Of a stretch of 40,506 bases of DNA, positions 1-40,506 are shown one piece after another. The translations under genes and the position numbers were made by a program. Source of the DNA: an uncultured Clostridia bacterium (lineage in GTDB: Bacteria; Bacillota; Clostridia; Christensenellales; CAG-314); the NCBI GenBank assembly GCA_947629985.1, contig CANRFV010000013.1:1-40506 (forward strand), in the 5' to 3' direction. Below the pieces are notes generated by a model. That model searched no databases. It had not been told where the DNA came from and was given only the letters and a program-made list of their open reading frames with translations. Numbering within the stretch: position 1 is the stretch's first letter; every line of letters starts with the position of its first letter.

Positions 1-187
1 TATTAAACTACCGAAAACCAATAGATTTGTTTAACGAATTTCTTTCTAAGTGTTGCACTTAGTTTGACAATTCACCAAGCAAACTCCCGTTTTTGTCGGT
101 TGCCGATCCGCGCGGCGTGGTGTGCGCCGTCGGGCGCGTACAAATGTCTGTATCTGTGCAAAAATTACTTAAAATCCGTCAAAACAG
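1..187. other. Upstream intergenic DNA before the thrS leader
   Basis: No gene is supported here. A perfect 7-bp inverted repeat (CTAAGTG-TTG-CACTTAG) lies at about 46-62 and could be the end of a terminator for a gene outside the window, although no T-tract follows it. A TTGACA at 64-69 has no good -10 partner. Confidence 0.5.
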
Positions 188-216
188 TTGACATATTTGC
201 ACGTCGGGGCTACAAT
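188..216 (+). promoter_or_regulatory. Sigma-A promoter of the thrS T-box transcript
   Basis: TTGACA (188-193), a 17-bp spacer and TACAAT (211-216). The predicted start near 223 lies just before the T-box Stem I at 238, so the leader is transcribed whole. Confidence 0.85.
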
Positions 217-237
217 TTAGGCGTAAATACGTTGTAG

Positions 238-447
238 GTAAAGACACGTTTTGCAAATGTAGTTTCACAGAGAGCGACAGACGGTGAGATTGCCGCAAGC
301 GAACTTGCAAAATACCGCTTTACTTGGCGCGCTTCCCTTGCGACAGTAGGGGCAAAAGAGCGGACGGCTTTGTGCCGTCAAATAAGGTGGAACCGCGGAA
401 ACAGTAATTTTCGTCCTTATGCGTAATACGCATAGGGATTTTTTATT
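238..447 (+). promoter_or_regulatory. T-box riboswitch (tRNA-Thr sensing) in the thrS leader
   Basis: A T-box leader senses uncharged cognate tRNA and lets transcription continue when charging is low. Stem I can be drawn directly: the basal helix GTAAAG 238-243 pairs with CTTTAC 318-323, and the next helix TTTTGCAA 249-256 pairs with TTGCAAAA 305-312. The internal loop between them holds ACC at 314-316, a threonine codon in the specifier position. The T-box sequence with its TGGAACCGCG core is at 381-397, and the terminator follows at 415-447. The specifier agrees with the downstream gene. Confidence 0.93.
415..447 (+). terminator. T-box-controlled intrinsic terminator
   Basis: CCTTATGCG (415-423) pairs with CGCATAGGG (429-437, one G-U) around TAATA, followed by a T-rich tail. 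It is the alternative to the T-box antiterminator just upstream. Confidence 0.88.
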
Positions 448-527
448 TGCGGCGGCGCGCAAAGCGGCTTGTGTAGCGGTGGCGCGCAAATTACGTAATC
501 AAACCAACTTGGGAGGCTATAAATACA

Positions 528-2444
528 ATGTCTGTAAAAGTAACTTTGCCCGACGGCAGCGTAAAACAATTCGACGGTCGGGTAACATGTATGCAAGTGG
601 CGGAAAGCATATCCGCAGGGCTTGCTCGCAACGCGGTATGCGCCGAAGTAAACGGCGTTATGTGCGATATGTCGCACGAGATTGCCGATGATTGCGACTA
701 CAAGGTTTACACGTTAAAAAACGAGCAGGGGCTGGAAGTGTTGCGTCATTCCACTGCGCACCTTATGGCGCAAGCCATTTCGCACTTGTGGAGCAACGCC
801 AAGTTTGCCATCGGTCCCGCAATCAAAAACGGCTTTTATTACGATATCGACTTGGAAGGCGGCGTTATCGCGCCCGAAGATCTGGACAAAATAGAAGCGG
901 AAATGGACAAGATCGTCAAGCAGGATTTGCCCATAGTGCGCAGCGAAATGCCGCGTTTGCAGGCGATAGAGTTCTTCAAAAAGCGCGGCGATTACTACAA
1001 AGTGGAAATTTTGTCCGAACTGCAAGCCGAAACAGTGTCGCTGTACACGCAGGGCGATTACGTCGATTTGTGCCGCGGACCGCACATGCCGTCTACGGGC
1101 AGACTTAAAGTATTCAAACTTACCAGCATTGCGGGCGCGTATTGGCGCGGCGATACGAAAAACAAGATGCTCACCCGCATATACGGCACCGCCTTCGAAA
1201 AGAAGTCCGAACTCGACGAGTATCTGCAACGTCTTGAAGAAGCCAAACGCCGCGACCATCGCAAATTGGGCAAGGAATTGGACTTGTTCGACATCTTCGA
1301 CGAAGGTCCCGGGTTCCCGTTTTTCTTCCCCAAAGGAATGGTCCTTCGCAACACTTTGGAGGACTTTTGGCGCGCCGAACACGTAAAGGCAGGCTATAAG
1401 GAAATCAAGACGCCCATGATTCTCAATCAGGAATTGTGGCACCGCAGCGGGCATTGGGATCATTACAAGGACAATATGTACGTAGTAAAGATCGACGACG
1501 CCGATTACGCCATCAAGCCGATGAACTGCCCGGGCGGAATGTTGGTTTACAAGCGCAAGCCGCACAGTTACCGCGATTTGCCCGAACGTATGGCGGAACT
1601 CGGTTTGGTACACAGGCACGAACTGTCGGGCGCATTGCACGGACTTATGCGCGTGCGTTGCTTTACGCAGGACGACGCTCACATCTTTATGACGCCCGAG
1701 CAGATCGAGGACGAAATAGAAGGCGTAGTGCGTCTTATCGACAAATTTTACAAAGTGTTCGGCTTCAAGTACAGTCTGGAACTGTCCACCCGCCCCGAAA
1801 ACAGTATGGGCAGCGACGAACAGTGGCAAACGGCAACCGACGCGCTTGTAAACGCGCTTAACAAATTGGGCAAGGAATACGAAATAAACGAAGGCGACGG
1901 CGCGTTTTACGGTCCCAAAATCGACTTCCATTTGGAAGATAGTTTGGGGCGCACCTGGCAATGTGGTACCATTCAGTTGGATTTCCAGATGCCTGAACGT
2001 TTCGACCTTACCTATGTCGGACAGGACGGCGAAAAGCACCGCCCCGTAATGATCCACCGCGTGGTATTCGGCAGTATCGAGCGTTTTATCGCCATACTTA
2101 CCGAACACTATGCAGGCGCGTTTCCGCTGTGGTTGGCGCCCGTTCAGGTCGTGTTGGTACCCATTTCGGAAAATCAGTCGCAGTACGCGCATCAGGTGTG
2201 CGACGCGCTTGTAAATGCGGGTATTCGCGCGGAAGTGGACGACCGCAACGAAAAAATGGGCTACCGCATACGCGAAGCGCAATTGCAAAAAGTTCCCTAT
2301 ATGCTTGTTTTGGGCGAAAAGGAACGTCAGGACGGCACGGTAGCGGTGCGCAACAGAAAGAAGGGCGATCTGGGCGTGATGTCTTTGCAAAGTTTGCTCG
2401 ACAAGTTGTTGTGCGAAATTGCCGACAAGTCGGACGATATGTAG
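528..2444 (+). CDS. thrS: Threonine--tRNA ligase
   Basis: Cytoplasmic class II aminoacyl-tRNA synthetase that charges tRNA-Thr. At 638 residues it has full bacterial length. In order: an N-terminal TGS domain (from MSVKVTLPDGS), the editing domain with HSTAH at residues 74-78, the catalytic core, and the C-terminal anticodon-binding domain (about 540-638). The zinc site is complete: Cys334 in MNCPGG, His385 in DDAHIF and His510 in MIHR, in line with the C/H/H triad of the E. coli enzyme. ATG 528 is preceded by GGAGG at 512-516. It is a single-gene transcript controlled by the T-box leader, whose specifier is a Thr codon. No terminator was seen between it and the infC promoter. Confidence 0.98.
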   Translation: MSVKVTLPDGSVKQFDGRVTCMQVAESISAGLARNAVCAEVNGVMCDMSHEIADDCDYKVYTLKNEQGLEVLRHSTAHLMAQAISHLWSNAKFAIGPAIKNGFYYDIDLEGGVIAPEDLDKIEAEMDKIVKQDLPIVRSEMPRLQAIEFFKKRGDYYKVEILSELQAETVSLYTQGDYVDLCRGPHMPSTGRLKVFKLTSIAGAYWRGDTKNKMLTRIYGTAFEKKSELDEYLQRLEEAKRRDHRKLGKELDLFDIFDEGPGFPFFFPKGMVLRNTLEDFWRAEHVKAGYKEIKTPMILNQELWHRSGHWDHYKDNMYVVKIDDADYAIKPMNCPGGMLVYKRKPHSYRDLPERMAELGLVHRHELSGALHGLMRVRCFTQDDAHIFMTPEQIEDEIEGVVRLIDKFYKVFGFKYSLELSTRPENSMGSDEQWQTATDALVNALNKLGKEYEINEGDGAFYGPKIDFHLEDSLGRTWQCGTIQLDFQMPERFDLTYVGQDGEKHRPVMIHRVVFGSIERFIAILTEHYAGAFPLWLAPVQVVLVPISENQSQYAHQVCDALVNAGIRAEVDDRNEKMGYRIREAQLQKVPYMLVLGEKERQDGTVAVRNRKKGDLGVMSLQSLLDKLLCEIADKSDDM

Positions 2445-2523
2445 CGCTATGCGGCGCACTTTGCGCTCGGGGTCGCTTTGGCAAGCGTATTTCGGCAAAA
2501 ATCGGATATTTTGGCAAAATCGT

Positions 2524-2552
2524 TTGACAATGCGGCGCAATTTTGCTATAAT
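2524..2552 (+). promoter_or_regulatory. Consensus sigma-A promoter of the infC-rpmI-rplT operon
   Basis: TTGACA (2524-2529), 17-bp spacer, TATAAT (2547-2552): both hexamers are perfect consensus. Confidence 0.92.
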
Positions 2553-2559
2553 ACACACG

Positions 2560-2737
2560 TAATCAAGCAGAAACACCGTTTCTCACCGCCGAACAACGGT
2601 TCGTCGGTACTTCAATAAGGTAACATGCGCATATTATGCGCATTACTTTGTGCGGTATTTTTGTTTGATACCGCACATTTTTTTGCTCTATGCTTGCCAA
2701 GGCAAGCCAAGCGCCAACGTCGCAGGAGGACACGGCT
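2560..2737 (+). promoter_or_regulatory. infC operon leader with attenuator (L20-leader type)
   Basis: About 175 nt of untranslated leader precede infC. It ends in an intrinsic terminator (GTGCGGTAT 2650-2658 with ATACCGCAC 2668-2676, then seven T) placed before the first gene. This matches the known Firmicute arrangement in which ribosomal protein L20 binds the leader and promotes premature termination. The L20-binding fold itself was not verified, so the ligand is inferred from gene content. Confidence 0.75.
2650..2684 (+). terminator. Attenuator terminator in the infC leader
   Basis: Perfect 9-bp stem GTGCGGTAT/ATACCGCAC with a 9-nt loop and seven T (2678-2684), upstream of infC. Confidence 0.85.
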
Positions 2738-3244
2738 ATTAAAGAACTTCAAATCAACAATCAGATCAGAGACAAAGAAATCAGACTGATAGGCAGCAAC
2801 GGTCAGCAACTCGGCTTGTTATCTGCAAGCGCAGCGCAGCGCATTGCGGACGAAGAAGGGTTGGATTTGGTAAAGATCGCGCCCACAAGCGTGCCGCCCG
2901 TTTGCAAAATAATGGATTACAGCAAGTACAAGTACGAGCAAAACAAAAAAGAAAAGGAAATGAAGCGCAACCAAAAGATCATCGAGATTAAGGAAGTGTG
3001 GCTGTCTATGACGATAGACGTGGGTGATCTCAACACCAAGGCCAACATTGCGCGCAAGTTTCTCAAAGACGGCAACAAAGTCAAAGCCACTATCCGTATG
3101 CGCGGCAGACAGCAAGCCTACGCGTCGCAGGGCGTGGAAGTGATGAAGAAATTTGCCGAGATACTTTCGGACGTATCCAAAATAGACAAACAGCCGCTTA
3201 CGGAAGGCAGGAACATTTCGATGTTTCTCGCACCGTTAAAATAA
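2738..3244 (+). CDS. infC: Translation initiation factor IF-3
   Basis: IF-3 binds the 30S subunit, prevents 50S joining and checks start-codon pairing. The N-domain (from about residue 6, NQIRDKEIRLIG) and the C-domain (starts near KEVWLSMTIDV) are both complete. The best start is ATT at 2738: AGGAGG at 2724-2729 ends 8 bases before it, and the resulting 168-residue protein begins like other IF-3 proteins. An in-frame ATG at 2690 would add 16 residues, but it lies 6 bases after the attenuator T-tract and has no ribosome site. AUU/AUC-type starts on infC are known in other bacteria and let IF-3 repress its own translation; the same is inferred here. Confidence 0.96.
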   Translation: MKELQINNQIRDKEIRLIGSNGQQLGLLSASAAQRIADEEGLDLVKIAPTSVPPVCKIMDYSKYKYEQNKKEKEMKRNQKIIEIKEVWLSMTIDVGDLNTKANIARKFLKDGNKVKATIRMRGRQQAYASQGVEVMKKFAEILSDVSKIDKQPLTEGRNISMFLAPLK

Positions 3245-3271
3245 GTAAATTTATCATCGGAGGACGAATAT

Positions 3272-3466
3272 ATGCCCAAACAAAAATCGCATAGCGCATC
3301 CAAAAAGAGATTTGTCGTATTAAAAAGCGGCAAAATCAAGCGCGCACAATGTAACAAAAACCACAAACTTGGCAAAAAAACCACCAAGAGAACACGCAAT
3401 TTGCGTAGTACCGCTTACGTAAACAAAACGCAAGAAGGCACTATCAAGAGCATGTTGCCGTATTGA
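3272..3466 (+). CDS. rpmI: 50S ribosomal protein L35
   Basis: Small, highly basic protein of the large ribosomal subunit: 64 residues, the usual size, with the family N-terminus MPKQKSHSASKKRF and a Lys/Arg-rich body. GGAGG lies 9 bases before ATG 3272. It sits between infC and rplT, 27 bases after infC, in the standard infC-rpmI-rplT operon, so it should follow the same L20-dependent leader control. It ends in KSMLPY; nothing is unusual in it. Confidence 0.98.
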   Translation: MPKQKSHSASKKRFVVLKSGKIKRAQCNKNHKLGKKTTKRTRNLRSTAYVNKTQEGTIKSMLPY

Positions 3467-3483
3467 TAGGGAGGATATAAATT

Positions 3484-3837
3484 ATGAGAATTAAACGTGC
3501 AGTAAACGCAGTTAAAAAACGCAGAAAGATACTCAGAGCCACCAAAGGTTACTTTGGACTTAAATCCACCAACTATCGCATTGCCCGTCAGGCAATGATG
3601 AAGAGCGGCAATTACGCTTACGTAGGCAGACGCCAAAGAAAGCGCGATATGCGCAGCCTGTGGATCACTCGTATCAACGCCGCAGCGCATGCAAACGGAT
3701 TGTCGTACAGCAAATTTATGTACGGTCTTAAACTTGCCAATATCGACGTCAATCGTAAGTCTCTTGCGGAAATCGCAGTAAACGATGCGGCTTCGTTTGC
3801 GCAACTTGCTCAAATAGCCAAAGCAAATTTGCAATAG
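3484..3837 (+). CDS. rplT: 50S ribosomal protein L20
   Basis: L20 binds 23S rRNA early in 50S assembly and, in Firmicutes, represses its own operon through the leader. The 117 residues match the family. The basic N-terminal arm ([18 protein letters not shown]) and the globular part (from about residue 60, with [11 protein letters not shown]) are both present. It starts 17 bases after rpmI with GGGAGG upstream. A strong terminator follows at 3844-3869, closing the classic operon. Confidence 0.98.
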
Positions 3838-3843
3838 CACAAT

Positions 3844-3869
3844 AAAGAGCCGTAACAAGGCTCTTTTTG
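3844..3869 (+). terminator. Intrinsic terminator after rplT
   Basis: Perfect 8-bp stem AAAGAGCC/GGCTCTTT with a 7-nt loop, running into T residues. The next gene starts only 16 bases later with no visible promoter between, so some read-through is likely. Confidence 0.85.
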
Positions 3870-3885
3870 TTGTTGAGGTAATTTG

Positions 3886-4638
3886 ATGATCATTACGTCG
3901 GCAGTCAATGAAAAGATAGCGCACGCCGCCAAACTTTTGGACAAAAAATATCGCAAGCGGTATTCGCAATATCTTATAGAAGGCGCCCGCCTGTTGACGG
4001 ACGCGCTTGTTCACGGCGCGGACGTTGCGGAAATTTTCGTCAAGCAAAGCGTAGCCGACAAGTTTGCGTTCGAAGGTCAAATTGCGGTTGCCGACGGCGT
4101 TTTTGCCAAACTAAGCGATACGGTCAACAGTCAAGGGGTAGTTGCGGTGGTAAACTGCGCGCCCGACGCGTTGTCCGCTCCGCAGGGCAATTGCCTTGTG
4201 TTGGACGGTTTGCAAGATCCGGGCAATCTCGGCACGCTTATCCGTACTGCCGCGGCGTGCGGTTTTACCGATATTTACGCGGTAAATTGCGTGGACGCGT
4301 ATTCGCCAAAAGTTTTGCGCAGCGCAATGTCGGCGCATTTTTGCCTTAATATTTGCCAATGCAATGCGCTTGCGCCCGTTTTGGACGTTTTGCGCAGAGC
4401 GGGAGTAACAGTTGTTGCGGCGGATATGGGCGGCGACAACGTGTTTGATTGCCGTTTCGGCACGCCCGTTGCGCTTGTTCTGGGCAACGAAGGCAACGGC
4501 TTATCCGACGAAGCGCGGCGCGGTGCGGATTTGACCGTATCTTTGCCTATGCGCAGTAACGGAGTGGAATCGCTCAACGTTTCGGTTGCCGGCAGCGTAA
4601 TAATGTATCAAATTTATTCGCAAACATTACTTAATTAA
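3886..4638 (+). CDS. SpoU/TrmH-family rRNA or tRNA 2'-O-methyltransferase
   Basis: SPOUT-fold enzyme predicted to methylate a ribose 2'-OH in rRNA or tRNA using S-adenosylmethionine. The three SpoU motifs are intact: NLGTLIRTA (about residues 110-118), LVLGNEGNGLS (about 195-205) and LPMRSNGVESLNVSVA (about 215-230). An N-terminal substrate-binding region with EGARLLTDAL precedes them. At 250 residues it has the length of the YsgA/RlmB-like group. ATG 3886 is preferred because GAGG at 3875-3878 lies 7 bases upstream; a TTG codon directly before it is the alternative. The target nucleotide cannot be told from sequence. It is 12 bases upstream of yebC and probably cotranscribed. Confidence 0.92.
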   Translation: MIITSAVNEKIAHAAKLLDKKYRKRYSQYLIEGARLLTDALVHGADVAEIFVKQSVADKFAFEGQIAVADGVFAKLSDTVNSQGVVAVVNCAPDALSAPQGNCLVLDGLQDPGNLGTLIRTAAACGFTDIYAVNCVDAYSPKVLRSAMSAHFCLNICQCNALAPVLDVLRRAGVTVVAADMGGDNVFDCRFGTPVALVLGNEGNGLSDEARRGADLTVSLPMRSNGVESLNVSVAGSVIMYQIYSQTLLN

Positions 4639-4650
4639 ACGGAGGAAATT

Positions 4651-5391
4651 ATGTCCGGACATAGCAAATGGAACAATATAAAGAACAAAAAGGCCAAGGG
4701 CGACGCTGCCCGTTCCAAAATTTTTACCAAGATCGGCCGTGAAATTGCCGTTGCGGTAAAGGCGGGCGGATCCGACCCCAATACCAACAGCAAACTTTAC
4801 GACGTGGTGCAAAAGGCTAAGGCAAACAATATGCCCAACGACAACATCATTCGCAGTATCAAAAAAGCCGGCGGCGAACTTTCCACGGTAGACTACGTGG
4901 ATATCGTATACGAAGGTTACGGCGTGGGCGGCAGCGCGGTTATTGTGGAGTGCCTTACCGACAACAAAAACCGCACCGCGGGCGACGTGCGCCACGCTTT
5001 CGACAAAACGGGCGGCAGTTTGGGGCAATCCAATTGCGTAAGTTATATGTTCGACCGCAAGGGCGTAGTTGTCGCCGAAAATACCGTTTCGCTCGATGAC
5101 GACGCCGCATTCGAACTTGCAATCGAATCGGGCGCGGACGACGTATCGGTGGAAGACGGCATGGTGGAAATGACTTGCGATCCCGCGGCTCTCGCGTCCG
5201 TGCGCGACGCCGTAGTGGCAAAGGGGCTCAACCTTGTTTCGGCGGAAATGGAGTGGTTTCCGCAAAATATGATCACGTTGGAAGGCGACAATCTTGCCAA
5301 ATTCCAAAAGATGTTAGAGTTGCTGGAAGACAGCGACGACGTGCAAAACGTTTACCACAACGTAGTGCTGGACGACGGCGACGAAGAGTAA
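4651..5391 (+). CDS. yebC: YebC/PmpR-family protein
   Basis: Member of the conserved YebC family. Some members are described as DNA-binding regulators, and more recent work links the family to translation of difficult (for example proline-rich) peptides, so the role is left open. The 246 residues carry the family signature MSGHSKWNNIKNKK at the N-terminus and the diagnostic central region with GGSLGQSNCVSYMF. CGGAGGAAATT precedes ATG 4651. It follows the methylase by 12 bases and ends before a bidirectional terminator. The last residues (DDGDEE) are acidic, as in many homologues. Confidence 0.96.
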   Translation: MSGHSKWNNIKNKKAKGDAARSKIFTKIGREIAVAVKAGGSDPNTNSKLYDVVQKAKANNMPNDNIIRSIKKAGGELSTVDYVDIVYEGYGVGGSAVIVECLTDNKNRTAGDVRHAFDKTGGSLGQSNCVSYMFDRKGVVVAENTVSLDDDAAFELAIESGADDVSVEDGMVEMTCDPAALASVRDAVVAKGLNLVSAEMEWFPQNMITLEGDNLAKFQKMLELLEDSDDVQNVYHNVVLDDGDEE

Positions 5392-5469
5392 TTTTGCGCG
5401 AAAATCGCAATACGTATGCCGAAAATTTGCATATTTGTGCGGTTAACATAACTTAAATAACCTGATGTA

Positions 5470-5513
5470 TCAAAAAAAAGCGGTGTATCTCAACCGCTTT
5501 TTTGTTTGCATAT
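5470..5513. terminator. Bidirectional terminator, copy 1 (after yebC)
   Basis: A-tract, AAAGCGGT, loop, ACCGCTTT, T-tract: usable on both strands. The 44-bp sequence including its loop and the trailing GTTTGCATAT recurs at 5844-5886 with one A missing. Confidence 0.85.
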
Positions 5514-5843
5514 TGTGAGTTAATTTCTGTTTAATCGCGCGTTTCTTGCACGAGCAGCAAATAAAGCAGACAGTAAATATTCCTAATTAAACTCAATCTT
5601 GTATAACCCGCCTTAGCAGGCAGTTTCAATTAAGCTACCGCAAACTACGGACCGGTGCCGAAGTTTGCGCCCTAACGGGGGATGCCGGGGATGTTCACCC
5701 CGGCGAAGGTCGGAATATGCCGCGCGTGCGTTCACGCGCAACTCCCAAGTCCGACTGCGCGGCGCGATAGCGCACAACGTGTCGATTGCGCTAGCGTTAG
5801 CGCAGCAGCAAGCAATCGACCGACGCACGTGTGGTCGGGTTAA
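5514..5843. ncRNA. Candidate structured non-coding RNA between duplicated terminators
   Basis: No protein gene fits here, but nearly the whole stretch folds. Helices found by eye: 5584-5593 with 5622-5632; CGCAAACT 5639-5646 with AGTTTGCG 5662-5669; GCCGGGG 5684-5690 with CCCCGGC 5698-5704; GTCGGA 5709-5714 with TCCGAC 5750-5755, enclosing GCGCGTG 5722-5728 / CACGCGC 5733-5739; TGCGC 5756-5760 with GCGCA 5770-5774; GTCGATT 5781-5787 with AATCGAC 5814-5820, enclosing GCGCTA/TAGCGC. I did not recognise tmRNA, RNase P, SRP or T-box signatures. The strand is uncertain because the terminators on both sides work both ways; plus is slightly favoured, since the last helix runs directly into terminator copy 2. 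Confidence 0.6.
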
Positions 5844-5886
5844 TCAAAAAAAGCGGTGTATCTCAACCGCTTTTTTGTTTGCATAT
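5844..5886. terminator. Bidirectional terminator, copy 2 (after groEL)
   Basis: Near-identical repeat of 5470-5513. On the minus strand it lies just past the groEL stop; on the plus strand it ends the structured region. Confidence 0.85.
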
Positions 5887-5941
5887 AGGAATTATGTTTC
5901 CGTTAATCGCCGAAGCATCTCCGTCCCGCGGCGTCCGTATT

Positions 5942-7570
<1,629 letters not shown>

Positions 7571-7575
7571 TCACC

Positions 7576-7863
7576 TCACTCCTGAACAATTGCCAAAATA
7601 TCGCTTTGTTTAATGACGGTTACTTCTTCGCCGTCAAGTTTGAACGTGCTGCCCGCGTACTTGCTGTACAGCACCTTGTCGCCTACGGATACGACCATTT
7701 TTACTTCTTTTCCGTCAATAATGCCGCCTTCGCCTACTGCCACGACAACGGCTATTTCCTGCTTTTCCTGTGCGGCGGTGGGAAGGAAAATTCCGCCTAC
7801 CGTTTGCTCTTTTTCTTTGGGTTGTTTAACAACAACTTTGTCAAAAAGCGGTTTGAGTTTCAT
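7576..7863 (-). CDS. groES: Co-chaperonin GroES (10 kDa)
   Basis: Heptameric lid of the GroEL chamber. The 95-residue protein has standard length, with KPLFDKVVVKQ at the N-terminus, the mobile loop region (EKEQTVGGIFLP) that docks on GroEL, and the YSKYAGSTFKLDGEE segment. GGAGG lies before ATG 7863. It is the first gene of groES-groEL, and the promoter carries a CIRCE operator, so heat-shock control by an HrcA repressor encoded elsewhere is expected. Confidence 0.98.
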   Translation of the reverse strand: MKLKPLFDKVVVKQPKEKEQTVGGIFLPTAAQEKQEIAVVVAVGEGGIIDGKEVKMVVSVGDKVLYSKYAGSTFKLDGEEVTVIKQSDILAIVQE

Positions 7864-7899
7864 TTATTTTACGCCTCCAAACATAATAAATTTGCATTT

Positions 7900-7926
7900 T
7901 TAGCACTCGGCTTGCCCGACTGCTAA
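7900..7926 (-). promoter_or_regulatory. CIRCE operator (HrcA binding site)
   Basis: TTAGCACTC, 9-nt spacer, GACTGCTAA. It differs from the consensus TTAGCACTC-N9-GAGTGCTAA at one base in the right arm. It lies between the promoter and groES. Confidence 0.9.
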
Positions 7927-7930
7927 CTAT

Positions 7931-7958
7931 ATTATACTACACTTTTGCAAAATGTCAA
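7931..7958 (-). promoter_or_regulatory. Sigma-A promoter of groES-groEL
   Basis: Minus-strand TTGACA (7953-7958), 16-bp spacer, TATAAT (7931-7936), immediately upstream of CIRCE. Confidence 0.88.
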
Positions 7959-8009
7959 CACAATTGCTTGTCCTTTCGGCAATTTTTTTGACGAATATAT
8001 CTTCAACCC

Positions 8010-8038
8010 TTGTTATTTTTGCGTAAAGATGCTATACT
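8010..8038 (+). promoter_or_regulatory. Probable promoter of the dCMP deaminase gene
   Basis: TTGTTA (8010-8015), 17-bp spacer, TATACT (8033-8038). The -10 overlaps TACTAT-N7-ATAGTA (8035-8053), a weak relative of the dispersed palindrome described elsewhere in the window. A leader of about 110 nt follows. Confidence 0.65.
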
Positions 8039-8154
8039 ATGTTAGCAATAGTAGTAAAAAAGCCTTTTGCGGCTGCAAAACGGCAATGCTGTTGCAACGT
8101 TCGTTTTACGCCGCGCGGCGTATTGCGACAAAGAGTAAAAAGGGTAAAACAGTT

Positions 8155-8616
8155 ATGAACAAATGGGACAAACGTTTTATGGAATTGACCGAGCAGGTTG
8201 CCACTTGGTCGAGTTGCTTTAAGGAGGACCGTCAGGTCGGGGCGATAATAGTGCGCGACAAGCGCATACTTTCCACCGGCTACAACGGCGCGCCCGAAGG
8301 CGTGCAAAGTTGCAAATCCAAGGGCGAGTGTATTCGTCTCAAAATGGGCATTGCAAGCGGCACGCATCTGGAAATGTGCTATTCCGTGCATGCCGAGCAA
8401 AACGCCATTGTGTCGGCGGCGCGTTTGGGAGTGCGTCTGGAAGACGCCACGCTGTACTGCACGCATCAACCTTGCGTTATCTGCGCCAAATTGATAATTA
8501 ACGCAGGTATACGCCGCGTGGTGTACAAGGAGGGCTATCCTGACGAATTTGCCCGTATTTTGCTGCACGAAGCCAACATACAGGTAGACCGTTACGCCGA
8601 CCTTGTTGACGCGTAA
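8155..8616 (+). CDS. dCMP deaminase family protein (ComEB-like)
   Basis: Zinc-dependent deaminase predicted to convert dCMP to dUMP, supplying thymidylate synthesis. The 153 residues carry the catalytic HAEQNAI motif (His ligand and proton-shuttling Glu) and the CTHQPCVICAK motif with the two zinc Cys. The preceding Cys/His-rich segment (CKSKGEC, THLEMC) is typical of dCMP deaminases. ATG 8155 was chosen because the protein then begins as homologues do (MNKWDKRFMELT); upstream in-frame codons lie in the leader, past the likely promoter. The ribosome site is weak (AAAGGG about 9 bases upstream). Its stop directly abuts the stop of the convergent gene. Confidence 0.93.
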   Translation: MNKWDKRFMELTEQVATWSSCFKEDRQVGAIIVRDKRILSTGYNGAPEGVQSCKSKGECIRLKMGIASGTHLEMCYSVHAEQNAIVSAARLGVRLEDATLYCTHQPCVICAKLIINAGIRRVVYKEGYPDEFARILLHEANIQVDRYADLVDA

Positions 8617-9504
8617 TCAAATAAGCGCCCTGTCGGCAATGTATTTTAGCGGTATGTCGTATACGTCCGCCGCGCCTGTAAATCCGTCGCGTTTAAGCGC
8701 CGGTATGGCTTTTGCGTAAGCCAGCATAATGCAAGCGGTGTAATCGGCGTTGTCGTCCACCGACAGTTGCGCGCTTGCGCTGAAACCTTTGCCCAAACAC
8801 AAGGTTTTGCCGCGATGTTGCGTTCGCAATTTAAGCGCCGCCGCCTGCGCGGGGGTGCAAAAAATAACCGTCGTATCATATCCGACAAAGTAGTCGGGCA
8901 TGGTTTTTATTTCGTTTTCTATTCGCTGCCTGTCCGCGTCGTTACACGCAACGTAACAAATGCGGTCGTGCAGTTTTTTTTCGTCGTATACGCCGTTTGC
9001 AACAAGTTGTTCGGCGTTTTTTTTCGGCACGGTAAACTGAACCGCGTCGGCAACTCCGCGTATACTGCGCACAGCATTGGAGTGCCCCTGCGATATTCCT
9101 TCGCCCCACAGCGTAACTACCGCGTCGGCGTTTATCGAAAACAGCCCCCTTGCCAAACTAAGCAATCCCGGGTCCCACCCAGTGCTTATTACGGACAGAT
9201 TGCGCGTTTTGTGCGCGTTGATATACCGTTTGTATTCGGCTATTTTTGCGTGCGTGTCAAAGGAATCCACCGTGTCAACGTCGTTGAACATCTCCTTGTA
9301 TTGCATTATGTCGGCGTAACTGCCCAGCGCAAGCAGCACCGCGTCGAAGTCCGATTTTGCGGAAAATTCGCTTAACGGAAGGTATTTTTCGTGTTGTATA
9401 TCTCTGCGCGAATATATAGCCGCAAGCGACAACTGCGGATCGGCTTGGATATGTTTTTCAAGGCATTTTCCCAGGTTGCCGTAACCCACAATAGCAAGTT
9501 TCAT
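8617..9504 (-). CDS. ddh: meso-Diaminopimelate D-dehydrogenase
   Basis: NADPH-dependent enzyme making meso-diaminopimelate in one step from tetrahydrodipicolinate and ammonia, for lysine and peptidoglycan. The Rossmann motif IVGYGNLG is at residues 4-11, and the signature region GEGISQGHSNAVRSIRG, with the DAP-binding residues, is in the middle. The 295 residues are somewhat shorter than the usual 320 or so, but no known motif is missing. GGAGGTAATTTTGAT precedes the ATG at 9504. It is divergent from cdaA and convergent with the dCMP deaminase. Its presence suggests the short dehydrogenase route to DAP; whether other DAP pathways coexist cannot be seen here. Confidence 0.93.
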   Translation of the reverse strand: MKLAIVGYGNLGKCLEKHIQADPQLSLAAIYSRRDIQHEKYLPLSEFSAKSDFDAVLLALGSYADIMQYKEMFNDVDTVDSFDTHAKIAEYKRYINAHKTRNLSVISTGWDPGLLSLARGLFSINADAVVTLWGEGISQGHSNAVRSIRGVADAVQFTVPKKNAEQLVANGVYDEKKLHDRICYVACNDADRQRIENEIKTMPDYFVGYDTTVIFCTPAQAAALKLRTQHRGKTLCLGKGFSASAQLSVDDNADYTACIMLAYAKAIPALKRDGFTGAADVYDIPLKYIADRALI

Positions 9505-9669
9505 ATCAAAATTACCTCCAAATACAACAATATATGTATTTTTGCAAAAAAATTCGACAAAAAAATAGTGTAGACGCTTTATTTTTTTTGTAAAATAATG
9601 TATTATAATAATATTAAAGACATAACATTGCTTGAATGTAACAAATTACAAAAGGATGATTAGTCGAAT

Positions 9670-10506
9670 ATGTTGGAACTGTTGAAAGATTTTTTTGCAA
9701 GCGATGCAGGAACGGTAATTGCGCGTATTGTGTTTGCAATAGTTGCAGTGCTTATATATTTTCTGTTTTTCTATTACGCCAAAAAGCGTAATTTGCACAT
9801 TATAATTTATGTAAGCGCCGCTGCCATAATGGCAATGTTTTTATTGGCGTTTGTTGTACCTGCCGGCGAAATATCCTTTTACGTATACTTTGCGTTGGGC
9901 TTTCTGTGCGTGTTGGGGTTGTTGCTGTTTATACAGGACATCAACAGACACTTTTTCCGCTTGTCGCTCAAACGCAAAAAATTCAAGGATATACCCGACC
10001 ATTACGGCAGTGAAGATCTGTCTCGCTCCGCAAGCGAAATAGTGCGCGCGTGCCTGCGCCTGTCCAAAACAAATACGGGCGCGCTGATAATCATCGCCAA
10101 CCATATGTCCGACACTATTGTGGACAGCGGAATAAAGGTAAACGCCGAAGTTACGGGCGAACTGTTGGAGACGTTGTTCTTTCCCAAAACGCCGCTTCAC
10201 GACGGCGCGGTGATAATAACGTCCAACAAGATAATGGCGGCGGGCTGTTATTTGCCGCTTACTCAGGCAACCAACCTTCCGCGGGAATTCGGAACGCGCC
10301 ACCGCGCCGCAATAGGCGTATCTACCGCCTACCCCGATTGCACTGCGATTGTGGTAAGCGAAGAGACGGGTATTATATCCGCTATGCACGACGGCAAAAT
10401 AAAACGTTATCTCGACACGCAGCAATTGCAAGCGATATTGGATTGCAGTCTCGGCTTGGCTGACGACAGCGCCGAAGCACGTATTTGGGGAGAGGAAGCA
10501 AAATGA
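9670..10506 (+). CDS. cdaA: Diadenylate cyclase CdaA (c-di-AMP synthase)
   Basis: Membrane-bound enzyme joining two ATP into cyclic di-AMP, which in Firmicutes controls potassium and osmolyte transport. Three N-terminal membrane helices (about residues 13-36, 42-63, 70-88) are followed by a linker and the DAC domain (about 115-265). Both active-site motifs are intact: DGA at 178-180 in LHDGAVII and RHR at 210-212 in GTRHRAAIG. The 278 residues match CdaA. AAAGGATG lies upstream of ATG 9670, and a TATAAT at 9604-9609 may be its -10. The stop overlaps the start of a 42-codon membrane ORF where the regulator gene cdaR is normally found. Confidence 0.96.
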   Translation: MLELLKDFFASDAGTVIARIVFAIVAVLIYFLFFYYAKKRNLHIIIYVSAAAIMAMFLLAFVVPAGEISFYVYFALGFLCVLGLLLFIQDINRHFFRLSLKRKKFKDIPDHYGSEDLSRSASEIVRACLRLSKTNTGALIIIANHMSDTIVDSGIKVNAEVTGELLETLFFPKTPLHDGAVIITSNKIMAAGCYLPLTQATNLPREFGTRHRAAIGVSTAYPDCTAIVVSEETGIISAMHDGKIKRYLDTQQLQAILDCSLGLADDSAEARIWGEEAK

Positions 10507-10631
10507 AAAACGACAAAAAATCATCTGTAACAAATAAAATCAGCCACTTTTTCAAACATTATTTCGGCTTGCTTTTGCTTGCGATAGTGTGCGGAGTATT
10601 GACCGTATTGCTTATTTCTTACTGCGCTTAA
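10503..10631 (+). CDS. Small membrane protein, possible CdaR N-terminal remnant
   Basis: A 42-codon ORF starts inside the cdaA stop (ATGA overlap), typical of translational coupling. The peptide has a basic N-terminus (MKNDKKSSVTNK) and one strong hydrophobic segment (about residues 20-39, FGLLLLAIVCGVLTVLL). In related bacteria cdaA is followed by cdaR, whose product begins with exactly such a short basic tail and one membrane helix, then several YbbR domains. Here translation stops right after the helix, and the next 70 bases lead to a terminator. It could be a cut-down CdaR still pairing with CdaA in the membrane, or a decaying remnant. No homologue is recognised with certainty. Confidence 0.55.
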   Translation: MKNDKKSSVTNKISHFFKHYFGLLLLAIVCGVLTVLLISYCA

Positions 10632-10701
10632 CTGTGCGGTGTGGGCTTGCGCAAATGCGGCGCGCCCGTTTTTTGCGTAAAATATGTTTGTAACCTTATA
10701 T

Positions 10702-10729
10702 CTCGCCGAGTTATTCGGCGAGTTTTTTT
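10702..10729 (+). terminator. Intrinsic terminator after cdaA and the small ORF
   Basis: CTCGCCGA 10702-10709 pairs with TCGGCGAG 10715-10722 around a short loop, followed by seven T. Confidence 0.9.
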
Positions 10730-10784
10730 ATGCGTTAATGTCCGATTTTGTCGTAAACCGACCTGATTGCAAGTAAATTACTGT

Positions 10785-11843
10785 ATGATAACAGCCAAAA
10801 TCGGCGGCACGTCGGTAACCGCAAGCAATTTGCGCTATCTCAACGAAATAATCACGCCGTACCACAACTGTCTGGTGGTAAGCGCGATAGGCAAAGAGTA
10901 CGTCGGCGACGTCAAGACCACCGATTTGTTGCAACGCTATTTTTACACGCGTTCGGCGCAGGTGTGGGATCGCATAGCCGACAAATACCGCCGTTTGGTG
11001 CAAACCAATGGAATAAACGTCGATATCGACAAATTGCTATACGACGCCCGCCGCCGCGCCGAAATGTACGACGTAAATTATTGTATGTCGTTGGGCGAAG
11101 AACTGTCCGCGCGCACTGTTGCGGCGTATATGTCCGCGCAGTACATCGAAGCGGCCGACGCGGTGGCGTTTTGTAAAGGAAAGTTGCAATACGGGCAAAC
11201 TTACGCGCGAATAAGGCGGCTTTTTGGCGAATGTGCTTTGGGCGTTGTGGGCGGTTTTTACGGCGGCGACGTATCCGATGACGGCTGTCGTTGTACGCTT
11301 CCGCGCGGCGGCGGAGACGTAAGCGGCGCGCTGTTTGCGCATGCCCTTGGCAGTTCTCTGTACGAAAATTGGACCGACGTGTACGGCGTGTGCGTCGCCA
11401 ATCCCGTTAAGGTGTTCGACGCGGCAACCGTGCCCAATTTGAGTTACGCGCAAATGCTGGCGCTTGCCAACGCAGGCGCGGAAGTGCTGCACCCCAACGC
11501 CATCTATCCCGTCCGACAAAAGGCTATTCCCATCAAAATAGGCAATTTTACCAATCCGCGCGGCGCCGATACCCTTGTGTGCAATTGCCCTTGCCGCAGT
11601 AAATTACTGTCGGTTGCCGAGCGTAGCCTGTCGGGCGGTAGCACGGTTACCACGATTTTACACAACTGTGCCGTAGGGCACATAATGCGCGTTATTGCGG
11701 ACTTTTTGCACGACGACGTAGGTGCGTCGGATTGCTTGTCGCACGGTGCGGAAAGCGTTGCGTTCGGGCGCGGTACGGTTCGTATTGTTACCGACAGGTC
11801 TGTTCTTTGTGCGCTGTATCGATATTTGTCCGAGCGTTTGTAG
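10785..11843 (+). CDS. Aspartate kinase (short form)
   Basis: Catalyses the first step of the aspartate pathway (Asp to aspartyl phosphate) leading to DAP, lysine, threonine and methionine. The kinase domain is recognisable: KIGGTS at residues 5-10, SLGEELSAR near 102-110, RGGGDVSGAL at 174-183 and the ALANAGAEVLHPNAI region. Two points are unusual: the strongly conserved RGGSD-T/Y-S motif reads RGGGDVS, and the C-terminal part after about residue 258 is only about 95 residues, enough for about one ACT domain where most have two. ATG 10785 gives the family N-terminus; a TTG at 10767 is the alternative. No clear ribosome site is visible. Feedback control is therefore uncertain. Confidence 0.85.
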   Translation: MITAKIGGTSVTASNLRYLNEIITPYHNCLVVSAIGKEYVGDVKTTDLLQRYFYTRSAQVWDRIADKYRRLVQTNGINVDIDKLLYDARRRAEMYDVNYCMSLGEELSARTVAAYMSAQYIEAADAVAFCKGKLQYGQTYARIRRLFGECALGVVGGFYGGDVSDDGCRCTLPRGGGDVSGALFAHALGSSLYENWTDVYGVCVANPVKVFDAATVPNLSYAQMLALANAGAEVLHPNAIYPVRQKAIPIKIGNFTNPRGADTLVCNCPCRSKLLSVAERSLSGGSTVTTILHNCAVGHIMRVIADFLHDDVGASDCLSHGAESVAFGRGTVRIVTDRSVLCALYRYLSERL

Positions 11844-11904
11844 CGTTTTGCGGCGTTTTTGCGCGGTCAAATGCGACTCTTTGCGCCAAAAAACGACAAT
11901 CGTG

Positions 11905-11933
11905 TTGACTTATCGCCGTCAATGTTCTAAAAT
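11905..11933 (+). promoter_or_regulatory. Sigma-A promoter before the BaiN/HI0933-type gene
   Basis: TTGACT (11905-11910), 17-bp spacer, TAAAAT (11928-11933), 19 bases before the start codon. Confidence 0.8.
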
Positions 11934-11952
11934 ATTACAGTAGGAGAAAGAT

Positions 11953-13131
11953 ATGAAAATTTTGGTTATCGGCGGCGGAATGGCGGGTCTGACTTATGCC
12001 ATAGTCGCGTGCAAAAACGGCTACGACGTAACAGTGGCGGAGCGCAACGCTCGCCTTGGCAAAAAATTATCGCAAACGGGCAACGGCAAGTGCAATATAG
12101 GCAACGTAAACGTAAACAAGTTCTGTTTTAACGACAGCCCCCTGGCAGAAGCGGTTTTGCGGCGTATTCCCTTTGCCGAATACGAGCGTTTTTTGCACAG
12201 TTGCGGTATTTTTACTTACACCGACGCGCAAGGACGCGTGTACCCCTTGTCGGACAGCGCCTCCAACGTTGTGGATTGCCTACGCTATCAACTAAGCAAA
12301 TACGGCGCTGACATTCATTGCAATTGCCAAATTACCAAAATCAAAAAAGTAAAGCAAGGCTTTGCCGCCAACGTGGACGGTATTAGCCGCGTTTTCGACA
12401 AAGTGGTGCTGGCGTGCGGCAGCGGCAGTTCCGCGCCCGATCCGGAAATTTTCGATATAGTTCCGCAAAGTATGTTTACGCCTTTGTGCCCGTCGCTTGT
12501 ACCCGTCAAAATACAAGATATGCCGCCCATACTTAACGGTCTGCGCGTAAAAGCCAACGTTTCGCTTACAATGGACGGCAAAAAGATCGCCGAACAGCAG
12601 GGCGAAGTGCAATTCAAAGATTACGGACTGTCGGGGATATGCATACTAAACTTGTCCGCGGCAATTGCGCGCAACACGGTACTGCGCAAGCAGGGCAAAT
12701 ATGTTTTCCATCTGGATTGCGTGCCGAATATGACGCTTGAACAGTTGACGCAAATATTGATCGACCGTATCGACGTGTATCACAACGACGCGCTGTTTTA
12801 CGGAATATTGCACAACAAGTTGGCGGAATACGTTTTGCGTATATGCGGCGGAAGCGGTGCGACCGCGCAAAGTTTGGCGCGCACTGCCAAGAACCTGATA
12901 TTCGATTTCGATCGATTGCTCGATTGGTCTATGAGTCAGGTAACTGCCGGCGGAATATCCGTGCTGTGGGTCAATCCCGACGGGCTTGTGGTGCAAAACG
13001 GCTTGGTCGCGTTGGGCGAAATTCTCGACGTAGACGGTCTTTGCGGCGGCAATAACCTGTATTTTGCGGCTGCAAGCGCGCTGTCCACTTTCACAGAAGA
13101 GCAACGCAAGCGAGCCTTTTCGCGTGCGTGA
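11953..13131 (+). CDS. FAD-dependent oxidoreductase, HI0933/BaiN (YhiN) family
   Basis: Flavoprotein of the HI0933/YhiN/BaiN family, cytoplasmic. The dinucleotide-binding motif IGGGMAGL is at residues 6-13, and the family-specific motif LSQTGNGKCNIGN follows at about 38-50. C-terminal segments (SQVTAGGIS near 326-334, VALGEILDVDG near 352-362) match the family pattern. The 392 residues are typical. TAGGAGAAAGAT precedes the ATG. Substrates of this family are mostly unknown; bile-acid or flavin-linked reductions are proposed for some members, and nothing here decides between them. It has its own promoter; the next gene, another flavoprotein of a different family, starts 228 bases later. Confidence 0.9.
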   Translation: MKILVIGGGMAGLTYAIVACKNGYDVTVAERNARLGKKLSQTGNGKCNIGNVNVNKFCFNDSPLAEAVLRRIPFAEYERFLHSCGIFTYTDAQGRVYPLSDSASNVVDCLRYQLSKYGADIHCNCQITKIKKVKQGFAANVDGISRVFDKVVLACGSGSSAPDPEIFDIVPQSMFTPLCPSLVPVKIQDMPPILNGLRVKANVSLTMDGKKIAEQQGEVQFKDYGLSGICILNLSAAIARNTVLRKQGKYVFHLDCVPNMTLEQLTQILIDRIDVYHNDALFYGILHNKLAEYVLRICGGSGATAQSLARTAKNLIFDFDRLLDWSMSQVTAGGISVLWVNPDGLVVQNGLVALGEILDVDGLCGGNNLYFAAASALSTFTEEQRKRAFSRA

Positions 13132-13163
13132 ACGTCTCAAACGCTTTTAACTACTATGTTTTT

Positions 13164-13198
13164 AGGCAAAATATAGATTACTATTTCACACATAGTAT
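13164..13198 (+). repeat. Dispersed palindromic element, copy 1
   Basis: GGCAAAATA-type left flank, then TACTAT-TTCACAC-ATAGTAT (13179-13198). It lies between two FAD oxidoreductase genes, 160 bases upstream of the second. Confidence 0.7.
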
Positions 13199-13359
13199 AT
13201 CGGTTGCGCCGAAGATTGCCCCGTTTTTCCGTTAAAACAGCCGTATTGCGCCGTTTTGGGCAATTTTTGCCGCGGGCGACATTTGCTCCAAGCAATTCCG
13301 CTCGTTTCGGCGTTTTGTCGGCGGTATCTGTGTAATTAGCGTCTGCGCGTAGTGTATAT

Positions 13360-14940
13360 ATGAATTGTTATCTTACCAAACCTATCAAAATAGCATTGGG
13401 GCAAGACGTTATGTCTTGCAAGGACTTGATCGGCAAATCGCTCGGCGTTGACCCGCGCGATATTGTTGACTTTTCTTTGCACAAGCAAAGCGTAGACGCC
13501 CGCAACAAAAGCGACGTTCATTTTGTCTGTTCGTATACTGTCAATACGCGCCGTTACGTAAAGGGCGCAACGCCGTATCGACTTCCCGACGACGTTTTGA
13601 ATACCGCGCGCTCCGTTGTTTCCAAGCGGTCGTGTACTGTTGTCGGCGCGGGACCCGCAGGTTTGTTTTGCGCTCTGTATCTGTTGAAGAGCGGCTTTGC
13701 CGTTACCGTCGTCGAGCGCGGCTCGGACATAGAACGCCGTAGCGCCGTGGTAAAAACTTATTTCGACGGTGGCGATTTCGACGTCGGCACCAACGTGCAA
13801 TTCGGTTTGGGCGGAGCGGGTACTTTTTCCGACGGCAAATTGACAACGGGCATTTCGTCGCCATTAACGTATACCGTATTCAACAAATTTGTCCAATGCG
13901 GCGCTCCGCGGCAGATAATTACCGATTCGTTGCCGCACATCGGCACGGACAAACTCACCCGCGTAGTAGCCGCTTTGCGCGACGAAATAATCGCTTGCGG
14001 CGGCAGTTTTTTGTTCGACGCCAAGGTCGCGGATTTTGTTGTGCGCGACGGCGCAGTAAAAGGCGTCGTTTTGCAGGGGGAGGCAAGCGGAACGCTGTAT
14101 TCGGATTGCGTTGTTTTGGCATGCGGACACAGCGCTCGCGACATTTTCGCCGTGTTGCGTAATCGCGGCGCGCATATCGAATTCAAGCCCTTTGCCGTGG
14201 GCGTACGTATAGAACACACGCGTAAATTTATTGATACCGCACAGTACGGCGCGCTGTTTGCCACGCATCGCGATTTGCCGTCGGCAAGTTACAAGTTGGT
14301 TTACAACGGCGCGGAACACAGTTGTTACAGTTTTTGTATGTGTCCCGGCGGTACGGTAGTGGCGGCAAATTCCGATTTGAACGAAGTTGTGGTAAACGGT
14401 ATGAGCAATTATTTGCGTAACGCCGCCAACAGCAACAGCGCCTTGGTCGTCAACGTAACCGCGCGCGACGTTTGCCGTTACGGTTTCGGCGACGGTTGTT
14501 TTGCGGGAGTGGAATTCCAGCGGCGTCTGGAACGCGCCGCGTTCGACTTTGCCGGCGATTACCGCGCTCCCTGTCAAAACGTAACGGATTTTTTGTCCGA
14601 TCGCGTAAGCGAGCGCTTTGACGTTGCGCCGAGTTATCCCCGCGGCGTGGTCTCCGAAAATTTGCGCAGTATTTTCCCCGCCGATATAACCGACGCTTTG
14701 ACTTCCGCACTCGGATATTTCAACGGCAAAATCGACGGTTTTGCGCAAGGCGGAGTGCTTACCGCCGTCGAAAGCCGCACGTCGTCCCCCGTAAAGATCG
14801 TGCGCAACGACGCGTTTCAAAGCAATTTGTCCAACCTGTATCCCATCGGCGAAGGCGCGGGATATGCGGGCGGCATAGTGTCGTCTGCCGTTGACGGGCT
14901 CAAAGCGGCAATGGCAATAGTGCGTGCCGCGACTGAATAG
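13360..14940 (+). CDS. NAD(P)/FAD-dependent dehydrogenase (COG2509-type)
   Basis: Flavoprotein of the uncharacterised FAD-dependent dehydrogenase group (COG2509). A family-specific N-terminal domain (about residues 1-85, including the KQSVDARNKSDVHF segment) precedes the FAD-binding motif VVGAGPAGLFCALYL (about 95-109). The NVQFGLGGAGTFSDGKL region and the C-terminal IGEGAGYAGGIVSSAVDGL (FAD contact) are intact. The 526 residues match the family. ATG 13360 is kept because the N-terminal domain needs it, although the ribosome site is weak. Physiological substrate unknown. A copy of the dispersed ATACTAT palindrome lies about 160 bases upstream. Confidence 0.9.
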   Translation: MNCYLTKPIKIALGQDVMSCKDLIGKSLGVDPRDIVDFSLHKQSVDARNKSDVHFVCSYTVNTRRYVKGATPYRLPDDVLNTARSVVSKRSCTVVGAGPAGLFCALYLLKSGFAVTVVERGSDIERRSAVVKTYFDGGDFDVGTNVQFGLGGAGTFSDGKLTTGISSPLTYTVFNKFVQCGAPRQIITDSLPHIGTDKLTRVVAALRDEIIACGGSFLFDAKVADFVVRDGAVKGVVLQGEASGTLYSDCVVLACGHSARDIFAVLRNRGAHIEFKPFAVGVRIEHTRKFIDTAQYGALFATHRDLPSASYKLVYNGAEHSCYSFCMCPGGTVVAANSDLNEVVVNGMSNYLRNAANSNSALVVNVTARDVCRYGFGDGCFAGVEFQRRLERAAFDFAGDYRAPCQNVTDFLSDRVSERFDVAPSYPRGVVSENLRSIFPADITDALTSALGYFNGKIDGFAQGGVLTAVESRTSSPVKIVRNDAFQSNLSNLYPIGEGAGYAGGIVSSAVDGLKAAMAIVRAATE

Positions 14941-15392
14941 TCGGCAGTCCCTCTCTTTTTTTTCGTCGATATTATAACTTTGCCGCACTTGTCGGCAACT
15001 CTTAATAGCGGTAGACGAATTTTCGAATGAAGCCTGCCCATATTAACGTTTATCGCTATCGTTTTTAACAAACTCCTCACTCTGTCTCATTTCCGTCCGT
15101 ATACAACAATACGTTTGCACGTTTCCGTGCAAAACTCGTATTCTTCAATGCGATGTGATATTTCTTTGCAAATTTGTATTCCGTATTATTTCGCCCGCTG
15201 TTTGCCGCAAAAAATATTTTTTTCTTTGATTTTGAATTGTTGATTATTTCGTTATATTATAGTATAATAATTCTATATACGGCAAAATCGCCCCGCGTAG
15301 GTGTTGCCGCAAGGTATGGTGCGCGGCGTTGCGCGTATTGCGCGTTTCGGCGGATATCCGCATTGCCGACGCGTTGGTTGGGAGGTAGAACT
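14941..15392. other. Intergenic and leader region upstream of ftsK
   Basis: No gene is supported. The first 300 bases show only a weak 5-bp hairpin before a T-tract (14929-14963) that could terminate the preceding gene. A good promoter lies at 15240-15268, followed by an untranslated leader of about 120 nt. An in-frame extension of the ftsK reading frame runs through this region but crosses the promoter, so it is not translated. Confidence 0.6.
15240..15268 (+). promoter_or_regulatory. Sigma-A promoter of the ftsK-rimO-pgsA-cinA operon
   Basis: TTGATT (15240-15245), 17-bp spacer, TATAAT (15263-15268). Confidence 0.8.
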
Positions 15393-18314
15393 TTGAAAAC
15401 TGACAAAATTACAAAAGGTAAAAAGATAGCGAGCATAGTAGGTATTTGTCTCGCTTCGGTATTGATTATTTTTGCTTTTTGCGGCAGATATTTCGGTTCG
15501 GGATTAAAGCAATTTGCCAACTTCTTTTTGGGAAGTTTCGGCATGGCTTTTTACGGATTGATGGCTGCAATAATAGTCGCTTGCTCGTGTTGTCTTGCGG
15601 GTAAGCACGTCAAAATCCCCGCAAAATACACGGTACATTTTATTTTACTGTTTGTAGCGGTGATTTTGTTTGTACATTTGCTTACAACAACATACCTTCC
15701 CGACAATTTTAAGGATATTACAGACCAGCAGGGCAACGTATCCGCAGGTTACGTTACGCTGGTGTACAATTACTATGTAGACGATCTCGGCGTTCCCACG
15801 TTCGGCGGCGTAGTATTCGGCAGCGTTGTGTTTGCCTTGAAGCACGTTCTTACCATATACGGCGCAATTCCCGTATTGCTGTTGATCATCGCATGGGCAA
15901 CATGCATGGTGGGCGACTTCTTTTATGCGTATACCACGGGCAAATTGCAACTTGACAAAAAGGCTCGTCGGCAAGAAGTCAGCGACATCGAACCTTCCCG
16001 CCAAACCATCGAAACTACGGAAAATATTTCGCAGCCGGAGCAAACGCTCAAACAGCAGGCTATGGAAATTTTGTTCAGCAACAATTCGCCCGAAGCGGAC
16101 TTGGAAAAATATTCGTCCGCAACGCCGCAAACGTTGTATCCGCAGTCATTGGATCACTTCGATACGTCCGAGCAGTCCACGTTGGATACAACCAACATTA
16201 CCCGAAAGGAAGCGGAGGACATACTGTTCGGCTACAAAGATCTGCCCGAAAACAAACCGGCAACCAACTCGTTTTTCAGTCAAAATCAGCCTGCCGACAA
16301 CAAAGATTCGGAGGACGACTATATAGTGCGCGGATATTATGCTCCCGCGCCCAAACAACCGGAATACACCAACGAGCGGCTGACCACTCCGCAGGAAAGT
16401 ATTGTTACCCCCGCGGAAGAACTTGCGCCTGCGCCTGCTCCCACGCCAGCGCCTGCGCCTACGCCCGTAACTTCCAATACGTCTGCGCAGTCCGCATCGC
16501 CCGTCGTAAGCGAGCCGGAACCGCCCGTTACAGTAACGCCGTCTCCCGTAATAACTCCCATTGCCGAAACGGTTACGCAGCAATCCGAACAGGACGTTGA
16601 CATTACCGATATAGCGGCAAGCAACGATATCAACGTCGATTCGCCGTTTATGGGCGACGACTTAACTCAAAGTTTGGACGGTCTTGCCGACGACGATATC
16701 GTGCCCGTTCCCAAGGAGCAGGTAATAGAAACAAGCAGCGGCAAGGCAATACAAATGGGCATCGACTTTGCCACCAAGCAGGAAGTGCAAAGCAAGGAAA
16801 AAGTTCACAAATATCTTAAATATAACAAACCGCCGTACGAACTGCTTAACGACGCGACGATTTCGGAAGATCTCGACGCCGCCGACAGAAAGCGCGCGGC
16901 AAACGCAATAATAAACAAACTCAAAATCTTCCACATAGACGTAGAACTTGCCAACATTATTGTCGGTCCGTCGGTTACAAGATATATGTTCAACGTCGTA
17001 TCCGAAACCACCCGTATGAATGCCTTTGCGCAATATGCCGACGACCTTAAAGCGTGCATCGAAGCCAAGGACGACATACGTATCGAAGCGCCCGTACACG
17101 GCACCAATCAAGTGGGTATCGAAGTGGCAAACAAGCACAAAACGCCCGTTGTTTTGCGCACGCTGTTGGAAAGCAAGGCGTTTCAGGAAGCGAAGGGCAA
17201 CCTTGTGTTTGCCATCGGGCAGGAAATTACGGGCAAAGTTATTTGCGCCGACCTTGCCGAAATGCCGCACCTGCTTATTGCGGGCACAACGGGCTCCGGC
17301 AAGAGCGTGTGCCTTAACTGTCTTATAGTCAGTCTTATGTACCGTTACGGTCCGGAATACGTGCGTTTTGTAATGGTGGACCCCAAGTTTGTAGAACTTT
17401 CGCGTTACAACGGCATACCGCATATGCTTACCACCGAAACCATCACCAACGTAAACGACGCGTTGAGCGGTATGGATTACCTTATCAACGAAATGGAATC
17501 CCGTTATCAATTGTTCCGTCAGCGCGGCGTCAGCAATATTGCCGAATATAACAGCCATATCAATCCCAATCTGGATCAAAAGTTGCCGTACCTTATCTTT
17601 ATCGTGGACGAACTTGCCGATTTGATGGCTACCAGCAAAAAGGCGTTCGAAGGCAAACTCGGCCGTCTGGCGCAAAAGTCGCGTGCCGCGGGCATACACA
17701 TAGTGTTGGCAACGCAACGTCCCGACGTAAACGTAATTACGGGTACTATCAAAGCAAACCTGCCTTGCCGTATGGCGCTCAAAGTGGCGTCTCAATACGA
17801 CAGCGGCACTATAATCAACAGCGGCGGCGCCGAAAAGTTGCTTGGGCGCGGCGATATGTTGTTTATGGGTGCGGGCGCGTCCGAACTTGTGCGTATTCAG
17901 GGCGCGTACATCTCCAACGACGAAATTCGCAGTTTGGTAGAATATTCCAAGTCGTCCAACGAAGTGTACTACGACAACAGAATATCCGACGAAATATTTG
18001 TCTCGCGCAAGCAAGAAGAGGAAGAAGCGGCGGAAGCCGAACGCGAGACCGCTGCAAGCAAAGAGCCGCAACTCGACCCGTATTGCAAACGCGCTTTGCG
18101 TTTTTGGTTGGAAAAGCAAGGCGGCAGAGCGTCCATTGCGTCCATTCAGCGCAACTTGGGCATTGGTTTCAACCGCGCGGGCAGAATAATGGATTCTTTG
18201 CAAAAGATGAAATACGTCGAAGAACTGTCGCCCAGCGATCCGAGTTCCAAGCCGTTGCGTGTGTTGGTTACTTTGGAAGAACTTGACGGTTTGTTCCCCG
18301 ATATGCCGGATTGA
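15393..18314 (+). CDS. ftsK: DNA translocase FtsK/SpoIIIE
   Basis: Membrane-anchored ATPase that pumps chromosomal DNA through the division or sporulation septum. Starting at TTG 15393 (GGAGGT at 15381-15386) the protein has 973 residues: about four N-terminal membrane helices, a long acidic and Pro/Ala-rich linker (including repeated PAPTPAP), then the RecA-like motor with Walker A GTTGSGKS near residues 631-638 and Walker B IFIVDELADL near 735-745, and a C-terminal winged-helix gamma domain (about 894-973) that reads orienting DNA sequences. The TTG start is preferred because the longer frame crosses the promoter. Given sigF and sigG nearby it may serve as SpoIIIE, but vegetative FtsK function cannot be separated by sequence. 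rimO follows after one base. Confidence 0.96.
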   Translation: MKTDKITKGKKIASIVGICLASVLIIFAFCGRYFGSGLKQFANFFLGSFGMAFYGLMAAIIVACSCCLAGKHVKIPAKYTVHFILLFVAVILFVHLLTTTYLPDNFKDITDQQGNVSAGYVTLVYNYYVDDLGVPTFGGVVFGSVVFALKHVLTIYGAIPVLLLIIAWATCMVGDFFYAYTTGKLQLDKKARRQEVSDIEPSRQTIETTENISQPEQTLKQQAMEILFSNNSPEADLEKYSSATPQTLYPQSLDHFDTSEQSTLDTTNITRKEAEDILFGYKDLPENKPATNSFFSQNQPADNKDSEDDYIVRGYYAPAPKQPEYTNERLTTPQESIVTPAEELAPAPAPTPAPAPTPVTSNTSAQSASPVVSEPEPPVTVTPSPVITPIAETVTQQSEQDVDITDIAASNDINVDSPFMGDDLTQSLDGLADDDIVPVPKEQVIETSSGKAIQMGIDFATKQEVQSKEKVHKYLKYNKPPYELLNDATISEDLDAADRKRAANAIINKLKIFHIDVELANIIVGPSVTRYMFNVVSETTRMNAFAQYADDLKACIEAKDDIRIEAPVHGTNQVGIEVANKHKTPVVLRTLLESKAFQEAKGNLVFAIGQEITGKVICADLAEMPHLLIAGTTGSGKSVCLNCLIVSLMYRYGPEYVRFVMVDPKFVELSRYNGIPHMLTTETITNVNDALSGMDYLINEMESRYQLFRQRGVSNIAEYNSHINPNLDQKLPYLIFIVDELADLMATSKKAFEGKLGRLAQKSRAAGIHIVLATQRPDVNVITGTIKANLPCRMALKVASQYDSGTIINSGGAEKLLGRGDMLFMGAGASELVRIQGAYISNDEIRSLVEYSKSSNEVYYDNRISDEIFVSRKQEEEEAAEAERETAASKEPQLDPYCKRALRFWLEKQGGRASIASIQRNLGIGFNRAGRIMDSLQKMKYVEELSPSDPSSKPLRVLVTLEELDGLFPDMPD

Positions 18315-18315
18315 T

Positions 18316-19644
18316 ATGAAAGCGAAAATAGGCGTTGTGTCGCTCGGTTGCGACAAAAACCGCGTCGATACCGAAGTGATGTTGGCAAACTTGGTGCGCG
18401 GCGGATACGAAATAACCCCCACACCCCAAGATGCCGACGTAATTATCGTAAATACCTGTGCCTTTTTGGAGTCCGCCCGCAAGGAAGCGATAGAAACCGC
18501 AATAGAAATGTCGCAGTACAAGCAGGGCGGCAAGTGCAAAAAGGTTATAATAACGGGCTGTTTGGGGCAAAAATTCGGCAAAGAAGTATTTGACGGAATG
18601 TCCGAAGTGGACGCCGTTGCGGGCGCATACGAGTACGACAATATATGTCAGATCGTGGAAGAAACGCTCAACGGCGGGCGCAAACTGTACAACAGTTGCA
18701 ACAACGGTTTGACATTCGGTTCGCGCATACTTACAACTGCGCCGCACACGGCTTATCTCAAAATTGCCGACGGTTGCAACAATTTTTGCACATATTGTCT
18801 TATTCCCTACATTCGCGGCAGGTATCGTTCGGTGCCGCTTGAAAATTTGTTGGAGCAAGCGCGCGCATTGGTGCAGGACGGCGTAAAAGAACTTATTTTG
18901 GTCGCGCAGGATACCACGCGTTACGGCGTCGATCTGTACGGCGCGCCGCAGTTACTGCAACTTACGGACAAGTTGTCGCAAATTGACGGCGTACAATGGA
19001 TACGTTTGCTGTATTGTTATCCCGAAATGCTTACCGACGAACTTATCGACAGCGTTGCCGCCAATCCCAAAATAGTAAAATATCTTGATATTCCCTTACA
19101 GCATATAAACGACGATATTTTGCGCAAAATGAACCGCCGTTCGGACGGCGCTTCGGTACGCGCTTTATACGGCAAATTGCAGGCGCGCGCAATAGCGGTG
19201 CGTTCCACGTTTATTTGCGGTTTTCCCGGCGAAACTTCCCAAACGGTAAGCGAACTTGAAGATTTTATTCAAAAATACCCAATGCGCAACGCGGGATTTT
19301 TTGCATATTCGCGCGAAGAAGGCACGGCGGCAGCCAAGTTTGACGGGCAAGTGCGCGCCAACACCAAGCAAAAATACGTAAAACAACTTTACCAAACGCA
19401 GTACCAAGTTGCCAAGCGGTTGAACGCCGCCGACGTCGGCAAAATATATAAATGCATTGTCGATTCGTACGACGGGTTCGACGGCGAGTATTATTCGTAC
19501 CGTGGCAGAACCGAATTTATGACGCCCGAAATCGACGGCAACGTGTATATAGCGTCGCGCGGCAAATTGCGCGCGGGAGATTTTTGCAACGTGCGCATAA
19601 CGTCGTTTGCGGATTACGACCTGTTGGGCGAGGTGGTCGAATGA
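18316..19644 (+). CDS. rimO: Ribosomal protein S12 methylthiotransferase RimO
   Basis: Radical-SAM enzyme adding a methylthio group to a conserved aspartate of ribosomal protein S12. The N-terminal MTTase domain carries three cluster Cys (12, 48, 82). The radical-SAM motif is C154-NNF-C158-TY-C161, followed by LIPYIRGRYRS. A C-terminal TRAM domain (about 375-442) should bind substrate. The 442-residue length and the CNNFCTYCLIPYIRG context favour RimO over the tRNA enzyme MiaB. ATG 18316 follows the ftsK stop by one base with no clear ribosome site, so translation is probably coupled. Its stop overlaps the pgsA start. Confidence 0.95.
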   Translation: MKAKIGVVSLGCDKNRVDTEVMLANLVRGGYEITPTPQDADVIIVNTCAFLESARKEAIETAIEMSQYKQGGKCKKVIITGCLGQKFGKEVFDGMSEVDAVAGAYEYDNICQIVEETLNGGRKLYNSCNNGLTFGSRILTTAPHTAYLKIADGCNNFCTYCLIPYIRGRYRSVPLENLLEQARALVQDGVKELILVAQDTTRYGVDLYGAPQLLQLTDKLSQIDGVQWIRLLYCYPEMLTDELIDSVAANPKIVKYLDIPLQHINDDILRKMNRRSDGASVRALYGKLQARAIAVRSTFICGFPGETSQTVSELEDFIQKYPMRNAGFFAYSREEGTAAAKFDGQVRANTKQKYVKQLYQTQYQVAKRLNAADVGKIYKCIVDSYDGFDGEYYSYRGRTEFMTPEIDGNVYIASRGKLRAGDFCNVRITSFADYDLLGEVVE

Positions 19645-20264
19645 ATTTACCTAACAAACTGTCAACGATCAGACTGTGCCTTGTGCCGGTTTTTGTAACG
19701 GCATATCTTTTGCCGTATACTTGGGCAACTTTTGCGGCGGCTGCGGTGTTTATACTTGCCGCAGTAACGGATTTTTTGGACGGTTACATAGCGCGCAAAT
19801 ACAATATGGTAACCGATTTGGGCAAATTGCTCGATCCCATTGCCGACAAAGTGCTGGTATGTTCCGCGCTGTTTTGCGTTGCGGTATCCAATCCGTTGCA
19901 ATTCTATTATGTAGCGGCAAGCGTCCCCGCACCTTGGCGCGTCGATGTTTTCGGCTCGGTTTTGCTTACCGTCGGCAGCATAATCATTATTTCGCGCGAG
20001 TTGTTGATAAGCGCCGTTCGTCAGATAGCGGCGGCAAAGGGCGTGGTTTTGCAGGCAAATATCTACGGCAAAGTAAAAACAGCCTTGCAAGACGTTTGTT
20101 TGCCCGTTTTGATTTTGCTCAACGCAACCGCGTCGCATGTAGTAATGAAATGTTACCGCGTGGGGTGGTGGATTGCGGTAGTGCTGTTTTGCCTTGCCGT
20201 AATAATGACGGTTGTAAGTTGCATTATATATTTGGTTCAAAACAAAAAGGTGTTTTCCGATTGA
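19641..20264 (+). CDS. pgsA: CDP-diacylglycerol--glycerol-3-phosphate phosphatidyltransferase
   Basis: Inner-membrane enzyme making phosphatidylglycerol phosphate, the committed step to phosphatidylglycerol and cardiolipin. The CDP-alcohol phosphotransferase signature is complete around residues 45-71: DFLDGYIARKY, then G and DPIAD with the expected spacing of catalytic Asp residues. Several membrane helices surround it, and the 207-residue length is normal. ATG 19641 overlaps the rimO stop (ATGA), with GAGGTGG at 19630-19636. This rimO-pgsA-cinA-recA order is common in Firmicutes and supports the assignment over other members of the family. Confidence 0.95.
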   Translation: MNLPNKLSTIRLCLVPVFVTAYLLPYTWATFAAAAVFILAAVTDFLDGYIARKYNMVTDLGKLLDPIADKVLVCSALFCVAVSNPLQFYYVAASVPAPWRVDVFGSVLLTVGSIIIISRELLISAVRQIAAAKGVVLQANIYGKVKTALQDVCLPVLILLNATASHVVMKCYRVGWWIAVVLFCLAVIMTVVSCIIYLVQNKKVFSD

Positions 20265-20265
20265 T

Positions 20266-21450
20266 ATGATAAAAATTTTGTGTGAAGAATACAGCCAAGC
20301 GGTTTGCTGGTTGTACAACAAATTCAGCGCCGAACTTGCCGATTGCGACGTAATGGTAACAAAAGATACCGATTCCGCCAAGCAATATATCAAGCAATCC
20401 ATCGGCAGCAACGCGCTCATCGTTATTGGCAACGTGGGGCAAAATTGCACTTTATTTGCCGATACGTTTGATTTGGCAATGTTTTACGACCGTTTTGCCG
20501 AGCGCAACATAAAGGAATATTGTAAACTTACGCAAACCGCCCTGCCTGCCCAGCACATAATGGACAAACTGTGCGTTGCGCCGGAATCGTTTATTCACTA
20601 CGCATGCACATACTGCTGTCAGTGCGCGTGCTACGGCGAATATGCCAAGACGCACATATATATGTTGGCGGACAATTTGCAGGAGTGTACCGCAGTGTTT
20701 GCCAATTATATTCAAAAGGATCTGCTGAAAAACACTTCGTCGGAACAACGCTACACATTTAAGGTGTTCGGTTTGTCTCAGCGAGACTTGCAATTGCGGC
20801 TGGACAAGTTGAATAAATTTGTTTCACGGAAGTGTGAAACAATCGATCTCGACAGCAAAGTGGTGCTGTCTTTTCCGCCCAAATGTGCCAAAAGCGTAGT
20901 AAACGGCGCGCTTGACGAATTCAGGAGCCTTATGGGCGATTGCATTTACGCCGAGCAAGACAAAACACTTGCGCAGATTGTAGTGGAACAAATGTCGCAA
21001 TCGGGCGCAACGGTTTCGTTTGCCGAGTCTATCACGGGCGGCAAAATCGCGTCGGCTGTGGTGGACGTACCCGGGGCAAGCGCAGTGTTGCGCGAAGGTA
21101 TCGTGTGCTACACAGTACAGTCCAAGTGCGCTCGGCTGGGCATCAATCCGCATTTCGTGGACGAATTCGGCGTTGTTTCGCAACAGGTGGCGCAGGAAAT
21201 GGCTGTGGGTCTACGCAAAAACGGCAGCGATATTGCCCTGTCCATTACGGGTTACGCGGGTCCCACTTCCGAAAACGGCTTGCCCGTAGGCTTGTGTTTT
21301 ATCGGCATTGCCACGCAAAAAAGCGTCAAAATATTCAAAAACATATTTTCGGGCGCGCGCAACGAAATACGCGAGCAGGCAAAAAATTGGGCGCTGTTTT
21401 TGCTGTTGAAAACCTTGCCGGATATTACCGCGGCGTCAAACCGCACCTAA
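20266..21450 (+). CDS. cinA: CinA-like protein with intact C-terminal and eroded N-terminal domain
   Basis: Full-length CinA (394 residues here) has an N-terminal MoaB-like domain (COG1058) and a C-terminal nicotinamide-nucleotide amidase-like domain (PncC) used in NAD salvage. The C-terminal domain is well preserved: SFAESITGGKIASAV, VPGASAVLREGIVCYT and SITGYAGPTSENGLPVG (from about residue 235). The N-terminal 225 residues keep the right length and place in the alignment, but the hallmark motifs are gone: the GGLGPTxDD loop reads GNVGQNCTLF, and the PGPPxEM loop is replaced by LADNLQECTAVF. The N-terminal half is thus likely inactive or repurposed. The start follows pgsA by one base, coupled. 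recA lies downstream with its own promoter. Confidence 0.88.
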   Translation: MIKILCEEYSQAVCWLYNKFSAELADCDVMVTKDTDSAKQYIKQSIGSNALIVIGNVGQNCTLFADTFDLAMFYDRFAERNIKEYCKLTQTALPAQHIMDKLCVAPESFIHYACTYCCQCACYGEYAKTHIYMLADNLQECTAVFANYIQKDLLKNTSSEQRYTFKVFGLSQRDLQLRLDKLNKFVSRKCETIDLDSKVVLSFPPKCAKSVVNGALDEFRSLMGDCIYAEQDKTLAQIVVEQMSQSGATVSFAESITGGKIASAVVDVPGASAVLREGIVCYTVQSKCARLGINPHFVDEFGVVSQQVAQEMAVGLRKNGSDIALSITGYAGPTSENGLPVGLCFIGIATQKSVKIFKNIFSGARNEIREQAKNWALFLLLKTLPDITAASNRT

Positions 21451-21458
21451 AAAAACTA

Positions 21459-21486
21459 TTGACAAAATTTTTATTAAATGTACAAT
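21459..21486 (+). promoter_or_regulatory. Sigma-A promoter of recA
   Basis: TTGACA (21459-21464), 16-bp spacer, TACAAT (21481-21486). No palindromic SOS box was recognised around it. Confidence 0.82.
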
Positions 21487-21515
21487 AATAACAGACAAAC
21501 AAGGAGTATTTATTT

Positions 21516-22538
21516 ATGACCGACGACAAAAAGAAAGCGTTAGAGCAAACTATTTTGCAAATCGAAAAGGAATTCGGCAAGGGTTCGATTATGAAACTCG
21601 GCAGTTATGCCGCAACCCGCAACATAGACGTTATTCCCACTGGGTGCTTGCCTTTGGATATGGCTTTGGGGGTCGGCGGATTGCCCCGCGGCAGAATTAT
21701 CGAGATATTCGGGCCCGAGGCTTCGGGTAAAACAACCGTTACGTTGCACGTTATCGCGCAGGTGCAAAAGATGGGCGGCACGGCGGCATTTATCGACGCC
21801 GAACAAGCGCTCGATCCCGTTTATGCGGCAAATTTGGGCATCAATTTGGACGAATTGTACATTTCCCAACCGGATAGCGGCGAACAAGCCTTGGACATAC
21901 TCGATTACCTTGTGCGCAGTAACGCCGTCGATTTGGTAGTAGTGGACTCGGTTGCGGCTCTTACTCCGCGTTCGGAATTGGAAGGCGATATGGGCGACAG
22001 CCATATGGGCGTGCAGGCGCGCCTTATGAGCCAATGCTTGCGCAAAATAATAGCCGTAGGCAACAAATCCAACACTTGCATCATATTCATCAATCAATTG
22101 CGCGACAAAATCGGCGTAATGTTCGGCAACCCCGAAACGACAACGGGCGGCAAAGCGCTCAAATTCTATTCCAGCGTGCGTCTTGACGTGCGCAAGGTAG
22201 ATCAGGTAAAGGACGGCTCGGAGATCGTCGGCAGCAAAACGCGCGTAAAAGTTGTAAAGAACAAGGTCGCTCCGCCCTTCAAAACGGCGGAATTCGAAAT
22301 TATCTTCGGCAAAGGCATTTCCAATTCCGGTTGCGTGCTGGATATGGCAGTAGCGCAGGGATTGATCGAAAAGAGCGGTTCTTGGTTCAGTTACAACGGC
22401 GAAAAAATAGGTCAAGGTCGCGAAAACACCAAACAATATTTGGAACAACACCCCGACATTATGGAATTGCTTTCCGACAAAATCAAAGAGAAACTTCGTC
22501 CAGCCCCCGCGGAAGAAGAGACCGCTCCCGCAGAATAA
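21516..22538 (+). CDS. recA: Recombinase RecA
   Basis: ATP-dependent strand-exchange protein and co-activator of LexA self-cleavage. The 340 residues have normal length. Walker [10 protein letters not shown] lies at residues 66-74, the catalytic-Glu region reads [10 protein letters not shown] (about 93-102), followed by [13 protein letters not shown] and the DNA-binding loop region with [10 protein letters not shown]. The usual AEHALDP reads AEQALDP (His to Gln), an uncommon change next to the catalytic Glu, and Walker A has Ala where Ser is common. AAGGAG precedes ATG 21516. Own promoter and a strong terminator make it monocistronic. Confidence 0.98.
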
Positions 22539-22558
22539 AATACAAATACGCTCAAACA

Positions 22559-22592
22559 AACGTTTCGGCTCTTTGCCGAGACGTTTTTTTTT
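22559..22592 (+). terminator. Intrinsic terminator after recA
   Basis: AACGTTTCGGC 22559-22569 pairs with GCCGAGACGTT 22575-22585 (one wobble), then a run of T. Confidence 0.9.
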
Positions 22593-23429
22593 ATTATGTA
22601 ATATAGTTGTTTTTTTCGTTCTGACGCTCGCTTGCAATTAAAGCGGTGCGGCTATTATAAATAATAATAGTGCAAAGGGCGGTCGCAACGCTATTGTGTA
22701 GCATTTTTACTATCGTAAAAGAAAGTAATTATATGTTTGAATGGCAATTTATTTGTTGCCCGTATGCGTAAACAGTATGAATATTTGTCTCAATGATCGT
22801 GGTATAGCATACTTTTTTTGTCCTGAAAGCGATCAGGCGTATATTGCGCAAGTAAATTTGTGCTGAAAATTTGCGCATATTTTGATTTTGTATCGCTTTG
22901 ATTTTATGATTTTTGACAAAAGCAGTAGTATAATCGGGCATTTTATAGTTAAACAACTCTTCAATTTGGCAAAATAAAGAAATCTATTTCAGACATAGTA
23001 TTCAATTACAACAAAATCTTGTCAAAATTTTTCCCAAATGCGTAAAATAATTTCCAAAGCGTAGTTGCCAACATCGCGCGGTTGTCGATTGGTATTAAAT
23101 CGAATCGTAAGTTTGAGTTTGTCCCGGTCGCAAAAACCTTTTGTAAGTAGCGCAGTAAAGCACAAATGGCTATCGGATGACTCTATATGGCTATTAGAAT
23201 TCTATGTAGTCAATTGTCAAACTCTTATTTAAGCAAAACATTTTCGCCGTGCTCACATACCATATGATTATTTCGCCAATCATATTCGCGCTCTCGTGCT
23301 TTATCCGAATAATAATGTTAATCGGCATAACAGTATTAAATGGTGTGCCATTGCGATAATGTAATCCCTTTACACAATAGATTCGCAGTGGTGGCGTTCG
23401 CGCTGTGCGCTCGGCTGAACGGGATCTTT
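22593..23429. other. Gene-poor AT-rich region with possible gene remnants
   Basis: No convincing gene is present. On the minus strand two short open stretches lie end to end: 23194-23328 (44 codons from an ATG) and 23022-23201 (no start codon; contains KLTIRFNTNRQPRDVG and ends in EKF). Their composition looks protein-like, and they may be pieces of one broken gene, but no family was recognised. Copy 2 of the dispersed palindrome is at 22967-23001. The last 60 bases resemble a diverged, partial unit of the 148-bp tandem repeat that follows. Confidence 0.4.
22967..23001 (+). repeat. Dispersed palindromic element, copy 2
   Basis: TTGGCAAAATA left flank, then TCTAT-TTCAGAC-ATAGTAT. The left arm is imperfect (22983-22987); the right arm 22995-23001 is perfect. 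Confidence 0.6.
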
Positions 23430-23492
23430 ACGCAGTCGATCCCGTTACAAAGCAACTCCGGTTGCGTGTTTGACCCGATATTTGTCAATAAA

Positions 23493-23523
23493 CAAAATTA
23501 CGTCAACAATAACGTTGACGTAA
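23493..23523 (-). terminator. Terminator-like hairpin, repeat unit 1
   Basis: Minus-strand TTACGTCAAC/GTTGACGTAA stem then TTTTG. Same as the hairpin behind the intact tRNA-Trp, shifted by 296 bp. Confidence 0.6.
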
Positions 23524-23640
23524 CTTGGCAGGGGAGACGCGATTCGTAAGGAGCAAAGCGACGGAATAGGGATCGTTACGCAGTCGATCCCGTTACAAAG
23601 CAACCTTGGTTGCGTGTTCGACCCGATATTTGTCAATAAA

Positions 23641-23671
23641 CAAAATTACGTCAACAATAACGTTGACGTAA
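23641..23671 (-). terminator. Terminator-like hairpin, repeat unit 2
   Basis: Identical to the unit-1 and unit-3 hairpins, at 148-bp spacing. Confidence 0.6.
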
Positions 23672-23788
23672 CTTGGCAGGGGAGACGCGATTCGTAAGGA
23701 GCAAAGCGACGGAATAGGGATCGTTACGCAGTCGATCCCGTTACAAAGCAACCTTGGTTGCGTGTTCGACCCGATATTTGTCAATAAA

Positions 23789-23819
23789 CAAAATTACGTC
23801 AACAATAACGTTGACGTAA
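23789..23819 (-). terminator. Intrinsic terminator of tRNA-Trp
   Basis: Perfect 10-bp stem (23794-23803 with 23810-23819), 6-nt loop, TTTTG on the minus strand, starting 2 bases after the tRNA CCA end. Confidence 0.75.
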
Positions 23820-23821
23820 CT

Positions 23822-23896
23822 TGGCAGGGGAGACGCGATTCGAACACGCAACCGACGGTTTTGGAGACCGTTGCTCTACCGTTGAGCCACTCCCCT
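23822..23896 (-). tRNA. trnW: tRNA-Trp (anticodon CCA)
   Basis: Read on the minus strand the gene folds as a full cloverleaf: acceptor AGGGGAG/CTCCCCT, D-arm GCTC/GAGC, anticodon stem ACGGT/ACCGT with loop CTCCAAA (anticodon CCA), T-arm with TTCGAAT, discriminator G and encoded CCA. Its last 21 nt are duplicated in the adjacent tandem repeat. It has its own promoter and terminator. Confidence 0.95.
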
Positions 23897-23939
23897 AAAT
23901 TATTTTGCGGCAAAAGATTGCCACATTCAGTGCTTTTAT

Positions 23940-23968
23940 ATTATAATATAGGCAACACATCTTGTCAA
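23940..23968 (-). promoter_or_regulatory. Sigma-A promoter of tRNA-Trp
   Basis: Minus-strand TTGACA (23963-23968), 17-bp spacer, TATAAT (23940-23945): consensus in both boxes. Confidence 0.88.
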
Positions 23969-23997
23969 ATAGTTACAGTAAATTAGTTTAGCAAAAT

Positions 23998-24462
23998 ATG
24001 AAGAAAGTTACAATCTACACCGACGGCGCCTGTTCGGGCAATCCGGGCATAGGCGGCTGGGCGGCGGTGCTTGTTTATAACGGAATACACAAGGAAATCA
24101 GCGGTTACGACAAGTCTACTACCAACAACCGCATGGAACTTTTTGCCGTCATTCAGGGGTTGCGCAGTCTCAATCAAAAGTGCGCTGTGCAAATTTACAC
24201 CGACTCGCAGTATATTTCCGACGCATTCAACAAGGATTGGCTTACCGCTTGGCAAAACAGCGGTTGGAAAACTGCGTCCAAACAGGAAGTAAAGAACGTC
24301 GATTTGTGGAAGGCGCTGTTGTACGAAGTAAACAAGCACGACGCGCAATTTGTAAAAGTAAAGGGGCACGCCGACGTGGAACTGAACGAGCGGTGCGACC
24401 AACTTGCCCGCGGCGAAATCGAGCGTTACAAAAAGATTCTTGCCGACAGCGGCAACAATTAG
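23998..24462 (+). CDS. rnhA: Ribonuclease HI
   Basis: Endonuclease cleaving RNA in RNA-DNA hybrids. The 154 residues show the full catalytic set: Asp8 in YTDGACSGNPG, Glu in NNRMELFAV (about 47), Asp in IYTDSQY (about 69) and Asp near 133 after VKGHADVELNERCD. The W-rich segment (TAWQNSGWK) is the basic-protrusion substrate-binding area. No Shine-Dalgarno sequence precedes ATG 23998. A possible promoter (TTGTCA 23962, 16-bp spacer, TAGTTT 23984-23989) would put the transcript start near the ATG, so a leaderless message is possible. It is divergent from tRNA-Trp and shares a bidirectional terminator with the convergent padR gene. Confidence 0.96.
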   Translation: MKKVTIYTDGACSGNPGIGGWAAVLVYNGIHKEISGYDKSTTNNRMELFAVIQGLRSLNQKCAVQIYTDSQYISDAFNKDWLTAWQNSGWKTASKQEVKNVDLWKALLYEVNKHDAQFVKVKGHADVELNERCDQLARGEIERYKKILADSGNN

Positions 24463-24521
24463 TCGACAATCGGCTTTGTTGTGCCCGTTTTACTTATCGC
24501 CTTTTTATTTTTTCAGACATC

Positions 24522-24563
24522 AAAAAAATATCCGCAAGCCGTAAGTGGCGCGCGGATATTTTT
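24522..24563. terminator. Bidirectional terminator between rnhA and padR-like gene
   Basis: AAAAATATCCGC 24524-24535 pairs with GCGGATATTTTT 24552-24563; A- and T-tracts allow use from both sides. Confidence 0.85.
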
Positions 24564-24574
24564 GCTTTTTGTTA

Positions 24575-26011
24575 TCAATAACGGTCGTACAACAATTTGT
24601 ATATCAATGCGTACGCGGGGAACAGCAGTGCAATTCCCGTAGGAATAAGTATTTGATTCGCCACCGCAACGTAATCGGAAAATTCCATATTTCCCAACGC
24701 GCTGAAACCGATTGAAGCGAGCACGGCAATCAGCAATATTGCGGACGTAACTATTATTGCCAAGCGGAAATTGTATTGCGGTTTTTCTATCCTTGCGGGA
24801 TGCAGTATCGCGTATATCGACAGTCCTATCGGCGCCAGCAGCAGTACGGCAAGCGTTATCAGGTGCGGCAGCCAATTGTCATACGCAATGGACGTAAACA
24901 AAACGATCCCGAAAAATACCACCGCCACAAGGTAGGTAAGCCAACCTGCCCGGCACAGCGCTTTTGCCTGCGGAATTAGCGTTTTGGATTTGTAATTTGC
25001 CGTGGCGCGATTGTATATGCGCATGCGGATACCTTCTTTTGCAAGGTTGTCGGCAACGTCTTCCAGCGCCGCCGAACGGCTTTCGTAGTACACGGCTGCG
25101 GACGCGGCGGCAGTGGCAGTTTCGGCTTGCTGAACGCCGTCAAGTTGGTCGCCCAACACTCCCATAAGAACATGTTGGTAATTTTCGCCTTCGCCGCGTT
25201 GTTCGCCGCTTTCGGAACGCTCGGAAACTTCCTTTGCGCGCTCTTCAAATGCCTGCATAAACTCTTCCGCATCATCCTGATGAACTTCGAAACGCGCTTT
25301 GGCTTGTTGCAACTGTTCTTCTTCGGATATGGTTGCAACCGTTTCTTCGTCTTTTACGGGTTCAGGTTCGGGTTGCGGTTCGGGTTCTTCAACGGGCGCG
25401 GGCGGCTCTGCAATGATAAATTCATCGTAGGGCACCTGTTCCGGTTCGGAATAGATCGCCTCGTCGAAAATAGATTGCTGCTGCATAGCCGCGGGGTCTA
25501 CATATTCGTCCTTTTCGCTTTCGGACGGTTGCTTGTCGCTTTCGCCAGTCAATTCGCGCAGGCGTCTTGCAATTTCGTCTTGCTCGTCAATGGAGTTGGC
25601 GATCTCGCGCTTTTTGGAACGGCGCGGACTTCTGCGCCCGAACAGCGGTGTGGCTTCTTCTTGAGTAATTTGTTCGGCATTTGCCGTGCCGTCTACCAAA
25701 TCGCTCATAACGTTGCGCTGATATTCCCATTCGGAAATAAACTGTTCACAGTTAGATCTGCCTTCCTTGGTAAGTTTGTAGTAACGCCGACGTCCGCCGT
25801 TTGAACTTTCGCCCCAATACGACACGATAAGCCCGTCGTCCTCCAAACGTTTTAGGTAGGAGTAGAGCGTGGGTTGCTTAATTTCGTAGCGATTGTCGGT
25901 GCGTTCTTTAATTTCGCGTACAATTTCGTAACCGTATTTGTCGTTATTGTACAGCGCGCACAAGATGATTGTTTCTATGTTGCCTTTCAAAAAGGTAAAA
26001 TCACCGCTCAT
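24575..26011 (-). CDS. PadR-family regulator fused to an acidic linker and membrane domain
   Basis: The first 95 residues are a PadR winged-helix DNA-binding domain (KGNIETIILCALYNNDKYGYEI, then QPTLYSYLKRLEDDGLI and GGRRRYYKLT). A long acidic, Pro/Glu-rich, probably disordered linker follows (about 115-270, with EPEPQPEPEP). The end has four predicted membrane helices (about 355-377, 380-403, 414-438, 446-475). At 478 residues it is far longer than ordinary PadR proteins (100-180). A repressor tied to the membrane is inferred; the signal is unknown. GGAGG precedes ATG 26011. The promoter has an ATACTAT-N7-ATAGTAT palindrome 10 bases upstream of its -35, a plausible autoregulatory site. Confidence 0.85.
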   Translation of the reverse strand: MSGDFTFLKGNIETIILCALYNNDKYGYEIVREIKERTDNRYEIKQPTLYSYLKRLEDDGLIVSYWGESSNGGRRRYYKLTKEGRSNCEQFISEWEYQRNVMSDLVDGTANAEQITQEEATPLFGRRSPRRSKKREIANSIDEQDEIARRLRELTGESDKQPSESEKDEYVDPAAMQQQSIFDEAIYSEPEQVPYDEFIIAEPPAPVEEPEPQPEPEPVKDEETVATISEEEQLQQAKARFEVHQDDAEEFMQAFEERAKEVSERSESGEQRGEGENYQHVLMGVLGDQLDGVQQAETATAAASAAVYYESRSAALEDVADNLAKEGIRMRIYNRATANYKSKTLIPQAKALCRAGWLTYLVAVVFFGIVLFTSIAYDNWLPHLITLAVLLLAPIGLSIYAILHPARIEKPQYNFRLAIIVTSAILLIAVLASIGFSALGNMEFSDYVAVANQILIPTGIALLFPAYALIYKLLYDRY

Positions 26012-26033
26012 AAATGCGCCTCCTTTGTCTTAA

Positions 26034-26062
26034 ATTGTAAGATATATATACAAATTTGTCAA
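26034..26062 (-). promoter_or_regulatory. Sigma-A promoter of the padR-like gene
   Basis: Minus-strand TTGACA (26057-26062), 17-bp spacer, TACAAT (26034-26039). Confidence 0.87.
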
Positions 26063-26092
26063 TATTTTATAATACTATTTGTGTCATAGTAT
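26056..26092 (+). repeat. Dispersed palindromic element, copy 3 (padR promoter)
   Basis: ATACTAT-TTGTGTC-ATAGTAT at 26072-26092, perfect 7-bp arms, next to the -35 of the padR-like gene. Possible operator. Confidence 0.72.
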
Positions 26093-26176
26093 GCAATTTT
26101 GTGCGTTTTGACACATTTTGTTATAAAAAAATAAATAGCGGCAAAAGTTGCGCCGCCCATAATGTATAACTAAGAT

Positions 26177-26911
26177 ATGCAAGTAAACGTAACGCGAACA
26201 TTCAAAAAAATAGTAAAAATGCAATATCGCGACGGGCAACTGTGGGTAACCGCCAATTATTTTGTTTCGCGCGGCAAGTTGATCAAGATAATAGAAGAGC
26301 ATTTCGATTGGATACGCAGTCGCAAAAAGGAAGAGAGCGAACGCCTTGCAAAACTTTCCGAAGCGCCCGCCGCCGCGCCGCAGCAACAGGTTGCCGCATA
26401 TAAAGCGGAATTGCCGCCTGCCGAGGATCTGTACAGCGGCAGAAAAACGCTGATTCTCGGCGAAATTTTCAACGTTTGCTGCGGTTTCGGTTCGCGCCCG
26501 TATGTGGAAGGGCGCAAATTGTTTTTGCCTGAGCAGCAGTTTTACGCCCGCGAAAAGCGTCTCAGATGTATCAAATCCTATCTCAAAAAAACTTGCGATA
26601 TGTCCGTCGCGGCGGAAATTGCCGATTACGGCAGTAAAATTTCGCTGTGTCCCGCCAAGATAGAGTTTCGCGATGTGCAAGACGGTTGGCTCAAATGCAA
26701 CTCGGCTGCGCAAAAAATTATCTGCCTGGATTACCGTGTGGCGCAGTTGCCGAAAAATTTGCGGCATTACATTATTGCGCACGCCTTTGCGCATTTCGGC
26801 GGCGCCGCGCACGACAACGCATTTTGGACGGATATGCGCAACCGAGTGTCGGATCTTACCGAGTGTACGGAACTGTCCGAGCGGTATTTGTATCTCAAAG
26901 ATGTAAAATAA
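26177..26911 (+). CDS. YgjP/DUF45-like protein with degenerate metallopeptidase motif
   Basis: Resembles the YgjP (DUF45) family of SprT/wss-like predicted zinc metallohydrolases: an N-terminal strand-rich part, FDWIRSRKKE near 43-52, an Ala/Pro/Gln-rich insert (about 60-80), a helical region with RLRCIKSYLKK, then the metal-motif region. The family normally has HELAH followed by a third His and FW. Here residues 202-206 read HAFAH, with H212 and FW at 216-217. The His ligands remain, but the catalytic Glu is Ala, so peptidase activity is unlikely. The RWGSC-type motif is also altered (GWLKCNS). 244 residues. Role unknown. It converges on lexA with 26 bases between stops. Confidence 0.8.
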   Translation: MQVNVTRTFKKIVKMQYRDGQLWVTANYFVSRGKLIKIIEEHFDWIRSRKKEESERLAKLSEAPAAAPQQQVAAYKAELPPAEDLYSGRKTLILGEIFNVCCGFGSRPYVEGRKLFLPEQQFYAREKRLRCIKSYLKKTCDMSVAAEIADYGSKISLCPAKIEFRDVQDGWLKCNSAAQKIICLDYRVAQLPKNLRHYIIAHAFAHFGGAAHDNAFWTDMRNRVSDLTECTELSERYLYLKDVK

Positions 26912-26937
26912 AATTTGTTTTGCCCAAACGTTGTAAA

Positions 26938-27540
26938 TCAAAACTTTTTAATGCAGCCGATAACTTTACCCAAAATAGTGGGGGATTCGTCGGGCGTTAT
27001 TACAATATCGGACATCTCGTCGTTTTCGGGGTGCAATACCAAGTTGGGGTACAGCGCGTGCAGCCGTTTTACCGTGGCTTTGTCCTGCCACATCGCCACA
27101 ACAATTTCGTTAATATCGGCGGAACTTTGCGAGTTTACAATTACAAAATCGCCGTCGGCTATTCCCGCGTTTATCATACTGTCGCCTTCTACGCGCAGCA
27201 TAAACATGTTGTCGCCAGTAAACAGATCCTGCGGCAGCGGATATTCGCCTTCGATATTTTCAACCGCAAGCATACCTTTACCGGCGCTTACCTTACCCAA
27301 CAACGGAACGTATTGCGAATGGCTGCGAGATTGTTTTAATGTAAACGCGCGTTTTTTGTTAAAGTCCTGCGTTATCAATCCCTGTTCGCGCAGTTTTTCC
27401 AAATAATAGTGCACCGTGGAAGTGGATTTTATTGCAAACTTTTCGCCGATTTCCCTTACCGACGGCGGAAAACCGTTGTCGTCAATAAAGTTTTTTATGT
27501 AGGAGTATATCTCTTGTAAACGTAAATCGCCCTTTTTCAT
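26938..27540 (-). CDS. lexA: LexA repressor
   Basis: SOS repressor that self-cleaves when RecA filaments form. The 200 residues hold an N-terminal winged helix (residues 1-65, with FPPSVREIGEKF and STSTVHYYLEKL), the cleavage site Ala86-Gly87 in KVSAGKG, and the catalytic dyad Ser121 (VEGDSM) and Lys158 (ATVKRL). All key residues are intact. ATG 27540 gives the family N-terminus. A strong promoter -10 (TATAAT, 27547-27552) ends only 6 bases before this ATG, so the message is probably leaderless; no ribosome site is present. recA lies 4 kb away, but no shared operator was recognised. A perfect CACAAATTTGTG palindrome at 27606-27617 is a candidate operator. Confidence 0.96.
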   Translation of the reverse strand: MKKGDLRLQEIYSYIKNFIDDNGFPPSVREIGEKFAIKSTSTVHYYLEKLREQGLITQDFNKKRAFTLKQSRSHSQYVPLLGKVSAGKGMLAVENIEGEYPLPQDLFTGDNMFMLRVEGDSMINAGIADGDFVIVNSQSSADINEIVVAMWQDKATVKRLHALYPNLVLHPENDEMSDIVITPDESPTILGKVIGCIKKF

Positions 27541-27546
27541 AAGGGT

Positions 27547-27575
27547 ATTATAGCAGTTTTGGCGCTGCTTTGCAA
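27547..27575 (-). promoter_or_regulatory. Sigma-A promoter of lexA (leaderless transcript predicted)
   Basis: Minus-strand TTGCAA (27570-27575), 17-bp spacer, TATAAT (27547-27552). The expected start point falls at about the A of the lexA ATG (27540). Confidence 0.8.
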
Positions 27576-27605
27576 TATAAAAAGCAAACTTTTGTTCTAA
27601 AAACA

Positions 27606-27617
27606 CACAAATTTGTG
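27606..27617. promoter_or_regulatory. Perfect 12-bp palindrome upstream of the lexA promoter
   Basis: CACAAATTTGTG, 31 bases upstream of the lexA -35. It may be a regulator site; no copy was found near recA. Confidence 0.4.
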
Positions 27618-27643
27618 CAAAAATTTGTTCAACAACTTTAATT

Positions 27644-27680
27644 TTGACAATATTACACAATACTATTGCAGACATAGTAT
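27644..27680 (+). repeat. Dispersed palindromic element, copy 4
   Basis: TTGACAATATT left flank, then ATACTAT-TGCAGAC-ATAGTAT (27660-27680), perfect 7-bp arms. About 70 bases upstream of the lexA -35. Confidence 0.72.
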
Positions 27681-28117
27681 TTTGCGGCGCCTTGCGCGGC
27701 GTATTGTTTGCGCGACGAAATTTTCCACTGCCGTCGAAATGGCGCAGATACGTTGTTTATGCCGTATTTGCACGGAAGGCAGTATTAAAGATGTCGTTTG
27801 CCGCGTTCATCGCAAAATATTGTCGTGTGTTAGTACGCACCGACAATTTTCCGTTTTGTCCGTTTGCGTAACGGACGTGAGCGTTTTATTCGTGTATTAG
27901 CGCACGCAATTTCGGTGCTAAGCCCCGTAGCGGTGTGCGACATTCCGGCACCGTGTTTTGCACGCGCTGTCATTACTCAAAATGTCCGCCTTGTCCGCCG
28001 CGTCCACACAACAAACTTGCCGTGTGTTTGCGCCCGCAGGTAATTTTCAAAATTGTCGTTGACCGTAACGGCAATATGTAGTATAATCTTTATATAACTA
28101 TTCGAAGGCACAACTCA
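27681..28117. other. Intergenic region between lexA and the DUF362 gene, with a hairpin
   Basis: No convincing protein gene. A nested inverted repeat occupies 27900-27967: GCGC-AC-GCAA at the outside pairs with TTGC-AC-GCGC, enclosing CGGTGC 27913-27918 / GCACCG 27948-27953. It could be a small structured RNA, but neither a T-tract nor a promoter was matched to it. The promoter of the next gene is at 28059-28087. Confidence 0.4.
28059..28087 (+). promoter_or_regulatory. Sigma-A promoter of the DUF362 gene
   Basis: TTGACC (28059-28064), 17-bp spacer, TATAAT (28082-28087), 30 bases before the start codon. Confidence 0.85.
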
Positions 28118-29002
28118 ATGAAATCAACAGTGTATTTTACTCGCGAAATAACTCCCGACAGTCTTGTCAAAATTTACAAAGCGTTGGGCGTATCGCTTAA
28201 AGGCAAAGTGGCGGTAAAAATATCCACGGGCGAACCGGGCGGACACAATTTTCTCAATCCCAAATTGATCCAACCGTTGGTAAACAGCCTTGACGGAACG
28301 ATAGTGGAATGTTGTACCGCTTACGGCGGCAAACGTTGCAATCCGCAAGTGCATTGGCAAACCGTCAAAGATCACGGCTTTTACGCAATTGCACCCTGCG
28401 ACATAATGGATGAGGACGGCGAAATCGAAATACCCATCAACGGCGGCAAGCATATGGACGGTTACAACATCGTGGGCAGCCATCTTGCCAATTATAACAG
28501 TATGCTTATGCTAAGCCACTTCAAGGGGCACGCTATGGGTGGTTTCGGCGGTGCGCTCAAAAATATGTCTATCGGCGTGGCGTCCAGCCGCGGCAAGGCT
28601 TGGATACACACAGTCGGCCGCACCAAGGACCCCGACAAACTGTGGGGCTTTGTGGACGATCAGGACGGTTTTCTCGAAAGTATGGCGGAAGCGTGCAAAT
28701 CCGTAATGGACTATATGGGGCGCCAAAACATCGTGTACATCAACGTTGCCAATCGCTTGTCCGTAGATTGCGATTGCGACAGCAATCCGCACGAACCCGA
28801 AATGGCGGATATCGGTATTTTCGCTTCGCTCGACCCCGTTGCGCTCGATCAATGCTGTTACGACCAAGTTGTCAATTCGCCCGACCCCGGCAAAGCGGCT
28901 CTTATCGAGCGTATGAACAGCCGCCACGGCATACACACGGTGGAATGGGCAGCCGAGATAGGCTTGGGCAACCGCGAATACGAAATTGTGGAAATAAAAT
29001 AA
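28118..29002 (+). CDS. DUF362 domain-containing protein
   Basis: Member of the DUF362 family of unknown biochemical role, often found near or fused to ferredoxin domains. The 294 residues align with the DUF362 core: KVAVKISTGEPGGHNFLNP, a VEC-type strand, ISTG/HFKGHAMGGFGGALKNMSIGVAS (the hallmark block near residues 138-160) and FASLDPVALDQ near the C-terminus. No 4Fe-4S CxxCxxCxxxC motif is present, so this is the ferredoxin-less form. DCDCDSNPHEP could bind a metal, but this is only a guess from composition. Own promoter; the ribosome site (GAAGG) is 10 bases upstream of ATG 28118. No partner gene adjoins it. Confidence 0.88.
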   Translation: MKSTVYFTREITPDSLVKIYKALGVSLKGKVAVKISTGEPGGHNFLNPKLIQPLVNSLDGTIVECCTAYGGKRCNPQVHWQTVKDHGFYAIAPCDIMDEDGEIEIPINGGKHMDGYNIVGSHLANYNSMLMLSHFKGHAMGGFGGALKNMSIGVASSRGKAWIHTVGRTKDPDKLWGFVDDQDGFLESMAEACKSVMDYMGRQNIVYINVANRLSVDCDCDSNPHEPEMADIGIFASLDPVALDQCCYDQVVNSPDPGKAALIERMNSRHGIHTVEWAAEIGLGNREYEIVEIK

Positions 29003-29353
29003 TTTTTTTGCAACATTTTCCGCGGCAGTTGCGCCTGTTAATGGTGCGTTAAATGCGCCTTTACAGTGTTTTTTGCCGCAATTTCGGTTGCGTTGCGCCC
29101 GTTTGCGTCGGTTTTGTCGCGGTGATTGCAAACTCTTTGCGCCTGCCCCCGTATTTCACCGAGACGCGCGCATTGCCAACTTTGCGCATATTTTCCCCTG
29201 CACAATCGTTGACAACTCCGCGCGCAACATCACATAATTTTCAACAAAATCGGGCAATCGCAGTTTTGCGTTTGCTCTTTTTTTCGGGTTACGTCGGCGC
29301 AAATAATTTGCCGCAAAAATAAACGTCGTTTGCCTGCGCGCAAACGTTTGCAA
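29003..29353. other. Intergenic region before the formate ligase gene
   Basis: No gene supported. It contains GC-rich segments and one clean hairpin, CGTTTGC/GCAAACG (about 29328-29347), without a T-tract. The open stretches are short and lack start signals. Confidence 0.5.
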
Positions 29354-29382
29354 TTGTTGTGATTGTTTGATATACTTACAAT
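29354..29382 (+). promoter_or_regulatory. Probable promoter of fhs
   Basis: TTGTTG (29354-29359), 17-bp spacer, TACAAT (29377-29382), 18 bases before the start codon. Confidence 0.7.
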
Positions 29383-29400
29383 ATCCAAGGGGGTAATTTA

Positions 29401-31059
29401 ATGACCGACATCGAAATAGCGCGCAACTGTACGCTCCAACCGATTGCAAAAATTGCGCAAAAACTCGGTTTGCACAGCGGCGACATAGAACCGTACGGCA
29501 ATTACAAGGCAAAGGTGCTGTGTAAGCCCGCGCCCAAGCGTACGTCCAAACTTGTGCTTGTTACGGCAATAAATCCCACTGCGGCGGGCGAAGGCAAAAC
29601 AACCGTATCGATCGGGCTTGCCGACGCGCTCAATTTGGTGGGGGCAAAAACCTGTCTTGCCCTGCGCGAGCCGTCCTTGGGGCCTGTTTTCGGCATAAAA
29701 GGCGGTGCAACGGGCGGCGGATATTCGCAAATTTTGCCGATGGAAGACATAAATTTGCATTTTACGGGCGATTTTCACGCAATCACGTCCGCCAATAATT
29801 TGTTGTGCGCGCTGGTAGATAACAGCGTTTTTCAGGGCAATCCGCTGTCCATCGACCCCGACAAAATAGTTTTCAACCGCACGTTGGACGTAAACGACCG
29901 TGCCTTGCGCGGCATACAAGTAAATTGCGGCGTAAAAAATGCCACTCAACATGCGGACAAGTTCAATATAACCGCCGCTTGCGAAATAATGGCAATTTTG
30001 GCGCTTGCCAACGATCTTGACGATCTCAAAACGCGCTTGGGCAACATTTTGGTCGCCTACACTTACGACGGCGCCCCCGTGTTCGCTCGCGATCTGCACG
30101 CCGCCGACGCAATGGCGATATTGCTCAAAGACGCATTAAAGCCCAATCTCGTGCAAACAATCGGCGGCACTCCCGCGTTGGTGCATTGCGGTCCGTTTGC
30201 AAATATCGCGCACGGTTGCAACAGCGTGCTTGCCACCAAGTTGGCAATGACCTACGCCAAATATACCGTTACCGAAGCGGGTTTCGGCGCAGATCTCGGC
30301 GCGGAAAAGTTTTTGGACGTAAAGTGCCGCGCGGCAGGGCTAAAACCCAATGCGGTAGTTGTGGTTGCCACTGTGCGCGCGTTAAAATTGCACGGCGGCG
30401 CGGATAAATCTCAACTTGACGTACCCAACATTAACGCGTTGCGTTTGGGTATGTGCAATCTTGTGCGCCACGTAAGCAACATCGCAAACGTTTACCGCCT
30501 ACCGGTAGTTGTGGCAATCAACAAATTCGCTTCCGATACCGCCGCGGAAATAGCCGAAATCCAACAGTCCGTGCGCGCGCTGGGCGTAGAAGCCATTGTG
30601 TGCGACGTTTGGGGCAAGGGCGGCAACGGTGCGATAGACCTTGCCAACAAGGTAATCGAGTTGTGTAGCGTAGGCAATTCGTCTTTCCGTTACGCCTACC
30701 GCGACGGCGACAAGGTTACTACCAAAATCGAAAAAATAGCCAAAAATATTTACGGCGCAGGCAAAGTTGTTTACAGCCCCCAAGCCAAGCAAAGTTTAAA
30801 CGCGCTTGCACGCGTTGCGGATATAAGCAAGTTGCCTGTTGTAATTGCAAAAACGCAATACAGTTTTACGGACGACGCCGCGCAATTGGGCGCTCCCACG
30901 GGGTTTACGCTGCACGTTCGCGATGTGGAATATCGCGGCGGAGCGGGATTTTTGGTGGTGTTGGCAGGCAATATGCTGTTGATGCCGGGCTTGTCCGCCA
31001 CGCCAAATGCGGTAAATATGCATATCGACGCGGACGGCAATATCGACGGATTGTATTGA
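29401..31059 (+). CDS. fhs: Formate--tetrahydrofolate ligase
   Basis: ATP-dependent ligase making 10-formyl-tetrahydrofolate from formate, feeding purine and formyl-methionine synthesis and, in acetogens, the Wood-Ljungdahl methyl branch. The 552 residues have family length. The P-loop-like motif PTAAGEGKTTVSIGL is at about residues 60-74. Other blocks typical of the family are REPSLGPVFGIKGGATGGG (about 97-115) and the C-terminal PGLSATPNAVNMHIDADG. AAGGGGG precedes ATG 29401. It has its own promoter and no folate neighbour in the window; acetogenesis cannot be concluded from this gene alone. Confidence 0.98.
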   Translation: MTDIEIARNCTLQPIAKIAQKLGLHSGDIEPYGNYKAKVLCKPAPKRTSKLVLVTAINPTAAGEGKTTVSIGLADALNLVGAKTCLALREPSLGPVFGIKGGATGGGYSQILPMEDINLHFTGDFHAITSANNLLCALVDNSVFQGNPLSIDPDKIVFNRTLDVNDRALRGIQVNCGVKNATQHADKFNITAACEIMAILALANDLDDLKTRLGNILVAYTYDGAPVFARDLHAADAMAILLKDALKPNLVQTIGGTPALVHCGPFANIAHGCNSVLATKLAMTYAKYTVTEAGFGADLGAEKFLDVKCRAAGLKPNAVVVVATVRALKLHGGADKSQLDVPNINALRLGMCNLVRHVSNIANVYRLPVVVAINKFASDTAAEIAEIQQSVRALGVEAIVCDVWGKGGNGAIDLANKVIELCSVGNSSFRYAYRDGDKVTTKIEKIAKNIYGAGKVVYSPQAKQSLNALARVADISKLPVVIAKTQYSFTDDAAQLGAPTGFTLHVRDVEYRGGAGFLVVLAGNMLLMPGLSATPNAVNMHIDADGNIDGLY

Positions 31060-31338
31060 TATATACGCGCGCCCGCCCACATTCAAACGCATTACCGTTA
31101 CAAGCGTTTATTGCAGTTTGCGGCAACATCTAACCGCGCGCACACCTAAACTTCGGTTGTAAAAAACACTGATTTTTCGGCAACCCCAAGCCAAAGGTAT
31201 CGCGCCCGCGCCTGCACGCACAAATTGTCCACAATATTTTGTAACTGTTGGGCAAGTTGTCATATATCTACGCGCGCCCGCGCGCGCACATAACTAATAA
31301 ATTTGCGAGAGACAAACAAAATGAAGGACGTTACACTT

Positions 31339-31926
31339 ATGCCGAGATTATATTTCAAGTACGGAACAATGGGCAGCAGCAAGTCTGCGCAAGCGCTTAT
31401 GTGCAAATTCAACTACGAACAAAAGGGTATGAAAGTTTTGCTCGTCAAGCCTTCCACCGACACGCGCGACGACACGCAACAGCGAATGGTGCGTTCGCGC
31501 ATAGGTTTAACAGCCGAGTGCCAAATAATCACTCCCGAGCAAAGTTTTTACGACTTGTACAACAATTTCAAGGCGGCAAACGGCTGCGACTGTATTATTG
31601 TGGACGAAGCGCAGTTTTGCACCGCCGAGCAAATAGACCAATTAAAGCAACTTACGCGTTACGTATCGGTTTTGTGCTACGGTCTGCTCAAAGATTTCCG
31701 CTGTCATTTGTTTGAAGGCAGCAAGCGGCTGGTAGAGTTGGCTGATTCGTTGCAGGAAATCAAATCGGTGTGCCGATGCGGTCGCAAATCGTCTGTCAAC
31801 GCGCGCTTTGTAAACGGAAAATGCGTAGACGACGGACCCGTAGTGATGATCGGCGGCGACGAAAGTTACGAAAGTATGTGTTATTGGTGCTGGCAGGAAG
31901 AACTGCAAAAAGCCAAAAAATCCTGA
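31339..31926 (+). CDS. tdk: Thymidine kinase (type II)
   Basis: Phosphorylates thymidine with ATP for nucleotide salvage. The 195 residues from ATG 31339 begin as family members do (MPRLYFKYGTMGSSKS; P-loop at about 9-16). The Walker-B-like DEAQF motif, the thymidine-binding lasso region and the structural zinc site (CRCG and CYWCW) are present. An ATG at 31321 in the same frame would add 6 residues; AAGGA at 31324-31328 supports the later start, GAGAG the earlier one. A strong terminator follows. With the dCMP deaminase elsewhere in the window, both salvage and deamination routes to dTMP exist. Confidence 0.94.
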   Translation: MPRLYFKYGTMGSSKSAQALMCKFNYEQKGMKVLLVKPSTDTRDDTQQRMVRSRIGLTAECQIITPEQSFYDLYNNFKAANGCDCIIVDEAQFCTAEQIDQLKQLTRYVSVLCYGLLKDFRCHLFEGSKRLVELADSLQEIKSVCRCGRKSSVNARFVNGKCVDDGPVVMIGGDESYESMCYWCWQEELQKAKKS

Positions 31927-31942
31927 ATTATTTGTGATATTA

Positions 31943-31976
31943 TTGCCGAAACATATTTTTTCGGCAATTTTTTTTT
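31943..31976 (+). terminator. Intrinsic terminator after tdk
   Basis: TTGCCGAA 31943-31950 pairs with TTCGGCAA 31960-31967, followed by nine T. Confidence 0.92.
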
Positions 31977-32227
31977 ATTGTACAATTATTTCGCTACCCC
32001 CCCCGCCGCAAACCGTTTGCGCAAGCATACAATTTTTCTACTTACGCGGCAAATACTATTTGCCTGTCGGCAATGTTGCGCTCTCCGTAGGCAAATAACT
32101 CTTACTACGCGTTTACGCGTAAATTACCCTTTGGGTCGCAGGCGGAAAAATATTTGCCCAAGGGCAATGTTGCGCTGTTCGCGTGTGCAAACATTTCCGT
32201 TTTGGCGGAAAAATCGCGCAGTTAATG
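31977..32227. other. Intergenic region before the tandem RNA units
   Basis: No gene is supported. It contains a run of eight C (31997-32004), a hairpin GGCAAAT/ATTTGCC (about 32048-32064) and a 14-bp direct repeat GGCAATGTTGCGCT at 32069-32082 and 32163-32176. Confidence 0.5.
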
Positions 32228-32256
32228 TTGACATCGCGCAGACGTTGTTGTACAAT
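32228..32256 (+). promoter_or_regulatory. Sigma-A promoter of rod RNA 1
   Basis: TTGACA (32228-32233), 17-bp spacer, TACAAT (32251-32256). The start point falls at the base of the long hairpin beginning at 32260. Confidence 0.85.
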
Positions 32257-32259
32257 TTA

Positions 32260-32417
32260 GTTACCACATTATTACTTATATTACCAAAATGTACACATAA
32301 TCTATCGGTAGATTGATGTGTCTTTTCTCAGCAAGTACATTTTGGTGGGTAATAGTGTGGTAACTATCGGGACACGCGTCTACAAGTGTCGTTTCGGTAG
32401 AGACGGCACTTTTTTTG
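32260..32417 (+). ncRNA. Rod-like structured RNA 1 with its own promoter and terminator
   Basis: A predicted transcript of about 155 nt starts in a long rod: 32260-32275 pairs with 32349-32364 (16 bp, one G-U), then after a 7-nt bulge ACCAAAATGTAC 32283-32294 pairs with GTACATTTTGGT 32335-32346 (12 bp, perfect), then an apical hairpin with a TCGG loop (about 32295-32321) and a 13-nt one-sided bulge. It ends in a terminator (32384-32411 plus T). A competing hairpin GACAC 32371-32375 / GTGTC 32386-32390 would consume the 5' side of the terminator stem. The rod with a one-sided central bulge recalls 6S RNA, but this was not established. The next RNA unit, 130 bases on, has the same layout and nearly the same terminator. 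Confidence 0.7.
32384..32417 (+). terminator. Terminator of rod RNA 1
   Basis: AAGTGTCGTTTC/GAGACGGCACTT with GGTA loop, then T-tract. Nearly identical to the terminator at 32679-32709. Confidence 0.88.
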
Positions 32418-32513
32418 TTGTTAATTACGTCTGGTGCGCGCGGCGTGGCGTTTGCGTGCGGCAGGCGCAACTATCGGCAACTATATGCGCGGGGCAAAGT
32501 CAGGCTTTATTTG

Positions 32514-32542
32514 TTGACTTTTGTGTCGCCATATTGTACAAT
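32514..32542 (+). promoter_or_regulatory. Sigma-A promoter of rod RNA 2 and the LRR lipoprotein gene
   Basis: TTGACT (32514-32519), 17-bp spacer, TACAAT (32537-32542). It is the only promoter seen for the lipoprotein gene. Confidence 0.85.
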
Positions 32543-32547
32543 ACAAT

Positions 32548-32709
32548 TGCGACGCAGTTTAATATAATTTGCTTGGAACAAACTTTACTTAGGTAGAGTG
32601 TTCCTTATTCGCCATACAAATTTCCAGGCAAATTGTATTGTAAACTAGTGTCGCAGCTACGCGAATAGGCGCTTTACAGGTGCCGTTTCGCAAGAGACGG
32701 CACTTTTTT
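32548..32709 (+). promoter_or_regulatory. Rod-like leader RNA 2 with switchable terminator
   Basis: The transcript begins with a strand that pairs far downstream: TGCGAC 32548-32553 with GTCGCA 32650-32655, AGTTTA 32556-32561 with TAAACT 32641-32646, AATTTGC 32566-32572 with GCAAATT 32628-32634. Inside is a hairpin GGAAC...GTTCC (about 32575-32603). A terminator (32679-32709) stands just before the coding sequence, and GGCGC 32668-32672 / GTGCC 32680-32684 is a competing pair. As there is no room for a promoter between terminator and gene, the lipoprotein gene depends on read-through: an attenuator or riboswitch is inferred. Ligand or signal unknown. Confidence 0.68.
32679..32709 (+). terminator. 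Leader terminator before the LRR lipoprotein gene
   Basis: GTGCCGTTTC 32680-32689, GCAA loop, GAGACGGCAC 32694-32703, then six T. Confidence 0.88.
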
Positions 32710-32734
32710 ATTACATTACAAAAGGAGACGAATT

Positions 32735-34657
32735 ATGAAGAACTCACGCAAACTTATTTTGATCGTGTTGCTTGCGCTGTTGCTAATTGCGGCAATAACC
32801 GTTGCGGCTTGCACGCCCGACGATCCTACGCACCAACACACTTTTGCACAAGAGTGGAGCAGCAACCAATCCGAGCATTGGCACGCAGCCACTTGCGGAC
32901 ACGATGTAACGTCCGACCGCGCGGCGCACAATTTCGGCACGGACGACGTGTGCGATACCTGCGGCTACACCAAGGGGCAGGGCGGCGGTGGTAACCAAAG
33001 CGGCGGAGACACCCCTACGCACCAACATACATTTGCCGAACAGTGGAGCATTAGCGACGCCGAACATTGGCATGCCGCCACTTGTGATCACGATGTAACG
33101 GCAGATAACGCCGCACATACATTGGTAAATAACGTTTGTTCGGTATGCGGCTACCAAAACAATGTCAATTGGGACGACTTTACTTTCGAACGATCCGACG
33201 ACGGTTATATATTGACAAAATATAACGGTACAGCCGCGCACGTCAACATTCCCGATACCTACAACGACATGCCTGTTGTGGGTATAGGTAAAGAAGCCTT
33301 TTGTGAGTGTGAAAGTCTTATATCGGTAACAATTCCGAACAGAGTAAAAATTATAGATGGGAATAGCGACGAAGAAATCGGCGCTTTCGAATCCTGCTAT
33401 AATCTTACCACTGTAAATTTCGGTGCAAACAGCCAACTTGAAAGTATAGGTGATTTCGCTTTCATATTTTGCTACAGTCTTACATCAATAACTATACCCG
33501 ACAGCGTAACGAGTATAGGCGATAGCGCTTTCGGCGATTGCTTCCATCTTACATCAATAACCATACCAGATAGCGTAACAAGTATAGACGATTTGGCTTT
33601 TGCCGAGTGTTTCAAGATTACATCAATAATCATTCCAGATAGCGTAACAAGCATAGGCGAGGGAATTTTCTACTATTGTTTTTCTGCGGTAATTTACTGT
33701 GAAGCGTCGGAACAGCAGTCGGGTTGGAATTCGGTTTGGAATGTAGTTGATGATAACAGTTGTTGTCCTGTCATATGGAATTACAATCAAAATAACGTTG
33801 CCGATGACGGCTGTGTATACGATACTGTGGACGGTATACGCTATGGTTTCAAGGATAGCCAAGCAAAAGTATATGGCAACAATTATTCCGGCGATGTTAC
33901 AATACCGTCAACTGTTGAATATCAAGATAAAGATTATACAGTAAAAAGTATAAGTGATGGCGCTTTCGTATATTGCCTTGATTTGACGTCGGTAATCATT
34001 CCCGACGGAATAATCGACATTGGTGGTTACGCCTTCGGCAAGTGCAACAGTCTTACATCGATAACCATTCCCAATAGCGTAAAAACGATTGGCGAAGTCG
34101 CTTTTGCCGATTGTGAAAATTTGCAAAGCATTTATTACAACGGTTCAATTGCCGATTGGTGCGAAGTTGACAGCGTAGATTCTCTGATATATGACACAGA
34201 CAATTTCTACATAAAGAAAAACGGCTTATGGCAAAAACTTACCGATATTACACATCTTGAAATTCCCGACGGCGTTACTAAAATAGGCGACTGCGCTTTT
34301 GCCGGTTGTAGCAATCTTACATCAATCACTATTCCTGATAGCGTAACAAGTATAGGCAATGGCGCTTTCAGGGGTTGCTACAGTCTTACATCAATAACCA
34401 TACCGGACAGCGTAACAAGTATTGGCGATTACGCTTTCTACAATTGCTACAGTCTTACATCAATATTTATTCCTAGACGTGTTACGAATATTGGTTGGAA
34501 TGCCTTTAGGAGTTGCGACAATCTTACCATTTACGTTGAAGTAGCAGAAAAACCATCAGGTTGGGATTCCGATTGGAATTATTCATTTTCATCAAACGGT
34601 GATATTTATTGCCCCGTTGTTTGGGGTGCTACGCGCCAGGACGCCGAACAACACTGA
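32735..34657 (+). CDS. BspA-type leucine-rich-repeat surface lipoprotein
   Basis: A basic, hydrophobic signal peptide ends in lipobox VAAC with the lipidated Cys at residue 26, so the protein should be anchored on the outer face of the membrane. Two copies of a His/Cys-rich module follow (about 34-78 and 97-140: HQHTFA, EHWHAATC, CxxCGY), which may bind metal. The rest is BspA-like LRR_5 repeats of about 23 residues (ITIPDSVTSIGDSAF-type) in two blocks, with nearly identical 69-bp DNA units. A binding or adhesion role is inferred. AAAGGAG precedes ATG 32735. Expression should depend on read-through of leader RNA 2. The repeats make slippage or recombination likely. Confidence 0.9.
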   Translation: MKNSRKLILIVLLALLLIAAITVAACTPDDPTHQHTFAQEWSSNQSEHWHAATCGHDVTSDRAAHNFGTDDVCDTCGYTKGQGGGGNQSGGDTPTHQHTFAEQWSISDAEHWHAATCDHDVTADNAAHTLVNNVCSVCGYQNNVNWDDFTFERSDDGYILTKYNGTAAHVNIPDTYNDMPVVGIGKEAFCECESLISVTIPNRVKIIDGNSDEEIGAFESCYNLTTVNFGANSQLESIGDFAFIFCYSLTSITIPDSVTSIGDSAFGDCFHLTSITIPDSVTSIDDLAFAECFKITSIIIPDSVTSIGEGIFYYCFSAVIYCEASEQQSGWNSVWNVVDDNSCCPVIWNYNQNNVADDGCVYDTVDGIRYGFKDSQAKVYGNNYSGDVTIPSTVEYQDKDYTVKSISDGAFVYCLDLTSVIIPDGIIDIGGYAFGKCNSLTSITIPNSVKTIGEVAFADCENLQSIYYNGSIADWCEVDSVDSLIYDTDNFYIKKNGLWQKLTDITHLEIPDGVTKIGDCAFAGCSNLTSITIPDSVTSIGNGAFRGCYSLTSITIPDSVTSIGDYAFYNCYSLTSIFIPRRVTNIGWNAFRSCDNLTIYVEVAEKPSGWDSDWNYSFSSNGDIYCPVVWGATRQDAEQH

Positions 34658-34714
34658 CCGATCTAATGGGGAAATCCCACTGCAAAAACACACCCCGCAT
34701 TTTACCCAAAATCA

Positions 34715-34750
34715 ACAGCCCTTGCGCAATGCCGCGCAAGGGCTGTTTGT
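34715..34750. terminator. Terminator between the LRR gene and the IlvD-like gene
   Basis: Perfect 13-bp stem (34715-34727 with 34734-34746) with a 6-nt loop, followed by TTTGT on the plus strand. It may also serve the minus-strand gene. Confidence 0.85.
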
Positions 34751-34778
34751 CCGTTTGTTCAATTGTTGCAATTCGTCG

Positions 34779-36428
34779 TTATTTCGTCTTTTTGTAAACG
34801 CAGCCTTCCACGGCGGTAGAGCAGGTTTTTGCCCAATTTTTGAGATAAAAGTTGCCGTAATTGCCCACGCCCACGTCGCTGTCGCGGTAGCGTTGGCTAA
34901 GTTCCTTTACCTTTATGTCGCAACTTATTTTGCCCTTGGGTATGCTTATTTCTATTTCGTCGCCGTCCTGCAACACGCCAAAGAGATTTTGTTCGCCCGT
35001 TTCGGGAGTGATGTGTCCCACAACAAAGCCGTTGTAAAAGTCGGCTATCCGTCCGTCGGTAATAACGGCAACTTTGCTTTCCAAATCGAACCCTTTAAGA
35101 ATTGCCAGCGACGAGTAAATTTCGCGCATGCCGGGGCCGCTTTTGGGTCCTTCGCCGCGTATTACAAGCACGTCGCCCGCCTTTATTTCGCGGTGGAGCA
35201 GTGCGTCAACAGCCATTTCTTCGTTGACGTACACCTTTGCCGTGCCCGTAAACGAACTGTTGTTGCCGCGATATTGCACAAATGCGCCGCTTTCGGCAAC
35301 GTTGCCGTAAATAACGCGCAGCGGCGACGACGGCGCCAAACACTTGTCCGCAGGGCGTATTACCTTTGCGTTTTTTACCGTAACGTTGCGCAAAACTTCC
35401 GCCAGAGTAACGTCGTCGTTTACGTAAACGTCGCCTTTTATCAATTGCGCGTCCAGCAACTGTTTCAGCACAGCGTAAACGCCGCCCGCGGCGCTGAATT
35501 GCGTCATAATACAGCGGCTGTCGTCATCGCGCCCCAACAGTAGCGGTGTGCTTTTTGCCAGGTCGCCTATCGTTTTGAAAGTAAGGTTTTTTATGCCCAA
35601 TTCTTTGGCTACGGCAATTATATTAAGCATACTTGTCGAACTGCCGCCGCAAGCCAAGTCGGCAATTACGGCGTTGGTAAGGTTAGCCTGCGTAAGCGAT
35701 CTGCGCGGAGTAAACTTGTCGTCTGCAAATTTTACCGCAAGTTCGCCCGTTTTGTAGGCGATGTTTTTGCGCTCGACCGACATTGCGCTTGCCGTGCCGT
35801 TGCCTTTTACCGCCAAACCTACCGTTTCGAGCATGCAATTGAAACTGTTTGCGCCGTATCTTGCGCAGTCGGTACCGCACACCAGCGGCAGAGCGTTGTC
35901 AATTTCGTCTATATTGTCGTAATTGGTGCGCCCTGTTTTTATTTTGGCTATCTGTTCAAAAAAGTGTTCAAAGCCGTGTTCCTTGCGTTGGTAAACAATG
36001 GGGCTCATTGTGCCGCCGCAAACAAATGCGCACGGGATATTTACGCGTATTGCGCCCAACAGCATACCCGCAACGATGTTCGGCTCGCTTGCAACAAATA
36101 CCAGCCCGTCGTAAAAGTCGTTTGCGCAAATAAGTTCTACGGCGTTTGCGGTAAGATCGCGCGAAGGCAAGTCGTATTTGGTGGATTGCGTGCCGTGCAA
36201 AGCGGTGCAATCTATGGACGATACGTACGCGGTTTTGCACGAAGCGCCGCTTGCCAATATGCCTTCACGCACGTGTTGGCAAATCTCGTCAAGATCTTTG
36301 TGCGCCACAGTGGTGGCGTTTTGCGCCGAAATTATGCCGATAAGGGGTTTTTCCGCGTCCAAAGACAGACAATTTGCCATTGCTTTTTGCGGTAATTTGT
36401 CTAATTGTTCAATAAATTCCCGTAACAT
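34779..36428 (-). CDS. IlvD/Edd-family protein with degraded active site
   Basis: Clearly related over its whole length (549 residues) to dihydroxy-acid and phosphogluconate dehydratases: LPSRDLTANAVE (about 87-98), IRVNIPCAFVCGGTMSP (about 127-143), a TDCARYGANSFNCMLE block (186-201) and GEGPKSGPGMREIY near the C-terminus. Key residues are missing. The first cluster Cys (PCNxH) reads TVAHKD. The CDK motif that supplies the second cluster Cys and the Mg-binding Asp/Lys reads SEPN (114-117). The catalytic-Ser motif DGRFSGG reads DGRIADF. Only Cys188 of the third site remains. It probably does not hold the Fe-S cluster or dehydrate. ATG 36428 has GAGG upstream. Open frame and selection-like conservation elsewhere argue for a new role rather than a pseudogene. 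Confidence 0.85.
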   Translation of the reverse strand: MLREFIEQLDKLPQKAMANCLSLDAEKPLIGIISAQNATTVAHKDLDEICQHVREGILASGASCKTAYVSSIDCTALHGTQSTKYDLPSRDLTANAVELICANDFYDGLVFVASEPNIVAGMLLGAIRVNIPCAFVCGGTMSPIVYQRKEHGFEHFFEQIAKIKTGRTNYDNIDEIDNALPLVCGTDCARYGANSFNCMLETVGLAVKGNGTASAMSVERKNIAYKTGELAVKFADDKFTPRRSLTQANLTNAVIADLACGGSSTSMLNIIAVAKELGIKNLTFKTIGDLAKSTPLLLGRDDDSRCIMTQFSAAGGVYAVLKQLLDAQLIKGDVYVNDDVTLAEVLRNVTVKNAKVIRPADKCLAPSSPLRVIYGNVAESGAFVQYRGNNSSFTGTAKVYVNEEMAVDALLHREIKAGDVLVIRGEGPKSGPGMREIYSSLAILKGFDLESKVAVITDGRIADFYNGFVVGHITPETGEQNLFGVLQDGDEIEISIPKGKISCDIKVKELSQRYRDSDVGVGNYGNFYLKNWAKTCSTAVEGCVYKKTK

Positions 36429-36595
36429 ACAATACCTCAATAATATTTTATAACTTAGTTATTGCCTTGTCAACTTCAATATCGGTATAAATGAATTATT
36501 TTAAGAACAAACTAACTAAAAAAGTTCCGTAACCGCAAGGCAAGCGCGGCGCGGTAATTTTTCGTTGGGGCGGCGTTACCGCAAGGGGGTGCAAT

Positions 36596-37366
36596 ATGAA
36601 CAAAAAAGTTATTATTTGCGGCGTGGATACGTCCGCTTTGCCCAAACTGACGCAAAAACAAGCCAACGATTTGCTTGTGCAAATAAGCCAAGGCGACGCG
36701 CAGGCGCGCAATTATTTTATCAATTGCAATTTGCGCTTGGTGCTTTCCATAGTAAAGCGGTATTCGTACCGAGTTGACAACCCCGACGATCTGTTTCAAA
36801 TAGGCTGCGTGGGCTTAATAAAGGCGGTGGACAACTTCAAAGTGGACGTCGGCGTGTGTTTTTCCACCTACGCCGTGCCCATGATAATAGGCGAAATACG
36901 GCGTTTTTTGCGCGAAGGCTCTATGCGCGTAAGCCGCGGAATACGCGACGTTGCCTACCGTGCGCTGCAAACGCGCGAACGTCTGGAAAGCGAAAGCGCG
37001 GGCGAAGCGTCTATCGACCGAATTGCCGAAGAAATGCAGTTGCCCGTGTACAAGGTACTGTATTGTCTTGACGCGATAAGCGACCCTATTTCCCTTTCGG
37101 AAACGGTTTACAGCGACGAAGAAGACAGCGTAACGTTGCAAGACCACATTTCCGACGGCAAGTGTTCCGAAGGTATCTGGGCGGAAAACGTTACCTTGTT
37201 CGACGCGCTGTCGTCGCTGGACGACAAAGAAAGGAATATCTTGCTGAAGAGATATTTCGAAGGCAAAACGCAAATGGAAGTCTCGCGCGAGATAGGGCTT
37301 AGTCAGGCGCAGGTATCGCGGTTGGAAAAGAACGCAATGACGCATTTGCGCAGCGAAATGGTGTAA
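36596..37366 (+). CDS. sigG: RNA polymerase sporulation sigma factor SigG
   Basis: Late forespore-specific sigma factor. The 256 residues begin with the SigG-specific N-terminus ICGVDTSALPKL (residues 7-18), then region 2 (NLRLVLSIVKRY, DDLFQIGCVGLIKAVDNF, FSTYAVPMIIGEIRRFLRE), region 3, and region 4 with QMEVSREIGLSQAQVSRLE (helix-turn-helix). The N-terminal signature separates it from SigF, encoded 0.7 kb away on the other strand. AAGGGGG precedes ATG 36596. The upstream region holds an inverted repeat (GCGGTAA/TTACCGC) that may fold in the leader; a forespore promoter was not identified with confidence. Confidence 0.96.
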   Translation: MNKKVIICGVDTSALPKLTQKQANDLLVQISQGDAQARNYFINCNLRLVLSIVKRYSYRVDNPDDLFQIGCVGLIKAVDNFKVDVGVCFSTYAVPMIIGEIRRFLREGSMRVSRGIRDVAYRALQTRERLESESAGEASIDRIAEEMQLPVYKVLYCLDAISDPISLSETVYSDEEDSVTLQDHISDGKCSEGIWAENVTLFDALSSLDDKERNILLKRYFEGKTQMEVSREIGLSQAQVSRLEKNAMTHLRSEMV

Positions 37367-37427
37367 AAAAACGTAAAATTTTGTACTAAACCGCCGTTGT
37401 AAATATTATTTTATAACGGAGCAAATT

Positions 37428-37742
37428 ATGGAAATCAGTTACAGCGAACTTCGCACGAAAGAAGTGGTAAATTTACAAAACGGCGCGCGAATGGGCAGGT
37501 TGATCGACCTGATAATCGATACCAACGGCAAAAACGTATTGGGAATAGTCGTCCCCGGCGCGCACAAATTTTTCAAAGCGGCGGAAGATATATTTATTCC
37601 TTGGTGCAATATCAGCAAGATAGGTAGCGATACCATTTTGGTGTCGCTTGATATGGCTTCTTTGACGGGCGTAACCAAGTCTGCCGAGATGAATATCGGC
37701 GACGGAGCGGAGCAAGAAGAGCCGCATAACGACTATTTGTAA
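37428..37742 (+). CDS. YlmC/YmxH-family PRC-barrel sporulation protein
   Basis: Small PRC-barrel protein (104 residues) of the YlmC/YmxH family found in endospore-formers, function not established. It begins with the family pattern SYSELRTKEVVNLQNGARMG, continues with DLIIDTNGKNVLGIVVPG and FIPWCNISKIGSDTILV, and ends with an acidic tail (DGAEQEEPHNDYL). CGGAG lies 9 bases before ATG 37428. It follows sigG by 61 bases, as in many Clostridia, suggesting shared forespore expression; a separate promoter cannot be excluded. Confidence 0.9.
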   Translation: MEISYSELRTKEVVNLQNGARMGRLIDLIIDTNGKNVLGIVVPGAHKFFKAAEDIFIPWCNISKIGSDTILVSLDMASLTGVTKSAEMNIGDGAEQEEPHNDYL

Positions 37743-38024
37743 TCGAACAATAACGGTTTTCGGCAAAATACATAATACTATTTTACACATAGTATTTTTG
37801 CCCGCGGCATTGCGCCCGCATTTTCCGCCGCAGGGGTGCGGGCAATATCGGCGCCGCAAAGGTTGCGTTTGTGTACGCCCGTTTGCCCTTTTGCGGGCGC
37901 ATAACGACTTGCGTTTGTATTGCGTAAGCCGTTTTTTGTGCGCAAATTGCAGGTGCGGCGGCGTTTTGCTCTTAACTGTGCGCCGCTTGCTATGCGGCGT
38001 GTGTGCAGGAATTATTTTCCGTAT
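37743..38024. other. Convergent intergenic region with palindrome copy 5 and GC-rich hairpins
   Basis: Between the ylmC-like and sigF genes, whose 3' ends face each other. It holds the dispersed palindrome (37761-37795), an 8-bp perfect inverted repeat TTGCCCGC 37798-37805 / GCGGGCAA 37838-37845 and CGCCGC 37981-37986 / GCGGCG 37994-37999. No classic terminator with a T-tract and no gene. Confidence 0.55.
37761..37795 (+). repeat. Dispersed palindromic element, copy 5
   Basis: GGCAAAATA left flank, then ATACTAT-TTTACAC-ATAGTAT (37775-37795), perfect arms, between converging genes. Confidence 0.72.
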
Positions 38025-38747
38025 CTACTTTTCGTACAGTTCGCGCAGTTTAAGCAAAATTCGGTTTTCCAACCGCGAAATCTGCACCTGCGACACGCCC
38101 ATTTTGCGCGCAATTTCGCCCTGCGTCATATCTCGGAAATAGCGCATTATTACAATTTTTTGTTCGCGCTCGCTCAGTTTGGACAGCATATCTTTCAGTA
38201 TCAATTTGTCTATCATTTTTTTGTCTTGGTCGGTAGGCAATTTTTCTATCAGTTCTATTTGTTTGCCGTCGCGGTCGTTGGTGGTTTCGTACAGCGAAAC
38301 GGGCAGTTTGGTGGCGTCCAAGGCAAAAACAACTTCGCTCGGTTCTATTTCGAAATGCCGCGCAATATCTTCTACGGTAGGGTTTTCGTTGCCGTTTTTT
38401 ATTTGCTCGTCTACGTACTTGGTAATTTTTGCCGACAAACTTTTCAGCGATCGCGAAACTTTAAGGTATCCGTCGTCGCGCATATACCGTTTTATTTCGC
38501 CCAAAATCATCGGCACGGCGTACGTCGAAAAGCGCACGTTGTGTTCGTACGAAAAGTTTTTTATCGATTTAAGCAACCCGATGCCCGCAATCTGGTACAG
38601 ATCGTCGTACTCAATATGTTTGCCCAGGTAGCGTTTTATTATGCTTTTTAATAGCGGCGCGTTTTCGGTAAGCAAAGTTGTGGTAGCCGTCTCGTCGCCC
38701 TGTTGCGCTTTGGCTATCAATTCCATCGTTTCTTCGTGGCTAAGCAT
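38025..38747 (-). CDS. sigF: RNA polymerase sporulation sigma factor SigF
   Basis: First forespore-specific sigma factor, held inactive by SpoIIAB. The 240 residues show region 2 (APLLKSIIKRYLGK, YDDLYQIAGIGLLKSIKNF, FSTYAVPMILGEIKRYMRDDG), region 3 and region 4 (QGEIARKMGVSQVQISRLE). Location as the last gene of spoIIAA-spoIIAB-sigF confirms the identity. It starts 9 bases after the spoIIAB stop without a clear ribosome site, so translation is probably coupled. Complete, no odd residues seen. Confidence 0.97.
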   Translation of the reverse strand: MLSHEETMELIAKAQQGDETATTTLLTENAPLLKSIIKRYLGKHIEYDDLYQIAGIGLLKSIKNFSYEHNVRFSTYAVPMILGEIKRYMRDDGYLKVSRSLKSLSAKITKYVDEQIKNGNENPTVEDIARHFEIEPSEVVFALDATKLPVSLYETTNDRDGKQIELIEKLPTDQDKKMIDKLILKDMLSKLSEREQKIVIMRYFRDMTQGEIARKMGVSQVQISRLENRILLKLRELYEK

Positions 38748-38756
38748 AGGCGGTGG

Positions 38757-39176
38757 TCAAATTTTTTTCGTCAAATAAACCGTCGTTTGTCCGGGGTGCG
38801 ATTCGACGTTTACTTCGTCGCAAAAAGCCTGCATTACCGTAAACCCCATACCCGAACGCTCGCCGTTTTGTACAGTGGTGTAAAAGGGTTTCATAGCCTG
38901 TTCCACGTTGTCTATGCCTTTGCCGAAATCGGTAATCTGAACGGTTATGCCGCCTTCGGTTAAGGTACATTCTATTTCGATGGCGCCGCTTTGCTTTCCG
39001 CCGTACGCGTGGACGATACAATTTGTAACGGCTTCCGAAACGGCGGTTTTAAGATCTTCTACCTGTTCGAGCGTGGGGTTGATCTGAGCAAAAAACGCCG
39101 CCACAACACTGCGCGAAAACCCTTCGTTTTGCGATTGCGCCTCAACTGTCAATTTCATTTTGTTTATTTCTGTCAT
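38757..39176 (-). CDS. spoIIAB: Anti-sigma F factor and serine kinase SpoIIAB
   Basis: Binds and inhibits SigF and phosphorylates SpoIIAA. The 139 residues form a GHKL-type ATPase with N-box EAVTNCIVHAYGG, G1-box ITDFGKGI and G2 region RSGMGFTVMQAFCD. GAGG lies 6 bases before ATG 39176, which fixes the start; the TTG at 39188 overlaps that ribosome site and is rejected. Middle gene of the spoIIA operon, 20 bases after spoIIAA. Confidence 0.97.
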   Translation of the reverse strand: MTEINKMKLTVEAQSQNEGFSRSVVAAFFAQINPTLEQVEDLKTAVSEAVTNCIVHAYGGKQSGAIEIECTLTEGGITVQITDFGKGIDNVEQAMKPFYTTVQNGERSGMGFTVMQAFCDEVNVESHPGQTTVYLTKKI

Positions 39177-39196
39177 AATATTCCTCAAATTTTAAT

Positions 39197-39502
39197 TTAT
39201 AATTTGGTAATAATTTCGTACAAGCCCGACATTTTGAATATTTTGTCCACCGTCGGGCTGGGATTGCGCACATATACCGCCTTGTTTTGTTTGCGTATTA
39301 TTTTGTATCTGCCGATAATCACGCCGATCCCCGTCGAATCCATAAACGACATTCGCGACAAATCGAAGATTACGGCGTTGTAATTGTTGTCAGACAGGCA
39401 TGCGTCGATTTTTTTTCGCACAAACTCGGCAGAGTGTTCGTCCAACTCGCCGATAAGTTTGAAAACCAGCGTTGCCCCTTCAAAATTAGTAGATATTTCC
39501 AT
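39197..39502 (-). CDS. spoIIAA: Anti-anti-sigma factor SpoIIAA
   Basis: STAS-domain protein that, when unphosphorylated, releases SigF from SpoIIAB. The 101 residues contain the phosphorylation motif FMDSTGIGVIIGRYK with the target Ser near residue 55; the neighbour reads ST where SS is common. GGAGGCAAGCG precedes ATG 39502. First gene of spoIIAA-spoIIAB-sigF. A sigma-H-type promoter expected for this operon was not recognised upstream; only a weak TCGACA-N16-TACAAA-like pair is visible. Confidence 0.97.
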   Translation of the reverse strand: MEISTNFEGATLVFKLIGELDEHSAEFVRKKIDACLSDNNYNAVIFDLSRMSFMDSTGIGVIIGRYKIIRKQNKAVYVRNPSPTVDKIFKMSGLYEIITKL

Positions 39503-39659
39503 CGCTTGCCTCCGTACAAAATGTTAGTACCTATTGCGGCGATGCTTTTGTATTGTTTTGTAATTTGAAATTAAAAAATGTCGATAAGCGATTATGTAAG
39601 TTTGTTTGCGCGTAAAGTTACAACCGTCGCCCGGGCAGATAGCGCCAAGCGGAACGGCT
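39503..39659. other. Upstream region of the spoIIA operon
   Basis: Non-coding. It should contain the spoIIA promoter on the minus strand, but no clear sigma-H or sigma-A match was seen. Confidence 0.4.
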
Positions 39660-39965
39660 ACGCAGCGTAAAGCGGCGGTGCTGTTTCTCGTAAATCAATG
39701 TCGCAGTCTCCCGCAAAATGCGTTTGCGCCGTATCCCGCAAGAAACGGTTTTCGCTCGGCAAAGGGGGCTGTGTCCAAGCAAAACGATGCGGTGCGTATC
39801 CCGCAAAGGCTCCGCAATACTGTGCGCCCCGTAAGCGATTACTTATGTTCAGCAAAGCAACGGCACATCGCCCGCAAGCAATTATCGTGTTAGCAAAATC
39901 GGCGGCGCTGTCTCCCGCAAAGCAACGGCGTCGTGTCCCGCAAAGCGGCTGCGCATACGGCAATT
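39660..39965. repeat. Degenerate tandem repeat, period about 22 bp (about 14 units)
   Basis: A TCCCGCAAAG-type core followed by a variable GC-rich half recurs with GCAA/GTAA positions at about 39667, 39690, 39713, 39738, 39759, 39779, 39803, 39831, 39852, 39874, 39893, 39917, 39940 and 39960, i.e. spacings of 19-28 and mostly 20-25. Best-kept units are 39700-39720, 39790-39810 and 39905-39945. The period is not a multiple of three and varies, so coding is unlikely. It ends just before the tRNA operon promoter. Confidence 0.75.
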
Positions 39966-39992
39966 TTTTTTTGAAAAACAGCAATAAAAAAG

Positions 39993-40021
39993 TTGACATT
40001 ATTATAAAAATATTGTAAGAT
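39993..40021 (+). promoter_or_regulatory. Sigma-A promoter of the tRNA operon
   Basis: TTGACA (39993-39998), 17-bp spacer, TAAGAT (40016-40021), 22 bases before tRNA-Pro. Confidence 0.85.
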
Positions 40022-40043
40022 AAACAGGCTGATGTAGATACAT

Positions 40044-40120
40044 CGGGGTGTAGCGCAGTTTGGTAGCGCACATGGTTTGGGACCATGGGGTCGGGAGTTC
40101 GAATCTCTTCACCCCGACCA
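40044..40120 (+). tRNA. trnP: tRNA-Pro (anticodon TGG)
   Basis: Acceptor CGGGGTG/CACCCCG, D-arm GCGC/GCGC, anticodon stem CATGG/CCATG with loop TTTGGGA (anticodon TGG), T-arm GGGAG-TTCGAAT-CTCTT, discriminator A, encoded CCA. First of five closely spaced tRNAs. Confidence 0.95.
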
Positions 40121-40142
40121 AACAGAGACACGACTAAGAGTT

Positions 40143-40219
40143 GGGCCTTTAGCTCAGTTGGTCAGAGCGGTCGGCTCATAACCGATTGGTCCGGGGTTCA
40201 AGTCCCTGAAGGCCCACCA
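40143..40219 (+). tRNA. tRNA with CAT anticodon (elongator Met or Ile2)
   Basis: Acceptor GGGCCTT/AAGGCCC, D-arm GCTC/GAGC, anticodon loop CTCATAA (anticodon CAT), T-arm CGGGG-TTCAAGT-CCCTG, encoded CCA. The 1-72 pair is G-C, so it is not the initiator type. Elongator Met and lysidine-modified Ile2 cannot be separated by eye. Confidence 0.9.
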
Positions 40220-40239
40220 ATTTGCAAAACAAAATATTT

Positions 40240-40316
40240 GGCCCGGTAGTACAGTTGGTTAGTACGCCAGCCTGTCACGCTGGAGGTCGAGGGTTCGAGC
40301 CCCTTCCGGGTCGCCA
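40240..40316 (+). tRNA. trnD: tRNA-Asp (anticodon GTC)
   Basis: Acceptor GGCCCGG/CCGGGTC (one G-U), D-arm GTAC/GTAC, anticodon stem CCAGC/GCTGG with loop CTGTCAC (anticodon GTC), T-arm with TTCGAGC, discriminator G, encoded CCA. Confidence 0.95.
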
Positions 40317-40323
40317 ATGTTTT

Positions 40324-40399
40324 GCTTCGGTAGCTCAGTAGGTAGAGCAGGGGACTGAAAATCCCCGTGTCGGTGGTTCGATTCCGCCCCGAAGCACCA
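40324..40399 (+). tRNA. trnF: tRNA-Phe (anticodon GAA)
   Basis: Acceptor GCTTCGG/CCGAAGC, D-arm GCTC/GAGC, anticodon stem GGGGA/TCCCC with loop CTGAAAA (anticodon GAA), T-arm with TTCGATT, discriminator A, encoded CCA. Confidence 0.95.
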
Positions 40400-40422
40400 A
40401 CTATTGGGTTTTTATCATAGAC

Positions 40423-40499
40423 GCTGGTGTAGCTCAATCAGGCAGAGCAATTGATTTGTAATCAATAGGTTGATGGTTCGATTCCGTTCACCAGCTCCA
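40423..40499 (+). tRNA. trnT: tRNA-Thr (anticodon TGT)
   Basis: Acceptor GCTGGTG/CACCAGC, D-arm GCTC/GAGC, anticodon stem ATTGA/TCAAT with loop TTTGTAA (anticodon TGT), T-arm GATGG-TTCGATT-CCGTT, discriminator T, encoded CCA. The operon may continue beyond the window. Confidence 0.95.
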
Positions 40500-40506
40500 T
40501 TTTTTT

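Follow-up and report, generated by a model that had tools for sequence, protein, structure and literature searches.

The window analyzed here is a 40,506-nucleotide stretch of DNA from an uncultured Clostridia bacterium (contig CANRFV010000013.1). Two consecutive units, each consisting of a promoter, a rod-shaped RNA, and an intrinsic terminator, occupy positions 32228–32709 of the plus strand (Table 1). This layout had been proposed in an earlier reading made from the letters alone (the sequence-only reading), and both promoters with their 17-bp spacers as well as both terminators were recovered. The long rods described in that reading are borne out by folding: the transcript of unit 1 reaches −64.6 kcal/mol (z −7.9) and that of unit 2 −67.1 kcal/mol (z −8.3), with 0 of 200 shuffles as good in either case. 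Both terminators, noted before as almost identical, sit inside a 35-nt direct repeat of 89% identity. The end of unit 2 is separated by 25 nt from the ATG of a gene for a lipoprotein with BspA-type leucine-rich repeats (LRR_5). These 25 nt contain a Shine–Dalgarno sequence, and a plus-strand promoter scan found zero matches in them, in agreement with the ribosome site and the missing promoter of the earlier reading.

Table 1. Coordinates of the two leader units and of the gene behind them (positions in the window)
Feature	Position	Strand	Remarks
Unit 1 promoter	32228..32256	+	TTGACA-17-TACAAT; −35 32228-32233, −10 32251-32256; 11/12 matches (promoter scan)
Unit 1 predicted +1	near 32263	+	first base of P1; placed from promoter position
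Unit 1 (subtype A) rod	32263..32361	+	P1 32263-32275 with 32349-32361
Unit 1 one-sided bulge	32276-32282	+	between P1 and P2
Unit 1 P2	32283-32294 with 32335-32346	+	part of rod
Unit 1 apical hairpin P3	32295-32304 / 32309-32319	+	loop UCGG 32305-32308
Unit 1 strand L2	32320-32334	+	3′ of P3
Unit 1 switch strand J+S	32362..32383	+	J 32362-32370, S 32371-32383
Unit 1 PK1		+	S with 3′ strand of P3
Unit 1 PK2		+	J with terminator loop near 32391-32400
Unit 1 intrinsic terminator	32384..32416	+	32384-32411 in the terminator scan
Unit 2 promoter	32514..32542	+	TTGACT-17-TACAAT; −35 32514-32519, −10 32537-32542; 10/12 matches
Unit 2 predicted +1	near 32549	+	placed from promoter position
Unit 2 (subtype B) rod	32549..32654	+	P1 32549-32564 with 32639-32654
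Unit 2 P2	about 32565-32578 with 32622-32637	+	
Unit 2 P3	32583-32598	+	
Unit 2 L2	32603-32612	+	
Unit 2 switch strand J+S	32655..32677	+	J 32655-32669, S 32670-32677
Unit 2 PK1 (candidate)		+	GCGAATAGG with L2; CTTTAC with apical GTAGAG; read from sequence; homologues
Unit 2 PK2 (candidate)		+	GCGAA with terminator loop TTCGC; read from sequence; homologues
Unit 2 intrinsic terminator	32678..32709	+	32678-32705 in the terminator scan
Shine–Dalgarno AGGAGA	32723..32728	+	
Lipoprotein, 640 aa	32735..34657	+	BspA-type LRR_5 repeats (PF13306, E 1.6e-86); probably the controlled gene

Both window units are members of one structured leader-RNA class that lacks an Rfam match. A DNA search located six places in the genome of origin, the window among them, and matches in 15 of 41 genomes (again including the own genome), all of one genus. 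Applying nhmmer to 58 loci gave 56 distinct units, of which 39 resemble unit 1 (subtype A), 13 resemble unit 2 (subtype B), and 4 are of other kinds. A covariance model built from 37 subtype-A units (R1) matched 36 of 297 genomes of the order, many with weak E-values; inspected singly, these matches mostly show the same architecture in different letters. A covariance search of related Clostridia had been suggested in the sequence-only reading. With the second model (R2), built from 44 diverse units, 86 of the 248 genomes searched in the order were matched, in 40 of 115 genera, and of 391 genomes sampled from the class likewise 86, in 53 of 223 genera. Among 398 genomes drawn from the phylum, some of them same-class genomes without a match, only the own genome was hit. 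Since strict filters were applied in searching the class and the phylum, and no more than seven candidates were scored in each genome, weak copies can be missed; when more candidates were scored in 16 chosen carriers, 4–21 matches per genome were found.

A scan for the subtype A pattern returned 48 stretches, 33 in metagenome-assembled genomes (MAGs) of Clostridia or Clostridiales and 15 in other bacteria; 31 of the 33 came from MAGs named "Lapin", by inference from rabbit. Subtype A lies in uncultured Clostridia. Two exact patterns gave 0 stretches in viral contigs. Several units were set aside in the analyses below: L049 (broken 3′ half) was removed before set A1 and L054 kept out of it; L050, L053, and the partial L119 are absent from later sets; L097:157-285 and two L120 units were excluded from the statistics (poor decomposition); and L114 and L125, which lack the apical part, were excluded from the length correlation, the helix sums, the 76-unit shared-base test, and the counts at the P3 loop and the predicted +1.

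From 5′ to 3′, members of the class are ordered as P1, a one-sided bulge, P2, P3, L2, P2′, P1′, J, S, and the terminator. The promoter is placed with precision: a −10 box ends 4–6 nt upstream of the unit in 120 of 124 non-redundant units (other offsets, 26–38 of 124), and in 110 of those 120 a −35 box with at least 4 of 6 matches lies at 16–18 nt (17.9 such units expected from shuffles). At the predicted +1, which is the third base of the unit, 74 of 78 units have a purine. Given this purine and the fixed promoter, the RNA is expected to start at the outermost base pair of P1. A GG lies close to the P3 loop in 64 of 78 units (31% of control windows); it may serve as a lead, and only as that, towards a ligand site.

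P1, PK1, and the terminator are supported by covariation. In the 37 subtype-A units, P1 is paired in 97.3% of cells, with 5 of 13 pairs changed on both sides; PK1, the pairing of the P3′ strand with S, is 98.9 and 95.0% paired with 4 of 12 pairs double-changed; and the terminator is 98.3% paired with 3 of 8 pairs double-changed. All three exceed both shuffles and slid controls, and the structure as a whole shows 95 double-change cells versus 35 after shuffling. The class set (53 units, 51 distinct) shows double changes in 9 of 12 pairs of P1, 9 of 9 of the terminator, and 6 of 10 of PK1 (24 of 31 in total), with 221 double-change cells in the three helices together versus 73 shuffled. The sequence-only reading had named a lack of compensatory changes among homologues as evidence against its proposal; the opposite was found in both the subtype A and the class sets.

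P3 and PK1 draw on the same strand (P3′). In the class set, 6 of 9 pairs of P3 are double-changed. In subtype A, P3 is 85.6% paired with 23 double-change cells versus 11 shuffled; its number of double-change pairs, three, does not rise above shuffles (380 of 500 reach it). PK1, with a median length of 16 bp, connects the tip of the long rod to the rod base. It was also assessed without an alignment, in sets of 35 of 91 and 32 of 53 units retained as non-redundant; own partners beat permuted ones in both (0 of 5000), a count that is unaffected by two short units without a duplex, which distort the mean PK1 energy of the 35-unit set. PK1 seemingly requires the rod to fold back; a correlation of P1/P2 lengths gave no support for this (Spearman −0.45 for all 78 units and −0.24 for 46 filtered ones).

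PK2, in which J pairs with the terminator loop, shows 99.1% pairing in subtype A and hardly varies there, with double changes in 0 of 6 pairs. Column by column, PK2 is not above shuffles in the class set (63.2% paired versus 62.1% shuffled; 56 of 500 shuffles reach it), which we attribute to loop insertions and deletions. In alignment-free tests of PK2, the own partners reached −14.6 kcal/mol versus −8.9 for permuted ones in the 35-unit set, and −11.0 versus −7.8 in the 32 class units (0 of 5000 each). One unit, L102, has no real PK2 (−1.9 kcal/mol).

Does the same stretch of J+S serve both pairings? With L2 placed by model alignment and the J+S positions (JS) numbered after P1′, JS 6–10 of 39 non-redundant diverse units fit both their own L2 and their own terminator loop better than permuted partners (0 of 5000 each), whereas JS 1–5 fit the loop (0 of 5000) and not L2 (688 of 5000). 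Among the 32 class units, JS 6–10 fit the own terminator loop (3 of 5000), and their fit to the own L2 was not significant (466 of 5000). An earlier version of the test, covering 76 units, reached 0 of 5000 for L2 as well as for the loop, but leans towards own partners because each unit's own PK1 placed the L2 window; in its 34 D units JS 1–5 tend to fit L2 as well (110 of 5000), and in its 11 A/B units none of four tests was significant. PK1 and PK2 compete for 3–12 nt (median 7) in each of the 76 units, a figure inflated by the search windows. When the PK2 bases are kept unpaired, the terminator hairpin weakens from a median of −15.8 to −3.9 kcal/mol. Taken as sums of separate helices rather than as a pseudoknot calculation, the energies place PK1 plus the full terminator a median of 6.7 kcal/mol below P3 plus PK2, and favor the former in 63 of 76 units. 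Conserved alternative pairings that involve the terminator, as looked for in an attenuator, are found in these data, with the PK2 columns and the L2 fit of the class set on the other side.

A different switch hairpin, GACAC/GTGTC overlapping the terminator, had been suggested by the sequence-only reading. Its letters exist in unit 1, but in the 37 subtype-A homologues the pairing is rarer than in 500 of 500 shuffles and shows no double change. It was rejected in this role; the switch-like pairings are those of S with the apical P3 strand and of J with the terminator loop.

Many copies of the leader stand 20–30 nt 5′ of start codons. A frame led by a Shine–Dalgarno sequence begins within 260 nt of 31 of 38 A, 12 of 13 B, 28 of 43 D, and 45 of 53 C units, and was not found within that distance for 7, 1, 15, and 8 units, respectively. 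Where such a frame was found, the median distance from unit end to start is 33 (A), 28.5 (B), 25 (D), and about 21 nt (C). A promoter and terminator followed by a promoterless gene are seen in the window by scan and in relatives by distance only. Pfam domains were assigned in a run on 94 of 98 non-redundant downstream proteins. LRR_5 of the BspA type occurs in 30 of the 94, and Zn_Ribbon_1 in 14 of the first 60 proteins and in one of the remaining 34; further domains are Listeria-Bacteroides repeats, collagen repeats, the copper-amine-oxidase N-terminal domain, GDSL lipase, and YspA SLOG. Judged by these domains, the genes behind the leaders resemble a collection of surface and accessory functions more than a metabolic pathway.

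Seven distinct second promoters were seen just past the leader terminator in relatives (L139, L141, L148, L159, L168, L123, and L037). Each has a run of 8–10 G in its −35/−10 spacer (15–18 nt), and they precede lipoprotein-like or zinc-ribbon-like frames. By their sequence, these poly-G promoters are candidates for slipped-strand phase-variable promoters stacked behind the leader. At L120:1982-3138, three successive leader units each lie directly 5′ of a frame starting like a "CFIGHR" SLOG-type protein, so that gene and leader seem to have been duplicated together.

Tandem arrangements recur. In the 16 carriers, at least 10 same-strand neighbor pairs were counted by eye, 49–151 nt apart, five of them at 49–50 nt, and the gaps between the tandem units in L224 and L233 contain promoter-like sequence, also judged by eye. 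Within the own genome, a third, differently lettered unit (1838-2002) lies between an A and a B unit at L003:1551-2213, forming a triple array. Compact units of ∼95 nt without the apical rod (L125:2011-2105 and L114:2041-2136) keep J, S, and the terminator, and are either decayed copies or minimal forms. The unit at L100:1977-2135 is located 185 nt 3′ of a tmRNA gene on the same strand.

In the window, unit 2 had been proposed as an attenuator or riboswitch of the lipoprotein gene, and the evidence supports an attenuator-type leader there. Unit 1 had been taken for a free small RNA or a duplicated sensor; the fact that subtype A directly precedes genes elsewhere suggests a duplicated device of the same class. 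It might also be a free small RNA, since a terminator of its own ends unit 1 and transcription of unit 2 has a separate promoter. As unit 2 starts its own transcript, unit 1 adds little to control in cis, and a purely cis-acting role hardly accounts for the promoter and terminator that unit 1 carries. The RNA of unit 1 may act in trans, or the pair may respond to two inputs.

We consider it fairly probable that each unit is a cis-acting strand-exchange transcription attenuator with its own promoter, OFF by default. Transcription would start on the first base pair of P1, as predicted from the promoter position. P1 and P2 would then form the rod, whose tip folds into the local hairpin P3, as supported by covariation. 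Since S can pair with a strand of P3, it could, once J+S has emerged, invade this hairpin and form PK1; the single-stranded L2 is the probable toehold. J, including bases that PK1 needs, can pair with the loop of the terminator and the upper part of its stem (PK2), as supported by permutation and not by aligned columns in the class-wide set. With PK1 formed, J would be held, and the terminator could zip fully and stop transcription, an outcome favored by the rough helix energies. A signal that keeps P3 shut, perhaps at the GG-rich loop, would instead let J unzip the top of the terminator, so that the gene is read; this signal could be a metabolite, a second messenger, a protein, or an RNA. Unit 2 would accordingly gate the LRR lipoprotein gene, and unit 1 would be a second copy that has diverged further; transcripts reading through it would still have to get past unit 2.

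A wider interpretation is put forward tentatively, with the case for and against it nearly balanced: the units may belong to an unrecognized family of RNAs that sense a signal, spread throughout the class Clostridia and present in up to ∼20 copies in a genome. In these RNAs, the apical hairpin would be invaded by a toehold strand, and the same bases would compete for the terminator loop. Such a family might act as a common, signal-tuned gate for a regulon of surface adhesin and accessory genes, in which tandem pairs would integrate two inputs. If so, a large set of adhesin and orphan genes would be under one shared, searchable signal, and toehold strand exchange would occur naturally in a system whose competing helices are mostly accessible by comparing sequences.

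The terminated RNA of ∼155 nt might instead act as a small RNA in trans, the downstream gene being reached only by leakage or from other promoters. An own promoter and terminator, a 5′ end predicted to be paired from +1, and the seven poly-G promoters past the terminator in relatives would suit such an RNA, as would tandem units that each seem to have their own promoter, since an upstream unit then adds little in cis. However, where a frame is found, the Shine–Dalgarno sequence and start codon mostly follow ∼20–30 nt past the unit, which leaves little room for a promoter, and bases with two alternative partners, as seen in the diverse set, are the mark of a switch; we regard a trans-acting RNA as unlikely. 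Somewhat less plausible still is that PK1, PK2, and the lower terminator stem form one compact, pseudoknotted ligand-binding fold, with the terminator as part of the aptamer and the ligand favoring termination. PK2 does pair with the terminator loop itself, S ends adjoining the terminator stem, and in HMP-PP (thiS) riboswitches the aptamer is embedded in a terminator (PMC6478431). Yet a joint fold conflicts with the competition of PK1 and PK2 for the same bases in 76 of 76 units (again with windows that inflate the overlap) and with the loss of terminator stability once the PK2 bases are withheld.

The copy number in the 16 chosen carriers and the tandem copies could also be explained by a mobile or selfish hairpin element that has spread in front of genes. 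This we hold to be very improbable, as promoter spacers, rods, and flanks vary while the pairing is kept, the −10 box stays at a fixed distance in 120 of 124 non-redundant units, and the class is present in 53 of the 223 genera drawn. The assignment to 6S RNA, the main alternative of the sequence-only reading, or to another described family recalls the rod with its one-sided bulge and closed ends; it is hardly credible in view of the searches described next.

On the units of the window, and likewise on those of 20 order loci and 20 class loci, every family of Rfam 15 stayed below its gathering score. The sequence-only reading, too, had recognized no known riboswitch class. Under permissive settings, the best matches were sub-threshold: GibS over a window unit with 21.1 bits (cut-off 115) and, among the class loci, Phe_leader on L192 with 32.9 (cut-off 55). 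T-box and c-di-GMP riboswitch families are absent from the Rfam matches in the window and in the order and class loci. 6S RNA gave no gathering-score match in the window, nor any match at E up to 10 over 31900-32800. 6S RNA is a rod-shaped RNA with paired ends, and the leader class shares this shape; in contrast to 6S RNA, its terminator is tied into the fold by PK2, it is present many times in a genome, and copies are located 5′ of genes. The leader RNA is not described in the literature titles, abstract openings, and passages of RNA-discovery papers that were covered; their supplements, outside this scope, may hold an unnamed candidate.

In its proposed mode of action, the leader class resembles terminator-type riboswitches and strand-exchange attenuators, but it falls into none of the families tested. 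We do not call it a riboswitch, a term that presupposes direct binding of a small molecule. In the HMP-PP (thiS motif) riboswitch, the conserved terminator loop enters another pairing, possibly a pseudoknot, by which the terminator is opened; this riboswitch is unusually small, is tied to thiamin genes, and stands in tandem behind a TPP riboswitch in about 30% of cases (PMC6478431). The terminator loop takes part in an alternative pairing in both systems. Unlike that riboswitch, the leader class has a rod of ∼155 nt, an own promoter fixed at +1, and a proposed strand invasion of an apical hairpin, and often precedes surface or accessory genes. The yxjA purine riboswitch, whose ligand is guanine, resembles the model proposed for the leader class in its cotranscriptional strand exchange, with an intermediate helix competing with both an upstream helix and the terminator, whereas its abstract names neither a long rod nor a terminator-loop pseudoknot (PMC9756952). 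In genomic setting, the leader class is similar to the c-di-GMP riboswitch that precedes the adhesin gene cbpA (PMC7423583): in both, a leader RNA stands before a gene for a surface adhesin.
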